Positions 1 through 64,000 of a DNA stretch of 64,000 nt are shown here, one piece after another. Below the pieces are notes generated by a model that ran no database searches, had not been told where the DNA came from, and saw only the letters and a list, made by a program, of their open reading frames with translations. The position numbers and the translations under genes were made by a program. Location of the stretch: contig BPIL01000012.1 in the NCBI GenBank assembly GCA_026004095.1, positions 1-64,000 of the forward strand, in the 5' to 3' direction. This DNA comes from Meiothermus sp. Lineage in GTDB: Bacteria > Deinococcota > Deinococci > Deinococcales > Thermaceae. How positions within the stretch are numbered: position 1 is the first letter of the stretch; each line of letters opens with the position of its first letter.

Positions 1-780
1 GACTCCGACTACGCGGGCAAGAAGGTACGGGCCCATCTGGTGGATCTGGTCAACGAGCTGGCCGGCCTGGGGGCCTGGCTGCGGCTGCATTACGTCTACC
101 CCTACCCCCACGTGCGCGACCTCATCCCGCTCATGGCCGAGGGCAAGCTGCTGCCCTACCTGGACGTGCCGCTCCAGCACGCCAGCCCCAGGGTTCTGCG
201 GGCCATGCGCCGCCCCGGGGGTGCTGAAAGCCACCTGAAGACCATCCAGGAATGGCGGGCCATCGCGCCCGACCTGGCGATTCGCTCGAGCTTTATCGTG
301 GGCTTCCCCGGCGAAACCGAGGAAGACTTCGAGCTGCTACTGGAGTTTATCGCCGAGGCCCGGCTCGACCGGGTGGGCTGCTTTACCTACTCCGAGGTGG
401 AAGGGGCCGACGCCAACAGCCTGCCGGGGGCCGTTCCCCAGGAGGTCAAAGAGGAGCGCCGGGCCCGCCTGATGGCCCTGCAGCAGCAGATTAGCCTGGA
501 AAAGAACCAGGCCCGGCTGGGACAGACCCTCGAGGTCATCGTGGACGATTACGGCGAGCTGCCCGGCCTGGTGGTGGGCCGCTCCAAGTACGACGCACCG
601 GGCATCGACGGGCTGGTCTACGCCGAGACCGACGGCACGGTCAAAATTGGCGACATCATCCAGGTGCGGGTTACCCAGGCCGAGGCCTACGACCTGCACG
701 GGGAGATGGTGGGCCGGGTGGCCTGGAAACCCAGTGTTCCGGTGATGAACAACGTAGCCACGGAAACAATTCGGGTGTAA
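1..780 (+). CDS. rimO: Ribosomal protein S12 methylthiotransferase RimO, C-terminal part
   Basis: The frame is open from the first base, so the 5' end lies outside the window; 259 residues are visible. RimO is a radical-SAM enzyme that methylthiolates a conserved aspartate of ribosomal protein S12. The visible part matches the second half of the radical-SAM barrel (YPYPHVRDLIPLM, LDVPLQHASPRVLRAMRRPG, SSFIVGFPGETEEDFE) followed by a C-terminal TRAM domain (about the last 65 residues, with VGRSKYDAPGIDG). The 4Fe-4S CxxxCxxC motif would be upstream and is not seen. RimO is preferred over the related MiaB because of the PLQHASPRVLRAMRRPG stretch and the TRAM sequence. Confidence 0.93.
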   Translation, partial: DSDYAGKKVRAHLVDLVNELAGLGAWLRLHYVYPYPHVRDLIPLMAEGKLLPYLDVPLQHASPRVLRAMRRPGGAESHLKTIQEWRAIAPDLAIRSSFIVGFPGETEEDFELLLEFIAEARLDRVGCFTYSEVEGADANSLPGAVPQEVKEERRARLMALQQQISLEKNQARLGQTLEVIVDDYGELPGLVVGRSKYDAPGIDGLVYAETDGTVKIGDIIQVRVTQAEAYDLHGEMVGRVAWKPSVPVMNNVATETIRV

Positions 781-957
781 GCTAGGCCAAGTTTGGGTTA
801 TGGAACCTTCTCGAGTCGGTCTGAGCCTGAACATATCGAAAAATCGGGAGTATGGGTTTATCCTCCCTGTCAAAGTCTGTGCGGGGAGTGCACATCTTAT
901 GTATCTTCAGCATGAGGGTGTCCTCGAGGTTCGTCGCATACTCCAGCGGAGCCAGCT

Positions 958-2295
958 ATGTACATCGTAATTGCCGGTGGCGGCGAGATCGGCTCACAGA
1001 TTGCCAAAGCCCTGCACACCCAGCACGACCTGGTGGTGGTGGACACCAACCCCGAGGCCAAGGAGCGCCTGGGCGGGTTGGACGTGCAGGTGATTATAGG
1101 AAGCGTCACCGACCCCGAAGTTCTGCGCGAGGCCAAGGTGGATCTCTGCAACACCTTTATCGCCACCACCAACTGGGACGAGGTCAACCTGATTGCCTGC
1201 ATGCTGGCCAAGGGCCTGGGGGCCAGGGAAACCCTGTGTTTCGTGGGGAAGCAGTCGTATGTGGACATCCTCACCGACCCGCGCACGGTGGAAATTCTGG
1301 GCACCCGCATCGACCAGGTCTTCTGGCCTCAGCGCTCGCTGGCTAAAGAAATTGTGGAAGTAATCCGGATTCCCGGCGCGGTGGACACCGAGGTGCTGGC
1401 CGGTGGCCGGCTGCGCTTTGTGGAGTACCAGGTGCGGGAAGGCGGCCCCTACATCGGCAAGCAGCTCGCCCTGCTGGACTGGCCTCCGGGCAGCCTGCTG
1501 GCCGGTATCCTGCGCGAGGGCCGTTTTATTGCGGCCACCGACCCCGAGTTTGCTTCGCTCGCCCTCGAGGCCGAGGACCGCATTTTCTTCATGACCACCC
1601 CCCAGGGCTTCGACGCCATCCAGGCCTGCTTCGCCCCGCGCGAACGGGTGCGCCGGGTGATGGTGGTGGGGGGCGGCAATGTGGGGTACATGGTCACCAG
1701 GGAACTGCTCAAGCACCGCCTCGAGGTCACCATCATTGACCACAACCCCGACCGCTGCGCCTGGCTGGCCGAACACCTGCCGGGGGCGCTGGTGCTCGAG
1801 GGCGACGGCACCGACCTGGAGCTGCTGGAGTCGGAGGGCCTCGATCACGTGGACGTGATGGTAGCCGTGACCGAAAACGACGAGAAGAACCTGCTGGTCT
1901 CGCTCCTGGCCAAGCAGGTGGGCGTGGCCAAGGTGATCACACGGGTCAACCGCGGCGAGAACCGCCGCCTCTTCGAGCACGTGGGCATTGACATCCCCCT
2001 CACCCCCCGCGCCGCGGCGGTGCGCGAGGTGGTGGACTGGATTGCCCCCGACAACGTAGACCATCTGGCGCTGATCGAAGACCAGGTGGAGCTGCTGGAA
2101 TTCGAACTGCCAGCCGATTTTCGCGAGACCCCCTTCGATAAAATGCCCATGCCCAGAGGTGCAATTGCAGTGGCCCTCGAGCGCGGTACCCGGGTCTACC
2201 TGCGCTCCCCCATGCTGGCCGTTACCGGTGGCGATAAACTCCTGGTTCTTACCGACCGGCAGGTAGCCGATGAAGTCCTGGCCCAGGTTCGCTAA
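958..2295 (+). CDS. trkA: Trk potassium uptake regulatory subunit TrkA
   Basis: A 445-residue cytoplasmic NAD(H)-binding gating ring subunit for the TrkH channel. Two tandem RCK modules are visible, each starting with a Rossmann glycine motif: YIVIAGGGEIGSQIAKAL at residue 1 and RVMVVGGGNVGYMVTREL near residue 235; each is followed by a TrkA-C-like segment. The duplicated form is the usual length for bacterial TrkA. The ATG follows a purine-rich AGCGGAG stretch. The 3' end overlaps trkH by 26 nt, which suggests translational coupling of channel and regulator. The 177 bp upstream (781-957) shows no gene or strong signal. Confidence 0.95.
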   Translation: MYIVIAGGGEIGSQIAKALHTQHDLVVVDTNPEAKERLGGLDVQVIIGSVTDPEVLREAKVDLCNTFIATTNWDEVNLIACMLAKGLGARETLCFVGKQSYVDILTDPRTVEILGTRIDQVFWPQRSLAKEIVEVIRIPGAVDTEVLAGGRLRFVEYQVREGGPYIGKQLALLDWPPGSLLAGILREGRFIAATDPEFASLALEAEDRIFFMTTPQGFDAIQACFAPRERVRRVMVVGGGNVGYMVTRELLKHRLEVTIIDHNPDRCAWLAEHLPGALVLEGDGTDLELLESEGLDHVDVMVAVTENDEKNLLVSLLAKQVGVAKVITRVNRGENRRLFEHVGIDIPLTPRAAAVREVVDWIAPDNVDHLALIEDQVELLEFELPADFRETPFDKMPMPRGAIAVALERGTRVYLRSPMLAVTGGDKLLVLTDRQVADEVLAQVR

Positions 2296-3754
2296 GGCGC
2301 GCGCAACCAACCCCATCCCGGTCGCCACCTACATGACCGGAACCGTATACGTCGCCCTTGGGGGCGTGATGGGGATTCTGGGGCTGGCCGATACCCTGCT
2401 GGGCGAGGATGCCCTGGGGTTTTTCGTAGGTGCGGCCATTGGGCTGTTGCTGGGGGCCCTTCTCCGGCGGCTGGGTAGCCCCCAGGCCGAGCCGCGCCGG
2501 GCCGAGGCCCTGCTGACGGTGGCCGGGCTCTGGATAATGGTGCCCCTACTGGGGGCCTTCCCCTTCTGGATCTCGGGGGGCCTTAGCTACCTGGACGCCC
2601 TGTTCGAGGCCACCTCGGGCTTCAGCACCACCGGCGCCACCATTCTGGCCGACTTCGAACAGTTCAGCTACGGCCTTTTTTTCTGGCGGAGCCTGAGCCA
2701 GTGGTTTGGCGGCATGGGCATTCTCCTGCTGTTCATCGTGGTGCTGCCCCACCTGGCCCTGGCCGGACGGCAGATGTTTTTTGCCGAGACCACCGGCGTA
2801 CAAAAGCAACAGCTCACCCCCAAGCTGCGCCAGACCGCCAATTACATCCTGCGGGTTTACCTGTTGCTCACCCTGTTTACCCTGACCGCGTACCTTCTAA
2901 CCGGTGTACCCCTATTCGAGGCCATCACCAACACCTTCTCGAGCGTCTCTGCGGGCGGCTTCAGCCCCAACCCCCAGAGTTTTGCCAACTACGCCCCCCT
3001 CACCCAGTGGATTGCCGCCGGGGTGATGTTCCTCACCGGGGTGAACCTGCTCTTGCAGTACCGCGCGATTTTTGGCCGCGAGTACGCCGCCCCCCTGCGC
3101 GACCCCGAGTTCCGGGCCTACGCCCTGATTGTGTTGGTAGTAGGGCTGGCTATGGCTGGCATCCTGTTCGTGCGCCACGACTACACCCTCGAGCCAGCCC
3201 TGCGCCACGCCTTCTTCCAGACCACCTCCATTATCACGGGCACCGGTTTCGCCTCCGCCGACTTTGCTCAGTGGGTCATCCCGGCCCAGACCCTGCTGGT
3301 CATGCTGATGTTCATCGGGGGTAGCGCCGGCAGCGTGGGGGGCAGCATCAAGGTCATCCGCTGGCTGATTATCGGGGCCCTGGTGCGACGGGAGCTGCAG
3401 CGGGCCCTCCACCCCCAGGCGGTACTGCCCTTGCGGGTAGGCAACAAGAATATCGGCGAGGACGTAATGCGCTCGGTGGCGGCTTTCATCACCCTGTACG
3501 TGAGCCTGTTTGCCCTGGGGGTGCTGGTGATGGGAATACTGGAGGAAGACTTCGTGGTGGCTTTTTCGGCTTCGGCAGCGGCCATTGGGAATGTGGGGCC
3601 GGGGCTGGGCATGGTGGGGCCCATGGCCCACTACGGCGACCTGCACCCCATCTCCAAAGCCGTGATGATCTTCCAGATGTGGGCCGGGCGCATCGAGCTA
3701 ATTGCGGTATTTTCGCTGTTTACGCCTGAGCTTTGGCGCAGGCTCAGGGCCTGA
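2270..3754 (+). CDS. trkH: Trk potassium channel subunit TrkH (intact copy)
   Basis: A 494-residue inner-membrane potassium translocating subunit. All four pore-loop repeats of the SKT family can be read: TSGFSTTGATI, SSVSAGGFSPN, TTSIITGTGFASADF and SASAAAIGNVGPGLG, between about ten hydrophobic segments. The start at 2270 overlaps the trkA end; a second ATG at 2333 is possible, but the longer start gives an N-terminus of similar length to the neighbouring paralogue. It is followed 12 bp later by a second trkH. With that paralogue broken, this is the only complete channel in the operon. Confidence 0.94.
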   Translation: MKSWPRFAKARATNPIPVATYMTGTVYVALGGVMGILGLADTLLGEDALGFFVGAAIGLLLGALLRRLGSPQAEPRRAEALLTVAGLWIMVPLLGAFPFWISGGLSYLDALFEATSGFSTTGATILADFEQFSYGLFFWRSLSQWFGGMGILLLFIVVLPHLALAGRQMFFAETTGVQKQQLTPKLRQTANYILRVYLLLTLFTLTAYLLTGVPLFEAITNTFSSVSAGGFSPNPQSFANYAPLTQWIAAGVMFLTGVNLLLQYRAIFGREYAAPLRDPEFRAYALIVLVVGLAMAGILFVRHDYTLEPALRHAFFQTTSIITGTGFASADFAQWVIPAQTLLVMLMFIGGSAGSVGGSIKVIRWLIIGALVRRELQRALHPQAVLPLRVGNKNIGEDVMRSVAAFITLYVSLFALGVLVMGILEEDFVVAFSASAAAIGNVGPGLGMVGPMAHYGDLHPISKAVMIFQMWAGRIELIAVFSLFTPELWRRLRA

Positions 3755-3766
3755 GGAACCAGCTCC

Positions 3767-4614
3767 ATGAAAAGAAAAACAAAACCCTGGCTGATAACCA
3801 ACCTGCGCTTTGCCTACTATTTTCTGGGCGTGGTCTACCTGGCCCTGGGCGCGGTCATGCTGGGGCTCGAGGTGCTCTCGCTGGCGCTGGGCGAGTCGCC
3901 CTGGGGGTTTCTTTTGGGCGCCGGGGTGGGGCTTTCGCTGGGCTGGTGGTTCCGTAGCCTGGGCGACCCTAGGCACGAGCCGGGGCGGGCTGAAGCCCTG
4001 CTTTCTATTGCGCTGATTTGGCTGCTGGTGCCCCTGCTGGGTGCGATTCCCTTCTGGGTGGCTGGCGGCATGAACTACCTCGATGCGGTGTTCGAGGCCA
4101 TGTCCGGCTTCACCACCACCGGCGCAACGGTGCTAGCCGACTTTGAGCAGTTCGGCTACAGCCTGTTTTTCTGGCGCAGCCTGATGCAGTGGTTCGGGGG
4201 CGTGGGGATTCTGGTGCTGGTGGTGGCTTTGCTGGCCCATCTGGCCGTGGCGGGCCGTCAGCTTTTCATCACCGAGAGCACCGGCATCCAGAAAGAGCCC
4301 TTTACCCCCCGTTTGCGCACCGCCGCGCTGAGCATTCTCAAGGTGTACGCCACCCTTACCCTGGCGGCTGCTCTGTGCTACTGGATCGCCGGGGTGCCGG
4401 CCTTTGAAGCCATCTGCAACGCCCTCACCACCCTGCCCGCCGCTGGGTTCAGCCCCAACCCGCGCAGCTTCGAGACCTACAGCCCGCTGGCCCAGTGGTT
4501 CGGAACGCTGTTTATGTTCCTGGGGGGTGCGGGGTTCGTGTTGCAGTACCGGCTTTTCTTCACCCGCGACCCCCGTCCGCTCCTGAGGGATGTGGAGTTG
4601 CGGGTCTATACCCT
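3767..4614 (+). pseudogene. trkH2: Second TrkH paralogue, 5' part, cut by an insertion sequence
   Basis: The N-terminal 282 or so codons of a second TrkH (starting MKRKTKPWLITNLRF) with the first two pore motifs, MSGFTTTGATV and TTLPAAGFSPN. The reading frame ends in an IS701-like element inserted after base 4614. Joining this part to base 5695 onward, after removing the element and one copy of the 5-bp target ACCCT, restores an open frame of 495 residues. So the gene was intact before insertion and has gathered no other visible damage. It closely follows trkH in a tandem duplication; the two differ enough to be old paralogues. Confidence 0.93.
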
Positions 4615-5689
4615 TAGGAGTTACGCAGTTGGGTGAAGGATGTGGATGGGATTGGCCAGGTAACTTCGTATCGCCTCGCGAATGATGCTTGTCTTGGACT
4701 CGTACCAGCTCACCCCCGTCCGCAAGCGGTGTGCCTCCAGCCTGAGGAAAGCCCGCAGGGCCAGCAGCAGGTGGCCTAAGACCGAAACCTTCTTCCTCAC
4801 CTGGGCCCGCTCCACCCCGCAACACCCCTTGAGGCCCCGGTGGTAGACCTCTATACCCCATCCCGCCCGCTCCAGCTCCCCCCGTTGCTCCTCGCGCATC
4901 CCCAGGTCGTTGGTCGCCCAGTACTCCGCGTCCCCGTCTTTTGAAACCGTCCGGAACACCCTGACCAAACCAAAACCCTTCAGGTGCACCACCCGTCCCG
5001 CCGGGGGTATCTCTACCTCGCTCACCGGCCGCAGCCCCGCCCCCTCAGGGTTCACCAGGCGGTTCCCCTTCAGCCGGGTGAGGAAGCGCCAGCCCAGGCC
5101 AACAATCCCCTTCAGGTTCTCCAGCGAAGCGTACCAGCTATCCATCAGCACGTACGCCGGGGCAAAGCCCCGTCCCTTGGCCACCCGCAGCATCTCCAGA
5201 AAGTGCGCGTTCTTGCTCGGGCCCCCCGAAGGCTTGTCGTAGACCCGGAAGTCACAGGGGATGAGAGCCTGGCCCTCCGTCCACAGCAGGGTCATGAGGG
5301 CGATCCCCTTGACCACCCGCTGGTGCTTGCCGCTCCAGTGGTAGGTCACCAACTCCATCCGCCGGGCGTAGGGTTTATCCAGGGTGGTATCATCCAGCAC
5401 CAAAAGCCCTCGGGTGGGCTCCACCAAGGCCCTGGCCTCCTGCCACAGCGCCTCCGTGTCGGGAGGCTGTCGCTGGAGCAGACGGGTGAAGGCATCGTGG
5501 GCTGGGGCCTCTGGTTGGCAGCGGGCGGCTTCGCTGCAGGTAAAGACCCTCTGGGCAGCGATGAGGAAGTGGATGTAGTCCAGGTCGTTGCACTTTGGTG
5601 GGTTCATAGCAGCTAATCCCTCTTAGTCTGTGTGCTTTGCAGAAAAGGGTAGCCGAGTAGAGGGGAGGAAGGCAACTGCGTAACTCCTA
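4615..5689 (-). mobile_element. IS701-like insertion sequence, copy 1
   Basis: A 1075-bp element bounded by perfect 17-bp inverted repeats (TAGGAGTTACGCAGTTG at the left, its complement at the right) and a 5-bp target duplication ACCCT at 4610-4614 and 5690-5694. It carries one transposase gene on the minus strand, antisense to the trkH paralogue it disrupts. The left inverted repeat contains the transposase stop codon. A second copy lies at 19328-20402 in the same orientation. Assignment to the IS701 group of the IS4-like superfamily is by motif recognition; that family usually gives 4-bp duplications, so the 5 bp read here leaves the family open. Confidence 0.9.
4621..5607 (-). CDS. DDE transposase of IS701-like element, copy 1
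   Basis: A 328-residue transposase that would cut and join the ends of the element. Likely catalytic residues are D72 or D73 in LVLDDTTLDKPYA, D156 in VLMDSWYASLENL and E253 in WGIEVYHRGLKGCCGVE, an arrangement typical of IS4/IS701-type DDE enzymes. It is full length without frameshift and its translation is identical to the copy at 19334-20320, so both could be active. The stop codon TAA lies within the terminal inverted repeat. Confidence 0.9.
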   Translation of the reverse strand: MNPPKCNDLDYIHFLIAAQRVFTCSEAARCQPEAPAHDAFTRLLQRQPPDTEALWQEARALVEPTRGLLVLDDTTLDKPYARRMELVTYHWSGKHQRVVKGIALMTLLWTEGQALIPCDFRVYDKPSGGPSKNAHFLEMLRVAKGRGFAPAYVLMDSWYASLENLKGIVGLGWRFLTRLKGNRLVNPEGAGLRPVSEVEIPPAGRVVHLKGFGLVRVFRTVSKDGDAEYWATNDLGMREEQRGELERAGWGIEVYHRGLKGCCGVERAQVRKKVSVLGHLLLALRAFLRLEAHRLRTGVSWYESKTSIIREAIRSYLANPIHILHPTA

Positions 5690-6334
5690 ACCCTTATTGT
5701 TCTGGTGTTTAGCACAGCACTGGCCGCCTTCCTGATGACCCACCACGCCCAGGACATGAACTATACCTGGAGCGACGCCATCCGCCACGCCTTCTTCAAC
5801 GTCACCTCCATCATCACCACCACCGGCTACGCCAGCGCCGACTTTGCCCTGTGGGTTCCGGCGGCCCAGGCCATTCTGGTGGCGGCCATGTTCGTGGGGG
5901 GCTGTGCAGGCTCGGGGGCGGGCGGCATCAAGGTGATTCGCTTGCTGGTGGTGGGGGCGATCGTGCGGCGGGAGCTGATCCGCTCGCTGCACCCCCAGGC
6001 AGTCATGACCCTGCGGCTGGGCAACAAAAGCCTGGGGGAAGACGTGATGCGCTCGGTAGCGGCTTTCATCACCCTCTACGCGGCCCTGGTGGCGGTGGGC
6101 GCGGTGCTCATCTCCTTGATAGAGAACGACTTTGTGGTGGGCTTTACCGCCAGCGCCCAGGCGGTGGGCAACATCGGGCCGGGGCTGGGCGAGGTGGGGC
6201 CCATGGGCAGCTACGCCGGCCTCGAGCCCCTCTCCAAGCTGATCCTGATTGTTCAGATGTGGGCCGGGCGCATCGAGCTAATCCCGGTCTTCTTGCTGCT
6301 AACCCCAGAGCTGTGGCGGAAGCTCAGAGGCTAA
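5690..6334 (+). pseudogene. trkH2: Second TrkH paralogue, 3' part
   Basis: The C-terminal part of the disrupted TrkH, with the third and fourth pore motifs (TSIITTTGYASADF, SAQAVGNIGPGLGEVGP) and the final helices, ending LLTPELWRKLRG much like the intact neighbour (LFTPELWRRLRA). It has no start codon or ribosome binding site of its own in a sensible position and is unlikely to make a working channel alone. It begins with the second copy of the ACCCT target duplication. Any transcript reading through the element would still reach luxS, 27 bp downstream. Confidence 0.92.
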
Positions 6335-6361
6335 GGCCCCGTGAGGCGGTAAACTGGGGGT

Positions 6362-6865
6362 ATGCCTAGACCCCTTGTGATCCCCGAGTCTTTCCGCCTC
6401 GACCACACCAAAGTCCAGGCTCCGTATGTGCGGCTGGCCGGGGTGAAGGAAACCCCCAAGGGCGACCTGATCGAGAAATACGACCTGCGCTTCGCCCAGC
6501 CCAACCAGGAAGCCCTCAGCACCGGGGCCATCCACACCCTCGAGCACCTCCTGGCCAGCTATATCCGCAGCCACCTGGACGGGGTGGTGGATATCTCGCC
6601 CATGGGCTGTCGCACCGGCTTTTACCTGGTGGTGCTGGGCGAGCCGGGGCCCCAGAAGGTGCTGGAGGCTTTCCGCGCCACTTTGCAGGATGTCCTTGAC
6701 CACGCCGAACCGGTGCCGGGGGTAAGCGAGCTCGAGTGCGGCAACTACCGCGACCACGACCTTCAGGGTGCAAAAGCCTGGGCTGGGCGGGTGCTGCACA
6801 GCAACCTCCATGTACAGGAAACCATCGAGATCGCCCAGGAGGCCTACGGAGCCAACACGCCCTGA
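6362..6865 (+). CDS. luxS: S-ribosylhomocysteine lyase LuxS
   Basis: A 167-residue cytosolic metalloenzyme that splits S-ribosylhomocysteine into homocysteine and DPD, the precursor of autoinducer 2. Metal ligands H58 and H62 (HTLEH) and C126 (ECGNYRDH), with catalytic E61 and C83 (MGCRTGFY), are all present, and the length is normal for the family. It follows the broken trkH paralogue by 27 bp on the same strand, so insertion of the element may have changed its transcription. Its last 22 bp overlap convergently with the end of a pilin gene. The matching upstream enzyme, MtnN, is encoded at 11580-12263. Confidence 0.97.
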   Translation: MPRPLVIPESFRLDHTKVQAPYVRLAGVKETPKGDLIEKYDLRFAQPNQEALSTGAIHTLEHLLASYIRSHLDGVVDISPMGCRTGFYLVVLGEPGPQKVLEAFRATLQDVLDHAEPVPGVSELECGNYRDHDLQGAKAWAGRVLHSNLHVQETIEIAQEAYGANTP

Positions 6866-7626
6866 TTGCGGGGCTGCACGGTTGCGCTCAGCGAGGTGCC
6901 TGCACCCCCCACGCTAAGGGTGCGCCCTTGCACCACCCGGCTGAATTGCAGGCTAACGCTCACCTGGCGGATGGCCGGAGGCCCTGCGGCAACCTCTGTA
7001 ATACTGAAGAAAGAACGCCTGGGGGCGAGGTAGTCGGCCACCAAGGCCACGCTTGTACCACCCAGCGCGCCCAAAGCCCCACCCGTAGGGGCTGCGCTGC
7101 CTGAAACCACCGTGGAGGGTTCTAGAAAGCCCGTGTACTGCATCAAAACCCAGGCATCTGGATTGGCTGCATCGGGCGGCAGGCGATCGAAGATGCCGCT
7201 CGAGTTGGCTACATAGGCCGCCCGGCTAAGTGGATAGTAGGCAAAAAAGCGATAACAGCCCTCTGTCTGGCCGGGGGTGGCGGGGCTACAGACAGACCCT
7301 ACCCGCAACGGGGGCAAAACCACCGCCACAAACTGGTCGCCCACCGTCCAGACGTTGCTTCCCGAAGCGGGGTTGGTGGTTTGCCAGGCAGCCGGCCCGC
7401 TCAGGACGATGCTCTGACCGGCGGGGTACACAAACCAGGCCTCTTGCAGCCTCGAGACCAGTAGTTGGTGGGCAATCTGACCGTCCAGCAAAAGCTCATT
7501 GCGGCGATCAAAATCGCTGGTCGCGCGCAGGGTAGAGACAAAAAACCCCGTAAATGCTGCAACCAAAACACCCAGGATGGCTAAAGCCACCAGCAGCTCG
7601 ACGAGGGTAACCCCGTATTTGCGCAT
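6844..7626 (-). CDS. Prepilin-like protein, PilW/PilA3 type
   Basis: A 260-residue minor pilin candidate. The N-terminus MRKYG followed by VTLVELLVALAILGVLVAAF is a class III prepilin signal: basic leader, cleavage after G5, Glu at mature position 5, then a hydrophobic helix. The rest is a globular domain rich in Gly, Ser and Thr with two Cys in CSPATPGQTEGC. It is the last gene of a four-gene minus-strand operon 11386-6844 that resembles the Thermus pilA1-pilA2-pilA3-comZ cluster, where such proteins are needed for pilus assembly and DNA uptake. A GGAGGGG ribosome site precedes the ATG. Confidence 0.85.
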   Translation of the reverse strand: MRKYGVTLVELLVALAILGVLVAAFTGFFVSTLRATSDFDRRNELLLDGQIAHQLLVSRLQEAWFVYPAGQSIVLSGPAAWQTTNPASGSNVWTVGDQFVAVVLPPLRVGSVCSPATPGQTEGCYRFFAYYPLSRAAYVANSSGIFDRLPPDAANPDAWVLMQYTGFLEPSTVVSGSAAPTGGALGALGGTSVALVADYLAPRRSFFSITEVAAGPPAIRQVSVSLQFSRVVQGRTLSVGGAGTSLSATVQPRNQGVLAP

Positions 7627-7635
7627 AAACCCCTC

Positions 7636-8073
7636 CTAGGGTCGGGACAGATCCAGGGTGAGACGGCTTTGTTCACGGCCGTTGCGTACAACCGTAACCT
7701 GCACCCTCTTAAGCGGCTGGCTATAGCTACCACCCGGACAGCTACCCGCCGGGGGCACAACGTTAACAGGCTGGGGTGTATAGGCATCGGTGGCTGGATT
7801 AACGGCGCCCACGGTAATGCTGGCCCCTTCTGGTAATGCGATTCTAATGCAGTTGGCATCGTAGGCCGCCCGGGATGCTGGCCCGCTGGCCCACTGCACC
7901 CGCACGGTCTCCATAATCTCACGCGCTTGTGCGTTGGCGTCTATCCCCGCTTGCGCGCTGCGCGTGGCCCCAAAGATGGTCGTCACCGCTCCGGCCACCG
8001 CAGCCAACAAAGCGCCCAGCAGCACAATGGACACCAGCAGTTCAACCAGGGTTACCCCCGCTGAGGCGCGCAT
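7636..8073 (-). CDS. Prepilin-like protein, PilV/PilA2 type
   Basis: A 145-residue minor pilin candidate starting MRASAG, with cleavage expected before VTLVELLVSIVLLGALLAAV. The frame is open upstream to 8280, but the ATG at 8073 is chosen because it places the prepilin motif at the N-terminus and has AAAGG upstream. The globular part has two Cys (DANCIRIA and GSCPGG). It lies 9 bp before the PilW-like gene and 64 bp after the GspH-like gene in the same operon. Confidence 0.82.
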   Translation of the reverse strand: MRASAGVTLVELLVSIVLLGALLAAVAGAVTTIFGATRSAQAGIDANAQAREIMETVRVQWASGPASRAAYDANCIRIALPEGASITVGAVNPATDAYTPQPVNVVPPAGSCPGGSYSQPLKRVQVTVVRNGREQSRLTLDLSRP

Positions 8074-8137
8074 ACTGCCTTTGTTTGAGCCGACATCCCA
8101 CTGCCTTGCGCACCGGCGGCCCTCCTCAAACGCTGTG

Positions 8138-8638
8138 CTAATTGAACACCACCACCTTTCCAACCAAACCCACCACACCCACCACACTTCGGGGTGCAGC
8201 GGTTGGCGAAGTATCACAAGGCACATCCTGACTGACCAGCCTGAAGCAAAAGGCAGCACCCCCACCGTCCAACACTCCAAACGGGGCGCGATAGGTCAGT
8301 GTTGTGGCCCCTCCCGCAGGCACCTGGGCCACCGTCCCGGCTGGCAACCGAACCGTGCGGCTGACCAGCGATCCGTTGCGCACCTGACGGATGGTGAAGG
8401 CCGTCCCCCCCCCTTCTAGCGCAACCACAACGTTGCTGTTGTAGCGCTGGGCCTCACTACGGGCCTGTAACAGCGCTGTGGCCACCGAAGCCGCCGCTTC
8501 ACGCACCAGTGCCCGTTGGCGCGCACCGTTGAGATTAACCGAAGCAATAGCCAGCAGAACACCCAGAATGGCCATCACCACCAGTATCTCGACCAATGTG
8601 AGGCCCGATTTTTTTAAGAGGGCGGGCTCGAGGCTCAT
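8138..8638 (-). CDS. Prepilin-like protein, GspH/FimT (PilA1) type
   Basis: A 166-residue minor pilin candidate. The signal is MSLEPALLKKSG followed by LTLVEILVVMAILGVLLAIA; the following part (ARQRALVREAAASVATALLQARSEAQRYNSNVVV) is typical of the GspH/FimT group. These proteins sit at the tip of pili or pseudopili in related systems. An AGGGGGT ribosome site precedes the ATG. It starts 10 bp after the end of the large ComZ-like gene, so the two are co-transcribed. Confidence 0.85.
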   Translation of the reverse strand: MSLEPALLKKSGLTLVEILVVMAILGVLLAIASVNLNGARQRALVREAAASVATALLQARSEAQRYNSNVVVALEGGGTAFTIRQVRNGSLVSRTVRLPAGTVAQVPAGGATTLTYRAPFGVLDGGGAAFCFRLVSQDVPCDTSPTAAPRSVVGVVGLVGKVVVFN

Positions 8639-8647
8639 AAATACCCC

Positions 8648-11386
8648 CTACTGACCAATCAAACGCCAGAAACCCTGGTTGCTCGCATTGCTCCCACTCC
8701 CCTGCAAAAAGGTGTTGACCGTCGTACTAAGGGTGGCATTGCTCACCTCCGGGAAGCTGGGCGGACGGTAGGCTGGATCAAGCAACCGCCTATCGTAGGT
8801 GTGATTGGAACGATATCCCCGGAACACCCCGCTTACCACCCCACAGTTAATGGCCCCCAGGCGGTTCTGAATCACACCCCCAAACACCTGAAAACTGCCA
8901 CCATCCTGCAATTGGGTGGCATCGGCGCAGGTATTAAAGGCAGAATTATGCCCACGTACCTCTCCATTCTGGGCCATGACCACACCGTCTACCAGCAAGT
9001 TGCGGTTGCTGTTGCTGGTGATGGATAGATAGCCTCGAGGATCAAGCCGCACATCCTGACCCGCATACAAACCCAGGAGGTTGCGCGGCCACTGGCCAGG
9101 GTCAGCCGGCAGAGGATTGGGAATGGAGTTCTGGTAGCGCAGGTTCGACTGAATCAGGATATTGTTTCTTGCAGCGATAGATAGTTGCTGGTAACCGGCC
9201 ACAGCCCGGCTGTTGCTGGCCTCGCTGGCACTGTTCACATCGCCCACACTGCGTACAGCCAGATCACCGCTGCTGTAAATCACACCATTGAAGCGCCCCC
9301 CGGGGGGCGGCCCCTGGATGGGAGGAATGGCCGACCTGGGCACCGCACTGTTGCTCGAGATAAGGCCGCCGTTGGGAAGGGTCTGAACACCTGCGCTGTT
9401 ATCGGCTATCTTGCTAACCTGGCCCTGCTCATCCACCTCGTAGACCACGGTAATGGTCTGACGTAGGGTGGGCCTGGGGTTCTGGATGATATTAGGGTCG
9501 TTCGGGTTGTTGGTCCAGTAGGTGCGGTAGCGCGGCGTTCCACCACGGGAGCAGTCGATGGTGATGGTGAAACTCTGGGCGTGGGCCATGGAGCCCAAGT
9601 TGAAAAGGTAGTCGGCCAGTTTTTGCAGCTCAGGCAGCCATACCCCGCCGCCGCCACCACCACCGCTGCCGCCGCCACCGCCACCGCCACCACCTCCACC
9701 ACCGCCGCCACCACCTGGGGGAGGTGGCGTGTAGCAATCCCGCTGCACCGCCAGGGCGTATCCGGTGACGTAGGTAGCCGTCACACTGATGCGCTGACGG
9801 CCATTTTCCACGTACACGCGAACGGTTGGCGTTCCCAGATAGCGGCCGGTGTTGTTTTGCAAAACACTGTCGCCTGGCCGAGGCACTGCCGCCGGGTCGA
9901 TCTGCACCGTACCATCTGAAACATTCCTCCAGCCGCTAGAAGCCTGGTTGCTGGTCGAGGCCGTGAACAGACTGCTGTCGATAAAGAACCCAGCGGTATC
10001 GGTAGGGTTGCTTACCACAATCCGCCCGTTGGCATCGCGAAGCAGGTTGCCGTTATCGTCTCTGCTGGTGGTAGGGGTGCCACCGGCCGCGTTCCGCTCG
10101 AAGCGGGTGATGGCATCGCTACCCGGCATGGGTATCGGGTTGCGCTGCCAGTTCACGTCATACAGCCAGGTGCTGGCCGGTGCATCGTCAGCACAAACCA
10201 CCTGGCCCCCGTTTTCATCCCGACACAAAAAGTTTCCCGCTGGGTTGCGCAAACGGGCAAAGCTGGGATTAATCCCTGCAAGCCCGGTGGCCGAGTCGTT
10301 TTCCGGAACGGTTGCAAAAGTGCTGGTGGTGTTACCATCCCCCAGGTAGTAGCCCCTACCAGCCAACCGCTGAGCCTCGGTACAGGTCTCGGCGCCCTGC
10401 TCGCACCCTGCACTACCAAATTGACCACCAAAGTTGAAGGTGGCTGGCGGCGTGCGCTGTTCGAAAGCCCAGCGGCCATTGGTAAAAGCAGGGCCATTTA
10501 CAGTGAAGCCATCGCGCAACACCACCCGACTGCCGTTGGAGCGTACGGTATTGTTTACAAAAAACGCGAAGTAGGAAAAGCTGATGTTTTGGATGGTTAC
10601 ATTGGTAACCCCCAAACTGCTAGCCGCGGACACCCCTCGAGCCACCCGGCGCTCGGCCAGCACCGTGTTTCCCCGCAGGACACGGCCCGTAGCGACAATG
10701 GCGTTGTTCGGATCACCAAACACCAGCACCGGCGCGCCATTTTGGATGACAATGCGCCGCGGCGTAAAATCGACCTGTACCACGTAACGGTCTTCCAAAC
10801 CATCCGACGAACCCAGCACCCCCTCCGAACCCCCCAAGCCCAAGGCCAAGCGTCCCCAGTACTCCGCAGGGTTGCTCACCTGGCCGTTGTATACGGTGTT
10901 ATCGAATAACAAAGGATTGATGAGGATGGTCAGGCGTTCGTTCCCCACCTCAGCCGGAGAACGGGTCGGGTCTATGGGTAAAGCCTCACACAAAGTACCG
11001 GCTTGCATGGCACTCAAGGTGCTCTCGAAGGTGCTCAGGGAAGGCCCGGCTGTGCTGCTGCCGTAGCAGAAGCGGTACAGCGCCTGCACATAGGCCGAGC
11101 GCACAATCGCTGCGTTGGATCCGGACAAATCCACCCTGATCCCCTTGAGGTAATTGAGGGCCGTCTGATAGCTCTGCAGCCCTCTGAGCAAACCAGACTC
11201 CGCGGCAAACTGTGCTCGGTTGGCTAGACCCTGGTTGGTTGCCACCTGGCGGTTGCTCACGGTCAGGCTGGTGGTAATGGAGAGCAGCGAAATAACCATA
11301 ATCAGGGCTACCAAGACCGTGATGACAAGTGCGTTTCCATCGGGTCTCAACCCCATTGGCATTGGCTTAATACGACCTCTTTTCAT
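8648..11386 (-). CDS. Large PilX/ComZ-like pilus tip protein
   Basis: A 912-residue protein with a PilX-type N-terminus: basic MKRGRIKPMPMGLRPDG followed by NALVITVLVALIMVISLLSI, the helix of minor pilins that lack the usual Glu5. The start at 11386 is preferred to an upstream ATG at 11431 because it places the basic leader next to the helix. The long rest has a run of 16 Gly, Ser and 7 Gly about two thirds along, then a region with NSNRNLLVDGVVMAQNGEVRG-like turns suggestive of a beta-solenoid. In Thermus, ComZ is a PilX-like protein with an inserted beta-solenoid at the pilus tip and shares an operon with pilA1-3; this protein is longer than I recall for ComZ. First gene of the operon. Confidence 0.75.
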   Translation of the reverse strand: MKRGRIKPMPMGLRPDGNALVITVLVALIMVISLLSITTSLTVSNRQVATNQGLANRAQFAAESGLLRGLQSYQTALNYLKGIRVDLSGSNAAIVRSAYVQALYRFCYGSSTAGPSLSTFESTLSAMQAGTLCEALPIDPTRSPAEVGNERLTILINPLLFDNTVYNGQVSNPAEYWGRLALGLGGSEGVLGSSDGLEDRYVVQVDFTPRRIVIQNGAPVLVFGDPNNAIVATGRVLRGNTVLAERRVARGVSAASSLGVTNVTIQNISFSYFAFFVNNTVRSNGSRVVLRDGFTVNGPAFTNGRWAFEQRTPPATFNFGGQFGSAGCEQGAETCTEAQRLAGRGYYLGDGNTTSTFATVPENDSATGLAGINPSFARLRNPAGNFLCRDENGGQVVCADDAPASTWLYDVNWQRNPIPMPGSDAITRFERNAAGGTPTTSRDDNGNLLRDANGRIVVSNPTDTAGFFIDSSLFTASTSNQASSGWRNVSDGTVQIDPAAVPRPGDSVLQNNTGRYLGTPTVRVYVENGRQRISVTATYVTGYALAVQRDCYTPPPPGGGGGGGGGGGGGGGGSGGGGGGGVWLPELQKLADYLFNLGSMAHAQSFTITIDCSRGGTPRYRTYWTNNPNDPNIIQNPRPTLRQTITVVYEVDEQGQVSKIADNSAGVQTLPNGGLISSNSAVPRSAIPPIQGPPPGGRFNGVIYSSGDLAVRSVGDVNSASEASNSRAVAGYQQLSIAARNNILIQSNLRYQNSIPNPLPADPGQWPRNLLGLYAGQDVRLDPRGYLSITSNSNRNLLVDGVVMAQNGEVRGHNSAFNTCADATQLQDGGSFQVFGGVIQNRLGAINCGVVSGVFRGYRSNHTYDRRLLDPAYRPPSFPEVSNATLSTTVNTFLQGSGSNASNQGFWRLIGQ
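9644..9715 (-). repeat. Poly-glycine coding tract in the ComZ-like gene
   Basis: Twenty-four codons, read on the minus strand as 16 Gly, one Ser and 7 Gly, made of GGT/GGC triplets and preceded by four Pro codons. It probably encodes a flexible linker between two domains. The run of near-identical triplets could change length by slippage in steps of three without breaking the frame. Confidence 0.9.
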
Positions 11387-11579
11387 AGCCCCCCCAGTTA
11401 TGCGTCTTAGGTACAGATTGGCATAAACCACCCTGATTAATCATCCCCCGGACAGGGGCCTCGCGTTATCTGAGTAACCGCGCTGGTTGCAATTTTGGTG
11501 CAAAAATCACAAAAGCTTTTATACCCAGACCAACAAAGTGCTGGCATCCATCATCGGTGGGTGCTAGTCTAACCCTGTT

Positions 11580-12263
11580 ATGTCCATGGTTGCTCTGTTC
11601 GCCGCCGAAGGCCTCGAGGCCCAGGCTTTGCGCCGCTTGCTAAGCCTAAAAGAGGTCTTGGATGGCCCCTGGATCATCCACCAGGGGACGCTGGGACGCT
11701 ACCCCGTGGTGCTGGTCGAAACCGGGGTGGGCAAGGTAGCCGCCTCGGCCGCGGTGGCCTACGCCAAGGTTCGATTTAATCCTGCGCAGGCTTTCTGGGT
11801 GGGGGTGGCTGGGGCTTTGAACCCCGAGCTCAAAACAATGGATCTCATACTGGCCCAGGACGCCGTACAGTACGACGTGGATATCACGGCTTTCGGACGC
11901 GCCCCAGGCGAGCTGGCCACCGGGGAACGCTTTATCCCCGCCGATGCCGGCCTCACCTCCAAAGTCTTGCGCACGGCTCAGTCCCTGGGTCTGCCCATCC
12001 GCCTGGGGCGCATCGCCAGCGCCGACCGCTTTCTAGCCCACCGCAACGAGGCTGAGGAGGTGCGACGGGTATTCGCCGCCGACGCGGTCGAGATGGAGGG
12101 GGCCGCTGCTTTGTGGACGGCCAAACGCCTGGGCCTGCCCATGGCCCTGCTGCGGGCCATTACCGACCAGGCAGGCAGCGAGGCTCCCATCGCTTTTGAA
12201 ACCTTTTTAGAAAGCGCCTCCGAACGTCTGGCACAGCTAATCGGCCAGGTCTTGAGCAGTTAG
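11580..12263 (+). CDS. mtnN: 5'-methylthioadenosine/S-adenosylhomocysteine nucleosidase
   Basis: A 227-residue cytosolic nucleosidase of the MTAN/Pfs group; it removes adenine from MTA and SAH, supplying S-ribosylhomocysteine to LuxS. Visible marks are the N-terminal AAEGLEAQALRRLL segment with the active-site Glu, GVGKVAASAA, GVAGALNPELKTMD, the VEMEGAAALWTA signature and the catalytic Asp in AITDQAGSEAP. It is divergent from the pilin operon; the 193 bp between holds promoters for both sides and an imperfect dyad GCGTTA...TAACCGC near 11463-11480. It stands apart from luxS by the pilin operon only. Confidence 0.94.
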   Translation: MSMVALFAAEGLEAQALRRLLSLKEVLDGPWIIHQGTLGRYPVVLVETGVGKVAASAAVAYAKVRFNPAQAFWVGVAGALNPELKTMDLILAQDAVQYDVDITAFGRAPGELATGERFIPADAGLTSKVLRTAQSLGLPIRLGRIASADRFLAHRNEAEEVRRVFAADAVEMEGAAALWTAKRLGLPMALLRAITDQAGSEAPIAFETFLESASERLAQLIGQVLSS

Positions 12264-12310
12264 AAAGACAGCCGCTTGCAGGCCATAAAAAGCACCCAGG
12301 GCTGCCAGGG

Positions 12311-12338
12311 TTTGTGGGCAGGGGGCTCAGGGTATACT
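12311..12338 (+). promoter_or_regulatory. Candidate promoter for prs
   Basis: TTTGTG (12311-12316), 16 bp, TATACT (12333-12338), about 60 bp before the prs start. The -10 box is strong and the -35 box weak. Confidence 0.4.
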
Positions 12339-12399
12339 GAAAGCACCAGATTATTAGGAAGACAGGGTCGGCTGTGCAGGTACTCGAGGAGGAGACAGC

Positions 12400-13395
12400 A
12401 TGGGGGGCGCATCCGTAACAGAGTGGCTGGGTTCAGAGCAAGCAGAAGAAAGACAGCACGCCAGTGGGGGGCGGGTCAAGCTGTTTTGCGGCAACGCCAA
12501 CCGCCCCCTGGCCGAGGCAGTGGCCCGGGCCCTGGGCATCCCCCTTGGCAAGGCCGTCGTGGAACGCTTTCCCGATGGCGAGGTGCAGGTGCGGCTTCTG
12601 GAGAGCATCCGCGGCGACGATGTGTATCTGCTCCAGTCCACCGCCCCCCCGGTCAACGACCACTTGATGGAACTCCTGGTACTGGCCGACGCAGCCCGGC
12701 GTAGCAGCGCAGGGCGTATCAACGCGGTGATCCCCTATTTCGGCTACGCGCGCCAGGACAAGCAAACCCAGGGCCGCGAGCCCATCACCGCGCGCCTGGT
12801 AGCGGGCCTTTTGGAACATGTGGGCATCCACCGGGTAATTACCGTAGACCTGCATGCCCCGCAGATTCAGGGCTTCTTTTATCAGCCGGTGGACGAGCTT
12901 TCGGCGGTGCGGCTCTTCGCCGAGTACCTGGAGCAACAAAACCTCACCGAGAACGCCGTGGTGGTCTCGCCCGATTCCGGGCGGGCCGAGCAGGCCCGGC
13001 GGCTCTCCGAGCGCCTGAACCTACCGCTGGCTATTCTCGCCAAACGCCGCACCGGCCCCCGCGAGACCCAGGTGAGCTATGTAATTGGGGACGTGGCCGG
13101 CAAGCGCCCCCTGATTATTGACGACATCATCTCCACCGGCGGCACCATCCGGCGCGGGGTGGAGGCCCTGGTGGCAGCAGGCGCGGCCCCGGAGGTGATC
13201 GTGATGGCCTCACACGCCGTGCTGGTGGGCAATGCCCGCGAGAACCTGGCCCACCCTGCCATCCGCGAGGTGGTTTTTACCGATACCATCGCACTTAATC
13301 CGGCCCTGGGCTATACCATCCTGCCCACCGCCCCCCTGCTGGCCCAGGCCATCCGGCGGGTGCATACCAATCAGTCGGTGAGCGTGCTCATCTAG
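12400..13395 (+). CDS. prs: Ribose-phosphate pyrophosphokinase
   Basis: A 331-residue cytosolic enzyme making PRPP from ribose 5-phosphate and ATP, for purine, pyrimidine, histidine and NAD synthesis. Class I PRPP synthetase marks are present: NRPLAEAVARALG, RFPDGEVQVR, the flexible loop YFGYARQDKQTQGREPI, the metal-binding TVDLHAPQIQGFF and the PRPP loop LIIDDIISTGGTI. The start has a GGAGGAG site and gives a roughly 25-residue extension before the conserved VKLFCGNANRP compared with most family members. The 3' end overlaps the convergent subtilase gene by 4 bp. Confidence 0.96.
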   Translation: MGGASVTEWLGSEQAEERQHASGGRVKLFCGNANRPLAEAVARALGIPLGKAVVERFPDGEVQVRLLESIRGDDVYLLQSTAPPVNDHLMELLVLADAARRSSAGRINAVIPYFGYARQDKQTQGREPITARLVAGLLEHVGIHRVITVDLHAPQIQGFFYQPVDELSAVRLFAEYLEQQNLTENAVVVSPDSGRAEQARRLSERLNLPLAILAKRRTGPRETQVSYVIGDVAGKRPLIIDDIISTGGTIRRGVEALVAAGAAPEVIVMASHAVLVGNARENLAHPAIREVVFTDTIALNPALGYTILPTAPLLAQAIRRVHTNQSVSVLI

Positions 13396-15026
13396 GGGGC
13401 TCGAGTCAGATCCAGCAGGCCCCGGCCCTGGGCCTCCTCGGGTGCACCAAGGGTGGTTGGGTTGGTGTAGTTGGCAAGAAAAGCAAGCTCGAGCGCCTCC
13501 GGGGTAAGGGGCACCAAGCTGGTGGCCTGCCAAATAACCGCCACCGCCCCGCTCACAATGGGCGCGGCAAACGAGGTGCCGGTATACTCCCTCGAGCTGC
13601 CCGCAGGGCTCAGGCTCAAGACCCGCTCGCCGGGGGCCACCAGATCCACGAAGTCGCCCTGGCCGCTAAAGCTACTCACCCGCAAGGTGCCGGAGTAATC
13701 CCCCACCGCCCCCACACTGAACAGCCCCTTGAGCACGGTCATGGAGCGCCCTGGCTCGCGCCGCACGGAAAGCCCCCGGCTGCCGCCAAAGGAGGCCGGG
13801 AAGTGGTGCAGCACCCCGCGCTTGCTGCTGCGGAGGGCCCAGTCGTTGCCGGCTGCCGCTACCACCGAGATCCCGTTGATGCCGCGCTTCATCAGGGCAT
13901 CCTTGAGGATGATGTAGACGATCTCGCTGGGGGTGTCGCTGCCCAGGCTCAGGTTGAGCACCAGCCGCTCCTGGGGGTTCTTCTCCGCATAGGCCACCGC
14001 GTGGCAGATACCGCGGATGACCGCCTCGAGCCGGCACTTCCCGTCTTTGTCACAGCTCTTGATGGGCAGGACGCCGGCCCCTGGGGCGATGCCATAGGTC
14101 GCATGCGCGGCCAGCGCCGCCGCCGCGGTGCCGTGCCCCACCACCACCCCGCCCCGGGTGTATTCGTCTAGCCCAGGGTTGGGCGCGTCTGGATTGACAA
14201 AGTCGGCCCCGCCGCTCCGCAGGGTCAAGCCGGTCAAGTTACTAACACCGGAATCCACCACCGCGATGGTGGTTCCCACCCCGGTATAGTTGCTTCCCTG
14301 CCGCGCTTTTACGGCTTTACGAGCGTTGATGGGTTTGGTATCCGGGGAAGGGTCGGTTAGGATGGTGGGGTCGAGATCGTGTCCAGAAACCGGATCAATC
14401 CCTAAAACCCCATCCACATCCACAACAGAACTCCCCCCGCTCTGCTCGAGCCGCTCGAGCAAGGCCCCGATGGAAACAGGGCTGGTCAGCCTGGCTGGGT
14501 CGCGCGCTACCCTAACCAACCTACCGGCACAGGGGCCCGAACTGCCACCCAGCGGAACCGATTTACTCCCCCCCGAAAACGGAACGACCCGCAAACCGCC
14601 ATCTGCGATTTTCTGTTCGAAACCGCTATCAGGAACCGAGGGTTGAATAACGGCCAGGGCTTCGGGTTCGGGTTGTTCGAACACAGTCTGGCCCAGCACG
14701 GTGAGACTCCCGGTCACCCGGTTGGCCCCTTCCACAATTTCAAAATTCTGCGGCCCCCCCCAAAAGTTGTCGGGCACTTTGAAAATCACCACGCTGCCTG
14801 CTCCCGAAGGAGCGGGCTCAGTGCGCACTTCCAGCGGAACCTCCGCCAGCTTCGCTGTCGGGGTCGAACGCGATGTCCAGGGAATGGTTACCCTCACCTC
14901 TTCCATCCAGGTAGCCCTGCGGGGTGAGGGGTAGACAGTACCCGTAACGGGTGGCCCAACCATCTCCCCAGTGGGGCCACAACCAAGCAAACTCGCCAGC
15001 AAAAAAGTGAGGATTCCCCATCGCAT
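13392..15026 (-). CDS. Subtilisin-like serine protease, secreted lipoprotein
   Basis: A 544-residue S8-family protease. The signal MRWGILTFLLASLLGCG has a lipobox with Cys16, so it is probably anchored to an envelope membrane. Residues about 20-230 form a prodomain region; the catalytic triad follows in order: Asp in TIAVVDSGVSN, His in VVGHGTAAAALAA, Ser in YTGTSFAAPIVSGAVAV. A cysteine-containing segment (LPIKSCDKDGKC) lies between. It is encoded 70 bp downstream of the SARP-type regulator on the same strand and has its own predicted regulator-dependent promoter (15085-15118) overlapping the end of that gene. Confidence 0.92.
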   Translation of the reverse strand: MRWGILTFLLASLLGCGPTGEMVGPPVTGTVYPSPRRATWMEEVRVTIPWTSRSTPTAKLAEVPLEVRTEPAPSGAGSVVIFKVPDNFWGGPQNFEIVEGANRVTGSLTVLGQTVFEQPEPEALAVIQPSVPDSGFEQKIADGGLRVVPFSGGSKSVPLGGSSGPCAGRLVRVARDPARLTSPVSIGALLERLEQSGGSSVVDVDGVLGIDPVSGHDLDPTILTDPSPDTKPINARKAVKARQGSNYTGVGTTIAVVDSGVSNLTGLTLRSGGADFVNPDAPNPGLDEYTRGGVVVGHGTAAAALAAHATYGIAPGAGVLPIKSCDKDGKCRLEAVIRGICHAVAYAEKNPQERLVLNLSLGSDTPSEIVYIILKDALMKRGINGISVVAAAGNDWALRSSKRGVLHHFPASFGGSRGLSVRREPGRSMTVLKGLFSVGAVGDYSGTLRVSSFSGQGDFVDLVAPGERVLSLSPAGSSREYTGTSFAAPIVSGAVAVIWQATSLVPLTPEALELAFLANYTNPTTLGAPEEAQGRGLLDLTRAP

Positions 15027-15084
15027 CGTCTACCTCCAGCCAGAGTGTTTCGTCCAGCAGGTACGCGCTCAGTGGCATGGGTAA

Positions 15085-15118
15085 ATGCTTGCAGAGCTAG
15101 CCTGAACGCTCCATGAAC
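15085..15118 (-). promoter_or_regulatory. SARP-type direct-repeat promoter 1 (subtilase)
   Basis: On the minus strand: heptamer GTTCATG (15118-15112), 4 nt GAGC, heptamer GTTCAGG (15107-15101), 10 nt, then AAGCAT (15090-15085) in the -10 position. The two heptamers start 11 bp apart. The first 14 nt, GTTCATGGAGCGTT, are identical to the sites at 52373 and 54287. The heptamers lie in the last codons of the regulator gene (RAFMERSG and stop). The -10 match is the weakest of the four sites. Confidence 0.62.
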
Positions 15119-17475
15119 GCCCGCAAGAGATCCCTGTGCTGCTGGGCCAGGTCGTAGTTTCCTGCATTCTCTGAGACCGCAATGGCCTCCCTCCAGACTT
15201 CGATATCCCCATCCAGTTCGGCCAAGTTACCCAGGGCCATTGCCAATACGTTGACCTCCCCGGCTTCTCGCGCGGCTTGAATGGCACGGTGGTAATAAAT
15301 CCGGGCAGTATCCAGTTCTTTTGTGATGTGATAAACAACGCCTATGTTGTTCTGAGCCAGGGCCACCTGTCTCAGATTGCCCGATTCCTGGGCAACCTGC
15401 TCGGCTTGCTGGTAACTTTCCAAGGCCTCCACGAAGCGCTTTTGTCGTTCAAATTCTTTCCCAAGGTTAATCAGTATTTGGGCTTGAACCCTGGGGTTGT
15501 CTTTTGCTATCTCAAATACTTCCCGGTAGACCTGCTCAACATCTTCTCCCATTCTTGAACGCACCACAGCCAGGTTGTTCAATGCGCCCAAACGCCGGTT
15601 TTCATCCCCCAAAGCCAGCCAGAGTGCAGCCGCACGACGGAACGCAGATGCCGCATTCTGGAAATCGCCCCTGGCATGAAAAATCAAGCCCAGCGTGTTC
15701 TGCGCCTCGGCCCTGGCCTCAATTCCACCCGACAGGGCTCGCTCAGCGCAGGCCTGGGCCTCGTCGGCCCGGCCCAAACGATGGTAGAGGGTGGCTTTGA
15801 GGGCCAGGTGCTCGGGAGTATCCGGCATGAAGCGCATCACTTCCAGGGCTTCTTTGTACAGGCCTGCTCGCTCGAAGGCGCGGGCCCGCAGCAGGGTGAT
15901 CTCGGGGTGGTTGGGTGCTTCCTTCAGTTCTTCGGCCGCACGCCTGGGGAAACCCCGGCGAATCAGCTCCTGGGCCCAGGTGATATAGGCCTGATGAAGC
16001 CGGGGTAAATCGGCATCCTCAAGCAGGGCCTTGGCGCGGCGATAAAGCGGGAGGGCCTGTTGAGGCTTGAGCAGGCGGGCCAGCCCCAGGCTGAGTCTGG
16101 CCTCGAGGGTGGGGCGCTCGGCGATGTAACGCCGGGCCGCCTCGCGCCCGAACACAGCCCCGCTGAGGTCAATCAGACCGGCTGAGAGGAGGGTATCCAC
16201 GGCCTGGGCCATCTCACTGGCGCTCAGATTGAGTGCCTGCCGCACCAAAAACAGATCCGGGGTTTCCAGCAAGGCCAGGCCCATGTAGACCTGGCGCGCC
16301 TGCTCGCTTAAGCCCAGGAGGCGGGCTTCCAGTGCGGTCTGGATGGGTTCTCCCCGCAACCAGGCCCCCACCAGGGCCGGGATGCCCCCGGTGGCCTCGA
16401 GGGCACCGGGAAAACCAGCCAGTTCTTCGGCGGTAAGGGGTTCTAGCTCCAGCAGCTTATCTATGGCAAAAGGCGGCGCATCCCGACCCGCAATCACCAC
16501 CCGTATGGGGGGACGCAGGCTGCGCAAACGGGTCAAAATCCGCTGGCTTTCGCCATCCATCTGCTCCCAGTCATCGAGCAAAAGGTTTTCGCGCAACTGC
16601 ACTGCCCGCCGCAGCAAAGCCTCCTCACCGCCCTGCAGGTTTTCCAGCAGGGGCTCGAGCGTGGCATAGGGCAGCCCAGACCGGGCTGGCAGGTAGAGCC
16701 AGCCCGTGCGCGCCGCCAGCTCGTGCAACAGGGCCGTTTTGCCAAGCCCGGCCCCACCCCGCACCCAGGCCCAGGCCCCCTCCTCCAGGGCCAGCAGGGC
16801 CGCCAGCTCGCGCTCCCGCCCCACCAGCTCCTGGCGCAGGCGGCCCCGCGCGGCCTGGCTCGAGCCCCCCAGGGTAATCCCCAGTTCCCTGGCCTCGCGC
16901 TCGAGGGTCTTGGCCAGGGGGTGCTCGCCCGCCAGCAGCAGGCGGTAGACCCTGGGCAGCTCCTCGGGTTCCAGGGGCGGCGCCCCGGCCACCCGGTAGG
17001 CCTGCTCAGCATAGCCCGCGGCCTCGGTAAAGTTGGCCTGGGTGGCCGCTTTCTCAGCCAGCACCAAGCAGGCCTGGCGCACCTCACGGGCCAGGCGCTC
17101 GCGCACCTCGTAGACCCACTCCTCGAGCTCGCTCCCCACCTCGCCCGATCGCAACCCCTCGGCAAAGGGCCCCTTGTACAGGGCGATGCCCTCCTCCCAA
17201 CGGCCCGCCCGCAGCGCATCCTGTAAGGCCAGGGCGTCGCACTCGAGGTCTACCCAGGCCCGGCTCTCGTCGCTGTAGGCCACCCCCAGCTTGCGCAGCT
17301 TGGCCAGCGCCACCGCCAACGAGTTCAGCGGATCGGCGGCCTCCGGCCAGAACAGCTCGGCCAGAAAGCGCCGGGGCTTGGGGCCTTCCAAAGCCAGGTA
17401 GGCCAGCAGCAACAGGGGCTTCTCACGCCCAAAGTTGCTCCCGGCCAGCCGCAACCCCCCCAGCGTGTGCAGCAT
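15097..17475 (-). CDS. SARP/BTAD-type transcriptional regulator with ATPase and TPR domains
   Basis: A 792-residue regulator. The N-terminus MLHTLGGLRLAGSNFGREKPLLLLAYLAL is the winged-helix start of the SARP (AfsR/DnrI) group, followed by a bacterial transcriptional activation domain (GRWEEGIALYKGPFAEGLR...VYEVRERLAREVRQACLVLAE). A P-loop NTPase follows (VRGGAGLGKTALLHELAA), then many TPR units in the C-terminal half. The ATG at 17475 is chosen because the conserved motif starts there. No ribosome site is seen, and a TACACT box ends 6 nt before the ATG, which would give a leaderless mRNA. Such proteins bind direct repeats next to a -10 box; four candidate sites are in this window. Confidence 0.85.
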   Translation of the reverse strand: MLHTLGGLRLAGSNFGREKPLLLLAYLALEGPKPRRFLAELFWPEAADPLNSLAVALAKLRKLGVAYSDESRAWVDLECDALALQDALRAGRWEEGIALYKGPFAEGLRSGEVGSELEEWVYEVRERLAREVRQACLVLAEKAATQANFTEAAGYAEQAYRVAGAPPLEPEELPRVYRLLLAGEHPLAKTLEREARELGITLGGSSQAARGRLRQELVGRERELAALLALEEGAWAWVRGGAGLGKTALLHELAARTGWLYLPARSGLPYATLEPLLENLQGGEEALLRRAVQLRENLLLDDWEQMDGESQRILTRLRSLRPPIRVVIAGRDAPPFAIDKLLELEPLTAEELAGFPGALEATGGIPALVGAWLRGEPIQTALEARLLGLSEQARQVYMGLALLETPDLFLVRQALNLSASEMAQAVDTLLSAGLIDLSGAVFGREAARRYIAERPTLEARLSLGLARLLKPQQALPLYRRAKALLEDADLPRLHQAYITWAQELIRRGFPRRAAEELKEAPNHPEITLLRARAFERAGLYKEALEVMRFMPDTPEHLALKATLYHRLGRADEAQACAERALSGGIEARAEAQNTLGLIFHARGDFQNAASAFRRAAALWLALGDENRRLGALNNLAVVRSRMGEDVEQVYREVFEIAKDNPRVQAQILINLGKEFERQKRFVEALESYQQAEQVAQESGNLRQVALAQNNIGVVYHITKELDTARIYYHRAIQAAREAGEVNVLAMALGNLAELDGDIEVWREAIAVSENAGNYDLAQQHRDLLRAFMERSG

Positions 17476-17512
17476 AGCTATAGTGTACGGAACCGGAGCG
17501 CTACATGCGCCG

Positions 17513-19327
17513 TTACCTCTCAAACACCCCGCCCCTTCCCACCCGTTGGAGGAAGATCCGGCACAGCATTGGGTCGAAGTGCCGCCCAGCCTGGGCCGCA
17601 ATCTCGGCCAGGGCTTCTTCGGGGTGCCAGGCCCGCTTGTAGGGCCGCTGGGAGGTGAGCGCGTCGTACACATCGGCCAGGGCAAAGATGCGGGCCAGCA
17701 AGGGGATGGCCTCACCCGCGAGCCCATCGGGGTAGCCCGAACCATCCCAGCGCTCGTGGTGGTGGCGGATGACCTCCAGCGTGGCCGGGGGTAGGAAGCC
17801 CATACGCCGGGCCATCTCCTCCCCCAGAACGGTGTGGGCCTTCATCTGCTCCCACTCCTCGGGCTCGAGCTTTCCCGGCTTCTTGAGGATGCCATCGGGT
17901 ATAGCCAGCTTGCCCAGGTCGTGCAGATAAGCCCCCCAGCGCAGATGCGTAAGGGTTGGCTCGCTCAGGCCCATCTCCCCAGCCAGCTCCAGGGCCAGCC
18001 GGGTGACCCGCTCGGTGTGCCCGGCCGTCTCGAGGTCGCGGTACTCCAGGGCCAGGCCCAGCGCCTTAAGGGCCTCTTCACGGGTGGTGCGAAGCTGTTG
18101 TAGGGTTTCCGCTTTCTCGAGGGCGTTGGCCAGGCGGCGGGCTGCAAAATTGAGCAAGGGCAGGGGGTTTTCCAGGTAGGCCGTGCGGAAATCCAGCAGG
18201 CTCAACACCCCCACCGTCCGCTCCGAAAAGCGCACCGGGGTATAAGCGGCGCACTTAAGCCCCATCGCCACCGAAGCAGCCAGGGCCCGGGGGTGATCGG
18301 GGTAGTGCGAGACGTACAGGGCTTCCCCAGTTAGCAGCACCTGGCCCCGCAGCCCATGACCGGGCGGGTATGCCTCCTGCCAGGCCTGCTGGAGCCAGTC
18401 CTCCGAGGGCTCACCCGCCACCATCAAAAGCCGCAGGCCTTCCGGAGCAACCTCATGAAAACAGGCCACCTGGAAGCCACTGATGCGGTACAGGGCTTCC
18501 AGGGCCTCCTCCAGGATCTCTTTGGGGGCCTCCAATCCTTCCAGCCGGGCCGAGAGCTCCGCCAGGGCCTGGAAGCGTCGGGCCTCCATCTGGGCCTGGT
18601 GCAGCGCGTCCAGGCGGGCCATGGCCGCCCCGGTGGCCTCGGCCAGGGCCACCAGAAAGTGCCGATCCTCGGGGAACAACACCCCCCCTTGCTCGGCGGT
18701 ATCGGCGGAGAGCACCCCCAGAATTCGCCCCTGTGCATCGCGCAGCGGCACCCCCAGGTAGGCCGCCCGGCTGGGCTTTCCAGAAAAGAAAATGGCCTGG
18801 GATGTTTGCGAGGCGTCCTCGAGGTAGAGAACTCTCTCCTCCTCAAACACCCGCCAGGACAAGCCCATCCCCCGCTCCATCCGGCGCCCCCGCGCGACCT
18901 CGGCCAGGTAGCCCGCGGCGGCCACCACCTCCAGATAGTCCCCGCTCTCACGGTACAGCGAGAGCAGGGCGGTGGTGGCCCGGGTCTCCCGCAGCACGGC
19001 CTCCACAGCGATCTGGATCACCTCCTGGCTGTTCTGGGCCGGGCGCAGCAGGCTATGCACCCGGGCGGTGGCCTCGAGGCGGGCCCGGTTCTCCTGCTGC
19101 TCCAGCTCCAGCGCAGCCCGCTGGGCGTAGGCCAGTAAAATTTCCCGTCGCAGGGCGCTCTCTTCCTCAGGCAGCGGCGCATCGTGCATCGCCACCAGGA
19201 TGCCCAGCACCCGCCCACCCTCACCGCGCAGCGGAATCCCCAGATAGGCCTCCACCCCCATCTCGGCGGCCAGCCGATCCTCCGGGAAGCAGGCCGTGAC
19301 CCCCCGTGGGTACTCACAGAAATTTCC
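17513..19327 (-). pseudogene. Multi-GAF HD-GYP protein, C-terminal part
   Basis: The 3' part of a giant signalling gene cut by an IS701-like element. It holds further GAF domains (FCEYPRGVTACFPEDRLAAE at the junction, then VSLRE-like GAF folds) and a C-terminal HD-GYP domain with HDLGKLAIPDGILKKPG and HHERWDGSGYPDGL, the signature of cyclic di-GMP phosphodiesterases. Joining 22567-20403 to 19322-17513, minus element and one TTTCC copy, restores a 1324-residue open frame. An internal ATG at 19261 could allow production of the GAF/HD-GYP part alone, since the element's transposase is transcribed in the same direction. It ends 37 bp before the SARP-type gene. Confidence 0.9.
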
Positions 19328-20402
19328 TAGGAGTTACGCAGTTGGGTGAAGGATGTGGATGGGATTGGCCAGGTAACTTCGTATCGCCTCGCGAATGATG
19401 CTTGTCTTGGACTCGTACCAGCTCACCCCCGTCCGCAAGCGGTGTGCCTCCAGCCTGAGGAAAGCCCGCAGGGCCAGCAGCAGGTGGCCTAAGACCGAAA
19501 CCTTCTTCCTCACCTGGGCCCGCTCCACCCCGCAACACCCCTTGAGGCCCCGGTGGTAGACCTCTATACCCCATCCCGCCCGCTCCAGCTCCCCCCGTTG
19601 CTCCTCGCGCATCCCCAGGTCGTTGGTCGCCCAGTACTCCGCGTCCCCGTCTTTTGAAACCGTCCGGAACACCCTGACCAAACCAAAACCCTTCAGGTGC
19701 ACCACCCGTCCCGCCGGGGGTATCTCTACCTCGCTCACCGGCCGCAGCCCCGCCCCCTCAGGGTTCACCAGGCGGTTCCCCTTCAGCCGGGTGAGGAAGC
19801 GCCAGCCCAGGCCAACAATCCCCTTCAGGTTCTCCAGCGAAGCGTACCAGCTATCCATCAGCACGTACGCCGGGGCAAAGCCCCGTCCCTTGGCCACCCG
19901 CAGCATCTCCAGAAAGTGCGCGTTCTTGCTCGGGCCCCCCGAAGGCTTGTCGTAGACCCGGAAGTCACAGGGGATGAGAGCCTGGCCCTCCGTCCACAGC
20001 AGGGTCATGAGGGCGATCCCCTTGACCACCCGCTGGTGCTTGCCGCTCCAGTGGTAGGTCACCAACTCCATCCGCCGGGCGTAGGGTTTATCCAGGGTGG
20101 TATCATCCAGCACCAAAAGCCCTCGGGTGGGCTCCACCAAGGCCCTGGCCTCCTGCCACAGCGCCTCCGTGTCGGGAGGCTGTCGCTGGAGCAGACGGGT
20201 GAAGGCATCGTGGGCTGGGGCCTCTGGTTGGCAGCGGGCGGCTTCGCTGCAGGTAAAGACCCTCTGGGCAGCGATGAGGAAGTGGATGTAGTCCAGGTCG
20301 TTGCACTTTGGTGGGTTCATAGCAGCTAATCCCTCTTAGTCTGTGTGCTTTGCAGAAAAGGGTAGCCGAGTAGAGGGGAGGAAGGCAACTGCGTAACTCC
20401 TA
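19328..20402 (-). mobile_element. IS701-like insertion sequence, copy 2
   Basis: A 1075-bp element with the same perfect 17-bp inverted repeats as copy 1 and a 5-bp target duplication TTTCC at 19323-19327 and 20403-20407. By eye its sequence is identical to 4615-5689. It lies in direct orientation to copy 1, with 13.6 kb between. It interrupts the codons for a GAF-domain segment of the HD-GYP gene, in the same transcriptional direction as that gene. Confidence 0.92.
19334..20320 (-). CDS. DDE transposase of IS701-like element, copy 2
   Basis: A 328-residue transposase with a translation identical to that of copy 1 (likely catalytic D72/D73, D156 and E253). Full length and apparently functional. 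Outward transcription from this gene could extend into the HD-GYP fragment downstream at 17513-19327, because both are on the minus strand. Confidence 0.9.
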   Translation of the reverse strand: MNPPKCNDLDYIHFLIAAQRVFTCSEAARCQPEAPAHDAFTRLLQRQPPDTEALWQEARALVEPTRGLLVLDDTTLDKPYARRMELVTYHWSGKHQRVVKGIALMTLLWTEGQALIPCDFRVYDKPSGGPSKNAHFLEMLRVAKGRGFAPAYVLMDSWYASLENLKGIVGLGWRFLTRLKGNRLVNPEGAGLRPVSEVEIPPAGRVVHLKGFGLVRVFRTVSKDGDAEYWATNDLGMREEQRGELERAGWGIEVYHRGLKGCCGVERAQVRKKVSVLGHLLLALRAFLRLEAHRLRTGVSWYESKTSIIREAIRSYLANPIHILHPTA

Positions 20403-22567
20403 TTTCCATAAAAAACATCGGCGCAGGGGGTGCCTGGCAGGTCGTACTCAAAAGGAACCCCACCATAGACCGCCACCGCCAGGGCCCGCTCGGGTGCCAC
20501 CAGCCGGTCGATAAAAGCCCAGCGCATCCCCAGGCCCTCCCCCAGGGCCTTTACCAGGGCCTCGAGGTCGCCAGGGGGCACCTGGGCCAGCCGTTCCAGC
20601 GCCCGGCGCACCCGCTGCTCGGCCACAGCCAGCCGGTGCCGCTCCAACCCCCCGGCCAGCAGCCCTGCCAGGCGCTCGAGCAGCGTCACCTCGAAGTCTG
20701 CAAAAAACTTACCCCGGCTGCCCGGCTCGGCGTAGGCCACCCCAAAATTCCCCACCGCCACCCCCAGCACGCTCTGCACACCATATAGGCTGAGCCCGGA
20801 AGCCTCCAGCGGGCCCGGCGGCACCGGCGGCGAGGCCACATCCTCGATCACCAGGGGTTTCTGCTGCCGGTATATCCAGCCCGTCCAGCCCCCGGCCTCC
20901 GGGTCGAGGTCAAGTTCGAAAAAAGAGGCCGCCTCGACACCCACCCCGGCCGCCCCCAGCAACCGCCAGGGCCGCCGCCCCTCGGGGTGCACCCAGATGG
21001 CGGCCCGGCCACCCCCCACCGCCTGCGCCATAAGCTGGGCAAAGCCCTGGGCCAGCATCTCAGGCGTCGACTCCCGGGCCGCCAGCAAAGCCCCTTCCAG
21101 CAGCAGGCGGGCCTCCAGGTTGTGCTGCGCCCGCTGCAAAGCGGTGGCCCCGGCCTGGGCCAGCGCCTCCACCAGCCGCGCCTCCTGAGAGGTGTATGGG
21201 AGGGTGGTGCGGGAGACAATCAGCACGCCCAGGGCCTCCCCATGAGACCCTGGCAGGGGGGTGACCACCTCGCTGCCGGTGAGGGGGGCCGGAATTTCCG
21301 GCGGGGTGTAGATGCGCGGGTCTTTGGTGATATCCGCCACCACCTGGGTGCCCTCGCGAAGGGCCACCCAGGAGAGCCCCCGATCGGGCGGAATGCGCAA
21401 ACCAGCCGCCCCGGCCATGGCCCCACTGGCCGCGGCCACCCGCAGCACGCCCTGCTCCAGGCGCAGCACCGCGGCCCACTCCGAAGGCAGCAGCTCCAGG
21501 GCCAGTTCGACCAGACGCCGGGCCACCTCTTCGGGGTCGGGGGCTTCGCCCAGAGCCTCGAGCGCCCGCAGCAGCACCTCCTGCTCTCGAGCGTGCTGTT
21601 CCAGGGCCTCGCGGTTTTGCTCGTGCAGCAAGGCCAGCGATAGTTGAGCCGCAAAGGACTGCGCCAGCGGCCTGGCCCCATCGGGATCACCCAGGCCATA
21701 CAACCCCAAAAAACCCAGGGTGGTGCCATCGGGCTTAAGAGGCAGTATGCAGGCATTCTTGAGCGGAGCCAGCGCCAAAAGCCAGCCCGACAACCCCTGA
21801 CCGGGCATCTCAGGCAGCAGGACTGGCTGCCCACTACGCCAGGCCTGGTGGTAGAGACCCTCCTCCAGGGGCGCAAGCTGGCCCACCAGGGGCTCAACCC
21901 CTGCCCCCACCGCCGCCACCAGGCGGTGCCCTTCCCTTTCCACCAGGGAAACCGTGGCCGCCTGCGCCTTCAGAAGCCCGTGGGCCGCCTCAGCCCCAAT
22001 CCGGGCTACCTCGAGCAGGCTTTTCCCCTCCAGCATGGCCCGATCCAGCCGGTGCAGGGCCTCGAGCAACCGCTGCCGACGGGCCAGCTCCTCCTCTGCG
22101 CGGGCGCGCTCGATCAGCAGTGCAAACAGCGGCAGCACCTCCTCGAGGGCCTGGGCCACGGGGGGCGGCCGTTCGGCAAAAAGCAACGCAAGCGTCCCCA
22201 ACAGCCCCCCTGCCCTGTGCAGAGGGGCCAGTATCAGCCCCCGGTATCCCAGCGCCCCCCAGCCTGCGCTGGCAGGCCCGGTGGCCTCCTCCGGCAGCCG
22301 GTACACCAGCACACGGCCAGCGGCCAGGGCCTCGGCTTCTTGTGGGGTTAGCTGCGCCTCCTCCGGCGGTTCGACCCCCACCGCGGCAAGCAGGCTCAGG
22401 CCATTCTCACGCAACCGCAGCCAGGCCCCGCAGGCATCCAGGGTCTGAACCAGGGCGCTGAGCCCCTGCCGGGCCAGGGACTGGGGGTCTCCCCCTGGCT
22501 TCAGGGCCTGGCCCAGCGCACCCAGCAGTCTTTCGAGAATGCCCGAACTCACCGTAGTTTGCTCCAC
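20403..22567 (-). pseudogene. Multi-GAF HD-GYP protein, N-terminal part
   Basis: The 5' part of the disrupted signalling gene: about 700 residues made of successive GAF-like domains (for example GAWLRLRENGLSLLAAVGVE, GYRGLILAPLHRAGGLLGTL, AATVSLVEREGHRLVAAVGA) with no transmembrane segment, so the protein would be cytosolic. It breaks inside a GAF domain at GTPCADVFYGN, which resumes with FCEYPRGV across the element. The start is uncertain: GTG at 22567 has no ribosome site, while GTG at 22552 has GGAG nine bases upstream. The 151 bp before it holds no gene. Confidence 0.9.
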
Positions 22568-22718
22568 GAAATACCGGCACCGATTCGGGTAGCTGTTACC
22601 TCATACCCCATAAGAACTATAGCTGGCTGGACGTTGAACAAATGGTAATTTGGGCCAGCTCACCTTAATAGTAAGCTCAGAGCAAATTCACCCAGGCCGC
22701 TAACACACGCCCGGAAAA

Positions 22719-23888
22719 CTACACACCGGCCGCTTTTTCTGGGTACCCCTGCAAGGTCGCTGCCAGTCGGCGCACACCCTCGACCAAGTCCGGGGGCTCG
22801 TAGTAGGCGAAGCAGAGCCTGAGGGCGTGGGCAAAGCGGCCCTGGCTGGAGAAGCGGTGGCCGGGTTGAAAGCGCACCCCGGCCTGCAGGGCCCGTTCCA
22901 GCAAAGCCTGGCCGTTGATGGCGGGGTCTAGCTCGAGCCAGACAAAATAGCCCCCCTCCGGCCGGTAGCGGGGCTGCAGGCCGCTTCGGGACAGGGCCTC
23001 CAGCAGCACCTCCAGGCGAGCCCGGTAGGTGTGGCGGAGTTTTTGTAGGTGCTGCGCCTGCCAGCCCAGCTCCAGGGCGCTGCGCACGATGCTCGAGGTA
23101 AAGGGGTTGAGCCCGCCCCCACTCGCCACCAGGCCGTTCTGGGTGAGCTTTTGCAGCAAGCGGGGCGCAGCCTGAATCCAGCCCAGGCGCAAACCCGGGG
23201 CCAGGATTTTGGAGAACGAGCCCAGGCTGAGCACCGACCCGGTGTCCAGGTAGCGGGCCAGGGAGGGGGGCGGGACCTCCCGGTAACTCAGGAGCTGGTA
23301 GACCTCATCGGCCACGATCAGGAAGCCGTGTTGCTGGCTCAGCTCCACCAGCCGCTCCCGCCGATGCTGGCTCAGGGTCGTTCCGGTGGGGTTCTGGAAG
23401 GTGGGGATGGTGTAGAGCAGCGCCGCCCGGTGCTGGCGCAGGGCAGCCTCCAGCGCCTCCACGTCCAGACCCTGCTCGTCGGTGGGGATGGGAACCACCT
23501 GCAGGTGGTGATCCCGGAAGATGCCCAGCGACAGAAAGTAGGTGGGCTCCTCGACGAAAACCACCTGGCCGGGCTGGGTGAAGGTGGTGCAGATCAGATC
23601 CAGGGCTTGCGATACCCCGGCGGTGACCAGGAGGGTCTCGGGTTCTACGGCAAAACCGTAGTGCTGGCCCAGAAAGCGGGCCAGATCGGCCCGGAAGCGC
23701 GCGTCCCCCAGCTCCGCGCCGTACTGCAAAATCGAGGGATCGCCCTGGGACAGGCGGTGCTGCGCCGCCTGGCGGAGTTCCTCGAGCGGGAGGAGTTCCA
23801 GGCTGGGATGCCCCACCCCCAGGTCGATCACCCCTTCCGGGATGCGGGTCTGGGTCACATCGAGCATAGGCTTTGCTATATCTGGCAT
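22719..23888 (-). CDS. PLP-dependent aminotransferase, class I/II
   Basis: A 389-residue fold-type I aminotransferase. Marks: IDLGVGHPSLELLPLEEL near the N-terminus, TAGVSQALDLICTTF (cofactor phosphate contact), PTFQNPTGTTLS, DEVYQLLSY (Asp binding the pyridine nitrogen) and the Schiff-base lysine in GSFSKILAPGLRLGW. It resembles the LysN/2-aminoadipate and MocR-like aminotransferase group without the DNA-binding domain. Substrate cannot be set from sequence. It is the last gene of the amino-acid transport operon, 8 bp after the ATPase gene, suggesting that it acts on the imported compound or a product of it. Confidence 0.85.
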   Translation of the reverse strand: MPDIAKPMLDVTQTRIPEGVIDLGVGHPSLELLPLEELRQAAQHRLSQGDPSILQYGAELGDARFRADLARFLGQHYGFAVEPETLLVTAGVSQALDLICTTFTQPGQVVFVEEPTYFLSLGIFRDHHLQVVPIPTDEQGLDVEALEAALRQHRAALLYTIPTFQNPTGTTLSQHRRERLVELSQQHGFLIVADEVYQLLSYREVPPPSLARYLDTGSVLSLGSFSKILAPGLRLGWIQAAPRLLQKLTQNGLVASGGGLNPFTSSIVRSALELGWQAQHLQKLRHTYRARLEVLLEALSRSGLQPRYRPEGGYFVWLELDPAINGQALLERALQAGVRFQPGHRFSSQGRFAHALRLCFAYYEPPDLVEGVRRLAATLQGYPEKAAGV

Positions 23889-23895
23889 AAGGTTC

Positions 23896-24633
23896 TTAGT
23901 GGTGCAAGACCCGCTGCAAAAAGCTGCGGGTGCGCTCGTGGGTGGGGTTCTGGAAGATCACCTCGGGTGGGGCCTGCTCGAGGATCCGTCCCTGGTCCAT
24001 CACCACCACCCGATCGGCCACCTCCTTGGCGAAGCCCATCTCGTGGGTCACCACCAGCATGGTCATGCCGCCCCGGGCCAGGTCGCGCATCACGTCCAGC
24101 ACCTCCCCCACCATCTCCGGGTCCAGCGCGCTGGTGGGCTCGTCGAAGAGCATGATCTTGGGCTCCATGGCCAGCGCCCGGGCGATGGCCACCCGCTGCT
24201 GCTGCCCGCCGGAGAGCTGCCCGGGGTGTTTGTGGGCCTGGTCGGCGATGCCCACCCGCTCCAGCAGCTCCACCGCCTTCTGTTCGGCTTTGGCCCGGGG
24301 CCAGCCGCGCACCTTTTGCGGGGCCAGGGCCACGTTCTGCAGCACGGTCATGTGGGGAAACAGGTTGAACTGCTGGAAGACCATCCCCACCTCGCGCCGC
24401 ACCGCCTCGAGGTTCCGGGCCGCGCTCAGGGAGATGCCGTCCACGATCACCTCGCCCTGCTGGAAGTCCTCCAGCCGGTTGATGCAGCGAATCAGGGTGG
24501 ACTTGCCCGAACCCGAGGGCCCTACGATCACCACCTTTTCGCCTGCGGCGACCTCGAGGTTCACCTCCCGCAGCACCTGCAACTTACCGAACCATTTGTT
24601 GAGGCCCCGGATCTGGATGATGGCCTCGCTCAT
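23896..24633 (-). CDS. Polar amino acid ABC transporter ATP-binding protein
   Basis: A 245-residue GlnQ/HisP-type ATPase that powers the permease at 26151-26801. Walker [10 protein letters not shown], the Q-loop in [19 protein letters not shown] signature [15 protein letters not shown], Walker [13 protein letters not shown] and the switch His in VVTHEMGF are all present. The gene overlaps the ureohydrolase gene upstream by 4 bp (ATGA), which couples the two. Confidence 0.93.
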
Positions 24634-25577
24634 CGGCCCTCCTTCTTGCGCAAAGCCAGCAGCGAGATGAGTTCGTAGACCAGGTTGCCCCCCAGATAAG
24701 CGGTGATCTCCCCGGGGTCGAGGGCGGGTAGCACCTCGACCACGTCGGCGGCCTTGAAGTTCAGGCCCCTGAGCCCCCGCACCAATCTCAGGATCTCCCG
24801 GCTGGTGAAGCCGTCCACCTCGGGGGTGCCGGTGCCGGGGGCGTAGGCCGGATCCACCGCGTCGATGTCGATGCTGATAAAGCAGGGGGCCGGGCCCACC
24901 CGGCGGTGGATGCGCTCGAGGGTGGCCTCGAGGCCGATCTCCTGCAGCTCGTACATGGTGATGAGTTCGTAGCCCAGGTCGCGGGTGCCCTGGTAATCCT
25001 CGGGGCCGTAATTGGAGCCGCGGATCCCCACCTGAATGGAGCGGTGCGGATCCACCAGGCCCTCCTCCACCGCGCGGCGGAAGGGGGTGCCGTGGTTGTA
25101 TTTGCGCCCGAAGTACTGATCCAGGGTGTCCAGGTGCGCGTCGATATGCACCAGGGCCAGCGGGCCGTGCACCTTAGCCAGGCCGCGCAGCTCGCCCAGG
25201 GTGACGGAGTGATCCCCCCCCATGGCGATGGGCGTGACCCCGGCCCGGGCAATCTTCTCGAACTCGGCCTCGATGCGGGCGTAGGTGTCCTCGATGTAGC
25301 CCGGTACCACCGGCACATCGCCGTAGTCCACCCCGGAGAGGTGGTCGAAGATCTTCACATCCCAGTAGGGGTTCCAGGGCCTGAGCATGATCGAGACCCG
25401 GCGGATGCCCTCGGGGCCAAAGCGGGCCCCGGGCCGGTGGGTGGTGGCATCGTCCCAGGGGATGCCCAGCACCACAAAGTCGACGTTCTCCAGGGTGCGG
25501 ACATGGGGCAGCCGCATGAAGGTGCGCACCCCGGCAAAGCGGGGAGACTCGAGGGAGTCGGCGGGTTGGTATTTCAC
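24630..25577 (-). CDS. Ureohydrolase family enzyme (agmatinase-like)
   Basis: A 315-residue enzyme of the arginase/agmatinase fold, which hydrolyses a guanidino group to urea and an amine with two manganese ions. Metal-binding motifs are [20 protein letters not shown] and [19 protein letters not shown]. The GTG at 25577 is chosen because GGAGG lies just before it and it does not overlap the upstream gene; a longer start at 25613 would overlap it. The substrate (agmatine, aminopropylagmatine, guanidinobutyrate or similar) cannot be read from the sequence. Lying inside an amino-acid ABC operon suggests use of an imported guanidino compound. Confidence 0.82.
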
Positions 25578-25588
25578 GTTTTCCTCCG

Positions 25589-26149
25589 CTAAGGGGCCGG
25601 GCTCAGCACCCACAGCACCACCGCCCGGCTTTTGCCCGGGTTGCGCCAGGTGTGGGGCTCCTTCCCGGAAAAGGTCAGGCTATCGCCCGGGTATAAGGTG
25701 TAGCAGGTCTCGCCCACGGTGAACTCCAGGCTGCCCTCCAGCACCGTGACCACGTCGGTATCGGTGGGGAAGCTGTAGGGCTCCTTGCCGCCATGCCCCC
25801 CCGGCTCGATCTCGGTGCGCAGGAGCATCAGCTCCCCACGCAGGCCCCGCGAGAGGATGAAGTCGCGCACCCCCCAGCCGCCGAAGTTGGCGCTGGGGGC
25901 CTCTCCGGAGCGCACCAGGTTGGTGCTGGGGGGATCGAAGAGCGACCCTGGCTGGATGTCCAGCGCCGCGCAAACCTTCAGGAGCGAGGCCACCGAAGCG
26001 GCGGTGGCGTTGCGCTCGAGGCGGCTGATAAAGGATTTGTCCAGCCCGCTGCGCTGGGCCACCTGCTCCAGGGTGAGGCCCTTAGCCAGGCGGGCCGCCC
26101 GCAGCCGCGGGCCGATGGGCACGGAAGGCGGAAGGTCGGTGCGGGGCAT
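25589..26149 (-). CDS. XRE-family regulator with C-terminal cupin (PuuR-like)
   Basis: A 186-residue cytosolic regulator. Residues about 10-65 form a helix-turn-helix (LRAARLAKGLTLEQVAQRSGLDKSF region with SRLERN), and residues about 110-180 a cupin barrel (EPGGHGGKEPYSF, YTLYPGDSLTFSGKEPHTWRN) that would bind a small ligand. This layout is that of PuuR and similar regulators of amino-acid or polyamine use. The ATG at 26149 starts one base after the permease stop codon. It probably controls this operon in response to the substrate. Confidence 0.85.
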   Translation of the reverse strand: MPRTDLPPSVPIGPRLRAARLAKGLTLEQVAQRSGLDKSFISRLERNATAASVASLLKVCAALDIQPGSLFDPPSTNLVRSGEAPSANFGGWGVRDFILSRGLRGELMLLRTEIEPGGHGGKEPYSFPTDTDVVTVLEGSLEFTVGETCYTLYPGDSLTFSGKEPHTWRNPGKSRAVVLWVLSPAP

Positions 26150-26150
26150 C

Positions 26151-26801
26151 TTAGCGAACCTGCCAGCGGCGCTCGAGCTGCCGCGCCACAAAGCTCAGCG
26201 CCAGGGTCATAACCAGGTAGATCAGCGAGACCGCCAGGTACATCTCAAAGGGTTTGAAGGTACGGGCCGAGATGAGCTGGCCTGCGCGGGTCAGCTCCAC
26301 CACCGCAATCGCCGAGAGCAGCGAGGAGTTCTTGAGCAGGGTGATGCCCTCGTTGACCAGCGGGGGAATCACCCGGGTGAAGGCCTGGGGCAGGATGATG
26401 TAGCGCAGGGTTTGGGTGGGGCTGAAACCCAGGGAAAGCGCAGCCTCGCGCTGGCCCTTGGGGATGCTCTGGATGCCCGCACGCAGGATTTCGGCCACAT
26501 AGGCGCTGGAGTTGATACTGAAGGCAATCACCCCGGCCACGAACTCGTTGATCTGCTGCTGGGTGAGCTGAGGAATCCCAAAGAAAATCAGGAAAATTTG
26601 CACCAGCAGCGGGGTGCCGCGCAGCAGCTCGATATAGCCCAGGGTCAGCCCGGAAAGCCAGCGCATTGGCGACATGCGGGCCAGCGCCACCAGGGTGCCC
26701 AGGAGAATGCCAAACACCAGCGAAAGGGCGGTGATGCGCAACGTCACCCAGGCCCCCTGGAGCAGGAACGGCAGGCTTTCACGAATCAGGCCAAAATCCA
26801 T
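26151..26801 (-). CDS. Polar amino acid ABC transporter permease
   Basis: A 216-residue inner-membrane permease of the HisM/GlnP group, with about five hydrophobic segments and the EAA-type coupling loop GQREAALSLGFSPTQTLRYIILPQ. PTLR-like ends such as LRGTPLLVQIFLIFFGIPQL fit the polar-amino-acid subfamily. Only one permease is encoded here, so it would act as a homodimer. It lies 21 bp after the binding-protein gene. Confidence 0.92.
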   Translation of the reverse strand: MDFGLIRESLPFLLQGAWVTLRITALSLVFGILLGTLVALARMSPMRWLSGLTLGYIELLRGTPLLVQIFLIFFGIPQLTQQQINEFVAGVIAFSINSSAYVAEILRAGIQSIPKGQREAALSLGFSPTQTLRYIILPQAFTRVIPPLVNEGITLLKNSSLLSAIAVVELTRAGQLISARTFKPFEMYLAVSLIYLVMTLALSFVARQLERRWQVR

Positions 26802-26822
26802 AAGAAAGGCTCAAACCATTCT

Positions 26823-27566
26823 CTACTTGAACCACTTGGCCGCCAGCTCGTCCATCTTGCCGTTCTTCTCCAGCTTCTCGATGGCCGCGTCGATGGCCCG
26901 GCGCAGATCGCTGCATTCTTTGCGCAGGGCCAGCCCGGTGTCTACCTGGTTGAGTTCGGCCACAATCTTGAGGTCGGGGTACTGCTTGAGGAAGGCCCGG
27001 CCCACGAAACGGTGCACGATGAGCGCGTCGGCCTGGCGGGTGTTCAGGGCCAGGGCCGCGTCGGTATAGAGGTTGTAGGACTTGACCTCGGCCCCCTTCA
27101 CGCCGCTGGCGATTTTCTCCTGGGCACTGCCGATCTGCACAGCCACCTTTTTGCCCGCCAGATCCTCGAGCTTGCTGATCCCGGTGGTCTCCTTGCGGGT
27201 GATGATCACGTTGGGGCCAGAGATATAGGGCCGGGTGAAATCCACCGACTTCTTGCGCTCCTCGGTAATGGTCAGCCCGGCGGCAATCAGGTCGATCTTT
27301 TTGGTGAGCAGTGCAGGGATCAGGCCGTCGAAGCTCTGTCCAACGAAGGTGACCTTAGCGCCCAGCTCAGCCCCGATGAGGTTGAGCAGATCCACGTCGA
27401 AGCCAATGATTTTATTGTTCTTGTCGAGCGACTCAAACGGCGGGTAGTCGGGGCTGGTGCCCACGGTCAAACCGTTGGCCTTAACGTTAGCCAGGCAGCT
27501 CTGGGCCAGGGCGCCCGAAGCCCCCAACAGCCCCATCAAGACCATCACAACAATCCCTTTGCGCAT
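26823..27566 (-). CDS. Amino acid ABC transporter substrate-binding protein (family 3)
   Basis: A 247-residue exported solute-binding protein with signal peptide MRKGIVVMVLMGLLGASGALAQ (cleavage after AQ likely). The family 3 fold is clear: LTVGTSPDYPPFESLDKNN, GFDVDLLNLIGAELG, IDLIAAGLTITEERKKSVDF and KVAVQIGSAQEK. It is the first gene of the operon, with a GGAGG ribosome site and a good promoter at 27613-27641. The ligand is probably arginine, another basic amino acid or a guanidino/polyamine compound, by context only. Confidence 0.93.
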   Translation of the reverse strand: MRKGIVVMVLMGLLGASGALAQSCLANVKANGLTVGTSPDYPPFESLDKNNKIIGFDVDLLNLIGAELGAKVTFVGQSFDGLIPALLTKKIDLIAAGLTITEERKKSVDFTRPYISGPNVIITRKETTGISKLEDLAGKKVAVQIGSAQEKIASGVKGAEVKSYNLYTDAALALNTRQADALIVHRFVGRAFLKQYPDLKIVAELNQVDTGLALRKECSDLRRAIDAAIEKLEKNGKMDELAAKWFK

Positions 27567-27612
27567 AGTTTCCTCCTAACTCGCACCGCATCACTGCAAT
27601 GACGGTGGGAGC

Positions 27613-27641
27613 AGTTTAACATTCATTTGACCCGTGAGCAA
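27613..27641 (-). promoter_or_regulatory. Candidate promoter of the amino-acid ABC operon
   Basis: On the minus strand TTGCTC (27641-27636), 17 bp, TAAACT (27618-27613), 47 bp before the binding-protein ATG. Both boxes are close to the sigma-70 consensus and the spacing is ideal. The rest of 27567-27778 shows no gene. Confidence 0.55.
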
Positions 27642-27778
27642 TATTTATTGCCTTATGTGCAACAACTCGCTGGATAAATACGGAGTCAAGGTTTCCTGGG
27701 CTCGGACGGAGCCTTCGGGCATGGTATACCCGTGATTCCCGAGAAGCCTTGGACTTCCAGTCCGAGAAGTCGCCACCG

Positions 27779-28210
27779 TTACCTCTGTATTTCTACCCCA
27801 ACCAGAATTTCCAACTGCAACTCCTGAGCCGATTGCGCCGTAGGAATAAGGCTATACCGCTCTACCCACAGGGCAAACGGTGGACGCTCCAAGCTTTTCA
27901 AAAATTGGAACACGGAGGCAAAGCCCCCTTCCAGCACCAGTCGAGCCATGGCATCCTGAGGCTCCAGACGCACCAGCCGCAGACCCTGCCGCTCCGCCTG
28001 GCGCACCAGCCAGGTGTAGACCTGGGGTAAGGCCTCTGGCTTGAGAGGTGGCCTGCTTGCTGCCTGGGGTGGTGCAAAGGTGTCCAGCTCACGTTGAAGC
28101 TGGCTTACCTGAATCTGCAAGGCGCGCATCCGCTCATAGCTGCCTTGCAACCACAGCAAGATTAGCCCCACAAGCAGGCCAGGAAATAGCCAGAGCAAGC
28201 TCGTTCTCAT
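27779..28210 (-). CDS. PilO/GspM-like assembly protein
   Basis: A 143-residue bitopic membrane protein: short N-terminus, one helix (LLWLFPGLLVGLILLWLQG), a coiled-coil stretch (ERMRALQIQVSQLQRELDTF) and a small ferredoxin-like periplasmic domain. This is the layout of PilO and GspM, which link the cytoplasmic motor to the outer parts of type IV pili and type II secretion machines. It is the last of eight overlapping genes; its start overlaps the GspF-like stop by 4 bp. The sequence itself is weakly conserved, so the call leans on topology and context. Confidence 0.65.
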   Translation of the reverse strand: MRTSLLWLFPGLLVGLILLWLQGSYERMRALQIQVSQLQRELDTFAPPQAASRPPLKPEALPQVYTWLVRQAERQGLRLVRLEPQDAMARLVLEGGFASVFQFLKSLERPPFALWVERYSLIPTAQSAQELQLEILVGVEIQR

Positions 28211-29406
28211 CGCATTCTGATGACACGGGATAGATCAAACAGTGGAAGGTATAGGGCCAAGGCTACCACCAAAACCACCCCCCCAAGGATAAGGGTCAGC
28301 ACCGGCTCGATACTGCTGGAAAGGCGTTTAAGACTATAGTCCACCTCTCGCTCGAGGTGAAAGGCAATTTCGTTGAGCATCCCCTCGAGCCGCCCTGCCT
28401 CCTCCCCCACCAAAACCATTCTGACAAAAAGAGGAAGGAAAAAGGGCTCGCGGGCCAGTCCGGTAGCCAAAGCTTCCCCGCGCTGCACGGATTGCTCTAC
28501 CCGGAGAATAGCCTCCGCCAGGGCGGCGTTGCCCACCACCTTACGGCTTGCCTCGAGGGCCTCGGTAATCCGAATCCCTCCAGCGTATAGGGTAGCCAGG
28601 GTACGGGCAAAGCGGGCCAGCCCAGCCTTGAGCAGAATTGAACCCATCAGGGGTATGCGCAACAACCAGCCATCCAGCCGCACGGAACCCCCCGGGGTGC
28701 GCCAGTACAGCCTCAGCCCGTATCCCAGCAGCAGGCCGAGCAACAACAGCCACCAACCGTGCTGACGAAAAAAGGCCGAACTGCTGAGCAGAAACTGGGT
28801 GGGCCCAGGCAGCGCCACCCCTGTTTCGCGGTATAGCTGAGCAAAGACCGGGATCACAAACACCAGCAGCACCGCCACCACCACCCCCAGCACCCCCAGC
28901 ACAAAACCGGGATAAAACAACGCAGTGCGGGTTTTCTCTTGCAGTTCGTAGCTTTTGTCGAGATACTCCGCCAGGCGTTGCAACACCACCTCCAGGCTAC
29001 CGCCCAACTCCCCCGCCGCCACCAGGTGGCGCATTAGGGGCGGAAACACCTGAGGGTAATCCTCCATGGCACGGGCCAATCCCTGTCCGGCCTCAATCCG
29101 TTCTCGCAGCCCTCGCAGGGCCTCGCGCAAGGAAGGGCTACCCGCTTGCAGGCTCAGGGTGTGCAAGGCCTGCACAAGCGGCACCCCAGCCCGCACCATT
29201 GTGGCGAGCTGTTCGGTCAAAATAACCAGCTCTGGCAACGGCACCTTGCGCAAAGGCCGTTGGGGAGCCTGCGTAAGCCGCAGTGGGAAAAGCCCCATGG
29301 CCCGTATCCGCGAGCGGGCCTCCCGCAAGGAAGCAGCTTCCACAACCCCCCGGTAGATCTCCCTACCCTCGGCATCGGTGGCCTCGTAGGTGAAGCGCAG
29401 ACCCAT
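28207..29406 (-). CDS. Type II secretion/type IV pilus platform protein GspF/PilC
   Basis: A 399-residue inner-membrane platform protein. Two repeated GspF domains can be read (VPLPELVILTEQLATMVRAGVPLVQAL in the first, RFARTLATLYAGGIRITEALEASR in the second) with three hydrophobic segments, the last near the C-terminus. It would turn under action of the ATPase encoded directly upstream, which ends one base before this start. Length is normal for the family. Confidence 0.93.
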   Translation of the reverse strand: MGLRFTYEATDAEGREIYRGVVEAASLREARSRIRAMGLFPLRLTQAPQRPLRKVPLPELVILTEQLATMVRAGVPLVQALHTLSLQAGSPSLREALRGLRERIEAGQGLARAMEDYPQVFPPLMRHLVAAGELGGSLEVVLQRLAEYLDKSYELQEKTRTALFYPGFVLGVLGVVVAVLLVFVIPVFAQLYRETGVALPGPTQFLLSSSAFFRQHGWWLLLLGLLLGYGLRLYWRTPGGSVRLDGWLLRIPLMGSILLKAGLARFARTLATLYAGGIRITEALEASRKVVGNAALAEAILRVEQSVQRGEALATGLAREPFFLPLFVRMVLVGEEAGRLEGMLNEIAFHLEREVDYSLKRLSSSIEPVLTLILGGVVLVVALALYLPLFDLSRVIRMR

Positions 29407-31050
29407 TCACACCTCCCGCCAGCCCAGGGCTCGCAAAACCTCGGAGGTGGTGGTGCGCCCATCACGCACTGCCACCAGTGCCTTGGCCCAGAGATCTTTA
29501 TGCTGGCTGCTGGCTGCCCGCGCCTGTAGTTCGGCCAGCGATCCCCCCGAGGCAATCAGGTGGCGTGCTTCCTGATCCAGGCTATAGATCTCGTAAAGTC
29601 CCATCCGACCAGAAAACCCGGTACCACGACAATAGGCGCAGCCCTGACCGCGGTATTCATGCGTCGGTGTAGCCTCCCCCCAGAGCAGGCGGGCCTCGGG
29701 AGGGGTCGGGCAAGCCTCAGCACACTGCGGGCAGACCTGGCGTACCAGCCGCTGCGCCACCACCCCCAGCAAGGTTGCACCCACCAAATAAGGCTCAGCC
29801 CCCATCTCCAGCAGCCGGATGGGGGTGGATAGGGCATCGTTGGCGTGCAAGGTAGCCAGCACCAGGTGCCCGGTAAGGGCAGCCCGCAGGGCTGTGTCAA
29901 TGGTCGTGCGGTCGCGAATCTCTCCCACCAAGATGACATCCGGATCCTGCCGTAGCACCGAACGCAGTACTTCACCAAAATCCAGGTCGATCTTGGGTTG
30001 TACAGGAATCTGGCTGATTCCCTCGAGGGGCACCTCGACCGGATCCTCAATGGTCAGAAAACACTTCTCCGAAGTGTACAGGTGCTGCATAGCGGCGTAC
30101 AGGGTGGTGGTCTTGCCGCTGCCGGTGGGGCCGGTCACCAGCAGAATACCGCTGGTGGAACGCAGCAGCCCTTCAAAGCGCTTCAGATCCTCCGGTAGCA
30201 TCCCCAGATCGGCCAACCCCCGCCGCACCGCATCGGGGTAGATAATGCGCACCGTCAGACGTTCGCCAAAAAGTGTGCCCACGCTGGCTACGCGCAGTTC
30301 ATGGCGGCGATTGCCGAAGGTGTAGGTAAAGTGCCCATCCTGCGGCCGCCGCTTTTCTGCAATATCCATACCAGCCAGCACCTTGAAGCGGGCCACCAGG
30401 GGGGCCTCCAACCCCTTATCCAGCCTGTGAATCTCCTGCAAAACCCCGTCCACCCGGATACGCACCCGGACATGGCTTTCCTGGGGCTCTAAGTGCAAAT
30501 CACTGGCCCGCGCACCCAGGGCCTTGCGCACCAGCTCATCGGCCAGCTCGATCGCTGGCGCTTGCTCGATGGTCAGATCGGGGCCTGGTCGAGCCTCCAT
30601 TTGCACGGCATCGAGGGACTGCTGGGGTTGCAACAAATCGTCCAGTGTCTGCAAAATTTCCCGGTCAGAGGCTAGGTAAGGCACGATCTCCTTACCAGTA
30701 CGAAAGCGCAGCTCATCCAGCAAAGCCAGATCGGCGGGGTGGGCCATCGCCACATGCAGACGAGCCCCATCCAGCCGCAGAGGCAGCACCTGCTTCTCAC
30801 GGGCGAAACGCCGATCCAGGAGGTTTAGAGCTTCCGGCTGTACTTCGACTGCTTTAAGGCTAATCAACGGTGCTCGCTGTTGATCAGCCAAAGCCTGGTA
30901 CAGCTCGGATTCGCGTATCCAGCCCTTCTGGAGTAACACCTGCCCCAACGGTTCCTGCCGCCTTTGCTGCTCCTCCAGGGCCATGGAAAGCTGCTCTGGC
31001 GTGAGCTTTCCCAACCTGACCAGCAGCTCACCGAGCTTGAGTTTCTCCAA
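29407..31050 (-). CDS. Assembly ATPase GspE/PilB
   Basis: A 547-residue cytoplasmic hexameric ATPase. Residues 1-150 form one GSPII_E N-terminal domain (LKLGELLVRLGKLTPEQ); the motor has Walker A GPTGSGKTTT at about 307-316, an Asp box (LTIEDPVE), Walker B (ILVGEIRDRTT) and a His box (LATLHANDA). A C-terminal zinc site is seen as CPQCAEAC and CAYC. It has a single N-terminal domain, unlike the triple-domain PilF of Thermus, and so fits a separate secretion-type system. It overlaps the upstream gene by 23 bp. Confidence 0.93.
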   Translation of the reverse strand: MEKLKLGELLVRLGKLTPEQLSMALEEQQRRQEPLGQVLLQKGWIRESELYQALADQQRAPLISLKAVEVQPEALNLLDRRFAREKQVLPLRLDGARLHVAMAHPADLALLDELRFRTGKEIVPYLASDREILQTLDDLLQPQQSLDAVQMEARPGPDLTIEQAPAIELADELVRKALGARASDLHLEPQESHVRVRIRVDGVLQEIHRLDKGLEAPLVARFKVLAGMDIAEKRRPQDGHFTYTFGNRRHELRVASVGTLFGERLTVRIIYPDAVRRGLADLGMLPEDLKRFEGLLRSTSGILLVTGPTGSGKTTTLYAAMQHLYTSEKCFLTIEDPVEVPLEGISQIPVQPKIDLDFGEVLRSVLRQDPDVILVGEIRDRTTIDTALRAALTGHLVLATLHANDALSTPIRLLEMGAEPYLVGATLLGVVAQRLVRQVCPQCAEACPTPPEARLLWGEATPTHEYRGQGCAYCRGTGFSGRMGLYEIYSLDQEARHLIASGGSLAELQARAASSQHKDLWAKALVAVRDGRTTTSEVLRALGWREV

Positions 31051-32209
31051 GTTGCACCTCCCAGGTGTAGAGACCCGCTCGAGCCCCCCCCTTTTCCTCT
31101 AGGAGCACCAGCCGGGCACCCAGGGCCTGGGCCAGCTCGAGGGGGGCATAGGGGCTCAGGGCCTCTCCTTGCAAGCGCATCTGTTCGCGGCTGGCCTCAA
31201 AACGTGTAAACCAAAGGCGATCCGGGCGCGCCGATATGCTACTGAGCAGACCCTCCAGGCCCACCCCCTGGGGGGTTTCGGTTTTCGGCACAACCACCAC
31301 TGCCTGCTCAGACTTAAGCTGGTTGTACAGCCGCTCGAGTCGTCGCACATGAGTTTGCAAGTAGGTATGGGCCAGCAGGCCCATGGTGGCAACAACCGCG
31401 CTTACCAGCAAAATAACCTGTACCTGCCGCGACAAACCCTCCCCAATGCGCTGCGGCCTATGCCTGAGGTTCAGGTAGGGTTCTCCAGTCAGCGCGTATT
31501 CCGGCATGACCTTATCCAGGCGGTATACCTGCTCCACCGGTAGGCCCGGCGGGGGATCGAAGGCCTCCGGCAGACCCACCAGCCAGGCTTCTTCTATCGT
31601 TCCCACACCTCCAAACAGCCCTATAGACCGCACCACCTCATCGGCAAGGGCCGGGGAAGCCTGATCGACGGGTAGGCTCAGATAGCGAAAGCCTACCAAC
31701 CCGCCATCTTCAAAGTAGGCAATGGTATGACTCAGGTTCTCTAAAACAATGTGGCGGCGGGCCTTACTCAGGCCACGTATCTGTCGCCAGAAAAAAAGAG
31801 GAAGAGGCTCCAGAGCCTTCAGTCGTAGACTGCGACTCAACAGCTCGGTAACCTTCTCGGGCATGGCCGCGTACAGCAGCCGGGTTTTGCGGTCTTCAAA
31901 ACCCAGGGGTAGGTGTGTAACCGTTAGCGACTGTCCTTCCAACAGGGGGCTGCGCTCAGCCTCCGCCAGCACCGCCTCGTCCAGGGGGAAACCAGGTAGA
32001 TTGGGAAACAACCCGGTGCGCAACAAAGCCAACTCTGGCCCCACGGCTAAGTAGTCCAGATTGCGTACAGCCTTCAGCAGCAACGGAAGCTTGTGCAATT
32101 GCAAACGACCCTCGCCATCCAGGAGACCCTCCAGGATGAAGCGGGATAGCCGACGCTTATCCCATACCAACAGGTGCTCGCGGGTAAGGAAAGCCAGGCG
32201 CATAATCAA
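31028..32209 (-). CDS. GspL-like (PilM-PilN fusion-like) assembly protein
   Basis: A 393-residue protein with a cytoplasmic N-terminal part of about 230 residues (LAFLTREHLLVWDKRRLSRF, FPNLPGFPLDEAVLAEAERSP), one membrane helix near residue 265 (VQVILLVSAVVATMGLLAHT), then a coiled coil (RRLERLYNQLKSEQAV) and a C-terminal domain. This is the order of GspL, or of PilM and PilN joined. It sits between the pilin genes and the ATPase, as gspL/pilM-N do elsewhere. Primary sequence similarity is low; topology and neighbours carry the call. Confidence 0.65.
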   Translation of the reverse strand: MIMRLAFLTREHLLVWDKRRLSRFILEGLLDGEGRLQLHKLPLLLKAVRNLDYLAVGPELALLRTGLFPNLPGFPLDEAVLAEAERSPLLEGQSLTVTHLPLGFEDRKTRLLYAAMPEKVTELLSRSLRLKALEPLPLFFWRQIRGLSKARRHIVLENLSHTIAYFEDGGLVGFRYLSLPVDQASPALADEVVRSIGLFGGVGTIEEAWLVGLPEAFDPPPGLPVEQVYRLDKVMPEYALTGEPYLNLRHRPQRIGEGLSRQVQVILLVSAVVATMGLLAHTYLQTHVRRLERLYNQLKSEQAVVVVPKTETPQGVGLEGLLSSISARPDRLWFTRFEASREQMRLQGEALSPYAPLELAQALGARLVLLEEKGGARAGLYTWEVQLGETQAR

Positions 32210-32694
32210 CGAAGCGAGACCACTGGAGGCGCAAAAGCCTGATCTTGATCATTCCGCCTTAGGGTTAGCACCCCACCAACAACGCTCCAGCTTGATGGGC
32301 AAACATCAAACAGACCCACCCGGCGCAACGCAGGGTCGCTACAGAAACGTGCCAGGGGGAGGCTGGTGTCCTCCAGAAGGCGCACCGGCACCCCCGATAC
32401 AATCGCACAACCACCCACCCAGGCCTGACGAAAAAGCTGGCTGCTCTGAAGCCGGTACATGACACATCCTCCGGCCACAGCAAGACGCAATTCGCCGCTG
32501 GTAAGGCTGACAACCTGCAATGCCTCGCGCATATCGCGTCCCAGCCGAGCCCGAATTTCATCGTAGGCTATCTCGGCGCCCAAGCGCAAATGGGCCTCTC
32601 TGGAAGCCTCGCTACCATAAAACAGCAGGCTACTAGCTGCCAGGGCCAGAAAGCCTGCCAAAGCCAGTACCACTGCCATTTCGATCAGGCGCAT
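32206..32694 (-). CDS. Minor pseudopilin, GspJ/PilW-like
   Basis: A 162-residue pilin-like protein that begins directly MRLIEMAVVLALAGFLALAASSL. The hydrophobic helix and its Glu are present but the usual basic leader and cleavage Gly are missing. An in-frame stop lies just upstream, so a longer start in this frame is not possible. Either the leader is lost through a frameshift or the start is atypical. The globular part has Cys residues (GGCVMYRL, GGCAIVSG). It overlaps the next gene by 4 bp. Confidence 0.72.
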   Translation of the reverse strand: MRLIEMAVVLALAGFLALAASSLLFYGSEASREAHLRLGAEIAYDEIRARLGRDMREALQVVSLTSGELRLAVAGGCVMYRLQSSQLFRQAWVGGCAIVSGVPVRLLEDTSLPLARFCSDPALRRVGLFDVCPSSWSVVGGVLTLRRNDQDQAFAPPVVSLR

Positions 32695-32705
32695 ATGGCC
32701 TCATT

Positions 32706-33035
32706 CTAGGGGTTGGTCACGCGAACCCGGGTCAGGTGGTACGGCCCCGAACGCAGGGTGGTTACGGTGCGGGTGTAACCCAGCCCATTCTGCACGATAC
32801 TTTCACGACAAACTGCAAATGTATGATCACCCAGGGAGATAGAGGTATGACTGGGACAGGCCGCAATGGTTGCCGGGGAGGCCTCCAGAAGGATCTCTAA
32901 CGCAGCCCCGGTTTGCAAATACGGCTCCTGGCTGCTCTGCAAAACCTGCGATACAGCCAGCACCCCCGTAGCAGCCACGCCCATCAGCAGTAGGGCCACC
33001 ACCACCTCCAACAGATTGAATCCTCGAGAGTTCAC
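32706..33035 (-). CDS. Minor pseudopilin, GspI/PilV-like
   Basis: A 109-residue prepilin with leader MNSRG and helix FNLLEVVVALLLMGVAATGVL, cleavage expected after G5. Size and helix type fit GspI/PilV. It contains paired Cys (TIAACPSH and FAVCRES). It overlaps the preceding PilX-like gene by 4 bp. Confidence 0.82.
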   Translation of the reverse strand: MNSRGFNLLEVVVALLLMGVAATGVLAVSQVLQSSQEPYLQTGAALEILLEASPATIAACPSHTSISLGDHTFAVCRESIVQNGLGYTRTVTTLRSGPYHLTRVRVTNP

Positions 33036-33505
33036 GGATCCACTACCCTCTGTTCGACCACCCCATCTGTGGCGTTGTACACCCAGCGCAACCGCCGGGT
33101 TACCCCACCCCGCTCCTCACCCACGGCATAAATTGTCCAGCGCACCTTACCACCAGCCAGGCTGCGCGTGGCGCTGCAAGCTAAACCTCCTAAGCTGCCG
33201 CTGCTAAAACAATACCGACCCACGTAATCCGGGCTGCTAGGGGTACAGGAGCTGGAAGTGCGGCAGATCAGAATAGGCTGAGCGGCAAAAAGGGGCACAA
33301 GCGGGCTAAGCCGGATGTGGGCAACAGCCTGTTCCGCACCCCCCTCTGCCAGATACAGGGCTTGTAGTGCCTGGGTTTCTGAGGTCTTGCGTGTGGCATT
33401 CTGCCAGGTGAGCAAGCCCAGCGGTACAAGAAGTAGCCCCAGCAAAACCAGGGCTACTGCAAGACTGATCAGGATGTAGCCTTTGCCATGCTCAGTTGAT
33501 AGCAT
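33032..33505 (-). CDS. PilX/GspK-like minor pseudopilin
   Basis: A 157-residue protein with leader MLSTEHGKG and helix YILISLAVALVLLGLLLVPLG, followed by YLAEGGAEQAVAH, which is typical of PilX proteins (compare the AESG segment in many). No Glu5 is present, as usual for this class. The frame is open further upstream, but the ATG at 33505 is chosen because it places the leader next to the helix; it overlaps the pilin gene by 14 bp. Four Cys are seen, two in CRTSSSC. Confidence 0.78.
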   Translation of the reverse strand: MLSTEHGKGYILISLAVALVLLGLLLVPLGLLTWQNATRKTSETQALQALYLAEGGAEQAVAHIRLSPLVPLFAAQPILICRTSSSCTPSSPDYVGRYCFSSGSLGGLACSATRSLAGGKVRWTIYAVGEERGGVTRRLRWVYNATDGVVEQRVVDP

Positions 33506-33887
33506 TGCGTATGCAACGTATGGCGGTCGTAGTGTTGTTGACCGGCGTTGTGCAGGTGTCGTTGCTGAAGAGCTGGGCCACCCGTTCACCCGTGGCGGCT
33601 GCGGTGTTGTTGTTATCGTAGTCCATGTAGGCGTAGCCGCCATTGAACTTCAACTGAGGGCTGGCATCCAGGTTAGTCACCAACTGCGCCCAGGTGGGCG
33701 GGTTGCCACCGTTCCGGGCCAGATAAATCGCGTAAGCTGAGCGAATGCTGGATAAGGTCGCCTCGCGCTGGGCCTGGCGGGCCTGGGTGGTCATGTCGAT
33801 GTAACGGGGCACCGCCACGGCTGCCAGAACACCAATGATCACAATAACGATAGCCAGCTCAATCAGGGTAAAACCATTTGTGCGCAT
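33492..33887 (-). CDS. Major pilin/pseudopilin, PilA/GspG type
   Basis: A 131-residue prepilin: leader MRTNG, then FTLIELAIVIVIIGVLAAVA with Glu5, followed by the RYIDM...ARQAQREATLSSIRSAYAIYLAR helix and a short globular part with Cys pair CTTPVNNTTTAIRC. First gene of the cluster, as expected for the most abundant subunit. The ribosome site is GAGGTGAG and a hairpin sits just upstream (33901-33922). Confidence 0.88.
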   Translation of the reverse strand: MRTNGFTLIELAIVIVIIGVLAAVAVPRYIDMTTQARQAQREATLSSIRSAYAIYLARNGGNPPTWAQLVTNLDASPQLKFNGGYAYMDYDNNNTAAATGERVAQLFSNDTCTTPVNNTTTAIRCIRNAIN

Positions 33888-33900
33888 AGCTCACCTCGCT

Positions 33901-33922
33901 TTTCTGCTCCCGAGGGCAGAAA
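33901..33922 (-). promoter_or_regulatory. Hairpin in the pilin 5' leader
   Basis: TTTCTGC (33901-33907) and GCAGAAA (33916-33922) form a perfect 7-bp stem with an 8-nt loop, ending 13 bases before the pilin start codon on the minus strand. It could stabilise the mRNA or affect translation. The rest of the 174-bp interval 33888-34061 shows no other clear signal. Confidence 0.5.
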
Positions 33923-34061
33923 GACTTTACATACATAATTTGGAATGCCCCGGAAAATGGGCTGTGATATTTGACCATAACCACCGATTCTCATCGACAA
34001 AAAAACGCGCCCTGGTGCGAAGATGGTCGATGTAACCTCACATAAACCTGTAAAGCCAAGC

Positions 34062-36215
34062 TCACCCCCCCACGTGCACCACCGGCCTGCGCTGTGGATC
34101 GGGCTCGGCCTTGCGCAGCACCTCGTGGGTGAGGCTGGGGACATCACCCTCGCCGTAGAGAATGAAGTCGAGGGCTGAGCGCAGGAGGGGACGCTCGCTC
34201 CACTCGAAGTAGACATGCGGGAGCTTACCGGTGGTGTCGCGTATATACAAAAGCAAGGCGGCAATAGCGTTGGGGATGGAGGTGCCCTGCACCCGCAGCA
34301 CCCGGTGCTCACCCACCTCCACACCGTGCACGTAGAGGGTATCGGAAAAGTCGGAGGCATCGGGGACGGAGACCTCGAGGAAGGCCACCGGATCGCGGTT
34401 GGGCAGGTGGGTGCGCCGGTGCATCCGCTCCTGCTTTTGCGTGTACTCGAAAGGGCTGCCAGAGTCGCGGTGGTTGGCAACCAGGCGGATCTCACCCAGG
34501 GCGAGCTGCCGGATAATCGCCTGGGCCTCGAGGTCGGCCTGAACCCGCTCGACGCGCAGTTCGGTTGAGCGCAAAACACGTGAGAGCAGCGAGACCACCA
34601 CAATCGCAGCGATGAAGCAGGCAGCTATCACCAGGCCATCGAGGTCGGCCAGCACCGTCACGGTGGCGGTGTAAATAAAGATGGCCGTAACCAGTCCAAA
34701 ACCCAGCGCGGCCCAAAGCTGGCGCTTGGCAAGGGCGGAAAGCATAACCGCGAAGGCCGCTGAGGTCATCAGGGCCAGCACCCCGGTGGCGTAGGCCCCG
34801 GCCTGGGCATTGACATCAGCCCGAAAGATCAGGGTAACCAACACACAGACCCCGGTGAAGATGAGCACCAGCGGGCGCACCGCCCGGGCCCAGTCGGGCG
34901 CCATACCATACCGGGGGAGATACCTTGGGGTGATGTTGAGCAATCCGGCCATGGCGCTCGCACCCGCGAACCAAAGGATCAGAATGGTGGAAAAATCGTA
35001 GAGGCTGCCAAACCACTCGCCCAGGTTTTGGTGGGCCAGGAAGGCCAGGGCCCGCCCGTTGGCTGCACCGCCCTCCTTGGTAACCTGCACCAGCCGCCCG
35101 CCTGGGGTGGGGGTGACCGTCACCACAAGGTGTATGGTGCCCTGGTTCCCATCGAGCTGAATCTGCTCCGTAAAGCTTCCCGTGCGCTCGGGTACGTGGT
35201 AGGTGTACAGGTCGCCGTTGCCCAGCGGCACATCGATGGTACGGGCCTGGCCGCGCAGCTCGCGTTGGGTGGTGGTCTCGGGCCAGAATTCGCTGGGTGG
35301 AATGAGCAGGGTGGTCACCAGCGAGCTGCTGAGCAGCATCACACTCATAATCAGGGCCGCCGTGGTGAGCAGTTTGCGTGAATTGGCTATCCGTCCCACA
35401 GGGTGCTGGGGCGAATCGTCGGGCCGACCCCGCACCAGCGGCATTACCACCACCCCGGTCTCAAAGCCGGAAAGACCCAGGGCCAGCTTGGGGAAAACCA
35501 CCAGGGCAGCCACCACCACAGCAGCAGGGGTGGCGTAGTCGAGGGCGATACGCCCTGTCCACTCGGACAGAAGGCCAGGGTTCTGTGCGATGAGGCCAAG
35601 CCCCTGACCAATCACCACCAGGTTTAGGCCAATGTAGGCCACCACCAAGAGCACCGCGATGCCGATGGCCTCCTTGAAACCGCGCAGAAAAACCACCCCC
35701 AGGAGGCCCACCAACAAGAGCGTCAAGCCAACCTGGTTGCTCAGCCAGTCCGGTGCGAGGGGGTTCTCAACAATATGCTTGGCCGCGTCCGCTGCCGAGA
35801 GGGTGATGGTGATGACAAAGCCGGTCGCCACAAAACCGATCAGGGTCAGCACCACAAACTTGCCTGTCCAGCCCTTGAGCAAGCGCTCGAGCATCGAGAT
35901 TGAGCCGTCTCCATGAGGGCTTTCCCCGGCAACCCGGCGGTACATGGGAAGGGCTCCAAACAGGGTGAGCAACACCAGCACCAGGGTGGCAATGGGCGAG
36001 AGCGCCCCCGCGGCCAGCGCTGCAATGCCGGGCTGGTAGCCCAGGGTGGAGAAGTAGTCCACCCCGGTCAGGCACATCACCCGCCACCAGGGGTGGCTCG
36101 AGTGGGTGGCGCTCGGTTGCTTGTAGTAGCCCTCGGAGGGTTTGGGAGCCCCCTCGAGCAGCCAGTGTTGTAAGCGGCTGGAAATAGGGCGGGCCGGGTG
36201 TCGCTTAACCGACAT
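34062..36215 (-). CDS. APC-superfamily amino acid permease with long cytosolic tail
   Basis: A 717-residue integral membrane transporter. After a soluble N-terminus of about 50 residues come about twelve hydrophobic segments starting [21 protein letters not shown] and [21 protein letters not shown], typical of the APC group. An insertion of roughly 120 residues rich in beta structure ([32 protein letters not shown]) splits the membrane part near residue 300. The last 160 residues are cytosolic. Substrate unknown. The gene stands alone between the pilus-like cluster and a response regulator. Confidence 0.8.
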
Positions 36216-36242
36216 ACATCACTACCATTCTGGTTTGTACTG

Positions 36243-36270
36243 CTGGTTGTTTGGGCAGCAGGACAACCAG
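36243..36270. promoter_or_regulatory. Inverted repeat upstream of the APC permease
   Basis: CTGGTTGT (36243-36250) and ACAACCAG (36263-36270) are perfect complements across a 12-nt gap, 28 bp before the permease start. It may be an operator or a leader hairpin. No function can be assigned. The remaining part of 36216-36387 shows nothing else. Confidence 0.4.
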
Positions 36271-36387
36271 AGACCGTGCGCGTATCGAGGAACCGCCTGG
36301 GCTTAACCGCCGCTTTATTCTCGTTTGCCAAATACCCTTACCCGCTTGTGCAAACAACCCATCCTGCCGCAGGGCTCTCAACACCAC

Positions 36388-37047
36388 TCACGCTCCCAGC
36401 CGATATCCTACTCCCCGCACCGTCTCAATGATATCTTCGCCAAGGCGCTTGCGGAGGTTTTTAACGTACACATCTATAAGGTTGGAGTCGGCCTCGAAGC
36501 CCGGCCCCCAGATGCGCTCGAGGATCTCCTCACGGGTAAAGACCCGGCCCTTGTTGAGGGCCAGCAGTTCCAGAACCAGGTATTCCTTCGCGGTAAGGCG
36601 CACCAGCTCACCCTGCCGCCGCACCTGGCGGTGCTCCAGGGCCAGTTCGACCTGGGATGAAATTTGCAAAACCTGCGGTTTGATCTCCCCACGCCGCCCC
36701 AGGGCCTTAAGGCGGGCCACCAACTCGGCCAGGGCAAAGGGCTTGGGCAGGTAATCGTCGCCCCACTCGAGGCCCCGCACCCGGTCGGGCAGGGCCTCGC
36801 GGGCGGTGAGGAAAAGAATGGGCTGATGAAAGCCCGACTCGCGCAGGGCCTGGGCCAGCTCAAAGCCAGCCTCCGGCCCTTCGGGCAGCATCACATCCAA
36901 TAAAATCAGGTCGAAGGGCTGCTCCCAGACCAGGGCCTCGGCTTCGGATCTCGAAGCTGCCAGGGTAACCTGGAAGCCCTGCACCGAGAGACTTTCCTTC
37001 AGGGTGGAGGCCAGGCTGGGCTCGTCTTCGACGATTAACAAACGCAC
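36388..37047 (-). CDS. OmpR-family response regulator
   Basis: A 219-residue two-component regulator. Receiver domain at about 1-115 with acidic pocket LLIVEDEPS, phosphorylated Asp in LILLDVMLPEG, Thr/Ser switch in LFLTARE and Lys in DDYLPKPF; winged-helix output at about 125-219 (RLTAKEYLVLELLALNKGRVF, DVYVKNLRKRLG, VRGVGYRLG). GTG at 37047 gives the normal family length; an ATG at 37092 is possible. No kinase is adjacent; a candidate is the histidine kinase at 40377. Confidence 0.9.
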   Translation of the reverse strand: MRLLIVEDEPSLASTLKESLSVQGFQVTLAASRSEAEALVWEQPFDLILLDVMLPEGPEAGFELAQALRESGFHQPILFLTAREALPDRVRGLEWGDDYLPKPFALAELVARLKALGRRGEIKPQVLQISSQVELALEHRQVRRQGELVRLTAKEYLVLELLALNKGRVFTREEILERIWGPGFEADSNLIDVYVKNLRKRLGEDIIETVRGVGYRLGA

Positions 37048-37144
37048 ACCTAAGCTTATCTCGGCCCCTGGACGATCGGCTAGCGGGCACATTCTTGTAA
37101 TGCTAATGCCATCGGCTGAAGGCCAGGTGAAGGCGCCAAAAATT

Positions 37145-37171
37145 AAGCTGCGGTGGGTGAGGCCGCAGCTT
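37145..37171 (-). promoter_or_regulatory. Perfect 9-bp hairpin followed by a T run, upstream of the response regulator
   Basis: AAGCTGCGG (37145-37153) and CCGCAGCTT (37163-37171) pair perfectly over a 9-nt loop. On the minus strand the stem is followed by AATTTTT, so it looks like an intrinsic terminator about 90 bp before the response-regulator start. No minus-strand gene ends there, so it may act as an attenuator in the leader, end a small RNA, or be a protein-binding dyad in the divergent region 37048-37308. Confidence 0.5.
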
Positions 37172-37308
37172 GGGGGGAGGTAAGGCACAGCAATGGTCTG
37201 TGCGGATTTATGTTGCTTTTCTTAGATGAAACCAGCATGAAATCGCATATCCGTGCGGCCAATGGCCGTAGACTATGCTGGGCATGTACAGCCCCTCGAG
37301 GTGTTAGC

Positions 37309-37668
37309 GTGGACTTTTTGTTGACACTCTTGATCGGCGCAGCAGCAGGTATCCTATCGGGCTTTTTCGGCATTGGGGGCGGGGTCGTGGTGGTGCCCGC
37401 CCTGGTTTTTCTGCTGGGCCTGAGCCAGCTCCAGGCCACCGCCACCTCACTGGCAGCGCTGCTGCTGCCGGTGGGAATTCTGGGCGTGCTCAACTACTAC
37501 CGGGTGGGGGCGGTCAATCTGCCGGTGGCGAGCCTGCTGGCACTAGGATTGCTGGTGGGCACTTATTTTGGTTCTCGTGTGGCCCTGACGCTACCAGAGG
37601 CCGTGCTGCGGCGGGGTTTTGGCATCCTGCTGATCCTGATCGCACTCCAGCTTTTGCTCCGCCGCTGA
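37309..37668 (+). CDS. TauE/SafE family membrane protein, half-size
   Basis: A 119-residue membrane protein with about four helices, starting VDFLLTLLIGAAAGILSGFFGIGGGVVVVPALVFLLG, the glycine-rich signature of the TauE/SafE (DUF81) family of anion or organosulfonate exporters. Full-size members have two such halves, so this one would need to pair as a dimer. The GTG at 37309 is preceded by GAGGTG; the open frame extends upstream to 37153, but with non-conserved sequence. It is divergent from the response regulator. Confidence 0.78.
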   Translation: MDFLLTLLIGAAAGILSGFFGIGGGVVVVPALVFLLGLSQLQATATSLAALLLPVGILGVLNYYRVGAVNLPVASLLALGLLVGTYFGSRVALTLPEAVLRRGFGILLILIALQLLLRR

Positions 37669-37696
37669 GGAAATGATGGGATGAACCCCCGAGGCC

Positions 37697-38893
37697 TTAG
37701 ACTCTAAAGTAAATTTTGCGGGCGTAAAACCCCCAAAACACCAGCCACCAGGCCAGGATGTAGAGCAGCGTGTACGTCCACCCCCCCACCACCGCCCCGC
37801 TGTGGGCCACGTGCCAGTTGAGCCAGGCCTGCTGCACGCTGACCCGCGCTCCGTTCAGCGAGACCGTCCAGCCCTGCAACACCCAGACCTTGAATAAAAT
37901 CGGCAGGATATAGGCCAGCAGCGCATTCGACCCGAAGACCAGGAACGGAAAGGCCAGCCACTTCCACCTACCGAGGTCGAACAACACGTAAAACGCCCCG
38001 ATCAAAAGCGTCGCCAGCCCGGCGCTGAACAGGATGTACGGCGGCGTCCAGAAAGTTTTGGAGAAGGGCAGCTCGAGGCTCCAGCCATACCCCAGCCCGG
38101 TCATCGCGCTGCCCAGCAGGAGGAGCTGGGGAAGGGGGTGGTGGGTGGGGGAAAATCGTCGAGGGCTTGGGTTTTCCGTTATCACCCCAATTTCCCTTTT
38201 TTCCTCGCGCGTTCCGCGCAGAACCTGGGCCACAATCGCCCCCAGCAAGGCCAGCGCCGCCGTGGGGATGGTCGAAAGCAGGCCGCGCAGGCCGAGGGGC
38301 TCGAGGTAGGTCTTGTTCAGGTGCAGCAACAGGTTGCGGTCTTCCTCGAAGATGCCCGGCCCCGCGCCGGGGATGGGAACAAAGCGGATGGCCGCCCAGT
38401 AGCCGACCAGGAGCGCCGCTGCGACCGCGAACAGGAAGGCGGGCCGGGGGGAGATCAGGTAAAAAAGCGCGGCCAGGCAGTAGGCCAGCGCGATGAGCTG
38501 CAAGACCCCCAGCGCGAAGACCGGGGTGCGGGCCAGGGCACTGGTCAGGAAGAGGCCCAGCAAAAAAATCAGGCTCGTGCGCCTGAGAATGCGAAGCAGC
38601 CTGCGCCACAACGGAAGCCGCTGTTTATCGAAGCTCGAGGCCGCATACGGGATGGCCGCCCCCATACAGAACAAGAACCACGGAAACACCAGATCGGCCA
38701 GCGTCACCCCGCCAAACGGGGCGTGCATGAGCTGGTCGGGCGTGGCCTCCTGAAGCGCGACATTGTTAACTAGCAGCATCAAGAAAACCGTCAGGCCCCG
38801 CAGCCCGTCCAAAGCCAGCAGCCGGGTTCCGGCCACCACCGCTTTGTTCTTGGAATCCACCGCTGTGGCGGTGCTCGCTCGGGCTAGCATCAT
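37697..38893 (-). CDS. Membrane acyltransferase, HGSNAT/DUF5009-like
   Basis: A 398-residue integral membrane protein with about ten helices. The start LLALDGLRGLTVFLMLLVNN and TLADLVFPWFLFCMGAAIPY match the heparan-alpha-glucosaminide N-acetyltransferase group (NagX/YeiB-like), which moves acetyl groups across the membrane onto sugars. ATG at 38893 is preferred because AAGGGGTG lies just before it and the upstream open frame has no conserved sequence. It follows a polysaccharide deacetylase gene by 49 bp on the same strand, so both may act on cell-envelope glycans. Confidence 0.75.
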   Translation of the reverse strand: MMLARASTATAVDSKNKAVVAGTRLLALDGLRGLTVFLMLLVNNVALQEATPDQLMHAPFGGVTLADLVFPWFLFCMGAAIPYAASSFDKQRLPLWRRLLRILRRTSLIFLLGLFLTSALARTPVFALGVLQLIALAYCLAALFYLISPRPAFLFAVAAALLVGYWAAIRFVPIPGAGPGIFEEDRNLLLHLNKTYLEPLGLRGLLSTIPTAALALLGAIVAQVLRGTREEKREIGVITENPSPRRFSPTHHPLPQLLLLGSAMTGLGYGWSLELPFSKTFWTPPYILFSAGLATLLIGAFYVLFDLGRWKWLAFPFLVFGSNALLAYILPILFKVWVLQGWTVSLNGARVSVQQAWLNWHVAHSGAVVGGWTYTLLYILAWWLVFWGFYARKIYFRV

Positions 38894-38942
38894 CACCCCT
38901 TTTCCGCGTTCTACCCGCCTTTGCTGACTCACCGGAATACCC

Positions 38943-40145
38943 CTACTTTCGCACCAGCCCATCCACCGTGCCCAGCCGGTAACCCTGCTGCCCTGCCAGA
39001 GCCAGAAAGCGCGGCAGCACCGCGATGGTCTGAAGTACGTTGTCGTGCAGCAGCACGATACCACCAGGGCGCAGCCGCCGCAGCAGCCGGGCCTCGAGGG
39101 GGCCCTGCCCGATGTTATCGAAGTCGCCCGGATCGTCCGTCCAGAAGACCACTGTCATGTTCAGCCGCCGCATCACCTCGAGCACCGTGGGCGAGAAACG
39201 GCCCCCGGGTGGGCGAAAGTAGACGATGGGCTTGCCGGTGATGGCTTGAAGCACCCGATTGGCCTGGACGATCTCGGCGGTCACGCTGGCCTCGTCAAGC
39301 CCGTTGAGGCGGACATGGTGGTAGGTGTGGTTGGCGACCTCGTGCCCTTGCTGCACCATATCCCGTACGAAGTAGGGGTAGGCCTCGGCGTTGCGGCCAA
39401 TGCAGAAGAAGGTGGCCCGCACACCCGCCCGGCGCAGGGTGTCGAGGAGCAGCGGCTCGAACAGGGGGTGGGGCGCATCGTCGAAGGTCAGGGCCACCAT
39501 GCGCTGCTTGGGGTCGCCGTGGAAGAGACGGTTACCAACCACCCCACCCTGCTGGCTGGCCGCGGCCTGCTCGAGCTGCTGGGCACGGAGCTGGGCCCGG
39601 GTGCCCTGGAACTGGGGGGTGAGCTCGAGTTCGTCGGTCACGGGCGCGGGTGGGCCGTAAAAGGCATCCTGCGGCTTGATCCAGAGGTGGTCAAACTGCA
39701 AAAAGTTGCTCAGGTTCAAGCGCAAAAACTCGTTGAGCCTGGCTCGTGAGACCGAAGCGGTAAAACGGGGCAAGGGGCCTCCAAAACCCGCGTACTCCCT
39801 GCGGCTATAAATCGAGACATCCACATAGCTCAGGGAAGGCCGGGCTGCAAAGGTCTCGGCCACCACCCGCTGGGCCTTGGTGAGCATAAAGCTAGGGGTG
39901 GTGGAGGCCTCCGGAATCAAGACCAGGGCCTCGGCAGCCTCCACGAAGCCGTTGGAGGCCCAGGCGATCCGCTCCACGTAACGGATGGGCGGGTTGAGAA
40001 CGATCTGGGGTAGCGTGGGCGCTGGCCGCTGACCAGGTGCCAGCGGCTGTATCTCGCCGGGCGGAATGGCCTGCACCGGAGGGAGCGGCGCCTGGGCCAG
40101 CACCAGCCCCAATGCCCATGGCAGTAAGCATATCCAAGGCCTCAT
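38943..40145 (-). CDS. Secreted polysaccharide deacetylase (NodB family)
   Basis: A 400-residue exported protein with signal peptide MRPWICLLPWALGLVLAQA. The C-terminal NodB domain has all five carbohydrate-esterase-4 motifs: TFDDAPHP, HTYHHV (metal His), RPPGGRFS, WTDDPGDFD and LLHDN. The N-terminal 200 residues form a separate region of unknown role (DVSIYSRREYAGFGG). It would remove N- or O-acetyl groups from peptidoglycan or another envelope glycan. Start at 40145 is chosen for the signal peptide and GGAGG upstream. Confidence 0.88.
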   Translation of the reverse strand: MRPWICLLPWALGLVLAQAPLPPVQAIPPGEIQPLAPGQRPAPTLPQIVLNPPIRYVERIAWASNGFVEAAEALVLIPEASTTPSFMLTKAQRVVAETFAARPSLSYVDVSIYSRREYAGFGGPLPRFTASVSRARLNEFLRLNLSNFLQFDHLWIKPQDAFYGPPAPVTDELELTPQFQGTRAQLRAQQLEQAAASQQGGVVGNRLFHGDPKQRMVALTFDDAPHPLFEPLLLDTLRRAGVRATFFCIGRNAEAYPYFVRDMVQQGHEVANHTYHHVRLNGLDEASVTAEIVQANRVLQAITGKPIVYFRPPGGRFSPTVLEVMRRLNMTVVFWTDDPGDFDNIGQGPLEARLLRRLRPGGIVLLHDNVLQTIAVLPRFLALAGQQGYRLGTVDGLVRK

Positions 40146-40376
40146 ACCCTCCAGCATCACCCACCAGATGAAGGGGGTCTGAAACAATTGAGGCCCCCTC
40201 CCAAGCAGCGCAGATCTACCGGCCCTTTCATTTCAGATTCACCCCTCCGACCTAGCCTTTGGCTCAGGGTATTGTGGAGTTTCGCCTGGGCTGGTTTGCG
40301 GCAAATACTATAGGAACCAGGCCTCCAACTCCCTGCGCACCTCCATCCGGCGATTTATGAGGAACCCCCCAACCCT

Positions 40377-41624
40377 ATGAACCTTCGGCTGCGCCTGGCC
40401 CTAATTACTTTCAGCCTGACCCTTCTGGGCCTGGGCCTGGGCCTGCTCCTGACCTACCAGATTCTGGAGCGCAGCCGCCTGGCCGATCTCGATCGGGAGC
40501 TCAGGCTCCAGGCCAGCATAGTACTGCAGGCGGCGCTCAGCGGCCGGCCCATACCCGACACCCTGGCCGACGCGCTTTCACAGGACAACCGCGTCCAGTC
40601 GGCGCAGGTTTACCGGGGGCTACAGAAGATTTGGGAAGGCGGCACCTTCACCTCCGACCTACCCTTCGACGCGGGTATGCTGGGCCGGGAGGGCCCCAGC
40701 GAGGTGCGGGGGTTGCGGGTATACACCCTGAGCCAGGGGGATTTAAGCGTACAGCTTAGCGAATCGTTGTGGCTGTTGCGCGAGACCCTGGAGCGCTTTG
40801 TGGAGGTTGCTGTTCCCATCGCTTTGCTACTGGCCCTGCTCTCGGCAGGGCTGGGCTATCTAGCCGCTGGGCTGGCGGTGCGGCCCCTCGAGCGCCTCAC
40901 CCGCGCCGCGGCTCGCTTTGAGCAGGGGGAACCGGTACCGCAGATCTCCGGCCAGGACGAAGTAGCCAGCCTGGCCCGCTCCTTTGCCAGCCTGCTCGAC
41001 CGGCTCAAGGATCAGCGCGAGCGGGAGCAGCAGTTTTTGGCCTACGCCGCGCATGAGCTGCGCACCCCGCTTTCGGCCTTCCGGGCCAGCCTCGAGGCCG
41101 CCAGGCTCCGGGGTCAGATGGGAACAGAACAACTCAGCCGCCTGCACCGCGAGGCCTTGCGGCTGGAGACCCTGGCCCAAAACCTGCTGGCCCTTTCGCG
41201 GGCCGAAAGCGGCGAGGTGCGGGGGCAGCCCCTGGATCTGGCCGACCTGGTTTCCGAGGCCTTCGACCGCTTCCAGCCGCTGGCCCTGGAACGGGGTCTG
41301 GAACTGGGCCTCGAGGCCCAGCCCGCTCCCACCCATGCCGATCCGCGCCTGCTCGAGCAGGCCCTCAACAACCTGGTACACAACGCCCTGCGCTACACCA
41401 GCAAAGGCAGCGTACTGCTAAAAAGCGGCCTGGAGGAGGGCTGGGCCTGGCTCGAGGTGGCCGACACCGGCCCCGGCTTCCATAAGGACGCCCACGAGGG
41501 GCTGGGCCTGCGGGTGGCACGGGCGGTGGCCCAGGCGCTGCAGGGGGAGTTACACATCAAGCAGCACCAGGGGAGCCAGGTGCGGCTGCGCCTGCCCCAG
41601 TACCGGCCGCACACCGGAGGGTAA
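40377..41624 (+). CDS. Sensor histidine kinase
   Basis: A 415-residue membrane kinase: helix near the N-terminus (LALITFSLTLLGLGLGLLL), extracytoplasmic sensor of about 110 residues, second helix (VAVPIALLLALLSAGLGYLAAG), HAMP (RPLERLTRAAARFEQGEP), dimerisation/phosphoacceptor site AAHELRTPLSAFRASLEA and an ATPase domain with N box NNLVHNALRYT and G box DTGPGF. The family normally pairs with an OmpR-type regulator; none is adjacent, and the nearest is at 36388-37047. It is followed 6 bp later by the next gene. Confidence 0.93.
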   Translation: MNLRLRLALITFSLTLLGLGLGLLLTYQILERSRLADLDRELRLQASIVLQAALSGRPIPDTLADALSQDNRVQSAQVYRGLQKIWEGGTFTSDLPFDAGMLGREGPSEVRGLRVYTLSQGDLSVQLSESLWLLRETLERFVEVAVPIALLLALLSAGLGYLAAGLAVRPLERLTRAAARFEQGEPVPQISGQDEVASLARSFASLLDRLKDQREREQQFLAYAAHELRTPLSAFRASLEAARLRGQMGTEQLSRLHREALRLETLAQNLLALSRAESGEVRGQPLDLADLVSEAFDRFQPLALERGLELGLEAQPAPTHADPRLLEQALNNLVHNALRYTSKGSVLLKSGLEEGWAWLEVADTGPGFHKDAHEGLGLRVARAVAQALQGELHIKQHQGSQVRLRLPQYRPHTGG

Positions 41625-41629
41625 CAAAA

Positions 41630-42634
41630 ATGTGGCGCAAAGTTTTGTCCGTCCTGCTACTCCTCAGCCTGGCACGCCCAGCCTATGCCCGTCCGCCCGA
41701 GGATGCCTACGCCTACGGCTCCACGGCTTTCAATCAGTTGGTAGAGGCGTCTTACCGGCTGACCGAGGCTAAAGGACTGAAGCCTTTTTATCCCTGGTTC
41801 GAGAAAGCCTACGCGCGTTACGCGGGGAAGGGTCTGCAGCAGAGCCTCGAGGCCCGCCGACGGGCCTACCGCAAGCTGGCGGGCTCCCAGAAAGCCGCCT
41901 TCGAGCGGGAGAGTGCGATCTGGGCCTACCGCACGGTCAAGGCCCTGATCCCCCGCTTCAGCCTCGAGCGCGGTTACGAGTTCGCCTACGCGGTGCGCTA
42001 TGGGGAGCGGCAGTGCCTGTTGCAGTCGGTGCTCATCGCCGGGATGCTCCAGCGCATCGGGCTGAGGGCAGGCGCGGTGATGGTCTGGAAGAACCTGCAC
42101 GGGCAGGTTAGCAACCTCGGACACGTGAGCACTTTGCTGCGCCTTTCCGACGGCCACGACCTGTTGGTCGACGCCTCGGAGCCCGAGCCCTTCCCCGAAC
42201 ACCAGGGCCTCTTCACCTGGGACGCCGCCGTGGGCGATTACCGCTTCCTCGAGCCCCGCTTCGCGGCCAACCACGAAATTCGGGCCTATCGCCTGGTCGG
42301 CAACGGGCACGAAGCACCGGTGGGCGAGATCGCTCCGCTCAGCCTGCGCTACCTACAGTCGCAGTTCTACTACTACCGGGGCGAACGTGCGCCCAACGGC
42401 TTCATCGGCCCTTCTACGCCTCAAGGACTGGCAGCCTCGGCCCGTTTTTTGCAGGAGGCGGTGCGCCTGGAGCCGGGCAACCCCCTGGCGGTGTACGTGC
42501 TGGGGCTGGTCTACCGCAAGCAGGGGCAGCTCGAGGCCGCCCGCCAGCAAATCCGCACCGGCTACCAGCTTTATGCGCGCTATGGCTTCATCCCCGATGG
42601 CCCCAAGGCCGCCCATACCTGGGCCGGTGAGTAA
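41630..42634 (+). CDS. Secreted transglutaminase-like protein with TPR end
   Basis: A 334-residue exported protein with signal peptide ending ARPAYA. The central part has a possible Cys-His-Asp triad of the transglutaminase/papain fold: Cys in RYGERQCLLQSVLIAGML, His in NLGHVSTLLRL, Asp in HDLLVDASEPE. The last 80 residues resemble TPR units (SARFLQEAVRLEPGNPLAVYVLGLVYRKQG). It is probably co-transcribed with the kinase. Such proteins can act as proteases or peptide cross-linkers; the substrate is not known. Confidence 0.65.
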   Translation: MWRKVLSVLLLLSLARPAYARPPEDAYAYGSTAFNQLVEASYRLTEAKGLKPFYPWFEKAYARYAGKGLQQSLEARRRAYRKLAGSQKAAFERESAIWAYRTVKALIPRFSLERGYEFAYAVRYGERQCLLQSVLIAGMLQRIGLRAGAVMVWKNLHGQVSNLGHVSTLLRLSDGHDLLVDASEPEPFPEHQGLFTWDAAVGDYRFLEPRFAANHEIRAYRLVGNGHEAPVGEIAPLSLRYLQSQFYYYRGERAPNGFIGPSTPQGLAASARFLQEAVRLEPGNPLAVYVLGLVYRKQGQLEAARQQIRTGYQLYARYGFIPDGPKAAHTWAGE

Positions 42635-42645
42635 GGAGGTGAGCG

Positions 42646-43575
42646 CTACTCACCTCGAGGGCTAAAGAGTTCGTTTTCGCGCACGAAAGCCAGCATGAAG
42701 TGTGCGAGCAACTGCATCTGGCTGGCGTGGGCCTGCAGCGCCTCGAGCTTAGCCGTACGCTCCTCGGGGCTCAGGGGCAGGCGCTGCCAGGGCAGGCCCT
42801 TGCCCCGCGGGGCGGGCTCGAGGGGCAGTTGGGGGTGCAGGCCCTTGGGCAAGGGCCACTCCAGCCCACCGTGCACAATCCAGAAGCGCAGCCGCTCAGC
42901 AGCGACCTCCTGCTGGGCCAGCAGCCCCACGGCGCGGTGGTCGGGGTGGGCATCCCTGGGGGAAGGGGCCAGCACCAGCGTGGGCTGCACCTGCTCGAGC
43001 ACCCGCCGGAAGTCGCGCCGCAGCGACTCGCCGGTGTAGGGGGCGCCAGGCGAGAGCGCATCGGCGTAGGGCACATGGCTAACCAGGGTCAGGTGCGAGC
43101 GGTAGGGCGTGCCCTGGGGATGGCGCTCGAGCAAAGCCCGCAGGCCCCGGTCGGGGTAGCCCAAAAAGATCAGGTGATCCTGGGGCACCCCCAGACGGCG
43201 GGCGGCCAGGCGGGCCTCGCCCATGCGACGCTGCCCCAGCTCGAGGGAGGCCCGGCCCTGCGGCCTGAGGGTATCCTCCAGCAGCGCCGCGTCCCACTCA
43301 AAGCCGTCCCCACTGGTAAACCACAGCACCCAGACCTCCCCCCCGCGCTTCAGCACCTGCTGGATGGCCCCCGCACAGCACAGGCTCTCGTCGTCGGGGT
43401 GGGGCGAAAGCACCAGCAGCCGCTCCCCCGCCAGGGGCATTTGGGGCAGGCGGTTCACGGTAAGGCGATAATAAAAACCGTAGCCCCAGGCAACCATGGA
43501 CGGCGCATTGATCACCACCGCTGCCACCAGCAAAGCTGTCAACAGCATATACCGTTTTCTGATCCACCGGCGCAC
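42646..43575 (-). CDS. PIG-L/LmbE family deacetylase, membrane-anchored
   Basis: A 309-residue protein with one N-terminal helix (YMLLTALLVAAVVINAPSMV) and a PIG-L domain with the zinc motif LSPHPDDESLCCAG and a second histidine motif SPRDAHPDHRAV. The family removes acetyl from N-acetylglucosamine-type groups. GTG at 43575 is chosen because it keeps the basic residues before the helix; ATG at 43548 or 43611 are alternatives. It is divergent from the acetyltransferase gene with only about 10 bp between starts, so the promoters must lie inside the neighbouring coding regions. Confidence 0.83.
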   Translation of the reverse strand: MRRWIRKRYMLLTALLVAAVVINAPSMVAWGYGFYYRLTVNRLPQMPLAGERLLVLSPHPDDESLCCAGAIQQVLKRGGEVWVLWFTSGDGFEWDAALLEDTLRPQGRASLELGQRRMGEARLAARRLGVPQDHLIFLGYPDRGLRALLERHPQGTPYRSHLTLVSHVPYADALSPGAPYTGESLRRDFRRVLEQVQPTLVLAPSPRDAHPDHRAVGLLAQQEVAAERLRFWIVHGGLEWPLPKGLHPQLPLEPAPRGKGLPWQRLPLSPEERTAKLEALQAHASQMQLLAHFMLAFVRENELFSPRGE

Positions 43576-43585
43576 GTGAGCTATT

Positions 43586-44212
43586 ATGGATAAAATCCGT
43601 GAAGTCCGCATGGAAGACCTCGAGGCCCTCGGCCATATCGCTTACGCAACGGGCTTTTTCGGTGAGAGCGCCCGGCGCTTCTTCCCCGATGCCACCCTCT
43701 TCACCGACCTCTGGGTGCGGCCCTACCTGGGCCCGGCGGGCCGGGGGAGCTTTATAGCTTTTGCAGAGGAGGCGCCGGTGGGCTACGTCCTGGGCGCTCA
43801 CCTGGGCGCCTACCGCCGTCACTTGCTGCACGCCCTGCCTGGGCTTTGCAGCCGGGCGCTGCGGGGCGATTATCCGCAGTTGTGGCCTTCGCTAGCCTAC
43901 CTGGGGCGCCTGCTCCGCTATGCCCTACCCCACGCCCCCACCGCTGCCTATCCCGTTCAGTTGCACATCAACCTGCTGCCCGAGGGGCGGGGCCGGGGGC
44001 TGGGCCAGGCGCTCCTGTGCGCCCACCTCGAGGCCCTCCACCAGCAGGGCCTGCCCGGGGTGCAGCTTTCCACCACGCGCGAGAATGCGGCGGCGCTGCG
44101 GCTCTACGAGCGCATGGGCTTTTGCATCTGGCGCGAGGCCCGCAGCCCCCTGTGGCGCCCCTGGCTGGGGCGCGATGCGGTGCACCTGGTAATGGTCAAG
44201 GAGCTGGCATGA
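43586..44212 (+). CDS. GNAT-family N-acetyltransferase
   Basis: A 208-residue acetyltransferase. The acetyl-CoA-binding motif A is seen as LHINLLPEGRGRGLGQALLCAHLEAL and motif B as TTRENAAALRLYERMGF. The N-terminal half starts IREVRMEDLEALGHIAYATGFF. The acceptor is unknown. It ends in an ATGA overlap with the DUF421 gene, so the two are coupled. Confidence 0.88.
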   Translation: MDKIREVRMEDLEALGHIAYATGFFGESARRFFPDATLFTDLWVRPYLGPAGRGSFIAFAEEAPVGYVLGAHLGAYRRHLLHALPGLCSRALRGDYPQLWPSLAYLGRLLRYALPHAPTAAYPVQLHINLLPEGRGRGLGQALLCAHLEALHQQGLPGVQLSTTRENAAALRLYERMGFCIWREARSPLWRPWLGRDAVHLVMVKELA

Positions 44213-44727
44213 ACGAAGCCCTGATACAAGCCCTGGGCGACGGCGTGACGCTGCTGTTCACCGCCTTGCGGGTGGCGGTGGTCTATGTGGGGTTGCTGCT
44301 GTTGTTGCGGCTGGCCGGCAAACGCACCCTGGGCCAGATGACCCCCTTCGACCTGCTCACCCTGCTGCTGCTGTCCAACGCGGTGCAGAACGCCATGATC
44401 GGCCCCGACAACAGCCTCACCGGCGGCCTGCTGGCCGCGGCCATCCTGCTCCTGCTCAACCGCGCGGTAGCCAGCAGCCCCCTGCGCCAGACCCTCGAGG
44501 GCCGCCCCACCCTCCTTATCCAGAACGGCCAGATCCTCCACGAGGCCCTGCGGCGCGAGGGGATCAAGCTCGAGGAGCTCGAGGCGGCCTTGCGCCAGCA
44601 CGGGGTCAGCCGAACCGAGCAGGTGGCCTCGGCCGTGCTGGAGATCGACGGCACCATCTCGGTGGTGCCCTCCCAGGAGCCCACCGTACACAAGGTGCGC
44701 CACGTCAAGTCGAGCCGCAACCGCTAG
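44209..44727 (+). CDS. DUF421 (YetF-like) membrane protein
   Basis: A 172-residue protein with three N-terminal helices (FTALRVAVVYVGLLLLLRLAG, FDLLTLLLLSNAVQNAM, LLAAAILLLLNRAV) and a cytosolic C-terminal domain (EGRPTLLIQNGQILHEALRREGIKLEELEAALRQ, SAVLEIDGTISVVP) characteristic of DUF421/YetF proteins. RLAGKRTLGQMTPFDLL is a good family mark. The ATG at 44209 overlaps the GNAT stop codon. Molecular role is not settled in the family. Confidence 0.88.
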   Translation: MNEALIQALGDGVTLLFTALRVAVVYVGLLLLLRLAGKRTLGQMTPFDLLTLLLLSNAVQNAMIGPDNSLTGGLLAAAILLLLNRAVASSPLRQTLEGRPTLLIQNGQILHEALRREGIKLEELEAALRQHGVSRTEQVASAVLEIDGTISVVPSQEPTVHKVRHVKSSRNR

Positions 44728-44831
44728 GCTTCAGCACGGGCAATTCATTCTGCCTTCACGCCCTGGCTTCACAGTATCGACCGTGACCTATCCTTACCAC
44801 TGTCGTGCCTGGGTCACAGAAGGAGAGGATT

Positions 44832-45143
44832 ATGCGTATGAAAAAGTCTCTGGGTTTGCTTTTGGCTGCACTCGCTGTGGTGGGCGGCCCGCTGATGGCC
44901 TTTGCTTCCTCGGGAAGCACGACGGCGGCTAGCAAGACCACGGTGGCCGCAAAGATCGCCCCTGTGCACATCAACACCGCCACCCTGGCGCAGCTCGAGA
45001 CCCTGCCCGGCGTCGGGCCCAAGCTGGCCCAGGCGATCATCAAGCACCGGCCCTACAAGAATGCCTACGACCTCCAGGGCAAGGTCAAGGGCATCGGCCC
45101 CTCGCTCTGGAAGAAGATCGCTCCCTACGTGCTGTTCAACTAA
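44832..45143 (+). CDS. Secreted helix-hairpin-helix (ComEA-like) protein
   Basis: A 103-residue protein with signal peptide (MKKSLGLLLAALAVVGGPLMAFA), a short Ser/Thr/Ala linker and a double helix-hairpin-helix domain: VHINTATLAQLETLPGVGPK and LQGKVKGIGPSLWKKIAPYV. This is the ComEA DNA-binding module of natural transformation, though classical ComEA has a membrane anchor instead of a cleaved signal. AGGAGAGG precedes the ATG. It stands alone between yetF-like and tatA genes. Confidence 0.85.
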   Translation: MRMKKSLGLLLAALAVVGGPLMAFASSGSTTAASKTTVAAKIAPVHINTATLAQLETLPGVGPKLAQAIIKHRPYKNAYDLQGKVKGIGPSLWKKIAPYVLFN

Positions 45144-45178
45144 ACCTGTCCCTTCCACAGCGTGCAAGGAGGAAGCGC

Positions 45179-45331
45179 GTGAACCTCGGATTTCCCGAGA
45201 TGGCAGTTATCCTGCTGGTGGCCCTGCTGCTCTTCGGCCCGCGCAAACTACCTGAGCTGGCCCGGGGCTTGGGGGAAGCGATCAGGGAGTTCAAGAAAGG
45301 AGCCAGCGCCATTCACGAGGAAGCCAGGTAA
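45179..45331 (+). CDS. tatA: Sec-independent translocase subunit TatA
   Basis: A 50-residue protein, MNLGFPEMAVILLVALLLFG followed by PRKLPELARGLGEAIREFKK: short N-terminus with Glu, one helix, FGPxKLPE hinge and amphipathic helix, the exact layout of TatA/TatB. It starts at a GTG with AAGGAGG five bases upstream. It is short because the acidic tail is minimal. No tatC is adjacent. Confidence 0.92.
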   Translation: MNLGFPEMAVILLVALLLFGPRKLPELARGLGEAIREFKKGASAIHEEAR

Positions 45332-45375
45332 AGCCAGAAAGATAGCTTTCAAGCGTTGAAAATAGAAGACCGATG

Positions 45376-45401
45376 GGAACCGCCTCGAGCGAGGCTGTTC
45401 C
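45376..45401 (+). terminator. Hairpin after tatA
   Basis: GGAAC, C, GCCTCG, AG, CGAGGC, T, GTTCC forms an 11-bp stem with one mismatch and a 2-nt nominal loop; CTTC follows. The T run is weak. It lies 44 bp after the tatA stop. Confidence 0.45.
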
Positions 45402-45485
45402 TTCGGTGTCAGGTTAAAACACCAGCATCGCGAGAAAGGCCTGCACTGGCCCCCTGAAGATGGCAGCACGGGTTCTACCAACCCC

Positions 45486-45514
45486 TTGACAACTGGCCCA
45501 GCGCCGCGCATAAT
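45486..45514 (+). promoter_or_regulatory. Strong sigma-70 promoter of the kinase-ABC operon
   Basis: TTGACA (45486-45491), exactly 17 bp, CATAAT (45509-45514). The -35 box is a perfect match and the -10 has five of six. Transcription would start near 45521 and give a leader of about 165 nt before the kinase ATG. The stretch between this promoter and the tatA hairpin shows no gene. Confidence 0.75.
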
Positions 45515-45550
45515 CGCCCAGGGCTCAACGCCTCAAAATCCATAAAGAAA

Positions 45551-45687
45551 GGAGCCGAAGCACCCCAGATGGAAGACGCTGGTAGTTACAGTCCCAAGCC
45601 AAGTCCCCTTGGGGGTGCCGTGCTCCTGTCATAGGCCCGCCCGGCCAGCCTCCTTGGGGACACCGCCAAACCCAAGGAGGTTTTTTC
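45551..45687 (+). promoter_or_regulatory. Structured leader RNA, riboswitch or attenuator candidate
   Basis: GGAGC (45551-45555) pairs with GCTCC (45622-45626) and GCACCCC (45560-45566) with GGGGTGC (45612-45618), giving one long helix with a small internal loop that encloses about 45 nt, including AAGACGCTGGTAGTTACAG. After a linker comes a terminator-like hairpin ending directly at the start codon. AGTCCCC (45602-45608) could instead pair with GGGGAC in the left arm of the terminator (45656-45661), a possible antiterminator. The pattern of promoter, folded domain and terminator over the ribosome site is that of a riboswitch. I could not match it to a known class. Confidence 0.6.
45649..45686 (+). 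terminator. Leader terminator that also covers the ribosome binding site
   Basis: CCTCCTTGGG (45649-45658) and CCCAAGGAGG (45671-45680) pair perfectly over a 12-nt loop, followed by six T (45681-45686). The next codon but one base is the kinase ATG at 45688. AAGGAGG in the right arm is the gene's ribosome binding site, so folding would block both elongation and translation. Confidence 0.8.
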
Positions 45688-46359
45688 ATGCTCAGCATCC
45701 TGAAGCGGCACCTTCTGGCCTATCCCACTGGTACCTCCTTCCCACTCCCGCCGTTTTGCCTGATGGTGGGCGGGGTGAGTGGGGTGGGGAAATCTGCGCT
45801 GGCCGGGCAACTAGCCCAAAGGCTCGGCGCCCACCTCGAGACCACCGACCACCTGCGCGAGGCCCTGCGCACCGCCTACCCGGCGGAGTTCTACCCGGAG
45901 CTACACGCGCACTCCTACACTGCCTGGCGGCTGCTCCCGCAAAATGGGCTCAGAACCCCGAAGGTCTTCCAGGGGTTACAAGCCCAGGCCCGCCTGCTGG
46001 AAAAGGGCGTGCAGGCCGTGGCCAGCCGGGTGGCCCGCGAGGGCCGGTCGCTCGTGCTCGAGGGTGTTCACCTGTTGCCCGGCCACCCCATCCGGGCCGG
46101 ATACCCCCTCAACCTTACGGTCTTGCTGGTGGTGCGCTCACCCCAGGAACACCTGCGCCGCCTGAAGCAGCGCGCGCAGACGACCCGGCGCGATGCCGGC
46201 GAGGCGCTGGCCCACTTCAGCCAGGTAAGGGCCTTGCAGGAGGCCCTCGAGCGCCGGGCACGCCTCCACCGCATCCCCATCATCGCCACCGATGAACCAG
46301 GTGCCGAGGAGGCCGTGCTGGCCCTGCTCAAACACCTGAGCCAGGGAGGGCGCCCATGA
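45688..46359 (+). CDS. P-loop kinase, 2-phosphoglycerate kinase-like
   Basis: A 223-residue cytosolic protein with Walker A GGVSGVGKS near residue 28 and following RLGAHLETTDHLREALR, similar to the 2-phosphoglycerate kinase/AAA_33-type kinases. GRSLVLEGVHLLPG is a further family mark. The substrate is not known. It is the first gene after the structured leader and overlaps the ABC permease gene by 4 bp, so it probably acts with the transporter. Confidence 0.72.
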   Translation: MLSILKRHLLAYPTGTSFPLPPFCLMVGGVSGVGKSALAGQLAQRLGAHLETTDHLREALRTAYPAEFYPELHAHSYTAWRLLPQNGLRTPKVFQGLQAQARLLEKGVQAVASRVAREGRSLVLEGVHLLPGHPIRAGYPLNLTVLLVVRSPQEHLRRLKQRAQTTRRDAGEALAHFSQVRALQEALERRARLHRIPIIATDEPGAEEAVLALLKHLSQGGRP

Positions 46360-48371
46360 GGCGGGTCTTCCCCTCCCCCGAGGTCTTGCGGCCCCGCGCC
46401 CCCTTCTCGCGCTGGGATCTGGTGGTGATTCCGGGGGTCTTGGTGCTCCTGCTCCTGCTCACCCTGGCCCTGCGGGGGGCCACCGCCCCCTATGGCCCCA
46501 ACACCCCCGACCTCACGGTGAGCCTGAACCCGGCCCACCTGCCCTACTACGGCCTGCGCACCCTGCTGCGGATGCTGGCCGCCCTTCTGCTCTCGCTGGC
46601 CTTTACCCTGGTCTACGCTACCATCGCCGCCAAGGTGCCGCGCACCGAGCGGGTGCTCATCCCCATCCTGGACTTTTTACAGTCGCTGCCCATCCTGGGC
46701 TTCCTTACCGCCACCACCGCCATCTTTTTGGGGCTGTTCCGGGGGAACCTGTTCGGCCTCGAGGCCGCCAGCATCTTTGCCATCTTTACTTCCCAGGTTT
46801 GGAACATGACCTTCAGCTTTTATGCCTCGCTGCGCACGCTGCCCAGGGAGCTGCAAGAGGCCGCGGCCATGCTCCGGCTCTCCCCCTGGCAGCGTTTCTG
46901 GAAGCTGGAGGTACCCTTCGGCCTGCCCAACCTGGTCTGGAACGCCATGATGTCGGTCTCGGGGGGCTGGTTTTTCGTGGTGGCCTCGGAGGTGATCAGC
47001 GTGGTGGGGCGCGACCAGGATCAGTACCTGCCGGGGGTGGGGGCCTACATCGCCCTGGCCATCCAGCAGGCCGATGCCCAGGCCATGCTCTGGGCCGGGC
47101 TCACGCTGTTCTTGCTGGTGTTGCTCTACGACCAGCTCCTCTTCCGCCCGGTGGTGGCCTGGGCCGAGAAGTTCAAGTTCGAGCAGTCCGAGTCCAGCGA
47201 CACCGCTCAGTCCTGGGTGCTGACCCTCCTGCAGCGGGCCCGCTTCTCCCAGCGCATCGCCCGGCTGCCCCAACCCCTCTGGGAGTGGCTGTGGCTCAAA
47301 AGCGCCCGCGGCCACCGGCCTGGGGTGGCCCTCGAGCCGCCCCCAAAGCCGCGGCTGCGCACCCGCCTGGCCGACCTGGGGTTCAACCTGCTCATCGCGC
47401 TGGGCTCGCTGGCGCTGGTGGGCGGGCTCCTAGGCTACCTGCTGGGCCCCGGCCTGGGCTTTGGGAATGGGCAGATGCTACGGCCCAACCCCAACCTCAA
47501 CACCCAGCTATCGCCCGAGATCGCCCAGCGCTTCGCGGCCCTGGGCATCACCCCCGGCGCCGACGGGAGCGTCTGGCTCTCCCAGTTGTGCGCGGCCAGC
47601 AGGGGCGGACAGGCGCTGAGCAGCGGCCTCAAGGCCCTTCTGGAGACGCCTGGGGTCTGGGCCCCGGCCAACCTGGCTGCGGCCTGCCAGGCCCCGCTGG
47701 CCCCGGCGGGCAAGGTGGCCTGGCCGGAGGTGCTCGAGGTGTTCAAGCTGGGCTTCTTCACGGCCCTGCGGGTGACCTTCTTCGTGCTGCTGGTCACGCT
47801 GATCTGGCTGCCCATCGGGGTCTACGTGGGCCTGCGGCCCCGCCTCACCCAGTGGGTGCAGCCCCTGGCCCAGTTTGGCGCGGCCTTCCCGGCCAACCTG
47901 CTCTTCCCCCTTTTTGTGGTTACCATCGCGCATTTCCGGCTCAACCCTGAGATCTGGGTCTCGCCCCTGATGGTGCTGGGGGGGCAGTGGTACATCCTGT
48001 TCAACGCCATTGCGGGCAGCGCAGCCATCCCCAACGACCTCAAAGAGGCCGCCCGCCTCTACGGCCTGCGGGGGTGGAACCACTGGCGGCGGCTGATCCT
48101 GCCGGCTATTTTCCCCGCCTTCGTGACCGGGGGCATCACCGCAACCGGGGGTAGCTGGAACGCCAGCATCGTGGCCGAGGTGGTGCAGTGGGGCGATACC
48201 ACCCTGGTCGCCACCGGCCTGGGGGCCTACATCGCCCGCTGGAGCACCGGCGAGTTCAACCCCCATGTGGGGCTGGGAATGCTGGTGATGGGGCTGCTGG
48301 TACTGGCCTACAACCGGCTGATCTGGCGGCGGCTCTACCAGTTGGCCGAGGAACGCTACCGGCTGGACTAA
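46356..48371 (+). CDS. ABC transporter permease with two fused permease domains (NitT/TauT-like)
   Basis: A 671-residue membrane protein made of two binding-protein-dependent permease domains in one chain. EAA-type loops are seen twice: LPRELQEAAAMLRLSPWQRFWKLEVP in the first half and IPNDLKEAARLYGLRGWNHWRRLILP in the second. A soluble stretch of about 130 residues separates them. It resembles the duplicated anion-type permeases of the nitrate/sulfonate/bicarbonate class. No binding protein is encoded next to it. Substrate unknown. Confidence 0.88.
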   Translation: MRRVFPSPEVLRPRAPFSRWDLVVIPGVLVLLLLLTLALRGATAPYGPNTPDLTVSLNPAHLPYYGLRTLLRMLAALLLSLAFTLVYATIAAKVPRTERVLIPILDFLQSLPILGFLTATTAIFLGLFRGNLFGLEAASIFAIFTSQVWNMTFSFYASLRTLPRELQEAAAMLRLSPWQRFWKLEVPFGLPNLVWNAMMSVSGGWFFVVASEVISVVGRDQDQYLPGVGAYIALAIQQADAQAMLWAGLTLFLLVLLYDQLLFRPVVAWAEKFKFEQSESSDTAQSWVLTLLQRARFSQRIARLPQPLWEWLWLKSARGHRPGVALEPPPKPRLRTRLADLGFNLLIALGSLALVGGLLGYLLGPGLGFGNGQMLRPNPNLNTQLSPEIAQRFAALGITPGADGSVWLSQLCAASRGGQALSSGLKALLETPGVWAPANLAAACQAPLAPAGKVAWPEVLEVFKLGFFTALRVTFFVLLVTLIWLPIGVYVGLRPRLTQWVQPLAQFGAAFPANLLFPLFVVTIAHFRLNPEIWVSPLMVLGGQWYILFNAIAGSAAIPNDLKEAARLYGLRGWNHWRRLILPAIFPAFVTGGITATGGSWNASIVAEVVQWGDTTLVATGLGAYIARWSTGEFNPHVGLGMLVMGLLVLAYNRLIWRRLYQLAEERYRLD

Positions 48372-48385
48372 TCCTGGAGGTATCC

Positions 48386-49699
48386 ATGCAAACCAAGCGC
48401 AAAACCTTGCTAGAGGCCAGAAACCTGACCAAAACCTTCACCACCCCCGAGGGCAAGCCCTTCACCGTGCTCGAGGACATCCACCTCGAGCTCCAGGAGG
48501 GCGAGATCGTGGCCCTCTTGGGCCGCAGCGGCTCGGGCAAGAGCACCCTCTTGCGCTGCCTGAGCGGGCTGTTGCGGCCCTCGGCGGGCGAGGTGCGCTA
48601 CCGGGGCCAGCCGGTGCAGGGGCCCATGCCGGGCATGGCCATGGTCTTTCAAAGCTTTGCCCTCTTCCCCTGGCTCACCGTGCAGCAAAACGTGGAGCTG
48701 GGCCTGGAGGCAATGGGCATCCCCGCCCCCCAGCGCCGCCAGAAAGCCCTGGAGGCCATTGACCTGGTGGGGCTGGACGGCTTCGAGAAAGCCTTCCCCA
48801 AGGAACTCTCCGGCGGCATGCGCCAGCGGGTGGGCTTTGCCCGAGCCCTGGTCACGGAGCCCGAGGTGCTCTTTATGGACGAGCCCATGAGCGCCCTGGA
48901 TGTGCTCACCGCCGAGACCCTGCGCCTCGAGCTTTTGAACCTCTGGCAGAGCGGACGCCTCCCCCTCAAGGGCATCCTGCTGGTCACCCACAACATCGAG
49001 GAGGCGGTGCTGCTGGCCGACCGCATCCTGGTGCTCTCGAGCAACCCCGGCCGCATCCGGGCCGAGGTAGCGGTCACCCTGGGGCATCCGCGGGAACGCG
49101 AAGACCCCGCCTTCCAGGAGCTGGTCGAGGAGATCTACTGCATCCTGACCACCCGCCCGGCCCCCGAGCGGGCCACGCTCGAGCCCCTCACGCTGGGCCA
49201 CCGCCTGCCCCAGGCCCCGGTGGGGGCCCTCGCCGGACTCCTGGAACGGGTGGCCGAAGGCCCCGACTACGGCAAGGAAGACCTGCCCCGCCTGGCCGAG
49301 GAGATGCGCCTGGAAGTAGACGACCTCTTCCCCTTGCTGGACGCCGCCGAGCTGCTGGGCCTGGCCGTGCTGCAGGCCGGCGATATCCAGCTCACCGCCG
49401 AAGGCCAGCGCTTCGTAAAAGCCGGCCTGGAGGGGCGCAAGCGCATCTTCGCCGAACGCCTGCTCCAGCAGGTTCCTCTGGTCGGCCACATCCACCGGGT
49501 GCTAAACACGCGCCCTACCGGGCGGGCCCCCGAGGAGCGCTTCCTGCGCGAGCTGGAAGACTACATGTCCACCGAGGACGCCGAAAAGGTGCTGGCCACG
49601 GCCATCGGCTGGGGGCGCTACGCCGAGCTGTTCGAGTACGACTACAACACCGGCCTGCTCTCTAGAAGCGAGGAGGTCGCCAGCCCGGCGGCTGGGTGA
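48386..49699 (+). CDS. ABC transporter ATP-binding protein with C-terminal AAA-associated domain
   Basis: A 437-residue ATPase for the fused permease. Residues about 1-270 are a NitT/TauT-type ATPase: Walker A GRSGSGKST, VFQSFALFPWLTV, signature LSGGMRQRVGFARAL, Walker B VLFMDEPMSALD, switch LVTHNIEEAV. The last 150 residues form the extra domain found in this subclass (YGKEDLPRLAEEMRLEVDDLF, ELEDYMSTEDAEKVLATAIGWGRYAELFEYD region), perhaps sensing a ligand. ATG at 48386 with CTGGAGG upstream is chosen over a longer open frame inside the permease gene. Confidence 0.9.
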   Translation: MQTKRKTLLEARNLTKTFTTPEGKPFTVLEDIHLELQEGEIVALLGRSGSGKSTLLRCLSGLLRPSAGEVRYRGQPVQGPMPGMAMVFQSFALFPWLTVQQNVELGLEAMGIPAPQRRQKALEAIDLVGLDGFEKAFPKELSGGMRQRVGFARALVTEPEVLFMDEPMSALDVLTAETLRLELLNLWQSGRLPLKGILLVTHNIEEAVLLADRILVLSSNPGRIRAEVAVTLGHPREREDPAFQELVEEIYCILTTRPAPERATLEPLTLGHRLPQAPVGALAGLLERVAEGPDYGKEDLPRLAEEMRLEVDDLFPLLDAAELLGLAVLQAGDIQLTAEGQRFVKAGLEGRKRIFAERLLQQVPLVGHIHRVLNTRPTGRAPEERFLRELEDYMSTEDAEKVLATAIGWGRYAELFEYDYNTGLLSRSEEVASPAAG

Positions 49700-49704
49700 T
49701 GCCC

Positions 49705-49738
49705 GGCCGGGGTGGATAGGGGAACACCCACCCCGGCC
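49705..49738. terminator. Bidirectional terminator between convergent genes
   Basis: GGCCGGGGTGG (49705-49715) and CCACCCCGGCC (49728-49738) form a perfect 11-bp stem with a 12-nt loop. It lies 5 bp after the ATPase stop and before the end of the convergent lipoprotein gene. T runs are absent. Confidence 0.6.
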
Positions 49739-49757
49739 AGGATTCAACAAGCCGGTA

Positions 49758-52055
49758 TCAGTTTATGCACACCGGAAGCTCGAAGCGCTGAGACATAACT
49801 ACCGGTCGCGGCCAGGCGCTGGAAGCAACCCCGTCCGAGACCTCGAGGTAGGCCACAAACTGCTGCTTGTACCCAGGGCAGGTGCTAACCGAGGGGAAAA
49901 GTGCGGCCAGGCTGGGGATGGTAACACCGGGCAGGGTCACGTTGAGATCGCCAGGAACGTTCACGCTACCCGAACCGCCAGGCACTGCTTTCTTGGGGCC
50001 GGGATACCCGCCCACCACCTCGGCAAGGTACCAGGCGTAGTTCAGGGTCGTGTTATCGGCGTCGAAAACCTTGCCCTCCAGCACGAGGTTGGTACTACCA
50101 ACGGTGGGGTTGACCGCTTTGTCTTTGGAAAAAGTCGGTATCGGACGGGTAATTTTGGCCAGCGGCGGCTGGTTGGTGCCGCGTGGATCGGGATCTCCCA
50201 CATTCACCAGCACAAACTTTTCCACCGCCACCCCCTGGGGGTTGGTGTATTTGAAGGTAATGCGCCGCCAGCCGGGCTGGTTGCTCAGGCGCATGCGCGT
50301 GGCGCAGCCGAGGCTGGGCACTTCGTCGCCCATATCGGCGTTGGTGTCGCGGTTGCGGCTTCGCCACTCACCACGGGTACAGTCGGGCACGCTCAGCGAT
50401 TTATCTTCCCAGACGGCCTGCAAGAACAGGTAGCGGCCCGCGGGTACGGCCTTGGCCTGCGGCAGTGTGGGGTTGAGGCTGGGCAGCGGCTGGATGATCT
50501 GGGCCAGCGGGGGGATGTCCTGCACCGTCAGGGTGGTGGTGGCGGTGGTGCTCAGGTTCAGGGAGTTGGTGGCCCTGGCCGTGAGGGTGCGGGGGCCCAG
50601 GGTAGAGAAGGTGTAGGAGACGCACTTACTGCTGGTGGGGGCGGTGCCCAGGGGGCCATCCGAACTCGAGCTGATCTGCACCGGCAGCGGGCCATCCTGC
50701 GGATCGAAAGCCGTGGCGCAGATGTAATAGGGCCGGTTGATAAAGGGGCCACCCTCGAAATTAACCAGACTCCCACCCCCAAAAACCACCGAGGGCGGGC
50801 CCGGCTGGGCCTGGGCGATGGTGCCCAGTTTTTCGTTGAAGATCTCGAGGTCGGTATCCAGGCGAAAGAGCCAGAGGTCGGCGTGGATGCCGATGCTGCC
50901 CTTGACCCCGGCGTCCAGCTTCCAGACCGGGTTGCCGGGCACGGTGGCGCTGAGCTCGAGATACGCCCCCAGCTTGGCATAAGGCCCCACCAGGCCGTAC
51001 AGCAACACATCCACCTTGCCGTTCATGGAGCCCGTGACCTTCAGGGTGCTGTTGGCCTGGGCGATGCCGGCCTCGAACTTTTTACCCAGGCTCGAGCAGT
51101 TCTTGAAGCCCCCCTTGTACTCAAAGCAGGCCTGCGCGTTGAGTTCCTCGCTGGCCCCCAGCACCAGGTTGGCCGAGACCGTGCCCTCGGCGCTGATGGT
51201 GATGTAGAGGTTGGGAACAAACACCACCGGCACCGGCCCCACAAACACGGTGATGGGCTTAAAGGTGTACTTGGCAAGCTCGTACTCCTTCTTGATGGTT
51301 TTACCCAGGGTGGAGAAGATCTTTACGCTGGCGTTGTGCTTGATGCCAAAAGCCGCCTTGAAGTAGACCCCGTTTGGATAAACCGGAATACCCAGCGCCC
51401 TTTTCCAGGTAACACTGGCCGAAAAACCGCTCTGTAGGTCAAAAAATACCTTGCCCTCGGCCCGCACCTGATCCAGGGTGGTGGAAAGATTGCCGTCTTC
51501 ATCGTAGATGATTTCGTTGAAGGCAAAGTCGAGGACATTCATGGGCTGTACGCCCGGCTGGGCCTGGTAGCGGGTCTGGCCGTTGGCAAACCGAACCCCC
51601 GGCGAAAGACCCTCGGCCTGCACCAGGTCGCTGGCCCCCAGGTTCTTCTGGAAGCTGGCCTCGCCCTCGGTGATGGCCTCGGCCAGACCGGCCTCCTCGG
51701 CCTCCACCACCACCTGCTCGCTGCCCGCGGTGATTTGCTTTACCTTGAACAAAAAGCCATAGGGCGCATTAGGGCCCGGCTCGCTGGCCAGAATCTGGCC
51801 GACCTCGAGCTCCCCCAACTGCGGGCTACCCGCCTTGAAGGTTAGGGTGGCCTGGCACCGCGGGCGGCTTGGGTTGGTGTACTCGAGGCACTCGTTCAGG
51901 TTCTTGATAACCAGGCCCTCGAGGCTCTCGCGGGTCTCGAGGCTCAGCACCCGGGTCTGCGGGGAAATTTTGGGCTCGATAAATGCCGGCTCCTGGGGCC
52001 CCCTCCCGCAAGCTACAAGAATTCCTGTCAGAAACAAAGCAATTAACGTTCGCAT
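49758..52055 (-). CDS. Large secreted lipoprotein of unknown function
   Basis: A 765-residue protein with lipoprotein signal MRTLIALFLTGILVACG (Cys16). The middle part (ASVTWKRALGIPVYPNGVYF, ISAEGTVSANLVLGASEEL, YLELSATVPGNPVWKLDAGVKG) is beta-rich with two Cys. The C-terminal 300 residues look like repeated Ig/PKD-type modules (PRTLTARATNSLNLSTTATTTLTV, LAKITRPIPTF). I do not recognise the family. It is alone on the minus strand and divergent from the propeller lipoprotein. Confidence 0.75.
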   Translation of the reverse strand: MRTLIALFLTGILVACGRGPQEPAFIEPKISPQTRVLSLETRESLEGLVIKNLNECLEYTNPSRPRCQATLTFKAGSPQLGELEVGQILASEPGPNAPYGFLFKVKQITAGSEQVVVEAEEAGLAEAITEGEASFQKNLGASDLVQAEGLSPGVRFANGQTRYQAQPGVQPMNVLDFAFNEIIYDEDGNLSTTLDQVRAEGKVFFDLQSGFSASVTWKRALGIPVYPNGVYFKAAFGIKHNASVKIFSTLGKTIKKEYELAKYTFKPITVFVGPVPVVFVPNLYITISAEGTVSANLVLGASEELNAQACFEYKGGFKNCSSLGKKFEAGIAQANSTLKVTGSMNGKVDVLLYGLVGPYAKLGAYLELSATVPGNPVWKLDAGVKGSIGIHADLWLFRLDTDLEIFNEKLGTIAQAQPGPPSVVFGGGSLVNFEGGPFINRPYYICATAFDPQDGPLPVQISSSSDGPLGTAPTSSKCVSYTFSTLGPRTLTARATNSLNLSTTATTTLTVQDIPPLAQIIQPLPSLNPTLPQAKAVPAGRYLFLQAVWEDKSLSVPDCTRGEWRSRNRDTNADMGDEVPSLGCATRMRLSNQPGWRRITFKYTNPQGVAVEKFVLVNVGDPDPRGTNQPPLAKITRPIPTFSKDKAVNPTVGSTNLVLEGKVFDADNTTLNYAWYLAEVVGGYPGPKKAVPGGSGSVNVPGDLNVTLPGVTIPSLAALFPSVSTCPGYKQQFVAYLEVSDGVASSAWPRPVVMSQRFELPVCIN

Positions 52056-52093
52056 ACCCCCTCCCCTCCTGCGTGATGGAGGTAAGGGCGGAA

Positions 52094-52122
52094 AGTATGC
52101 AGAACCCCATCACGTATCGCAA
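52094..52122 (-). promoter_or_regulatory. Candidate promoter of the large lipoprotein gene
   Basis: On the minus strand TTGCGA (52122-52117), 17 bp, CATACT (52099-52094), 38 bp before the ATG at 52055. The 430-bp interval 52056-52485 holds this promoter and the direct-repeat promoter at 52373; the rest of it shows no gene. Confidence 0.55.
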
Positions 52123-52372
52123 AAAACCCAGCACCAGGCTGTGGTACGACCACAATAAACGCGCATTACATCTTCCCCTGTTGCACCTGACCCAGGCGGC
52201 GCATAACGCATACCCGGTTCAAAAAACTTACCCACGCTGACAGGTGCAGGGTGAACCCCAAACTTTAGGTGCTGGGGGTTTGTGGTTTGGGCCCATAAAG
52301 ACGCACTACCAGTTCGTGTTGCACTACCCGGAAAGTGCAAAGGCAACCTTTTCTGGATGAGATGTTCACACC

Positions 52373-52406
52373 GTTCATGGAGCGTTAAGGGGCGTTTCAC
52401 TATCCT
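52373..52406 (+). promoter_or_regulatory. SARP-type direct-repeat promoter 2 (propeller lipoprotein)
   Basis: GTTCATG (52373-52379), GAGC, GTTAAGG (52384-52390), 10 nt, TATCCT (52401-52406) as the -10 box. The heptamers start 11 bp apart and cover the place of a -35 box. Between second heptamer and -10 the sequence GGCGTTTCAC is nearly that of the site at 54287. Confidence 0.7.
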
Positions 52407-52485
52407 CTGGACGGTGCGGGTTATGCCATACTGGATTTCGTCCAACCAGTAAGGCTCGTAGCCCTGCTCATGAAAGGAGACCCCC

Positions 52486-54225
52486 ATGAAACGAGGACTA
52501 CTACCCACCTTACTGCTTCTAGCCCTGGCCCTCACCGCCTGCCCCAGCAGCCCCCCACCCAATCTCAGTGTTCGTATTACCAGCCCCACGACCACGGTAG
52601 CCACCAAGGGCAGCGTCACCTTCCAGGTGGTCGCCGAGGGCGGCCCCGAAACCGTCGAATTGTTGCGCGACGGCAGTCCGCTGGTAACCCTCACTCCACC
52701 CTATTCCTACACATGGGACACCACCAGCACCCCCGAGGGCACCTACACCATCACTGCTCGAGCCCGCCGGGGCAGCCAGACCGCCACCAGCGACCCTGTA
52801 CAGGTCAGGGTAGACCGCACCCCACCCCAGATCACCGCCCGCAGGCCGGCGGTGGGCGAGGGCAACGTTTATCTGGGCGAACCCCTAACCTTCACCTTCA
52901 ATGAGCCCTTACTACCCACCAGCCTTGGCAGCGCCCGACTCAGCCAGGGCAGCACCAACCTCCCGCTCAACCCCACCCTGAGCAGCAACGGCACCCAGCT
53001 CAGCCTGCGGCCCCAGAGCCTGCCCAGCTTCACCCCCGACCCGGCCGTTTTGAGCCTGAGCCTGGACGGGGTGAGCGACCTGGCCGGCAACGCGATAAGC
53101 GGCAGCAGCTACAGCTTTAGCGTCCCCTTCTGGCACCAGTTGGGCACTACGCTGGATGCCAACACCATCCAAGATGCATTTTCCCCCAGCCTGGCCCTGG
53201 ACGCCACGAGCAACCCGGTGGTCGCCTGGGATGAATGGGACGGTACGTCCTACAACATCTACGTCAAGCGCTGGAACGGCACCGACTGGGTGCAACTGGG
53301 CAGCTTCCTGGATGCCAACACCAACCGAGATGCATTTTCCCCCAGCCTGGCCCTGGACGCCACGAGCAACCCGGTGGTCGCCTGGGATGAATGGGACGGT
53401 ACGTCCTACAACATCTACGTCAAGCGCTGGAACGGCACTGGCTGGGTGCAACTGGGCAGCTTCCTGGATGCCAACACCAACCGAGATGCATTTTCCCCCA
53501 GCCTGGCCCTGGACGCCACGAGCAACCCGGTGGTCGCCTGGTCTGAATCGGATGGTACGTCCTCCAACATCTACGTCAAGCGCTGGAACGGCACCGACTG
53601 GGTGCAACTGGGCAGCTTCCTGGATGCCAACACCAACCGAGATGCATTTTCCCCCAGCCTGGCCCTGGACGCCACGAGCAACCCGGTGGTCGCCTGGTCT
53701 GAATCGGATGGTACGTCCTCCAACATCTACGTCAAGCGCTGGAACGGCACCGACTGGGTGCAACTGGGCAGCTTCCTGGATGCCAACACCAACCGAGGTG
53801 CATTTTCCCCCAGCCTGGCCCTGGACGCCACGAGCAACCCGGTGGTCGCCTGGTCTGAATCGGATGGTACGTCCTCCAACATCTACGTCAAGCGCTGGAA
53901 CGGCACTGGCTGGGTGCAACTGGGCAGCTTCCTGGATGCCAACACCAACCGAGATGCTGAAGTTCCCAGCCTGGCCCTGGACGCCATGGGCAACCCGGTG
54001 GTCACCTGGTCTGAAAATGACGGCACATCCCGCAACATCTACATCAAGCGCTGGAACGGCACTGGCTGGGTGCAACTGGGTAGCTTCCTGGATGCCAACA
54101 CCAATCAAGATGCTTACTACCCCAGCCTGGTCCTGGATACCTCAGGAAACCCGGTGGTCGCTTGGAATGAACGCGACGGCACAGCATTCAGCATCTACAC
54201 CAAGCGGCAGAACCGGCTCCCTTAG
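52486..54225 (+). CDS. Lipoprotein with Ig-like domains and a seven-repeat beta-propeller
   Basis: A 579-residue exported lipoprotein, signal ending LALALTACPSS. Residues about 25-110 are an Ig-like module (VRITSPTTTVATKGSVTFQV, SDPVQVRVDRTPP), 110-215 a second, SbsA-type Ig-like module (VYLGEPLTFTFNEPLLPTSL), and the rest seven tandem repeats of 52 residues (SLALDATSNPVVAW, IYVKRWNGTDWVQLG), which suggests a seven-bladed propeller. The repeats are almost identical in DNA. GAAAGGAG precedes the ATG. Probably surface-exposed, with a binding or structural role. Confidence 0.85.
   Translation: MKRGLLPTLLLLALALTACPSSPPPNLSVRITSPTTTVATKGSVTFQVVAEGGPETVELLRDGSPLVTLTPPYSYTWDTTSTPEGTYTITARARRGSQTATSDPVQVRVDRTPPQITARRPAVGEGNVYLGEPLTFTFNEPLLPTSLGSARLSQGSTNLPLNPTLSSNGTQLSLRPQSLPSFTPDPAVLSLSLDGVSDLAGNAISGSSYSFSVPFWHQLGTTLDANTIQDAFSPSLALDATSNPVVAWDEWDGTSYNIYVKRWNGTDWVQLGSFLDANTNRDAFSPSLALDATSNPVVAWDEWDGTSYNIYVKRWNGTGWVQLGSFLDANTNRDAFSPSLALDATSNPVVAWSESDGTSSNIYVKRWNGTDWVQLGSFLDANTNRDAFSPSLALDATSNPVVAWSESDGTSSNIYVKRWNGTDWVQLGSFLDANTNRGAFSPSLALDATSNPVVAWSESDGTSSNIYVKRWNGTGWVQLGSFLDANTNRDAEVPSLALDAMGNPVVTWSENDGTSRNIYIKRWNGTGWVQLGSFLDANTNQDAYYPSLVLDTSGNPVVAWNERDGTAFSIYTKRQNRLP
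53137..54222 (+). repeat. Seven tandem 156-bp coding repeats
   Basis: Units start at 53137, 53293, 53449, 53605, 53761, 53917 and 54073, exactly 156 bp (52 codons) apart; the last is slightly shorter. Units 2-5 are nearly identical at DNA level, differing at a few codons (for example WDEWDGTSY against WSESDGTSS); the final two diverge more. This points to recent repeat homogenisation or expansion. Confidence 0.93.
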
Positions 54226-54286
54226 ACCTGGCTTTATTTCCAGGGCCTGGCACACCGCTGCCCGCAAGAACACCCCTCGAGCGGCC

Positions 54287-54320
54287 GTTCATGGAGCGTT
54301 AATGGGTGTTTCGTTAATCT
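54287..54320 (+). promoter_or_regulatory. SARP-type direct-repeat promoter 3 (NHL-like lipoprotein)
   Basis: GTTCATG (54287-54293), GAGC, GTTAATG (54298-54304), 10 nt GGTGTTTCGT, TAATCT (54315-54320). Same spacing as the other three sites. It is 48 bp before the lipoprotein ATG. Confidence 0.7.
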
Positions 54321-54367
54321 CCGGGCGTGCTCGGTTATGGCACACTAACTGAAAAGGGGAGGAAAAT

Positions 54368-55696
54368 ATGAAAAGAACCTGGATGGGACTGCTGGGCGCG
54401 GCGGCTTTGCTCATGAGTGCGTGCGGGCCGGGCGGCGGGGCCGCCGGCTGCGACCCCAACGGCACGGGCGACTTGGTGGTTACCGTAAGCGGACTGCCGA
54501 GCGGGGTGGAAGCCAAGGTCAGCGTAACCGGCCCCTCGGGCTTCAATCAGAACCTCACCGGCAGCCAGACCCTCACCGCCATCGCTGCTGGCACCTATAC
54601 CGTCACAGCCGATAAGGTAGCCAATACCGACCCCCTGATCCGCACCGCCTACAGCGCCAGCGTGACCGGCAGCCCGGCCTGTGTGCGCAACGGACAGGCC
54701 ACTACCGTCAGCGTTAACTACAGTCCAATTCCCACCAGCAACAAGCTCTGGATGGTCAATGGCAACACACCCAGCGGAAGCTCGCCCTTGCTGGGCTTCG
54801 CGGCCTCGCTCCTGAGCAGCACCGCCACCCAAAGCCCCAGCGTGGGCGCCGGCACCGTCAACCTGCGCGACCTCACCTTTGACAAAGACGGCAACCTCTG
54901 GGGCATCGGGGGCACCAGCGCAGACCCCAACCTGGTGCGCTACCCGGCCGGCAGCCTGGGCAGTTCGGGCAGCAAGACCCCCGACCGCAGCATTAACATC
55001 GGTGGGTTTAGTTGCTTACCTGGGCCCACCCGGCTGGCCTTCGACGCCAGCGGCAACCTGTGGGTGAGCATCCCCTGCGCCAACAAGGTGGTGCGGGTAG
55101 CGGCGGGCCAGCTCGGCGCCTCGGGCACGGTTACACCGGGGGTCGAGATCACCGGCCTGGACGCGCCGGAGGGGCTGGCCTTCGACGCCAGCGGCAACCT
55201 GTGGATCGCCAACAGAGGCGCCCAGCGGGTGGTCAGGTTCAACGCCAGCCGGCTGGGTGCCTCCACCAGCGGCCCCGACCTGACCATCCAGTCCCAGACA
55301 CTCCCGCCGGTCAACACCCTGGGCGCCGAGATGCTGGCCTTCGACGCCGGCGGCCACCTGTGGGTGATGGCTTTTGGGGCCAACGTCTTCTACCGGCTCA
55401 CGCCCACCGACCAGAGCGGCAGCGGCAGCAAGACCCTTACCCCAGCCATCCAGGTGAGCGTTCCGGTTTCAGCCGTACTGGAGGGCATGGCCTTCGACGA
55501 GGACGGCGGGCTGTGGATCACCTATGAGGCAGGTAAGTTTGCCCGGCTCTCCCCCGCCCAGCTTGGCACCAGCAGCACCTCGGGCAGCCCCACCATCCCC
55601 GAGCGCGTCATCACTAGCAGCAGCATCGGCAGTGCCGGAGGCTTGGCCCTCTACCCGGCCCCGGCAGGCCTGCCGCTCTACCACAGGCTGCCCTAA
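54368..55696 (+). CDS. Lipoprotein with NHL/streptogramin-lyase-like propeller
   Basis: A 442-residue exported lipoprotein, signal MKRTWMGLLGAAALLMSACG. After a small beta domain (DLVVTVSGLPSGVEAKVSVTG) come at least five repeats of the form LAFDASGNLWV, as in NHL, SMP-30 and streptogramin-lyase propellers. No catalytic motif was noticed. GGGGAGG precedes the ATG. It sits in a row with the other SARP-site genes, each with its own promoter. Confidence 0.85.
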   Translation: MKRTWMGLLGAAALLMSACGPGGGAAGCDPNGTGDLVVTVSGLPSGVEAKVSVTGPSGFNQNLTGSQTLTAIAAGTYTVTADKVANTDPLIRTAYSASVTGSPACVRNGQATTVSVNYSPIPTSNKLWMVNGNTPSGSSPLLGFAASLLSSTATQSPSVGAGTVNLRDLTFDKDGNLWGIGGTSADPNLVRYPAGSLGSSGSKTPDRSINIGGFSCLPGPTRLAFDASGNLWVSIPCANKVVRVAAGQLGASGTVTPGVEITGLDAPEGLAFDASGNLWIANRGAQRVVRFNASRLGASTSGPDLTIQSQTLPPVNTLGAEMLAFDAGGHLWVMAFGANVFYRLTPTDQSGSGSKTLTPAIQVSVPVSAVLEGMAFDEDGGLWITYEAGKFARLSPAQLGTSSTSGSPTIPERVITSSSIGSAGGLALYPAPAGLPLYHRLP

Positions 55697-55745
55697 GCCC
55701 TAATTTGGATGATCTGGTCATGCCCAGAGTAAGCCAGCAAAAAGG

Positions 55746-55763
55746 CCCCCGCTTTGTCGGGGG
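55746..55763 (+). terminator. Terminator after the NHL-like lipoprotein
   Basis: CCCCCG (55746-55751) and CGGGGG (55758-55763) over loop CTTTGT, followed by TTGCTGGTTATTT. Located 50 bp after the stop codon. Confidence 0.6.
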
Positions 55764-55826
55764 TTGCTGGTTATTTAGCAACACTCGCATGGCATTGTTT
55801 TGCTACAGTCGAACTAAGCAACAACC

Positions 55827-55860
55827 GTTCATGGGGTGTTCAACCCGGCTCTTCTACACT
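55827..55860 (+). promoter_or_regulatory. SARP-type direct-repeat promoter 4 (second subtilase)
   Basis: GTTCATG (55827-55833), GGGT, GTTCAAC (55838-55844), 10 nt, TACACT (55855-55860). The spacer differs from the other sites but the geometry is identical. The subtilase ATG is 45 bp downstream. Confidence 0.68.
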
Positions 55861-55904
55861 CCGGGCAACTTCGGGACGCCCGAAGCCCCCTGAGGAGGAA
55901 GACT

Positions 55905-56349
55905 ATGAAACATCTTTGGAAGCTGGCTCTGGTAAGCGTGCTTGTGCTGATAGCAGCCTGCAACGGGCAAAGGCCAGCCGGAACCGCTCAGATTGTCGTA
56001 GACAATGCCCTTACACCTACCCAGGCTACGGTACCCGGCCCGGACGGCCCACGCCCGGTGGCCCGCATGGTAGGTGAGAGTGGTATCGCAATGGATTTTG
56101 TTCTTGGAGAGCTGATAATCAGCACCGACGACCCTACCAAGCTCAACGCCTTCCTTAGCCGCTGGGGTGGGCAGGTGCTGAGTGAGACCGAAAAGGTGGG
56201 TGACGCACCCAAAACATATCAAGTGCGGCTCAACCCTTCCGGTGCCCAGGTGGAGGCCATACTCCAGCGGCTCAACCAGTCGCTACCAGATTTGAAGGGA
56301 AAGTTTAGCACCTCGAGCCCAGAAGCAGCCCAGCTTTTGGCGGTAGCCC
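55905..56349 (+). pseudogene. Second subtilase lipoprotein, 5' part (signal and prodomain)
   Basis: 148 codons of a subtilase precursor: lipoprotein signal MKHLWKLALVSVLVLIAACN and an N-terminal prodomain (FVLGELIISTDDPTKLNAFL, TYQVRLNPSGAQVEAILQRL) like that of fervidolysin-type proteases. The frame is cut by an ISAs1-like element after base 56349. Removing it with one 10-bp target copy joins this part in frame to 57504-59587, giving 842 residues. GGAGGAAG precedes the ATG. Confidence 0.9.
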
Positions 56350-57493
56350 CAGACTTGACCGCTATGCCGCATAGAGCCCCAGGAAGCGCAGGGCGGAGAG
56401 GGGGTTGAAGGAGAAGATTTCTAGGGCTGCCTTCTTCTCCCTCACCCCCTCTCGGTGAAGCATGGAGACCAGGAAGGCCCGCAGCACCGCTAGCGCCCAC
56501 GCCCCCACCCCCCGCACCTGACAGGCATCCTCCCCAAAGCACACGTCCCGCACCCAGAAAGACCGGTTCTCCACCTCCCAGCGGGAAAGCAACAGGCTCC
56601 CCAGCCGCTTTGCGTCCGCTACCTCCGGCCCCAGGCTGGTGAGGGCGTAGCTCACCGTCCGCCGCACCTCCCCCGTCCCCTTGTGCCTCACCTCCCGCCA
56701 AAGCCGCACCACCTGCCTGGCCCCAGGGAAGGCCCGCACCTCTTCCGGCAGGTAGGGGGAAGCCCAAACCCGGTAGGTCCACACCTCCCCGTCCCGCACC
56801 CCACTCCAGGTCGCCTCCGTCTCCCCGGGAAGACGCCTTCCCGCCATCCCCTTGAACACCTCCAGGGCCCACTCCAAAAGTTCCCCCTGGTTCCCCTTCA
56901 GGACCAAGAGATAGTCCCCCCTTTTTTCCGCACCCGGGCCGCCACCTCAGGGTACAGGTACCCCGCGTCCCCCACCACCACCTTGCCCTCCAGCTCCCTC
57001 GCCTCCAAACGGTCCAGAAGCTCCAGGAAGGCCTTCTCCTCCCTCCCTTCCGCCCGGGCCTGGGCCAGGGTGGTATGGAGGTGCAGGGCCAGGACCTCCA
57101 CCAGCTTGACCTGGGGGCTTTTCCCCTTGCCGCTTCCCCGCAGGTGCTTCCCGTCCACCACCAGGACCTCCCCAAGGTCGGCTTCGGGGAAGACCTGGCC
57201 AAGGGCCGCCTGGAGCTTCTCAGGATCCAGGCGGTGAAGGAGAAGGGTGATGGCGGTGTGGCCTGGGGCCTTGCGCAGGCCCAGGTGGGGCAAGAGGTGG
57301 GGGTTGGCGCGGGCAAAGCGTTCCACGCCGCGCAGGGAGTCCACGCGGCTCAGGAAGGCCACCAGGATGAGGGCCAGAAGGCCCCAAAGGGGGTACTGCC
57401 GGTTGTGGGCCCGAGGGTCCGGGACCTGGGATAGCGCCTGGCGCAGAGTCATGATCTTTCTCTACCCCAAGGGCTGTATATCGGTCAAGTCTG
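56350..57493 (-). mobile_element. ISAs1-like insertion sequence
   Basis: A 1144-bp element with perfect 12-bp inverted ends (CAGACTTGACCG) and a 10-bp target duplication GCGGTAGCCC at 56340-56349 and 57494-57503. It carries a transposase in two overlapping frames on the minus strand. The family is assigned by the transposase; 8-10 bp duplications are typical of ISAs1. Confidence 0.9.
56362..57452 (-). CDS. ISAs1-family transposase in two overlapping frames
   Basis: The first frame (57452-56898) starts MTLRQALSQVPDPRAHNRQY, with VLVVDGKHLRGS as first catalytic Asp region. The second (56907-56362) continues with LKGNQGELLEWALEVF and ends at the C-terminus with LLSRWEVENRSFWVRDV. At the junction lies A6G6 (minus strand 56927-56916). 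A -1 slip there would read KKRGDYLLVLKGNQ, which is the continuous sequence expected for the family. So the full product of about 360 residues may need ribosomal frameshifting or polymerase slippage; a simple inactivating mutation is the alternative. Confidence 0.8.
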
Positions 57494-59587
57494 GCGGTAG
57501 CCCTGAGCGAAGCCAACCAGGAGAAGATGACCGTCACGCCTAACTTTGTGGTGCAACCTGCTGCCATTGCAGACGGCATCACCACCGAGGCCCCCACCCG
57601 CTCGAGCCTTTCCCCAGCCGATATTCCCTACACCCCCAACGCCTTCAACTGGACTTATATGAACCGGGGCAGCGCCCAGGACATCGGGGTAGGCGAGGCC
57701 TGGCGGCTGCTCGAGCGGGCCGGACGCTTGAGCAACAAGGTTCGCATCATGATTTTGGATGGTGGCTTCGCACTAAACAACGACTTCCCCGCAACCCGTC
57801 AGGTGGTGGGGAGCTGGAACGAGCCCAACCTACTCCAGTGCTCTGGGGGCAACTCCTGCCCTTGGCACGGTACCCACGTCACCACCGCAGCCATGGGTCT
57901 TCCAGACAATGGCTTCGGGGTTGCTGGCCCAGCAGGCCCGGTTGGAGAGCTTTTGGCAGTTCCTTTTCAAGGAGACTTTATTGGTATCATCTCCACCCTC
58001 GAGCGCATCATTACCGCTACCCTGTTCGGGAACCCCAAGATCATCAACATGAGCTTTGGTTTTGAGCTTGACCTGGGCTGGGACATCGCAGTTAAGGTGG
58101 CTTGCTTAGGGTTATGCCCCTCTCCCAGCGAGGTGATGGATGGCTTTGCGGTAGCAGTTTCAGCAACCGGCAAACTCCTGTTTGCTGCTGCTGGCAACGA
58201 GGGTAAGGACGTAGACAACGGTGGTGGCATCGAGGGTTCAACCCATATCCCTTGTGAACTGCGCTCGGTAATCTGCGTAGGCGGGATGGCCCACGACAGC
58301 ACCGCCCGCTACACCTTCTCCAACTTCGGAACCAAGCGAGACGATAACAGCGTGGATATCTATGGGCCTTACTGGGTATGGGCCGGCCCGGATCCTGACA
58401 GCCCTGCCAATGAGGCCCGGCTTCGGGCAGGCACCAGCTACTCCTCTCCCTTCGTGGCCGGTGTAGCCGCGCTGGTCTGGGCTGCCAACCCCTCCCTGAG
58501 CGCCAGTCAGGTCTGGGCTATCCTGCGCGACACGGCCCATGTGGGGGGGGTGGGGGTCGGAGGCTTTGAGCGCCGGGTAAACGCTTTTGCAGCGGTCTCC
58601 AGGGCGCTGGAAGTGGGCAGCAGCGGCCCCAGCGTGGCCTTGAGCGCTGCCAGCACTGCCAACCTCAACCGCGAGTGGAGCATCACCGCCAACGTTACGG
58701 ACTTTGCCGGGAACAACTGCCCCCCTGTCTTCTGCCCGCTAACCTTTGACCCAGCCCCAACCCGAACCGTTGGCAACACCGCCTACTATCGCTTCAATAC
58801 TGCTGAGAGCCGCACCATACGGGTAACCACCCGCGATCTGCTGGGCCGTGAGGGCAGCGCCACGCGCGAGGTCGCAGTCATCAACTCGCCGCCGGTGGTT
58901 CGAATTGACGCACCCTCCAATGGCGACTCGTTCTACCAGGGCCAGCCTGTCAACCTAGTCGGCACTGCCACCGACCTCAACGAAGGCCCCGACCCCGGCC
59001 CTGGCCCCATTGCGTGCCGCTGGGAGGGCAGCGCCGCCGACGGTTTCCCCCGCACAGGCTGCAACCTCTCGGTTACCTTTAGCACGACCGGCTCGCGCAC
59101 CCTTACGCTTCGGGCCACCGACCCCCAGGGCCTGAGCAGCACCACCAACGTAACCATCAACATTACGCCCCCGCCGGCCAACCTGCCCCCCAACATTAAC
59201 ACCTTCGGCCCGCTGTCCCCTTCAGAACCCAACTACGCTGGCGGATTCTCCTGGAACACCACCTTTACCGCCCCCGCCAGTGCCATCGACCCCGAAGGCG
59301 ACAACCCCATCACCTACATCTGGCGGGCCACCTCCTACCGCCCCGATAACGATAGCGAGGTCTGGCGCAGCAACGTGGTGCTGAGCACCTCCACCACCAG
59401 CGGCAACCTGAACTGGACACCGAGCAACAACAACCCCAGCAATCTGCTAGGTGATTTTTCCACCTTTGGTAACGCCTGCTACAACGGCCAACTGGTGCGT
59501 CTCGAGCTGGTCGCCCGCGATTCCCTGGGCAACGAGAGTACCCGGCGTTTCGCCGCCATTCGGATATACCGCTGCATCTTAATGTAG
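57494..59587 (+). pseudogene. Second subtilase, catalytic and C-terminal part
   Basis: The 3' part of the disrupted S8 protease. The catalytic triad is complete: Asp in VRIMILDGGFALNN, His in WHGTHVTTAAMG, Ser in GTSYSSPFVAGVAAL. Cys pairs LLQCSGGNSC and CLGLC are present. The last 300 residues form Ig/PKD-like modules (PVVRIDAPSNGDSFYQGQPV, TTGSRTLTLRATDPQGLS). Without signal and prodomain it cannot be exported as a normal precursor. An internal ATG at 57527 exists but no good ribosome site was noticed. Confidence 0.9.
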
Positions 59588-59602
59588 GAGCTCCCGCATG
59601 CT

Positions 59603-59628
59603 TTGGAGGGCCTTTCGGGGCCCTCCAA
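59603..59628 (+). terminator. Hairpin after the second subtilase
   Basis: TTGGAGGGCC (59603-59612) and GGCCCTCCAA (59619-59628) form a perfect 10-bp stem with a 6-nt loop, 15 bp after the stop codon. No T run follows. Confidence 0.6.
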
Positions 59629-59675
59629 GCTCACCCGCCCGCCTGGGCCGTACAATGGCCCATCAAGGAGGCAGT

Positions 59676-60311
59676 ATGAACAAACTACTGGTTGGCATGG
59701 GAATCTTCCTTTCGGCCCTGGTGCTGGCCCAGGCCGCCCAGCGAACCTACCGGCTCGTGGTCAACGGGCAGGCCCAGACCACCCCGGCCATTGTGGTGAA
59801 CGGCAAAACCTACGTACCCCTCGAGGCCCTGCAAAAAGCCGGGGCCCAGGCCAGCCTGCAAGGGGGCGAGCTGCGGGTGCAGTTTATCCCGGTGGGGGGG
59901 CAGCAGCAGGCCCTACTGCTCGAGGGCAAAAAAGGCGAGTGGCTCTCCAACGGCACCTGGCGGCTGCGGGTGCTGGATGTAGCCCCCGGCACCAACCCCT
60001 TCTTCGGCTCGGGGCCGGGGTATGTGGTGCGGGTGGAGGTGCGCAACCTGACCAGCGGCAAAACCTCGCTGCTCAAGACCGGCTTCGATAGCTTCCAGCT
60101 TCTGGACAGCCAGGGCAACAAGCTGGTCGCGGCCAGTTTTGGCGAGCAGTACACCGACATCCCCCAGGCCGACGGGGTGGTTATAAACCTGCGCTTTGGG
60201 CCCAACCCCAGGCTCGAGGCCATCGGTGCACCCGACAAGCTGCTGGTCAACTTCCGCCCCAGCGGCGGCAGACCCGCTCTGAAGGGCTTCCGGGTATTCC
60301 TGACAGAGTGA
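59676..60311 (+). CDS. Exported protein with copper-amine-oxidase-like N-terminal domain
   Basis: A 211-residue protein with signal peptide MNKLLVGMGIFLSALVLAQA, then a domain of about 55 residues (RLVVNGQAQTTPAIVVNGKT, YVPLEALQKAGAQASLQGGE) typical of the Cu_amine_oxidN1-like module of bacterial envelope proteins, and a C-terminal beta domain (YVVRVEVRNLTSGKTSLLKT). The ATG at 59676 has AAGGAGG upstream. Role unknown; the module is usually a cell-wall or substrate-binding unit, not an oxidase. Confidence 0.75.
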   Translation: MNKLLVGMGIFLSALVLAQAAQRTYRLVVNGQAQTTPAIVVNGKTYVPLEALQKAGAQASLQGGELRVQFIPVGGQQQALLLEGKKGEWLSNGTWRLRVLDVAPGTNPFFGSGPGYVVRVEVRNLTSGKTSLLKTGFDSFQLLDSQGNKLVAASFGEQYTDIPQADGVVINLRFGPNPRLEAIGAPDKLLVNFRPSGGRPALKGFRVFLTE

Positions 60312-60335
60312 CCCGATAGACAGCCACAGCACAAA

Positions 60336-60358
60336 CCGGGGAGGCCACCCCTCCCCGG
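60336..60358. terminator. Terminator between the exported protein and rplS
   Basis: CCGGGGAGG (60336-60344) and CCTCCCCGG (60350-60358) pair perfectly over 5 nt; CTTTTAC follows on the plus strand. It can serve both convergent genes. Confidence 0.7.
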
Positions 60359-60378
60359 CTTTTACGCATCCCGGCCGA

Positions 60379-60822
60379 TTATTCCTTGTTTTCCTCAGCC
60401 GCAGCGGCTGCTTTGGCTTCCGCGGCCTCTCTGGCAGCCGCCGCCCGGGCCTCAACATCCTCGGTGAGGCGCTTGCGGTCGCCCTTGATGCGGGCGGCCT
60501 TGCCGCGCAGCTCGCGCAGGTAGTACAGCTTGGCCCGGCGCACCTTACCGCGGCTCACCACCTGCACGCTCTCGATCAGGGGCGAGTTGAAGGGAAAAAT
60601 GCGCTCCACACCCTCGTTGAAGGAGATTTTACGCACCGTGAAAGCGCTGTTGAAGCCGTTGCGCTTAATCTTGATCACCACGCCTTCATAGGCCTGCACA
60701 CGGGTGCGGTTGCCTTCAACCACCTTGTAGTTGACCCGTACGGTATCGCCCGGCTTGAACTGGGGGATATCGGTACGGGTGTACTTTTTCTCGACTACCT
60801 TCAGCAATGCGCCACGGTTCAT
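60379..60822 (-). CDS. rplS: 50S ribosomal protein L19
   Basis: A 147-residue ribosomal protein at the 30S-50S interface. The core ([70 protein letters not shown]) is standard. The final 35 residues form an Ala/Glu-rich tail found in Thermaceae L19. The ATG at 60822 with AAGGAG upstream is preferred over an upstream start at 60870. It ends the rpsP-rimM-trmD-rplS operon. Confidence 0.96.
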
Positions 60823-60955
60823 GGTCTGACTCCTTGCTCCAGCGGAACCTACTTGTGCGCCCTTTGCCATTGCGGCCAGACTGCGGGTTCATGGATGGTT
60901 GCCCTCAAGCGTATCCGCCCAGCAGATACTCGGGACAGGTCAGCAAGCTGTGATT

Positions 60956-61690
60956 CTAGCAGCCGGGGCGCTCGTTGTCAAAGTCGCTTTCCTCGAGCCA
61001 GACCAGATCCTTGGGGGTCAGTTCGGCCCGCTCGAGCAGGTCGGGGCGGCGGGCTTTGGTGCGTTTGAGGGCCTGTTTGCGCCGCCACTCGGCAATTTTG
61101 GCGTGATGGCCCGAGGTCAGAATTTCCGGCACCGCCAGGCCCCGGAACACCGGCGGGCGGGTGTAGTGGGGGTAGTCCAGCAAACCCGTGGTGAAGGAGT
61201 CTTGCCGATGGCTCTCGGCCTCCTTGATGACCCCCGGAAGCAGGCGGGCCGTGGCCTCCAGAATCACCAGGGCGCCCAGCTCACCCCCCATCAAGACATA
61301 GTCGCCGATTGAAATCTCGCGGGTCACAAAGTGCTCTACGCGCGCATCGATGCCCTCGTAGCGGCCACAAACCAGCACCAGGTGCGACTTGCCGGCCAGC
61401 TCCTCCACCAGAGGCTGGGTAAGCGGCCGGCCAGCCGGGGTCAGCAAAATCACCTCGTCGGCGGGGCCGGCGGCCTCGATGGCCCGCACCACCACATCCA
61501 CCCGCATCACCATACCCGCCCCGCCGCCGTAGGGGGTATCGTCCACGGTTTTGTGCTTGTCCTCGGTGTAGGCGCGAATATCGCGGATGTCTACTTCAAT
61601 CAGCCCCTTCTGGATGGCTTTCTGGATAATAGATTCCTCTGTCCAGGGACGCACCAGATCGGGAAACAGGGTCAGGATGGTGTACTTCAT
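60956..61690 (-). CDS. trmD: tRNA (guanine-N1)-methyltransferase TrmD
   Basis: A 244-residue SPOUT methyltransferase that makes m1G37 in tRNA. Marks: YTILTLFPDLVRPW, DDTPYGGGAGMVMR, and the knot region LVCGRYEGIDARVEHFVTREISIGDYVLMGGE. Usual position and length; 9 bp after rimM. Confidence 0.97.
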   Translation of the reverse strand: MKYTILTLFPDLVRPWTEESIIQKAIQKGLIEVDIRDIRAYTEDKHKTVDDTPYGGGAGMVMRVDVVVRAIEAAGPADEVILLTPAGRPLTQPLVEELAGKSHLVLVCGRYEGIDARVEHFVTREISIGDYVLMGGELGALVILEATARLLPGVIKEAESHRQDSFTTGLLDYPHYTRPPVFRGLAVPEILTSGHHAKIAEWRRKQALKRTKARRPDLLERAELTPKDLVWLEESDFDNERPGC

Positions 61691-61699
61691 AGCGCGCGG

Positions 61700-62188
61700 C
61701 TAATCGAACAGGCCGGGTATGGCCTCAATGTAGATACCATCGGACTCAACCTTCACGTATGGGGCCTGAAAGGGCACCATGTAGGTCTTGCGCTGGGCCC
61801 GCAAGGAAGCACCCCTGGCTTTGATAACAAGCCGCTCCTGCGCGCCATCCTCGACGTCCACCACTTCACCAAAGGGCTGTCCATCCACGAAAACCGGCCT
61901 GCCAATCAGCTCGAAGTAGTAGTACTCGCCCTCTTCCAGCGGGGGTAGGTCGGCCTGATCGGCATAGACCCGCAAACCCACCAGTTGCTCGGCTTCCTGG
62001 CGGCCCTCCACGCCCGTTAGAAACAGCACTATTTCTCCATTGTGCTCTTCAATTTCTTCGATGGCGCGGTAGCCCAGGCCCTCGAGGTAGATGCGCTCGA
62101 GGTCAAAAATCACCAGCTCGCCTCGAAACTTGAGGCCCCCCGCCATGCCGTAGGCTTTTCCGATGCGTCCAATTTCGATGCGGCGCAT
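61700..62188 (-). CDS. rimM: 16S rRNA processing protein RimM
   Basis: A 162-residue assembly factor for the 30S head that binds S19. N-terminal barrel (IGRIGKAYGMAGGLKFRGEL) and C-terminal PRC barrel (GEYYYFELIGRPVFVDGQPF, KTYMVPFQAPYVKVES) are clear. It lies between khpA and trmD as in many bacteria. Confidence 0.95.
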   Translation of the reverse strand: MRRIEIGRIGKAYGMAGGLKFRGELVIFDLERIYLEGLGYRAIEEIEEHNGEIVLFLTGVEGRQEAEQLVGLRVYADQADLPPLEEGEYYYFELIGRPVFVDGQPFGEVVDVEDGAQERLVIKARGASLRAQRKTYMVPFQAPYVKVESDGIYIEAIPGLFD

Positions 62189-62203
62189 ACCGTAAGGAGG
62201 TGC

Positions 62204-62428
62204 TTAGCGTACTTCCACCGAAACCCGGCCCTTGGCAAACGAGCGCACCACCGTGCGGATGCTCTCGATTACGCGGCCCTGCCGGCCGATAATCCGGCCT
62301 TTGTCTTCGGGGTGGGTCTCGATGTAGTACACCAACCCTTCGCGGCCCCGGCGCTCATCCACGCGAATCGAGGCCGGGTGGTCGACCACTGCTTTTGCCA
62401 GGTACTCCACGAGGTCTTTCATAAACAT
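62204..62428 (-). CDS. khpA: KH-domain RNA-binding protein KhpA
   Basis: A 74-residue single KH domain protein (YlqC/KhpA) with the GRQG-type loop in GRIIGRQGRVIESIRTVVRS. Binds RNA; in other bacteria it works with KhpB on cell division and small-RNA control. It follows rpsP by 69 bp, with a strong hairpin between the two. Confidence 0.93.
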   Translation of the reverse strand: MFMKDLVEYLAKAVVDHPASIRVDERRGREGLVYYIETHPEDKGRIIGRQGRVIESIRTVVRSFAKGRVSVEVR

Positions 62429-62450
62429 TAGCCTAAAGCCTTAAGTCGAA

Positions 62451-62482
62451 AGCCGAAAGCCCAGGGTTTTGGGCCTTCGGCT
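62451..62482 (-). terminator. Hairpin between rpsP and khpA
   Basis: On the minus strand AGCCGAAGGCCCA pairs with TGGGCTTTCGGCT (one G·T-type mismatch position), loop of about 6 nt, inside the operon. It may be a partial terminator or an mRNA-processing/stability element that lowers downstream expression relative to rpsP. Confidence 0.5.
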
Positions 62483-62497
62483 TTTGCTGGGTTGCTA

Positions 62498-62743
62498 TTA
62501 GGCCCCTGGGTTGGCCTGCTTGATGAGCTTTTTTACGGTATCGGTGGGCTGGGCACCCACCCCCAGCCAGTACTGCAAGCGCTCCTGGTCGATCTTCAGC
62601 CAGTCTTTGGTGGTCTTGCGGGGGTCGTAGTAGCCGATGCGCTCGATGTAGCCACCATCGCGCTTGGTGCGGCTGTCCATCACCACAATGCGGTAATGAG
62701 GGTTGCCTTTGGAACCGAAACGGGACAAACGAATCTTGGTCAT
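62498..62743 (-). CDS. rpsP: 30S ribosomal protein S16
   Basis: An 81-residue ribosomal protein: [40 protein letters not shown], and [19 protein letters not shown] are standard S16 features. GGAGTAG precedes the ATG. First gene after ffh in the minus-strand operon. Confidence 0.97.
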
Positions 62744-62827
62744 GTTCTACTCCTTTGTGTTGTCTGAAGCGCCCTCTGGACGCACTGTCAGTTACAGGCT
62801 TTGGTATTTCTGCCTGCAACCCAAGAC

Positions 62828-64000
62828 CTATCTCCTGAACAAACCCCGTCCCCCTCGAGCCTGCTGCTTGGCCAGGGTTTTCAGCATCTGCTTGGTGTCC
62901 TCGAAGGTTTTGATGAGGCGGTTAACCTCCTGCACCGTCGTGCCAGAACCCGCCGCAATGCGCTTGCGGCGCGAGGCATTCAGAATGCGGGGGTCGCGGC
63001 GTTCTTTAGGGGTCATGGAGAGCACGATGGCCTCCATGCGATTAACCTGCTTTTCGTCCACCGAGAAGCCGGGGGGTAGCATTCTGGATATACCCGGTAT
63101 CATGCCCAGGATCTCGGTGAAGCTGCCCATCTTGCGCATCTGGCGCATCTGGGTGATGAGGTCCTCGAGGGTGATCTCCTTGAGGTCTTTTTGCGGAGCC
63201 TCGAGCTCGGCCTGCCTGGCTTTTTCCAGAAGGGTCTGCAGGTCGCCCATGCCCAGAATGCGCTGGGCCAGCCGATCGGGATAGAAGGGCTCCAGGCCCT
63301 CGATTTTTTCTGAAACCCCCGCAAAGTAGATGGGTTTGCCGGTCACGTAGCGGGCCGAAAGCGCCGCGCCGCCCCGGGCGTCGCCGTCGAGCTTGGTCAG
63401 GATCAGGCCGGTGACCCCAATGCGCTCGTCGAAGGCTTTGGAGACGTTCAGGGCCTCCTGGCCGGTCATGCTGTCCACCACCAGCAGGGTCTCGGATGGG
63501 CCCAGCACCTGCTTGAGCTGGGCCAACTCGTCCATCAGGGCCTGGTCGATCTGGAGGCGGCCCGCCGTATCCACAATCACCAGGTCGCGGTAGTCAAAGG
63601 TCAGGTGTTGTTGCAGGCGCGCGCGGGTGGTCTCGGGCCGCTCGCCATCGGCGACCTCGAGAACCGGCACCCCGATTTTCTCCCCCAGGATGCGGAGCTG
63701 CTCGCGGGCCGCGGGCCGCTGGGTATCGGCCGCGACCAGCAGCGGACGCCGCCCCTTGGACTTGTAGAAGTGGGCCAGCTTACCCGAGGTGGTGGTCTTA
63801 CCCGAGCCCTGCAGCCCCACCATGAACCACAGGTTGCCCTCGTTCTTGAGCAGGGGCTGTTTGGCCTCCCCACCCAGCATCTCGACCAGCTCTTCGTAAA
63901 CCACGCTCAGGATCTGCTCCGCCGGGGTCAGGCTCTCCAGCACGGCCTGGCCCAGGGTCTTCTCCTGCACCTTGTTTACGAAGTTTTTAGCCACCTCGAA
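62828..64000 (-). CDS. ffh: Signal recognition particle protein Ffh, C-terminal 390 residues
   Basis: The frame is open to the window edge, so the start lies outside. Ffh is the SRP GTPase that delivers nascent membrane proteins to FtsY. G-domain motifs: [15 protein letters not shown] (P loop), [16 protein letters not shown] (G3), [14 protein letters not shown] (G4) and [12 protein letters not shown]. The M domain follows from about visible residue 225 ([40 protein letters not shown]) and ends GGRGLFRR. It heads the rpsP-rplS ribosomal operon. Confidence 0.96.

What the first reader, a model, noticed from the sequence alone, without database searches (positions are those of the whole stretch)
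15085..15118. Shared 11-bp direct-repeat promoter at four secreted-protein genes: a SARP-type regulon
Four sites (15118-15085 minus; 52373-52406, 54287-54320 and 55827-55860 plus) have the same geometry: GTTCATG, 4 nt, a GTT-type heptamer (GTTCAGG, GTTAAGG, GTTAATG, GTTCAAC), 10 nt, then a -10-like hexamer (AAGCAT, TATCCT, TAATCT, TACACT). No -35 box is present; the heptamers take its place. All four precede genes for exported proteins: two subtilases and two propeller lipoproteins. SARP-family activators are known to bind heptamer direct repeats about 11 bp apart near the -10 box, and a SARP/BTAD-ATPase-TPR protein is encoded at 15097-17475, directly upstream of one target. The inference is a small regulon controlling secreted proteases and lipoproteins, in a phylum where such regulons are little described.
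Basis: partly seen in the sequence, partly recalled or inferred. Interest (0 to 1): 0.88.

Follow-up and report, generated by a model that had tools for sequence, protein, structure and literature searches.

The report
SARP-like regulator's direct-repeat promoters in Meiothermus
A regulator gene resembling the switches that turn on antibiotic genes in soil bacteria sits beside genes for surface lipoproteins and proteases in a Meiothermus genome, and the DNA repeats it very probably binds keep a strict spacing in related bacteria.

Summary
The SARP reading is well supported, though no binding or transcript data exist. The regulator's N-terminal model matches AfsR and EmbR best in the PDB. All 10 of 17 same-genus relatives with a >=72% regulator have sites. 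Near more distant homologues the heptamer changes (GTTCAGR/GTTAAGR, CTTAACG, GGTCAGR) but the geometry stays: 11-bp period, 10 nt to a -10-like hexamer. At 34 loci fetched for SARP homology, period 11 occurs 33 times, others 0-2 except 22 (8). Of 60 distinct sites, 48 precede a predicted lipoprotein start; background 41 of 384. Often the repeats straddle the regulator's stop codon. A PhoB reading is disfavoured. Corrections: all four targets look like lipoproteins, one 'propeller' is not established, and a transposase gene interrupts the fourth. Rated a new variant of a known kind: SARP-type control of surface lipoproteins and subtilases.

The parts
15085..15118 (-). Site 1: heptamers 15118-15112 and 15107-15101, -10-like AAGCAT 15090-15085; overlaps the last codons and stop of the regulator gene
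   Evidence: among 11 distinct sites of this class the hexamer has A at position 2 and T at position 6 in 11 of 11, and C first in 9, A in 2
52373..52406 (+). Site 2: heptamers 52373-52379 and 52384-52390, -10-like TATCCT 52401-52406
54287..54320 (+). Site 3: heptamers 54287-54293 and 54298-54304, -10-like TAATCT 54315-54320
   Evidence: conserved before 439-460 aa lipoprotein-type genes in L048, L049, L050, L056, L060, L061
55827..55860 (+). Site 4: heptamers 55827-55833 and 55838-55844, -10-like TACACT 55855-55860
   Evidence: conserved before 826-843 aa frames with the same start in relatives
15097..17475 (-). SARP-like regulator (792 aa): winged helix + BTAD-like fold, P-loop ATPase region, TPR repeats
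   Evidence: TPR_12 E 2.7e-16, AAA_16 E 0.0034 and below its cut-off; model pLDDT 89, best matches AfsR/EmbR
13392..15026 (-). Target 1: subtilase with lipobox-type start (544 aa)
   Evidence: Peptidase_S8 E 2e-25; start 92 nt after the first heptamer base
52486..54225 (+). Target 2: lipoprotein-type protein with bacterial Ig-like domains (579 aa); propeller not established
   Evidence: Big_7 E 3.2e-10, Big_5 E 1.1e-8; beta-propeller repeat only E 0.017
54368..55696 (+). Target 3: lipoprotein-type protein with propeller-like repeats (442 aa)
   Evidence: Reg_prop, SGL, NHL E 6.8e-9 to 9.7e-8
55905..56408 (+). Target 4, 5' part: start of a subtilase lipoprotein gene; the frame runs into the transposase gene
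   Evidence: start 78 nt after the first heptamer base; relatives carry 826-843 aa frames
57527..59587 (+). Target 4, remaining part: subtilase domain
   Evidence: Peptidase_S8 E 1.7e-23
56362..57452 (-). Transposase ORFs (two overlapping frames) that interrupt target 4
   Evidence: DDE_Tnp_1_assoc E 1e-14 and DDE_Tnp_1 E 5.4e-7 in 56898-57452; no Pfam match in 56362-56907

Best explanation
The four sites are SARP-type activator promoters bound by the SARP-like regulator encoded at 15097-17475. Two protomers very likely bind side by side, one per heptamer, on one face of the DNA, where a -35 box would sit. From there they recruit RNA polymerase to a weak -10 hexamer 10 nt downstream, so that surface lipoproteins, among them subtilases, are switched on together. 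The ATPase and TPR parts of the regulator would take in the signal, which is unknown. Shown here by sequence or model: the sites, their fixed geometry, their conservation and linkage to SARP genes, the change of heptamer with SARP clade, and the predicted AfsR/EmbR-like fold. Inferred: binding, activation rather than repression, the signal, and autoregulation through the divergent site that begins 28 nt from the regulator's start in five relatives.
For: Own genome: 5 exact sites, control 0, each before a lipobox-type start. Genus: 40 exact sites in 18 genomes including own, control 2; 11 of 11 genomes with the window-type regulator (own included) have sites, 2 of 7 without. In 34 loci fetched for SARP homology (433 kb; one of them, L101, already known to hold a site): period 11 = 33 pairs, the other periods from 7 to 24 at 0-2 except 22 (8). 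Heptamer-free test at 41 of 53 SARP 3' junctions (near-identical ones removed): repeat at period 11 with YANNNT at gap 10 in 31; other periods 0-3 at that gap; letter shuffles mean 1.7, maximum 6; Markov resampling mean 1.9, maximum 7. Gap 10 to TANNNT in 42 of 60 distinct last repeats (other gaps at most 4), to NANNNT in 54 of 60 (other gaps at most 7, but 14 at gap 21). Strict GTTMAGR form: 46 places in 31 of 111 genomes, reversed control 0; of 45 examined, 35 have a SARP N-terminus within 6.5 kb and 33 precede a lipoprotein-like start, against 69 of 1800 random positions.
Confidence: 0.87

Rival explanations
1. The sites are PHO-type boxes bound by a PhoB/PhoP response regulator, since OmpR-family regulators also bind 7-mer repeats 11 bp apart (Streptomyces PHO box GTTCACC).
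For: Same 11-nt repeat unit and a similar heptamer GTTCACC (PMC6988585 passages); PhoP and AfsR sites overlap in Streptomyces.
Against: In 20 loci found with a pstS profile (only 7 of them over its cut-off), no repeat scores 12 or more; the two best, 10.4 and 11.6, have no -10-like hexamer at gap 10 (training sites score 19.8-25.8). The own-genome pstS carries CCTGACA-N4-CCTGACA instead. Sites lie at SARP genes and change with SARP clade.
Confidence: 0.05
2. Another SARP-family protein of the same genome (the C24 paralogue, or one of the BTAD proteins on C6, C8, C11) is the true or an additional regulator of the window sites.
For: The C24 site mixes heptamers of both types, GTTCATG-GTTCAGG-GTTAAGA, and BTAD matches exist on C6, C8, C11 and C24.
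Against: Exact GTTCATG sites track the window-type regulator in the genus and flank its gene in relatives.
Confidence: 0.2
3. The similarity is only leftover from duplication of upstream regions among paralogous lipoprotein genes, without a regulatory role.
For: Sites 2 and 3 share more than the heptamers (gagc spacer, a later GTTATG stretch).
Against: Period and gap persist before differing targets and in other genera while the letters in between vary. Heptamer codons in the regulator gene are rare synonyms, mean relative usage 0.24 (79 codons) against 0.51 (1011 codons); this test is partly circular because the pattern was required.
Confidence: 0.03

Closest known systems
AfsR and the afs box (Streptomyces coelicolor, large SARP with NOD and TPR domains)
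   Same: Similar regulator layout; best Foldseek match 8k60; box of two 11-bp repeats at -40 to -19 with TTCAGC at -38 to -33, close to GTTCAGG here; poor -35 and suboptimal -10.
   Different: Controls afsS and antibiotic synthesis there, adjacent surface lipoproteins and subtilases here; about 18-20% identity in the aligned fold; repeats here may straddle the regulator's stop codon; 8 bp from 3' repeat to -10 is stated for SARPs, here 10 nt from the last heptamer (repeat ends may be drawn differently).
EmbR (Mycobacterium tuberculosis)
   Different: EmbR has a C-terminal FHA domain; here an ATPase region and TPR.
DnrS of Thermus thermophilus
   Same: A BTAD-bearing regulator in Thermus (PMC5748679 passages).
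   Different: N-terminal GAF and C-terminal BTAD, controls denitrification; no heptamer repeats in the passages seen.
SARP-family response regulator Deide_19260 of Deinococcus deserti
   Same: SARP-family DNA-binding part in Deinococcus (PMC3564903 passages).
   Different: Receiver domain at the N-terminus; induced after gamma irradiation; no target sites in the passages seen.

Membership tests
SARP regulators | N-terminal OmpR-type winged helix followed by BTAD fold | tested here: met
SARP regulators | BTAD detected by sequence profile (PF03704) | tested here: inconclusive
   not in the window protein at E<=10; 9 of 34 aligned homologues, best 7.6e-7; C24 paralogue 22.3 bits, cut-off 22.1
SARP regulators | Target promoters carry heptamer direct repeats 11 bp apart | tested here: met
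SARP regulators | 3' repeat about 8 bp from the -10, repeats in place of the -35 | tested here: inconclusive
   10 nt after the last heptamer in 42 of 60 (TANNNT) or 54 of 60 (NANNNT); 8 bp stated in a PMC10936776 passage, where the repeat end may be drawn differently
SARP regulators | Binds its repeats and activates transcription | not testable with these tools
   no binding or transcript data
Large SARP (AfsR-like) | C-terminal nucleotide-binding and TPR domains | tested here: inconclusive
   TPR_12 E 2.7e-16 met; AAA_16 only E 0.0034, 18.3 bits against a cut-off of 32.6
PhoB/PHO box | The same box lies upstream of pst genes | tested here: not met
   20 pstS-profile loci in 18 genomes, 7 over the cut-off: no repeat scoring 12 or more; own pstS has CCTGACA repeats

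The most novel reading that the evidence does not exclude
Deinococcota carry several parallel cassettes, each made of a SARP-like regulator (with or without the ATPase part) and the surface lipoproteins and subtilases beside it. Each regulator clade reads its own heptamer 'address' (GTTCATG, GTTCAGR/GTTAAGR, CTTAACG, GGTCAGR) in one fixed frame of 11-bp repeats and 10 nt to the -10. In many cassettes the promoter of the next gene is written into the regulator's last codons and stop. The regulator-to-DNA code of SARPs could then be read from genomes alone.
Probability: 0.4. Interest if true: 0.75.

Novelty: new variant of a known kind. Interest (0 to 1): 0.66.

Why it matters
SARPs are known mainly as antibiotic-cluster activators of actinomycetes. 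Here a SARP-like family with a clear DNA code appears in a distant, thermophilic lineage beside surface-protein genes. The code makes targets predictable genome-wide and pairs natural variants of the recognition helix with their DNA sites, in organisms whose proteins are heat-stable and so convenient in vitro. Held papers naming both Meiothermus and SARP: 0; Thermus thermophilus, SARP and direct repeat: 0; Meiothermus, subtilisin, transcriptional regulator and lipoprotein: 0. Only that open library was searched, with those terms.

Tried and rejected
pattern one base too short (counted), no matches; replaced. PhoB/PHO box: tested on pstS-profile loci and set aside. Sequence search of the PDB with the SARP alignment and with one short-family member found no SARP chain; the fold comparison did. 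GTTCATG as a signal beyond the genus: rejected; outside the genus the exact core gives 20 places against 23 for the reversed control, so that heptamer belongs to this genus while relatives use others. Mismatch search in the own genome reaches background. The CTTAACG pattern gave 8 places in 61 genomes, control 0: 3 are SARP junctions, 2 (L163, L164) lie beside another SARP-like gene whose recognition helix does not resemble that of the three, and 3 (L158, L159, L161) have no SARP homologue within their 2.7-3.0 kb. Pfam on 25 chosen target proteins: 10 subtilases, the rest mixed or without match. The phylum search covered the same 111 genomes.

Mended on checking: L095 and L096, first labelled 'none', do carry GGTCAGR-type repeats at gap 10 inside the regulator's last codons. 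An earlier count said 13 of 17 relatives have the motif; the listing gives 12 of 17 (13 of 18 with own).

Limits of the counts: my gene caller and lipobox rule are simple scripts. Rows dropped: L107, L109, L121, L132, L133 and the first three in the locus set, as duplicates or near-duplicates; L132, L133, L134, L116; 12 of 53 junctions, whose sliding window blurs the gap. In one search, repeats followed by another heptamer were left out and identical ones merged (75 to 60). Many loci were chosen because they hold GTTCATG. One of the 46 places (G027:C39:26405) lies in no fetched locus. One search uses labels typed.

Full report
OBSERVATION. The four sites are present exactly as described. In the window, 5 matches of the core with up to one mismatch compare with 0.34 expected from dinucleotide shuffles. 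In the 2.77 Mb assembly (84% complete) the exact core GTTCATG-N4-GTTNA occurs five times and the reversed control zero times. It reads GTTCATGgccgGTTCAGGcttgGTTAAGAggggggccgcTACATT, follows a terminator-like inverted repeat and precedes a 391-aa lipoprotein-type gene. The -10-like hexamer again lies 10 nt after the last heptamer.

TARGETS. Predicted starts lie 78-113 nt after the first heptamer base at the four window sites and 90 nt at the C24 site; all five proteins begin with a lipobox-type signal by eye. Two window targets carry a Peptidase_S8 domain, one has NHL/SGL-type repeats, and one has Ig-like domains with only a very weak propeller match. The fourth gene is interrupted by a DDE transposase gene, while relatives have frames of 826-843 aa.

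CONSERVATION IN THE GENUS. Regulator orthologues of 72-97% identity occur in 10 of 17 same-genus genomes, and all 10 have sites; with the own genome 11 of 11 have sites, against 2 of 7 without such an orthologue. In G002, G003, G006, G013 and G015 the regulator gene lies between its subtilase and sites on the other side (in G013 the first divergent gene is missing). In G004 the divergent site stands at a contig end. In G008 and G009 one lipoprotein-type gene lies between. In G011 the sites are on two contigs. The divergent site begins 28 nt from the regulator start in five of these loci.

OTHER GENERA, OTHER HEPTAMERS. Junctions downstream of SARP homologues read, for example, GTTCAGA-N4-GTTAAGA-N10-(TGC)TANNNT near the shorter paralogues; CGTAACG or CATAACG-N4-CTTAACG-N10-TACATC or TACAAC in three homologues of 54-57% identity (L092-L094; no T at hexamer position 6); GGTCAGA-N4-GGTCAGG-N10-TAGACT in L097; GTTCAGG-N4-ATTCAGA-N10-TACTGT in L098; GTTCAGG-N4-GTTCAGA-N10-TATACT in L134. 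L095 and L096 have GGTCAGG-N4-GGTCAGA-N10-CAGACT and GGTCAGG-N4-AGTCAGG-N10-CAGTCT within the last codons. L117 and L118 have a gap of 9. L100, L119, L128 and L135 show no convincing site at the junction. In the short family the TAA of GTTAAG is the regulator's stop codon.

RECOGNITION HELIX. The three CTTAACG-type regulators alone among 34 have K and H at two positions (NSLKVVLHRLR or HKLR). The GTTCATG type reads NSLAVALAKLRK in most rows (variants S and V). The GTTCAGR type reads mostly NSLSVALTQLR or SQLR. The three GGTCAGR-type regulators (L095-L097) have NSLS..L[TS]RLRK. These are associations within clades, not a counted set of independent changes; L101 (SRLRS) has a GTTAAGA-type site, so an R at that place alone does not set the heptamer.

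STATISTICS. In 34 loci fetched for SARP homology, period 11 occurs 33 times (pairs; triples count twice), and the other periods from 7 to 24 are at 0-2 except 22 (8). Without assuming a heptamer, 31 of 41 non-redundant junctions have a repeat at period 11 followed by YANNNT at gap 10; other periods give 0-3 at that gap, letter shuffles 1.7 on average and 6 at most, Markov resampling 1.9 and 7. The gap is 10 in 42 of 60 (TANNNT) and 54 of 60 (NANNNT) distinct last repeats. Forty-eight of 60 precede a lipoprotein-type start, 3 another signal-like start, 8 neither, 1 has no frame; background 41 of 384. The strict GTTMAGR form has 46 places in 31 of 111 genomes and no reversed match. Of 45 examined, 35 are near a SARP homologue and 33 precede a lipoprotein-like start, against 69 of 1800 random positions. 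The form occurs in 22 of 41 genomes with a strong SARP homologue (E<=1e-30), 1 of 20 others, and 0 of the 8 of these with no homologue. Relatedness makes the P values too small.

RIVALS. PHO boxes have the same repeat unit, but none of 20 pstS-profile loci (7 over the cut-off) shows such a site, and the own pstS has CCTGACA repeats. Cross-regulation by the C24 paralogue remains possible, since its site mixes both heptamer types. Pure duplication without function does not explain the fixed gap and the change of heptamer.

MECHANISM AND NOVELTY. In AfsR, contacts span the first eight base pairs of each 11-bp repeat, the box lies at -40 to -19, and TTCAGC stands at -38 to -33 (PMC10936776: passages, section 7). 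The sites here fit that arrangement closely. Binding, activation, signal and autoregulation are inferred. SARP-family or BTAD proteins are known in Thermus and Deinococcus (PMC5748679 passages; PMC3564903 passages), but the five paper searches made on this listed none that describes such a regulon; of the four papers they listed I saw passages of two and the listing of the other two. I class it as a new variant of a known kind.

Noticed in passing
window 56362-57452: A DDE-type transposase gene in two overlapping frames interrupts the fourth target, a subtilase lipoprotein gene; relatives have frames of 826-843 aa.
   Followed up: partly
window 17476-52372: About 35 kb lies between the regulator and its divergent targets here and about 41 kb in G016; in 8 of the 10 orthologous loci the nearest divergent-side exact site is under 3 kb away.
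   Followed up: partly
window 49758-52055: 765-aa protein whose apparent orthologues in L048, L050 and L060 begin with a lipobox; it lies beside the targets, without Pfam match and without a heptamer site found before it.
   Followed up: no
L131 6960-6977, upstream of pstS: CCTGACA-N4-CCTGACA direct repeat, a likely PHO box of this genome.
   Followed up: no
L163 and L164: A further SARP-like gene in two genomes of genus g5 (G026, G031) with a divergent CTTAACG-N4-CTTAACG-N10-TA promoter before a probably exported protein.
   Followed up: partly
L061 2865-6152: A second, BTAD-positive 1095-aa SARP-like gene (E 4.4e-16) next to the regulon in G002.
   Followed up: no
L059 10999: A conserved site without its usual 440-aa lipoprotein gene downstream, apparently lost in G013.
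   Followed up: no
L067: The regulator homologue in G022:C3 appears in two pieces in separate frames.
   Followed up: no
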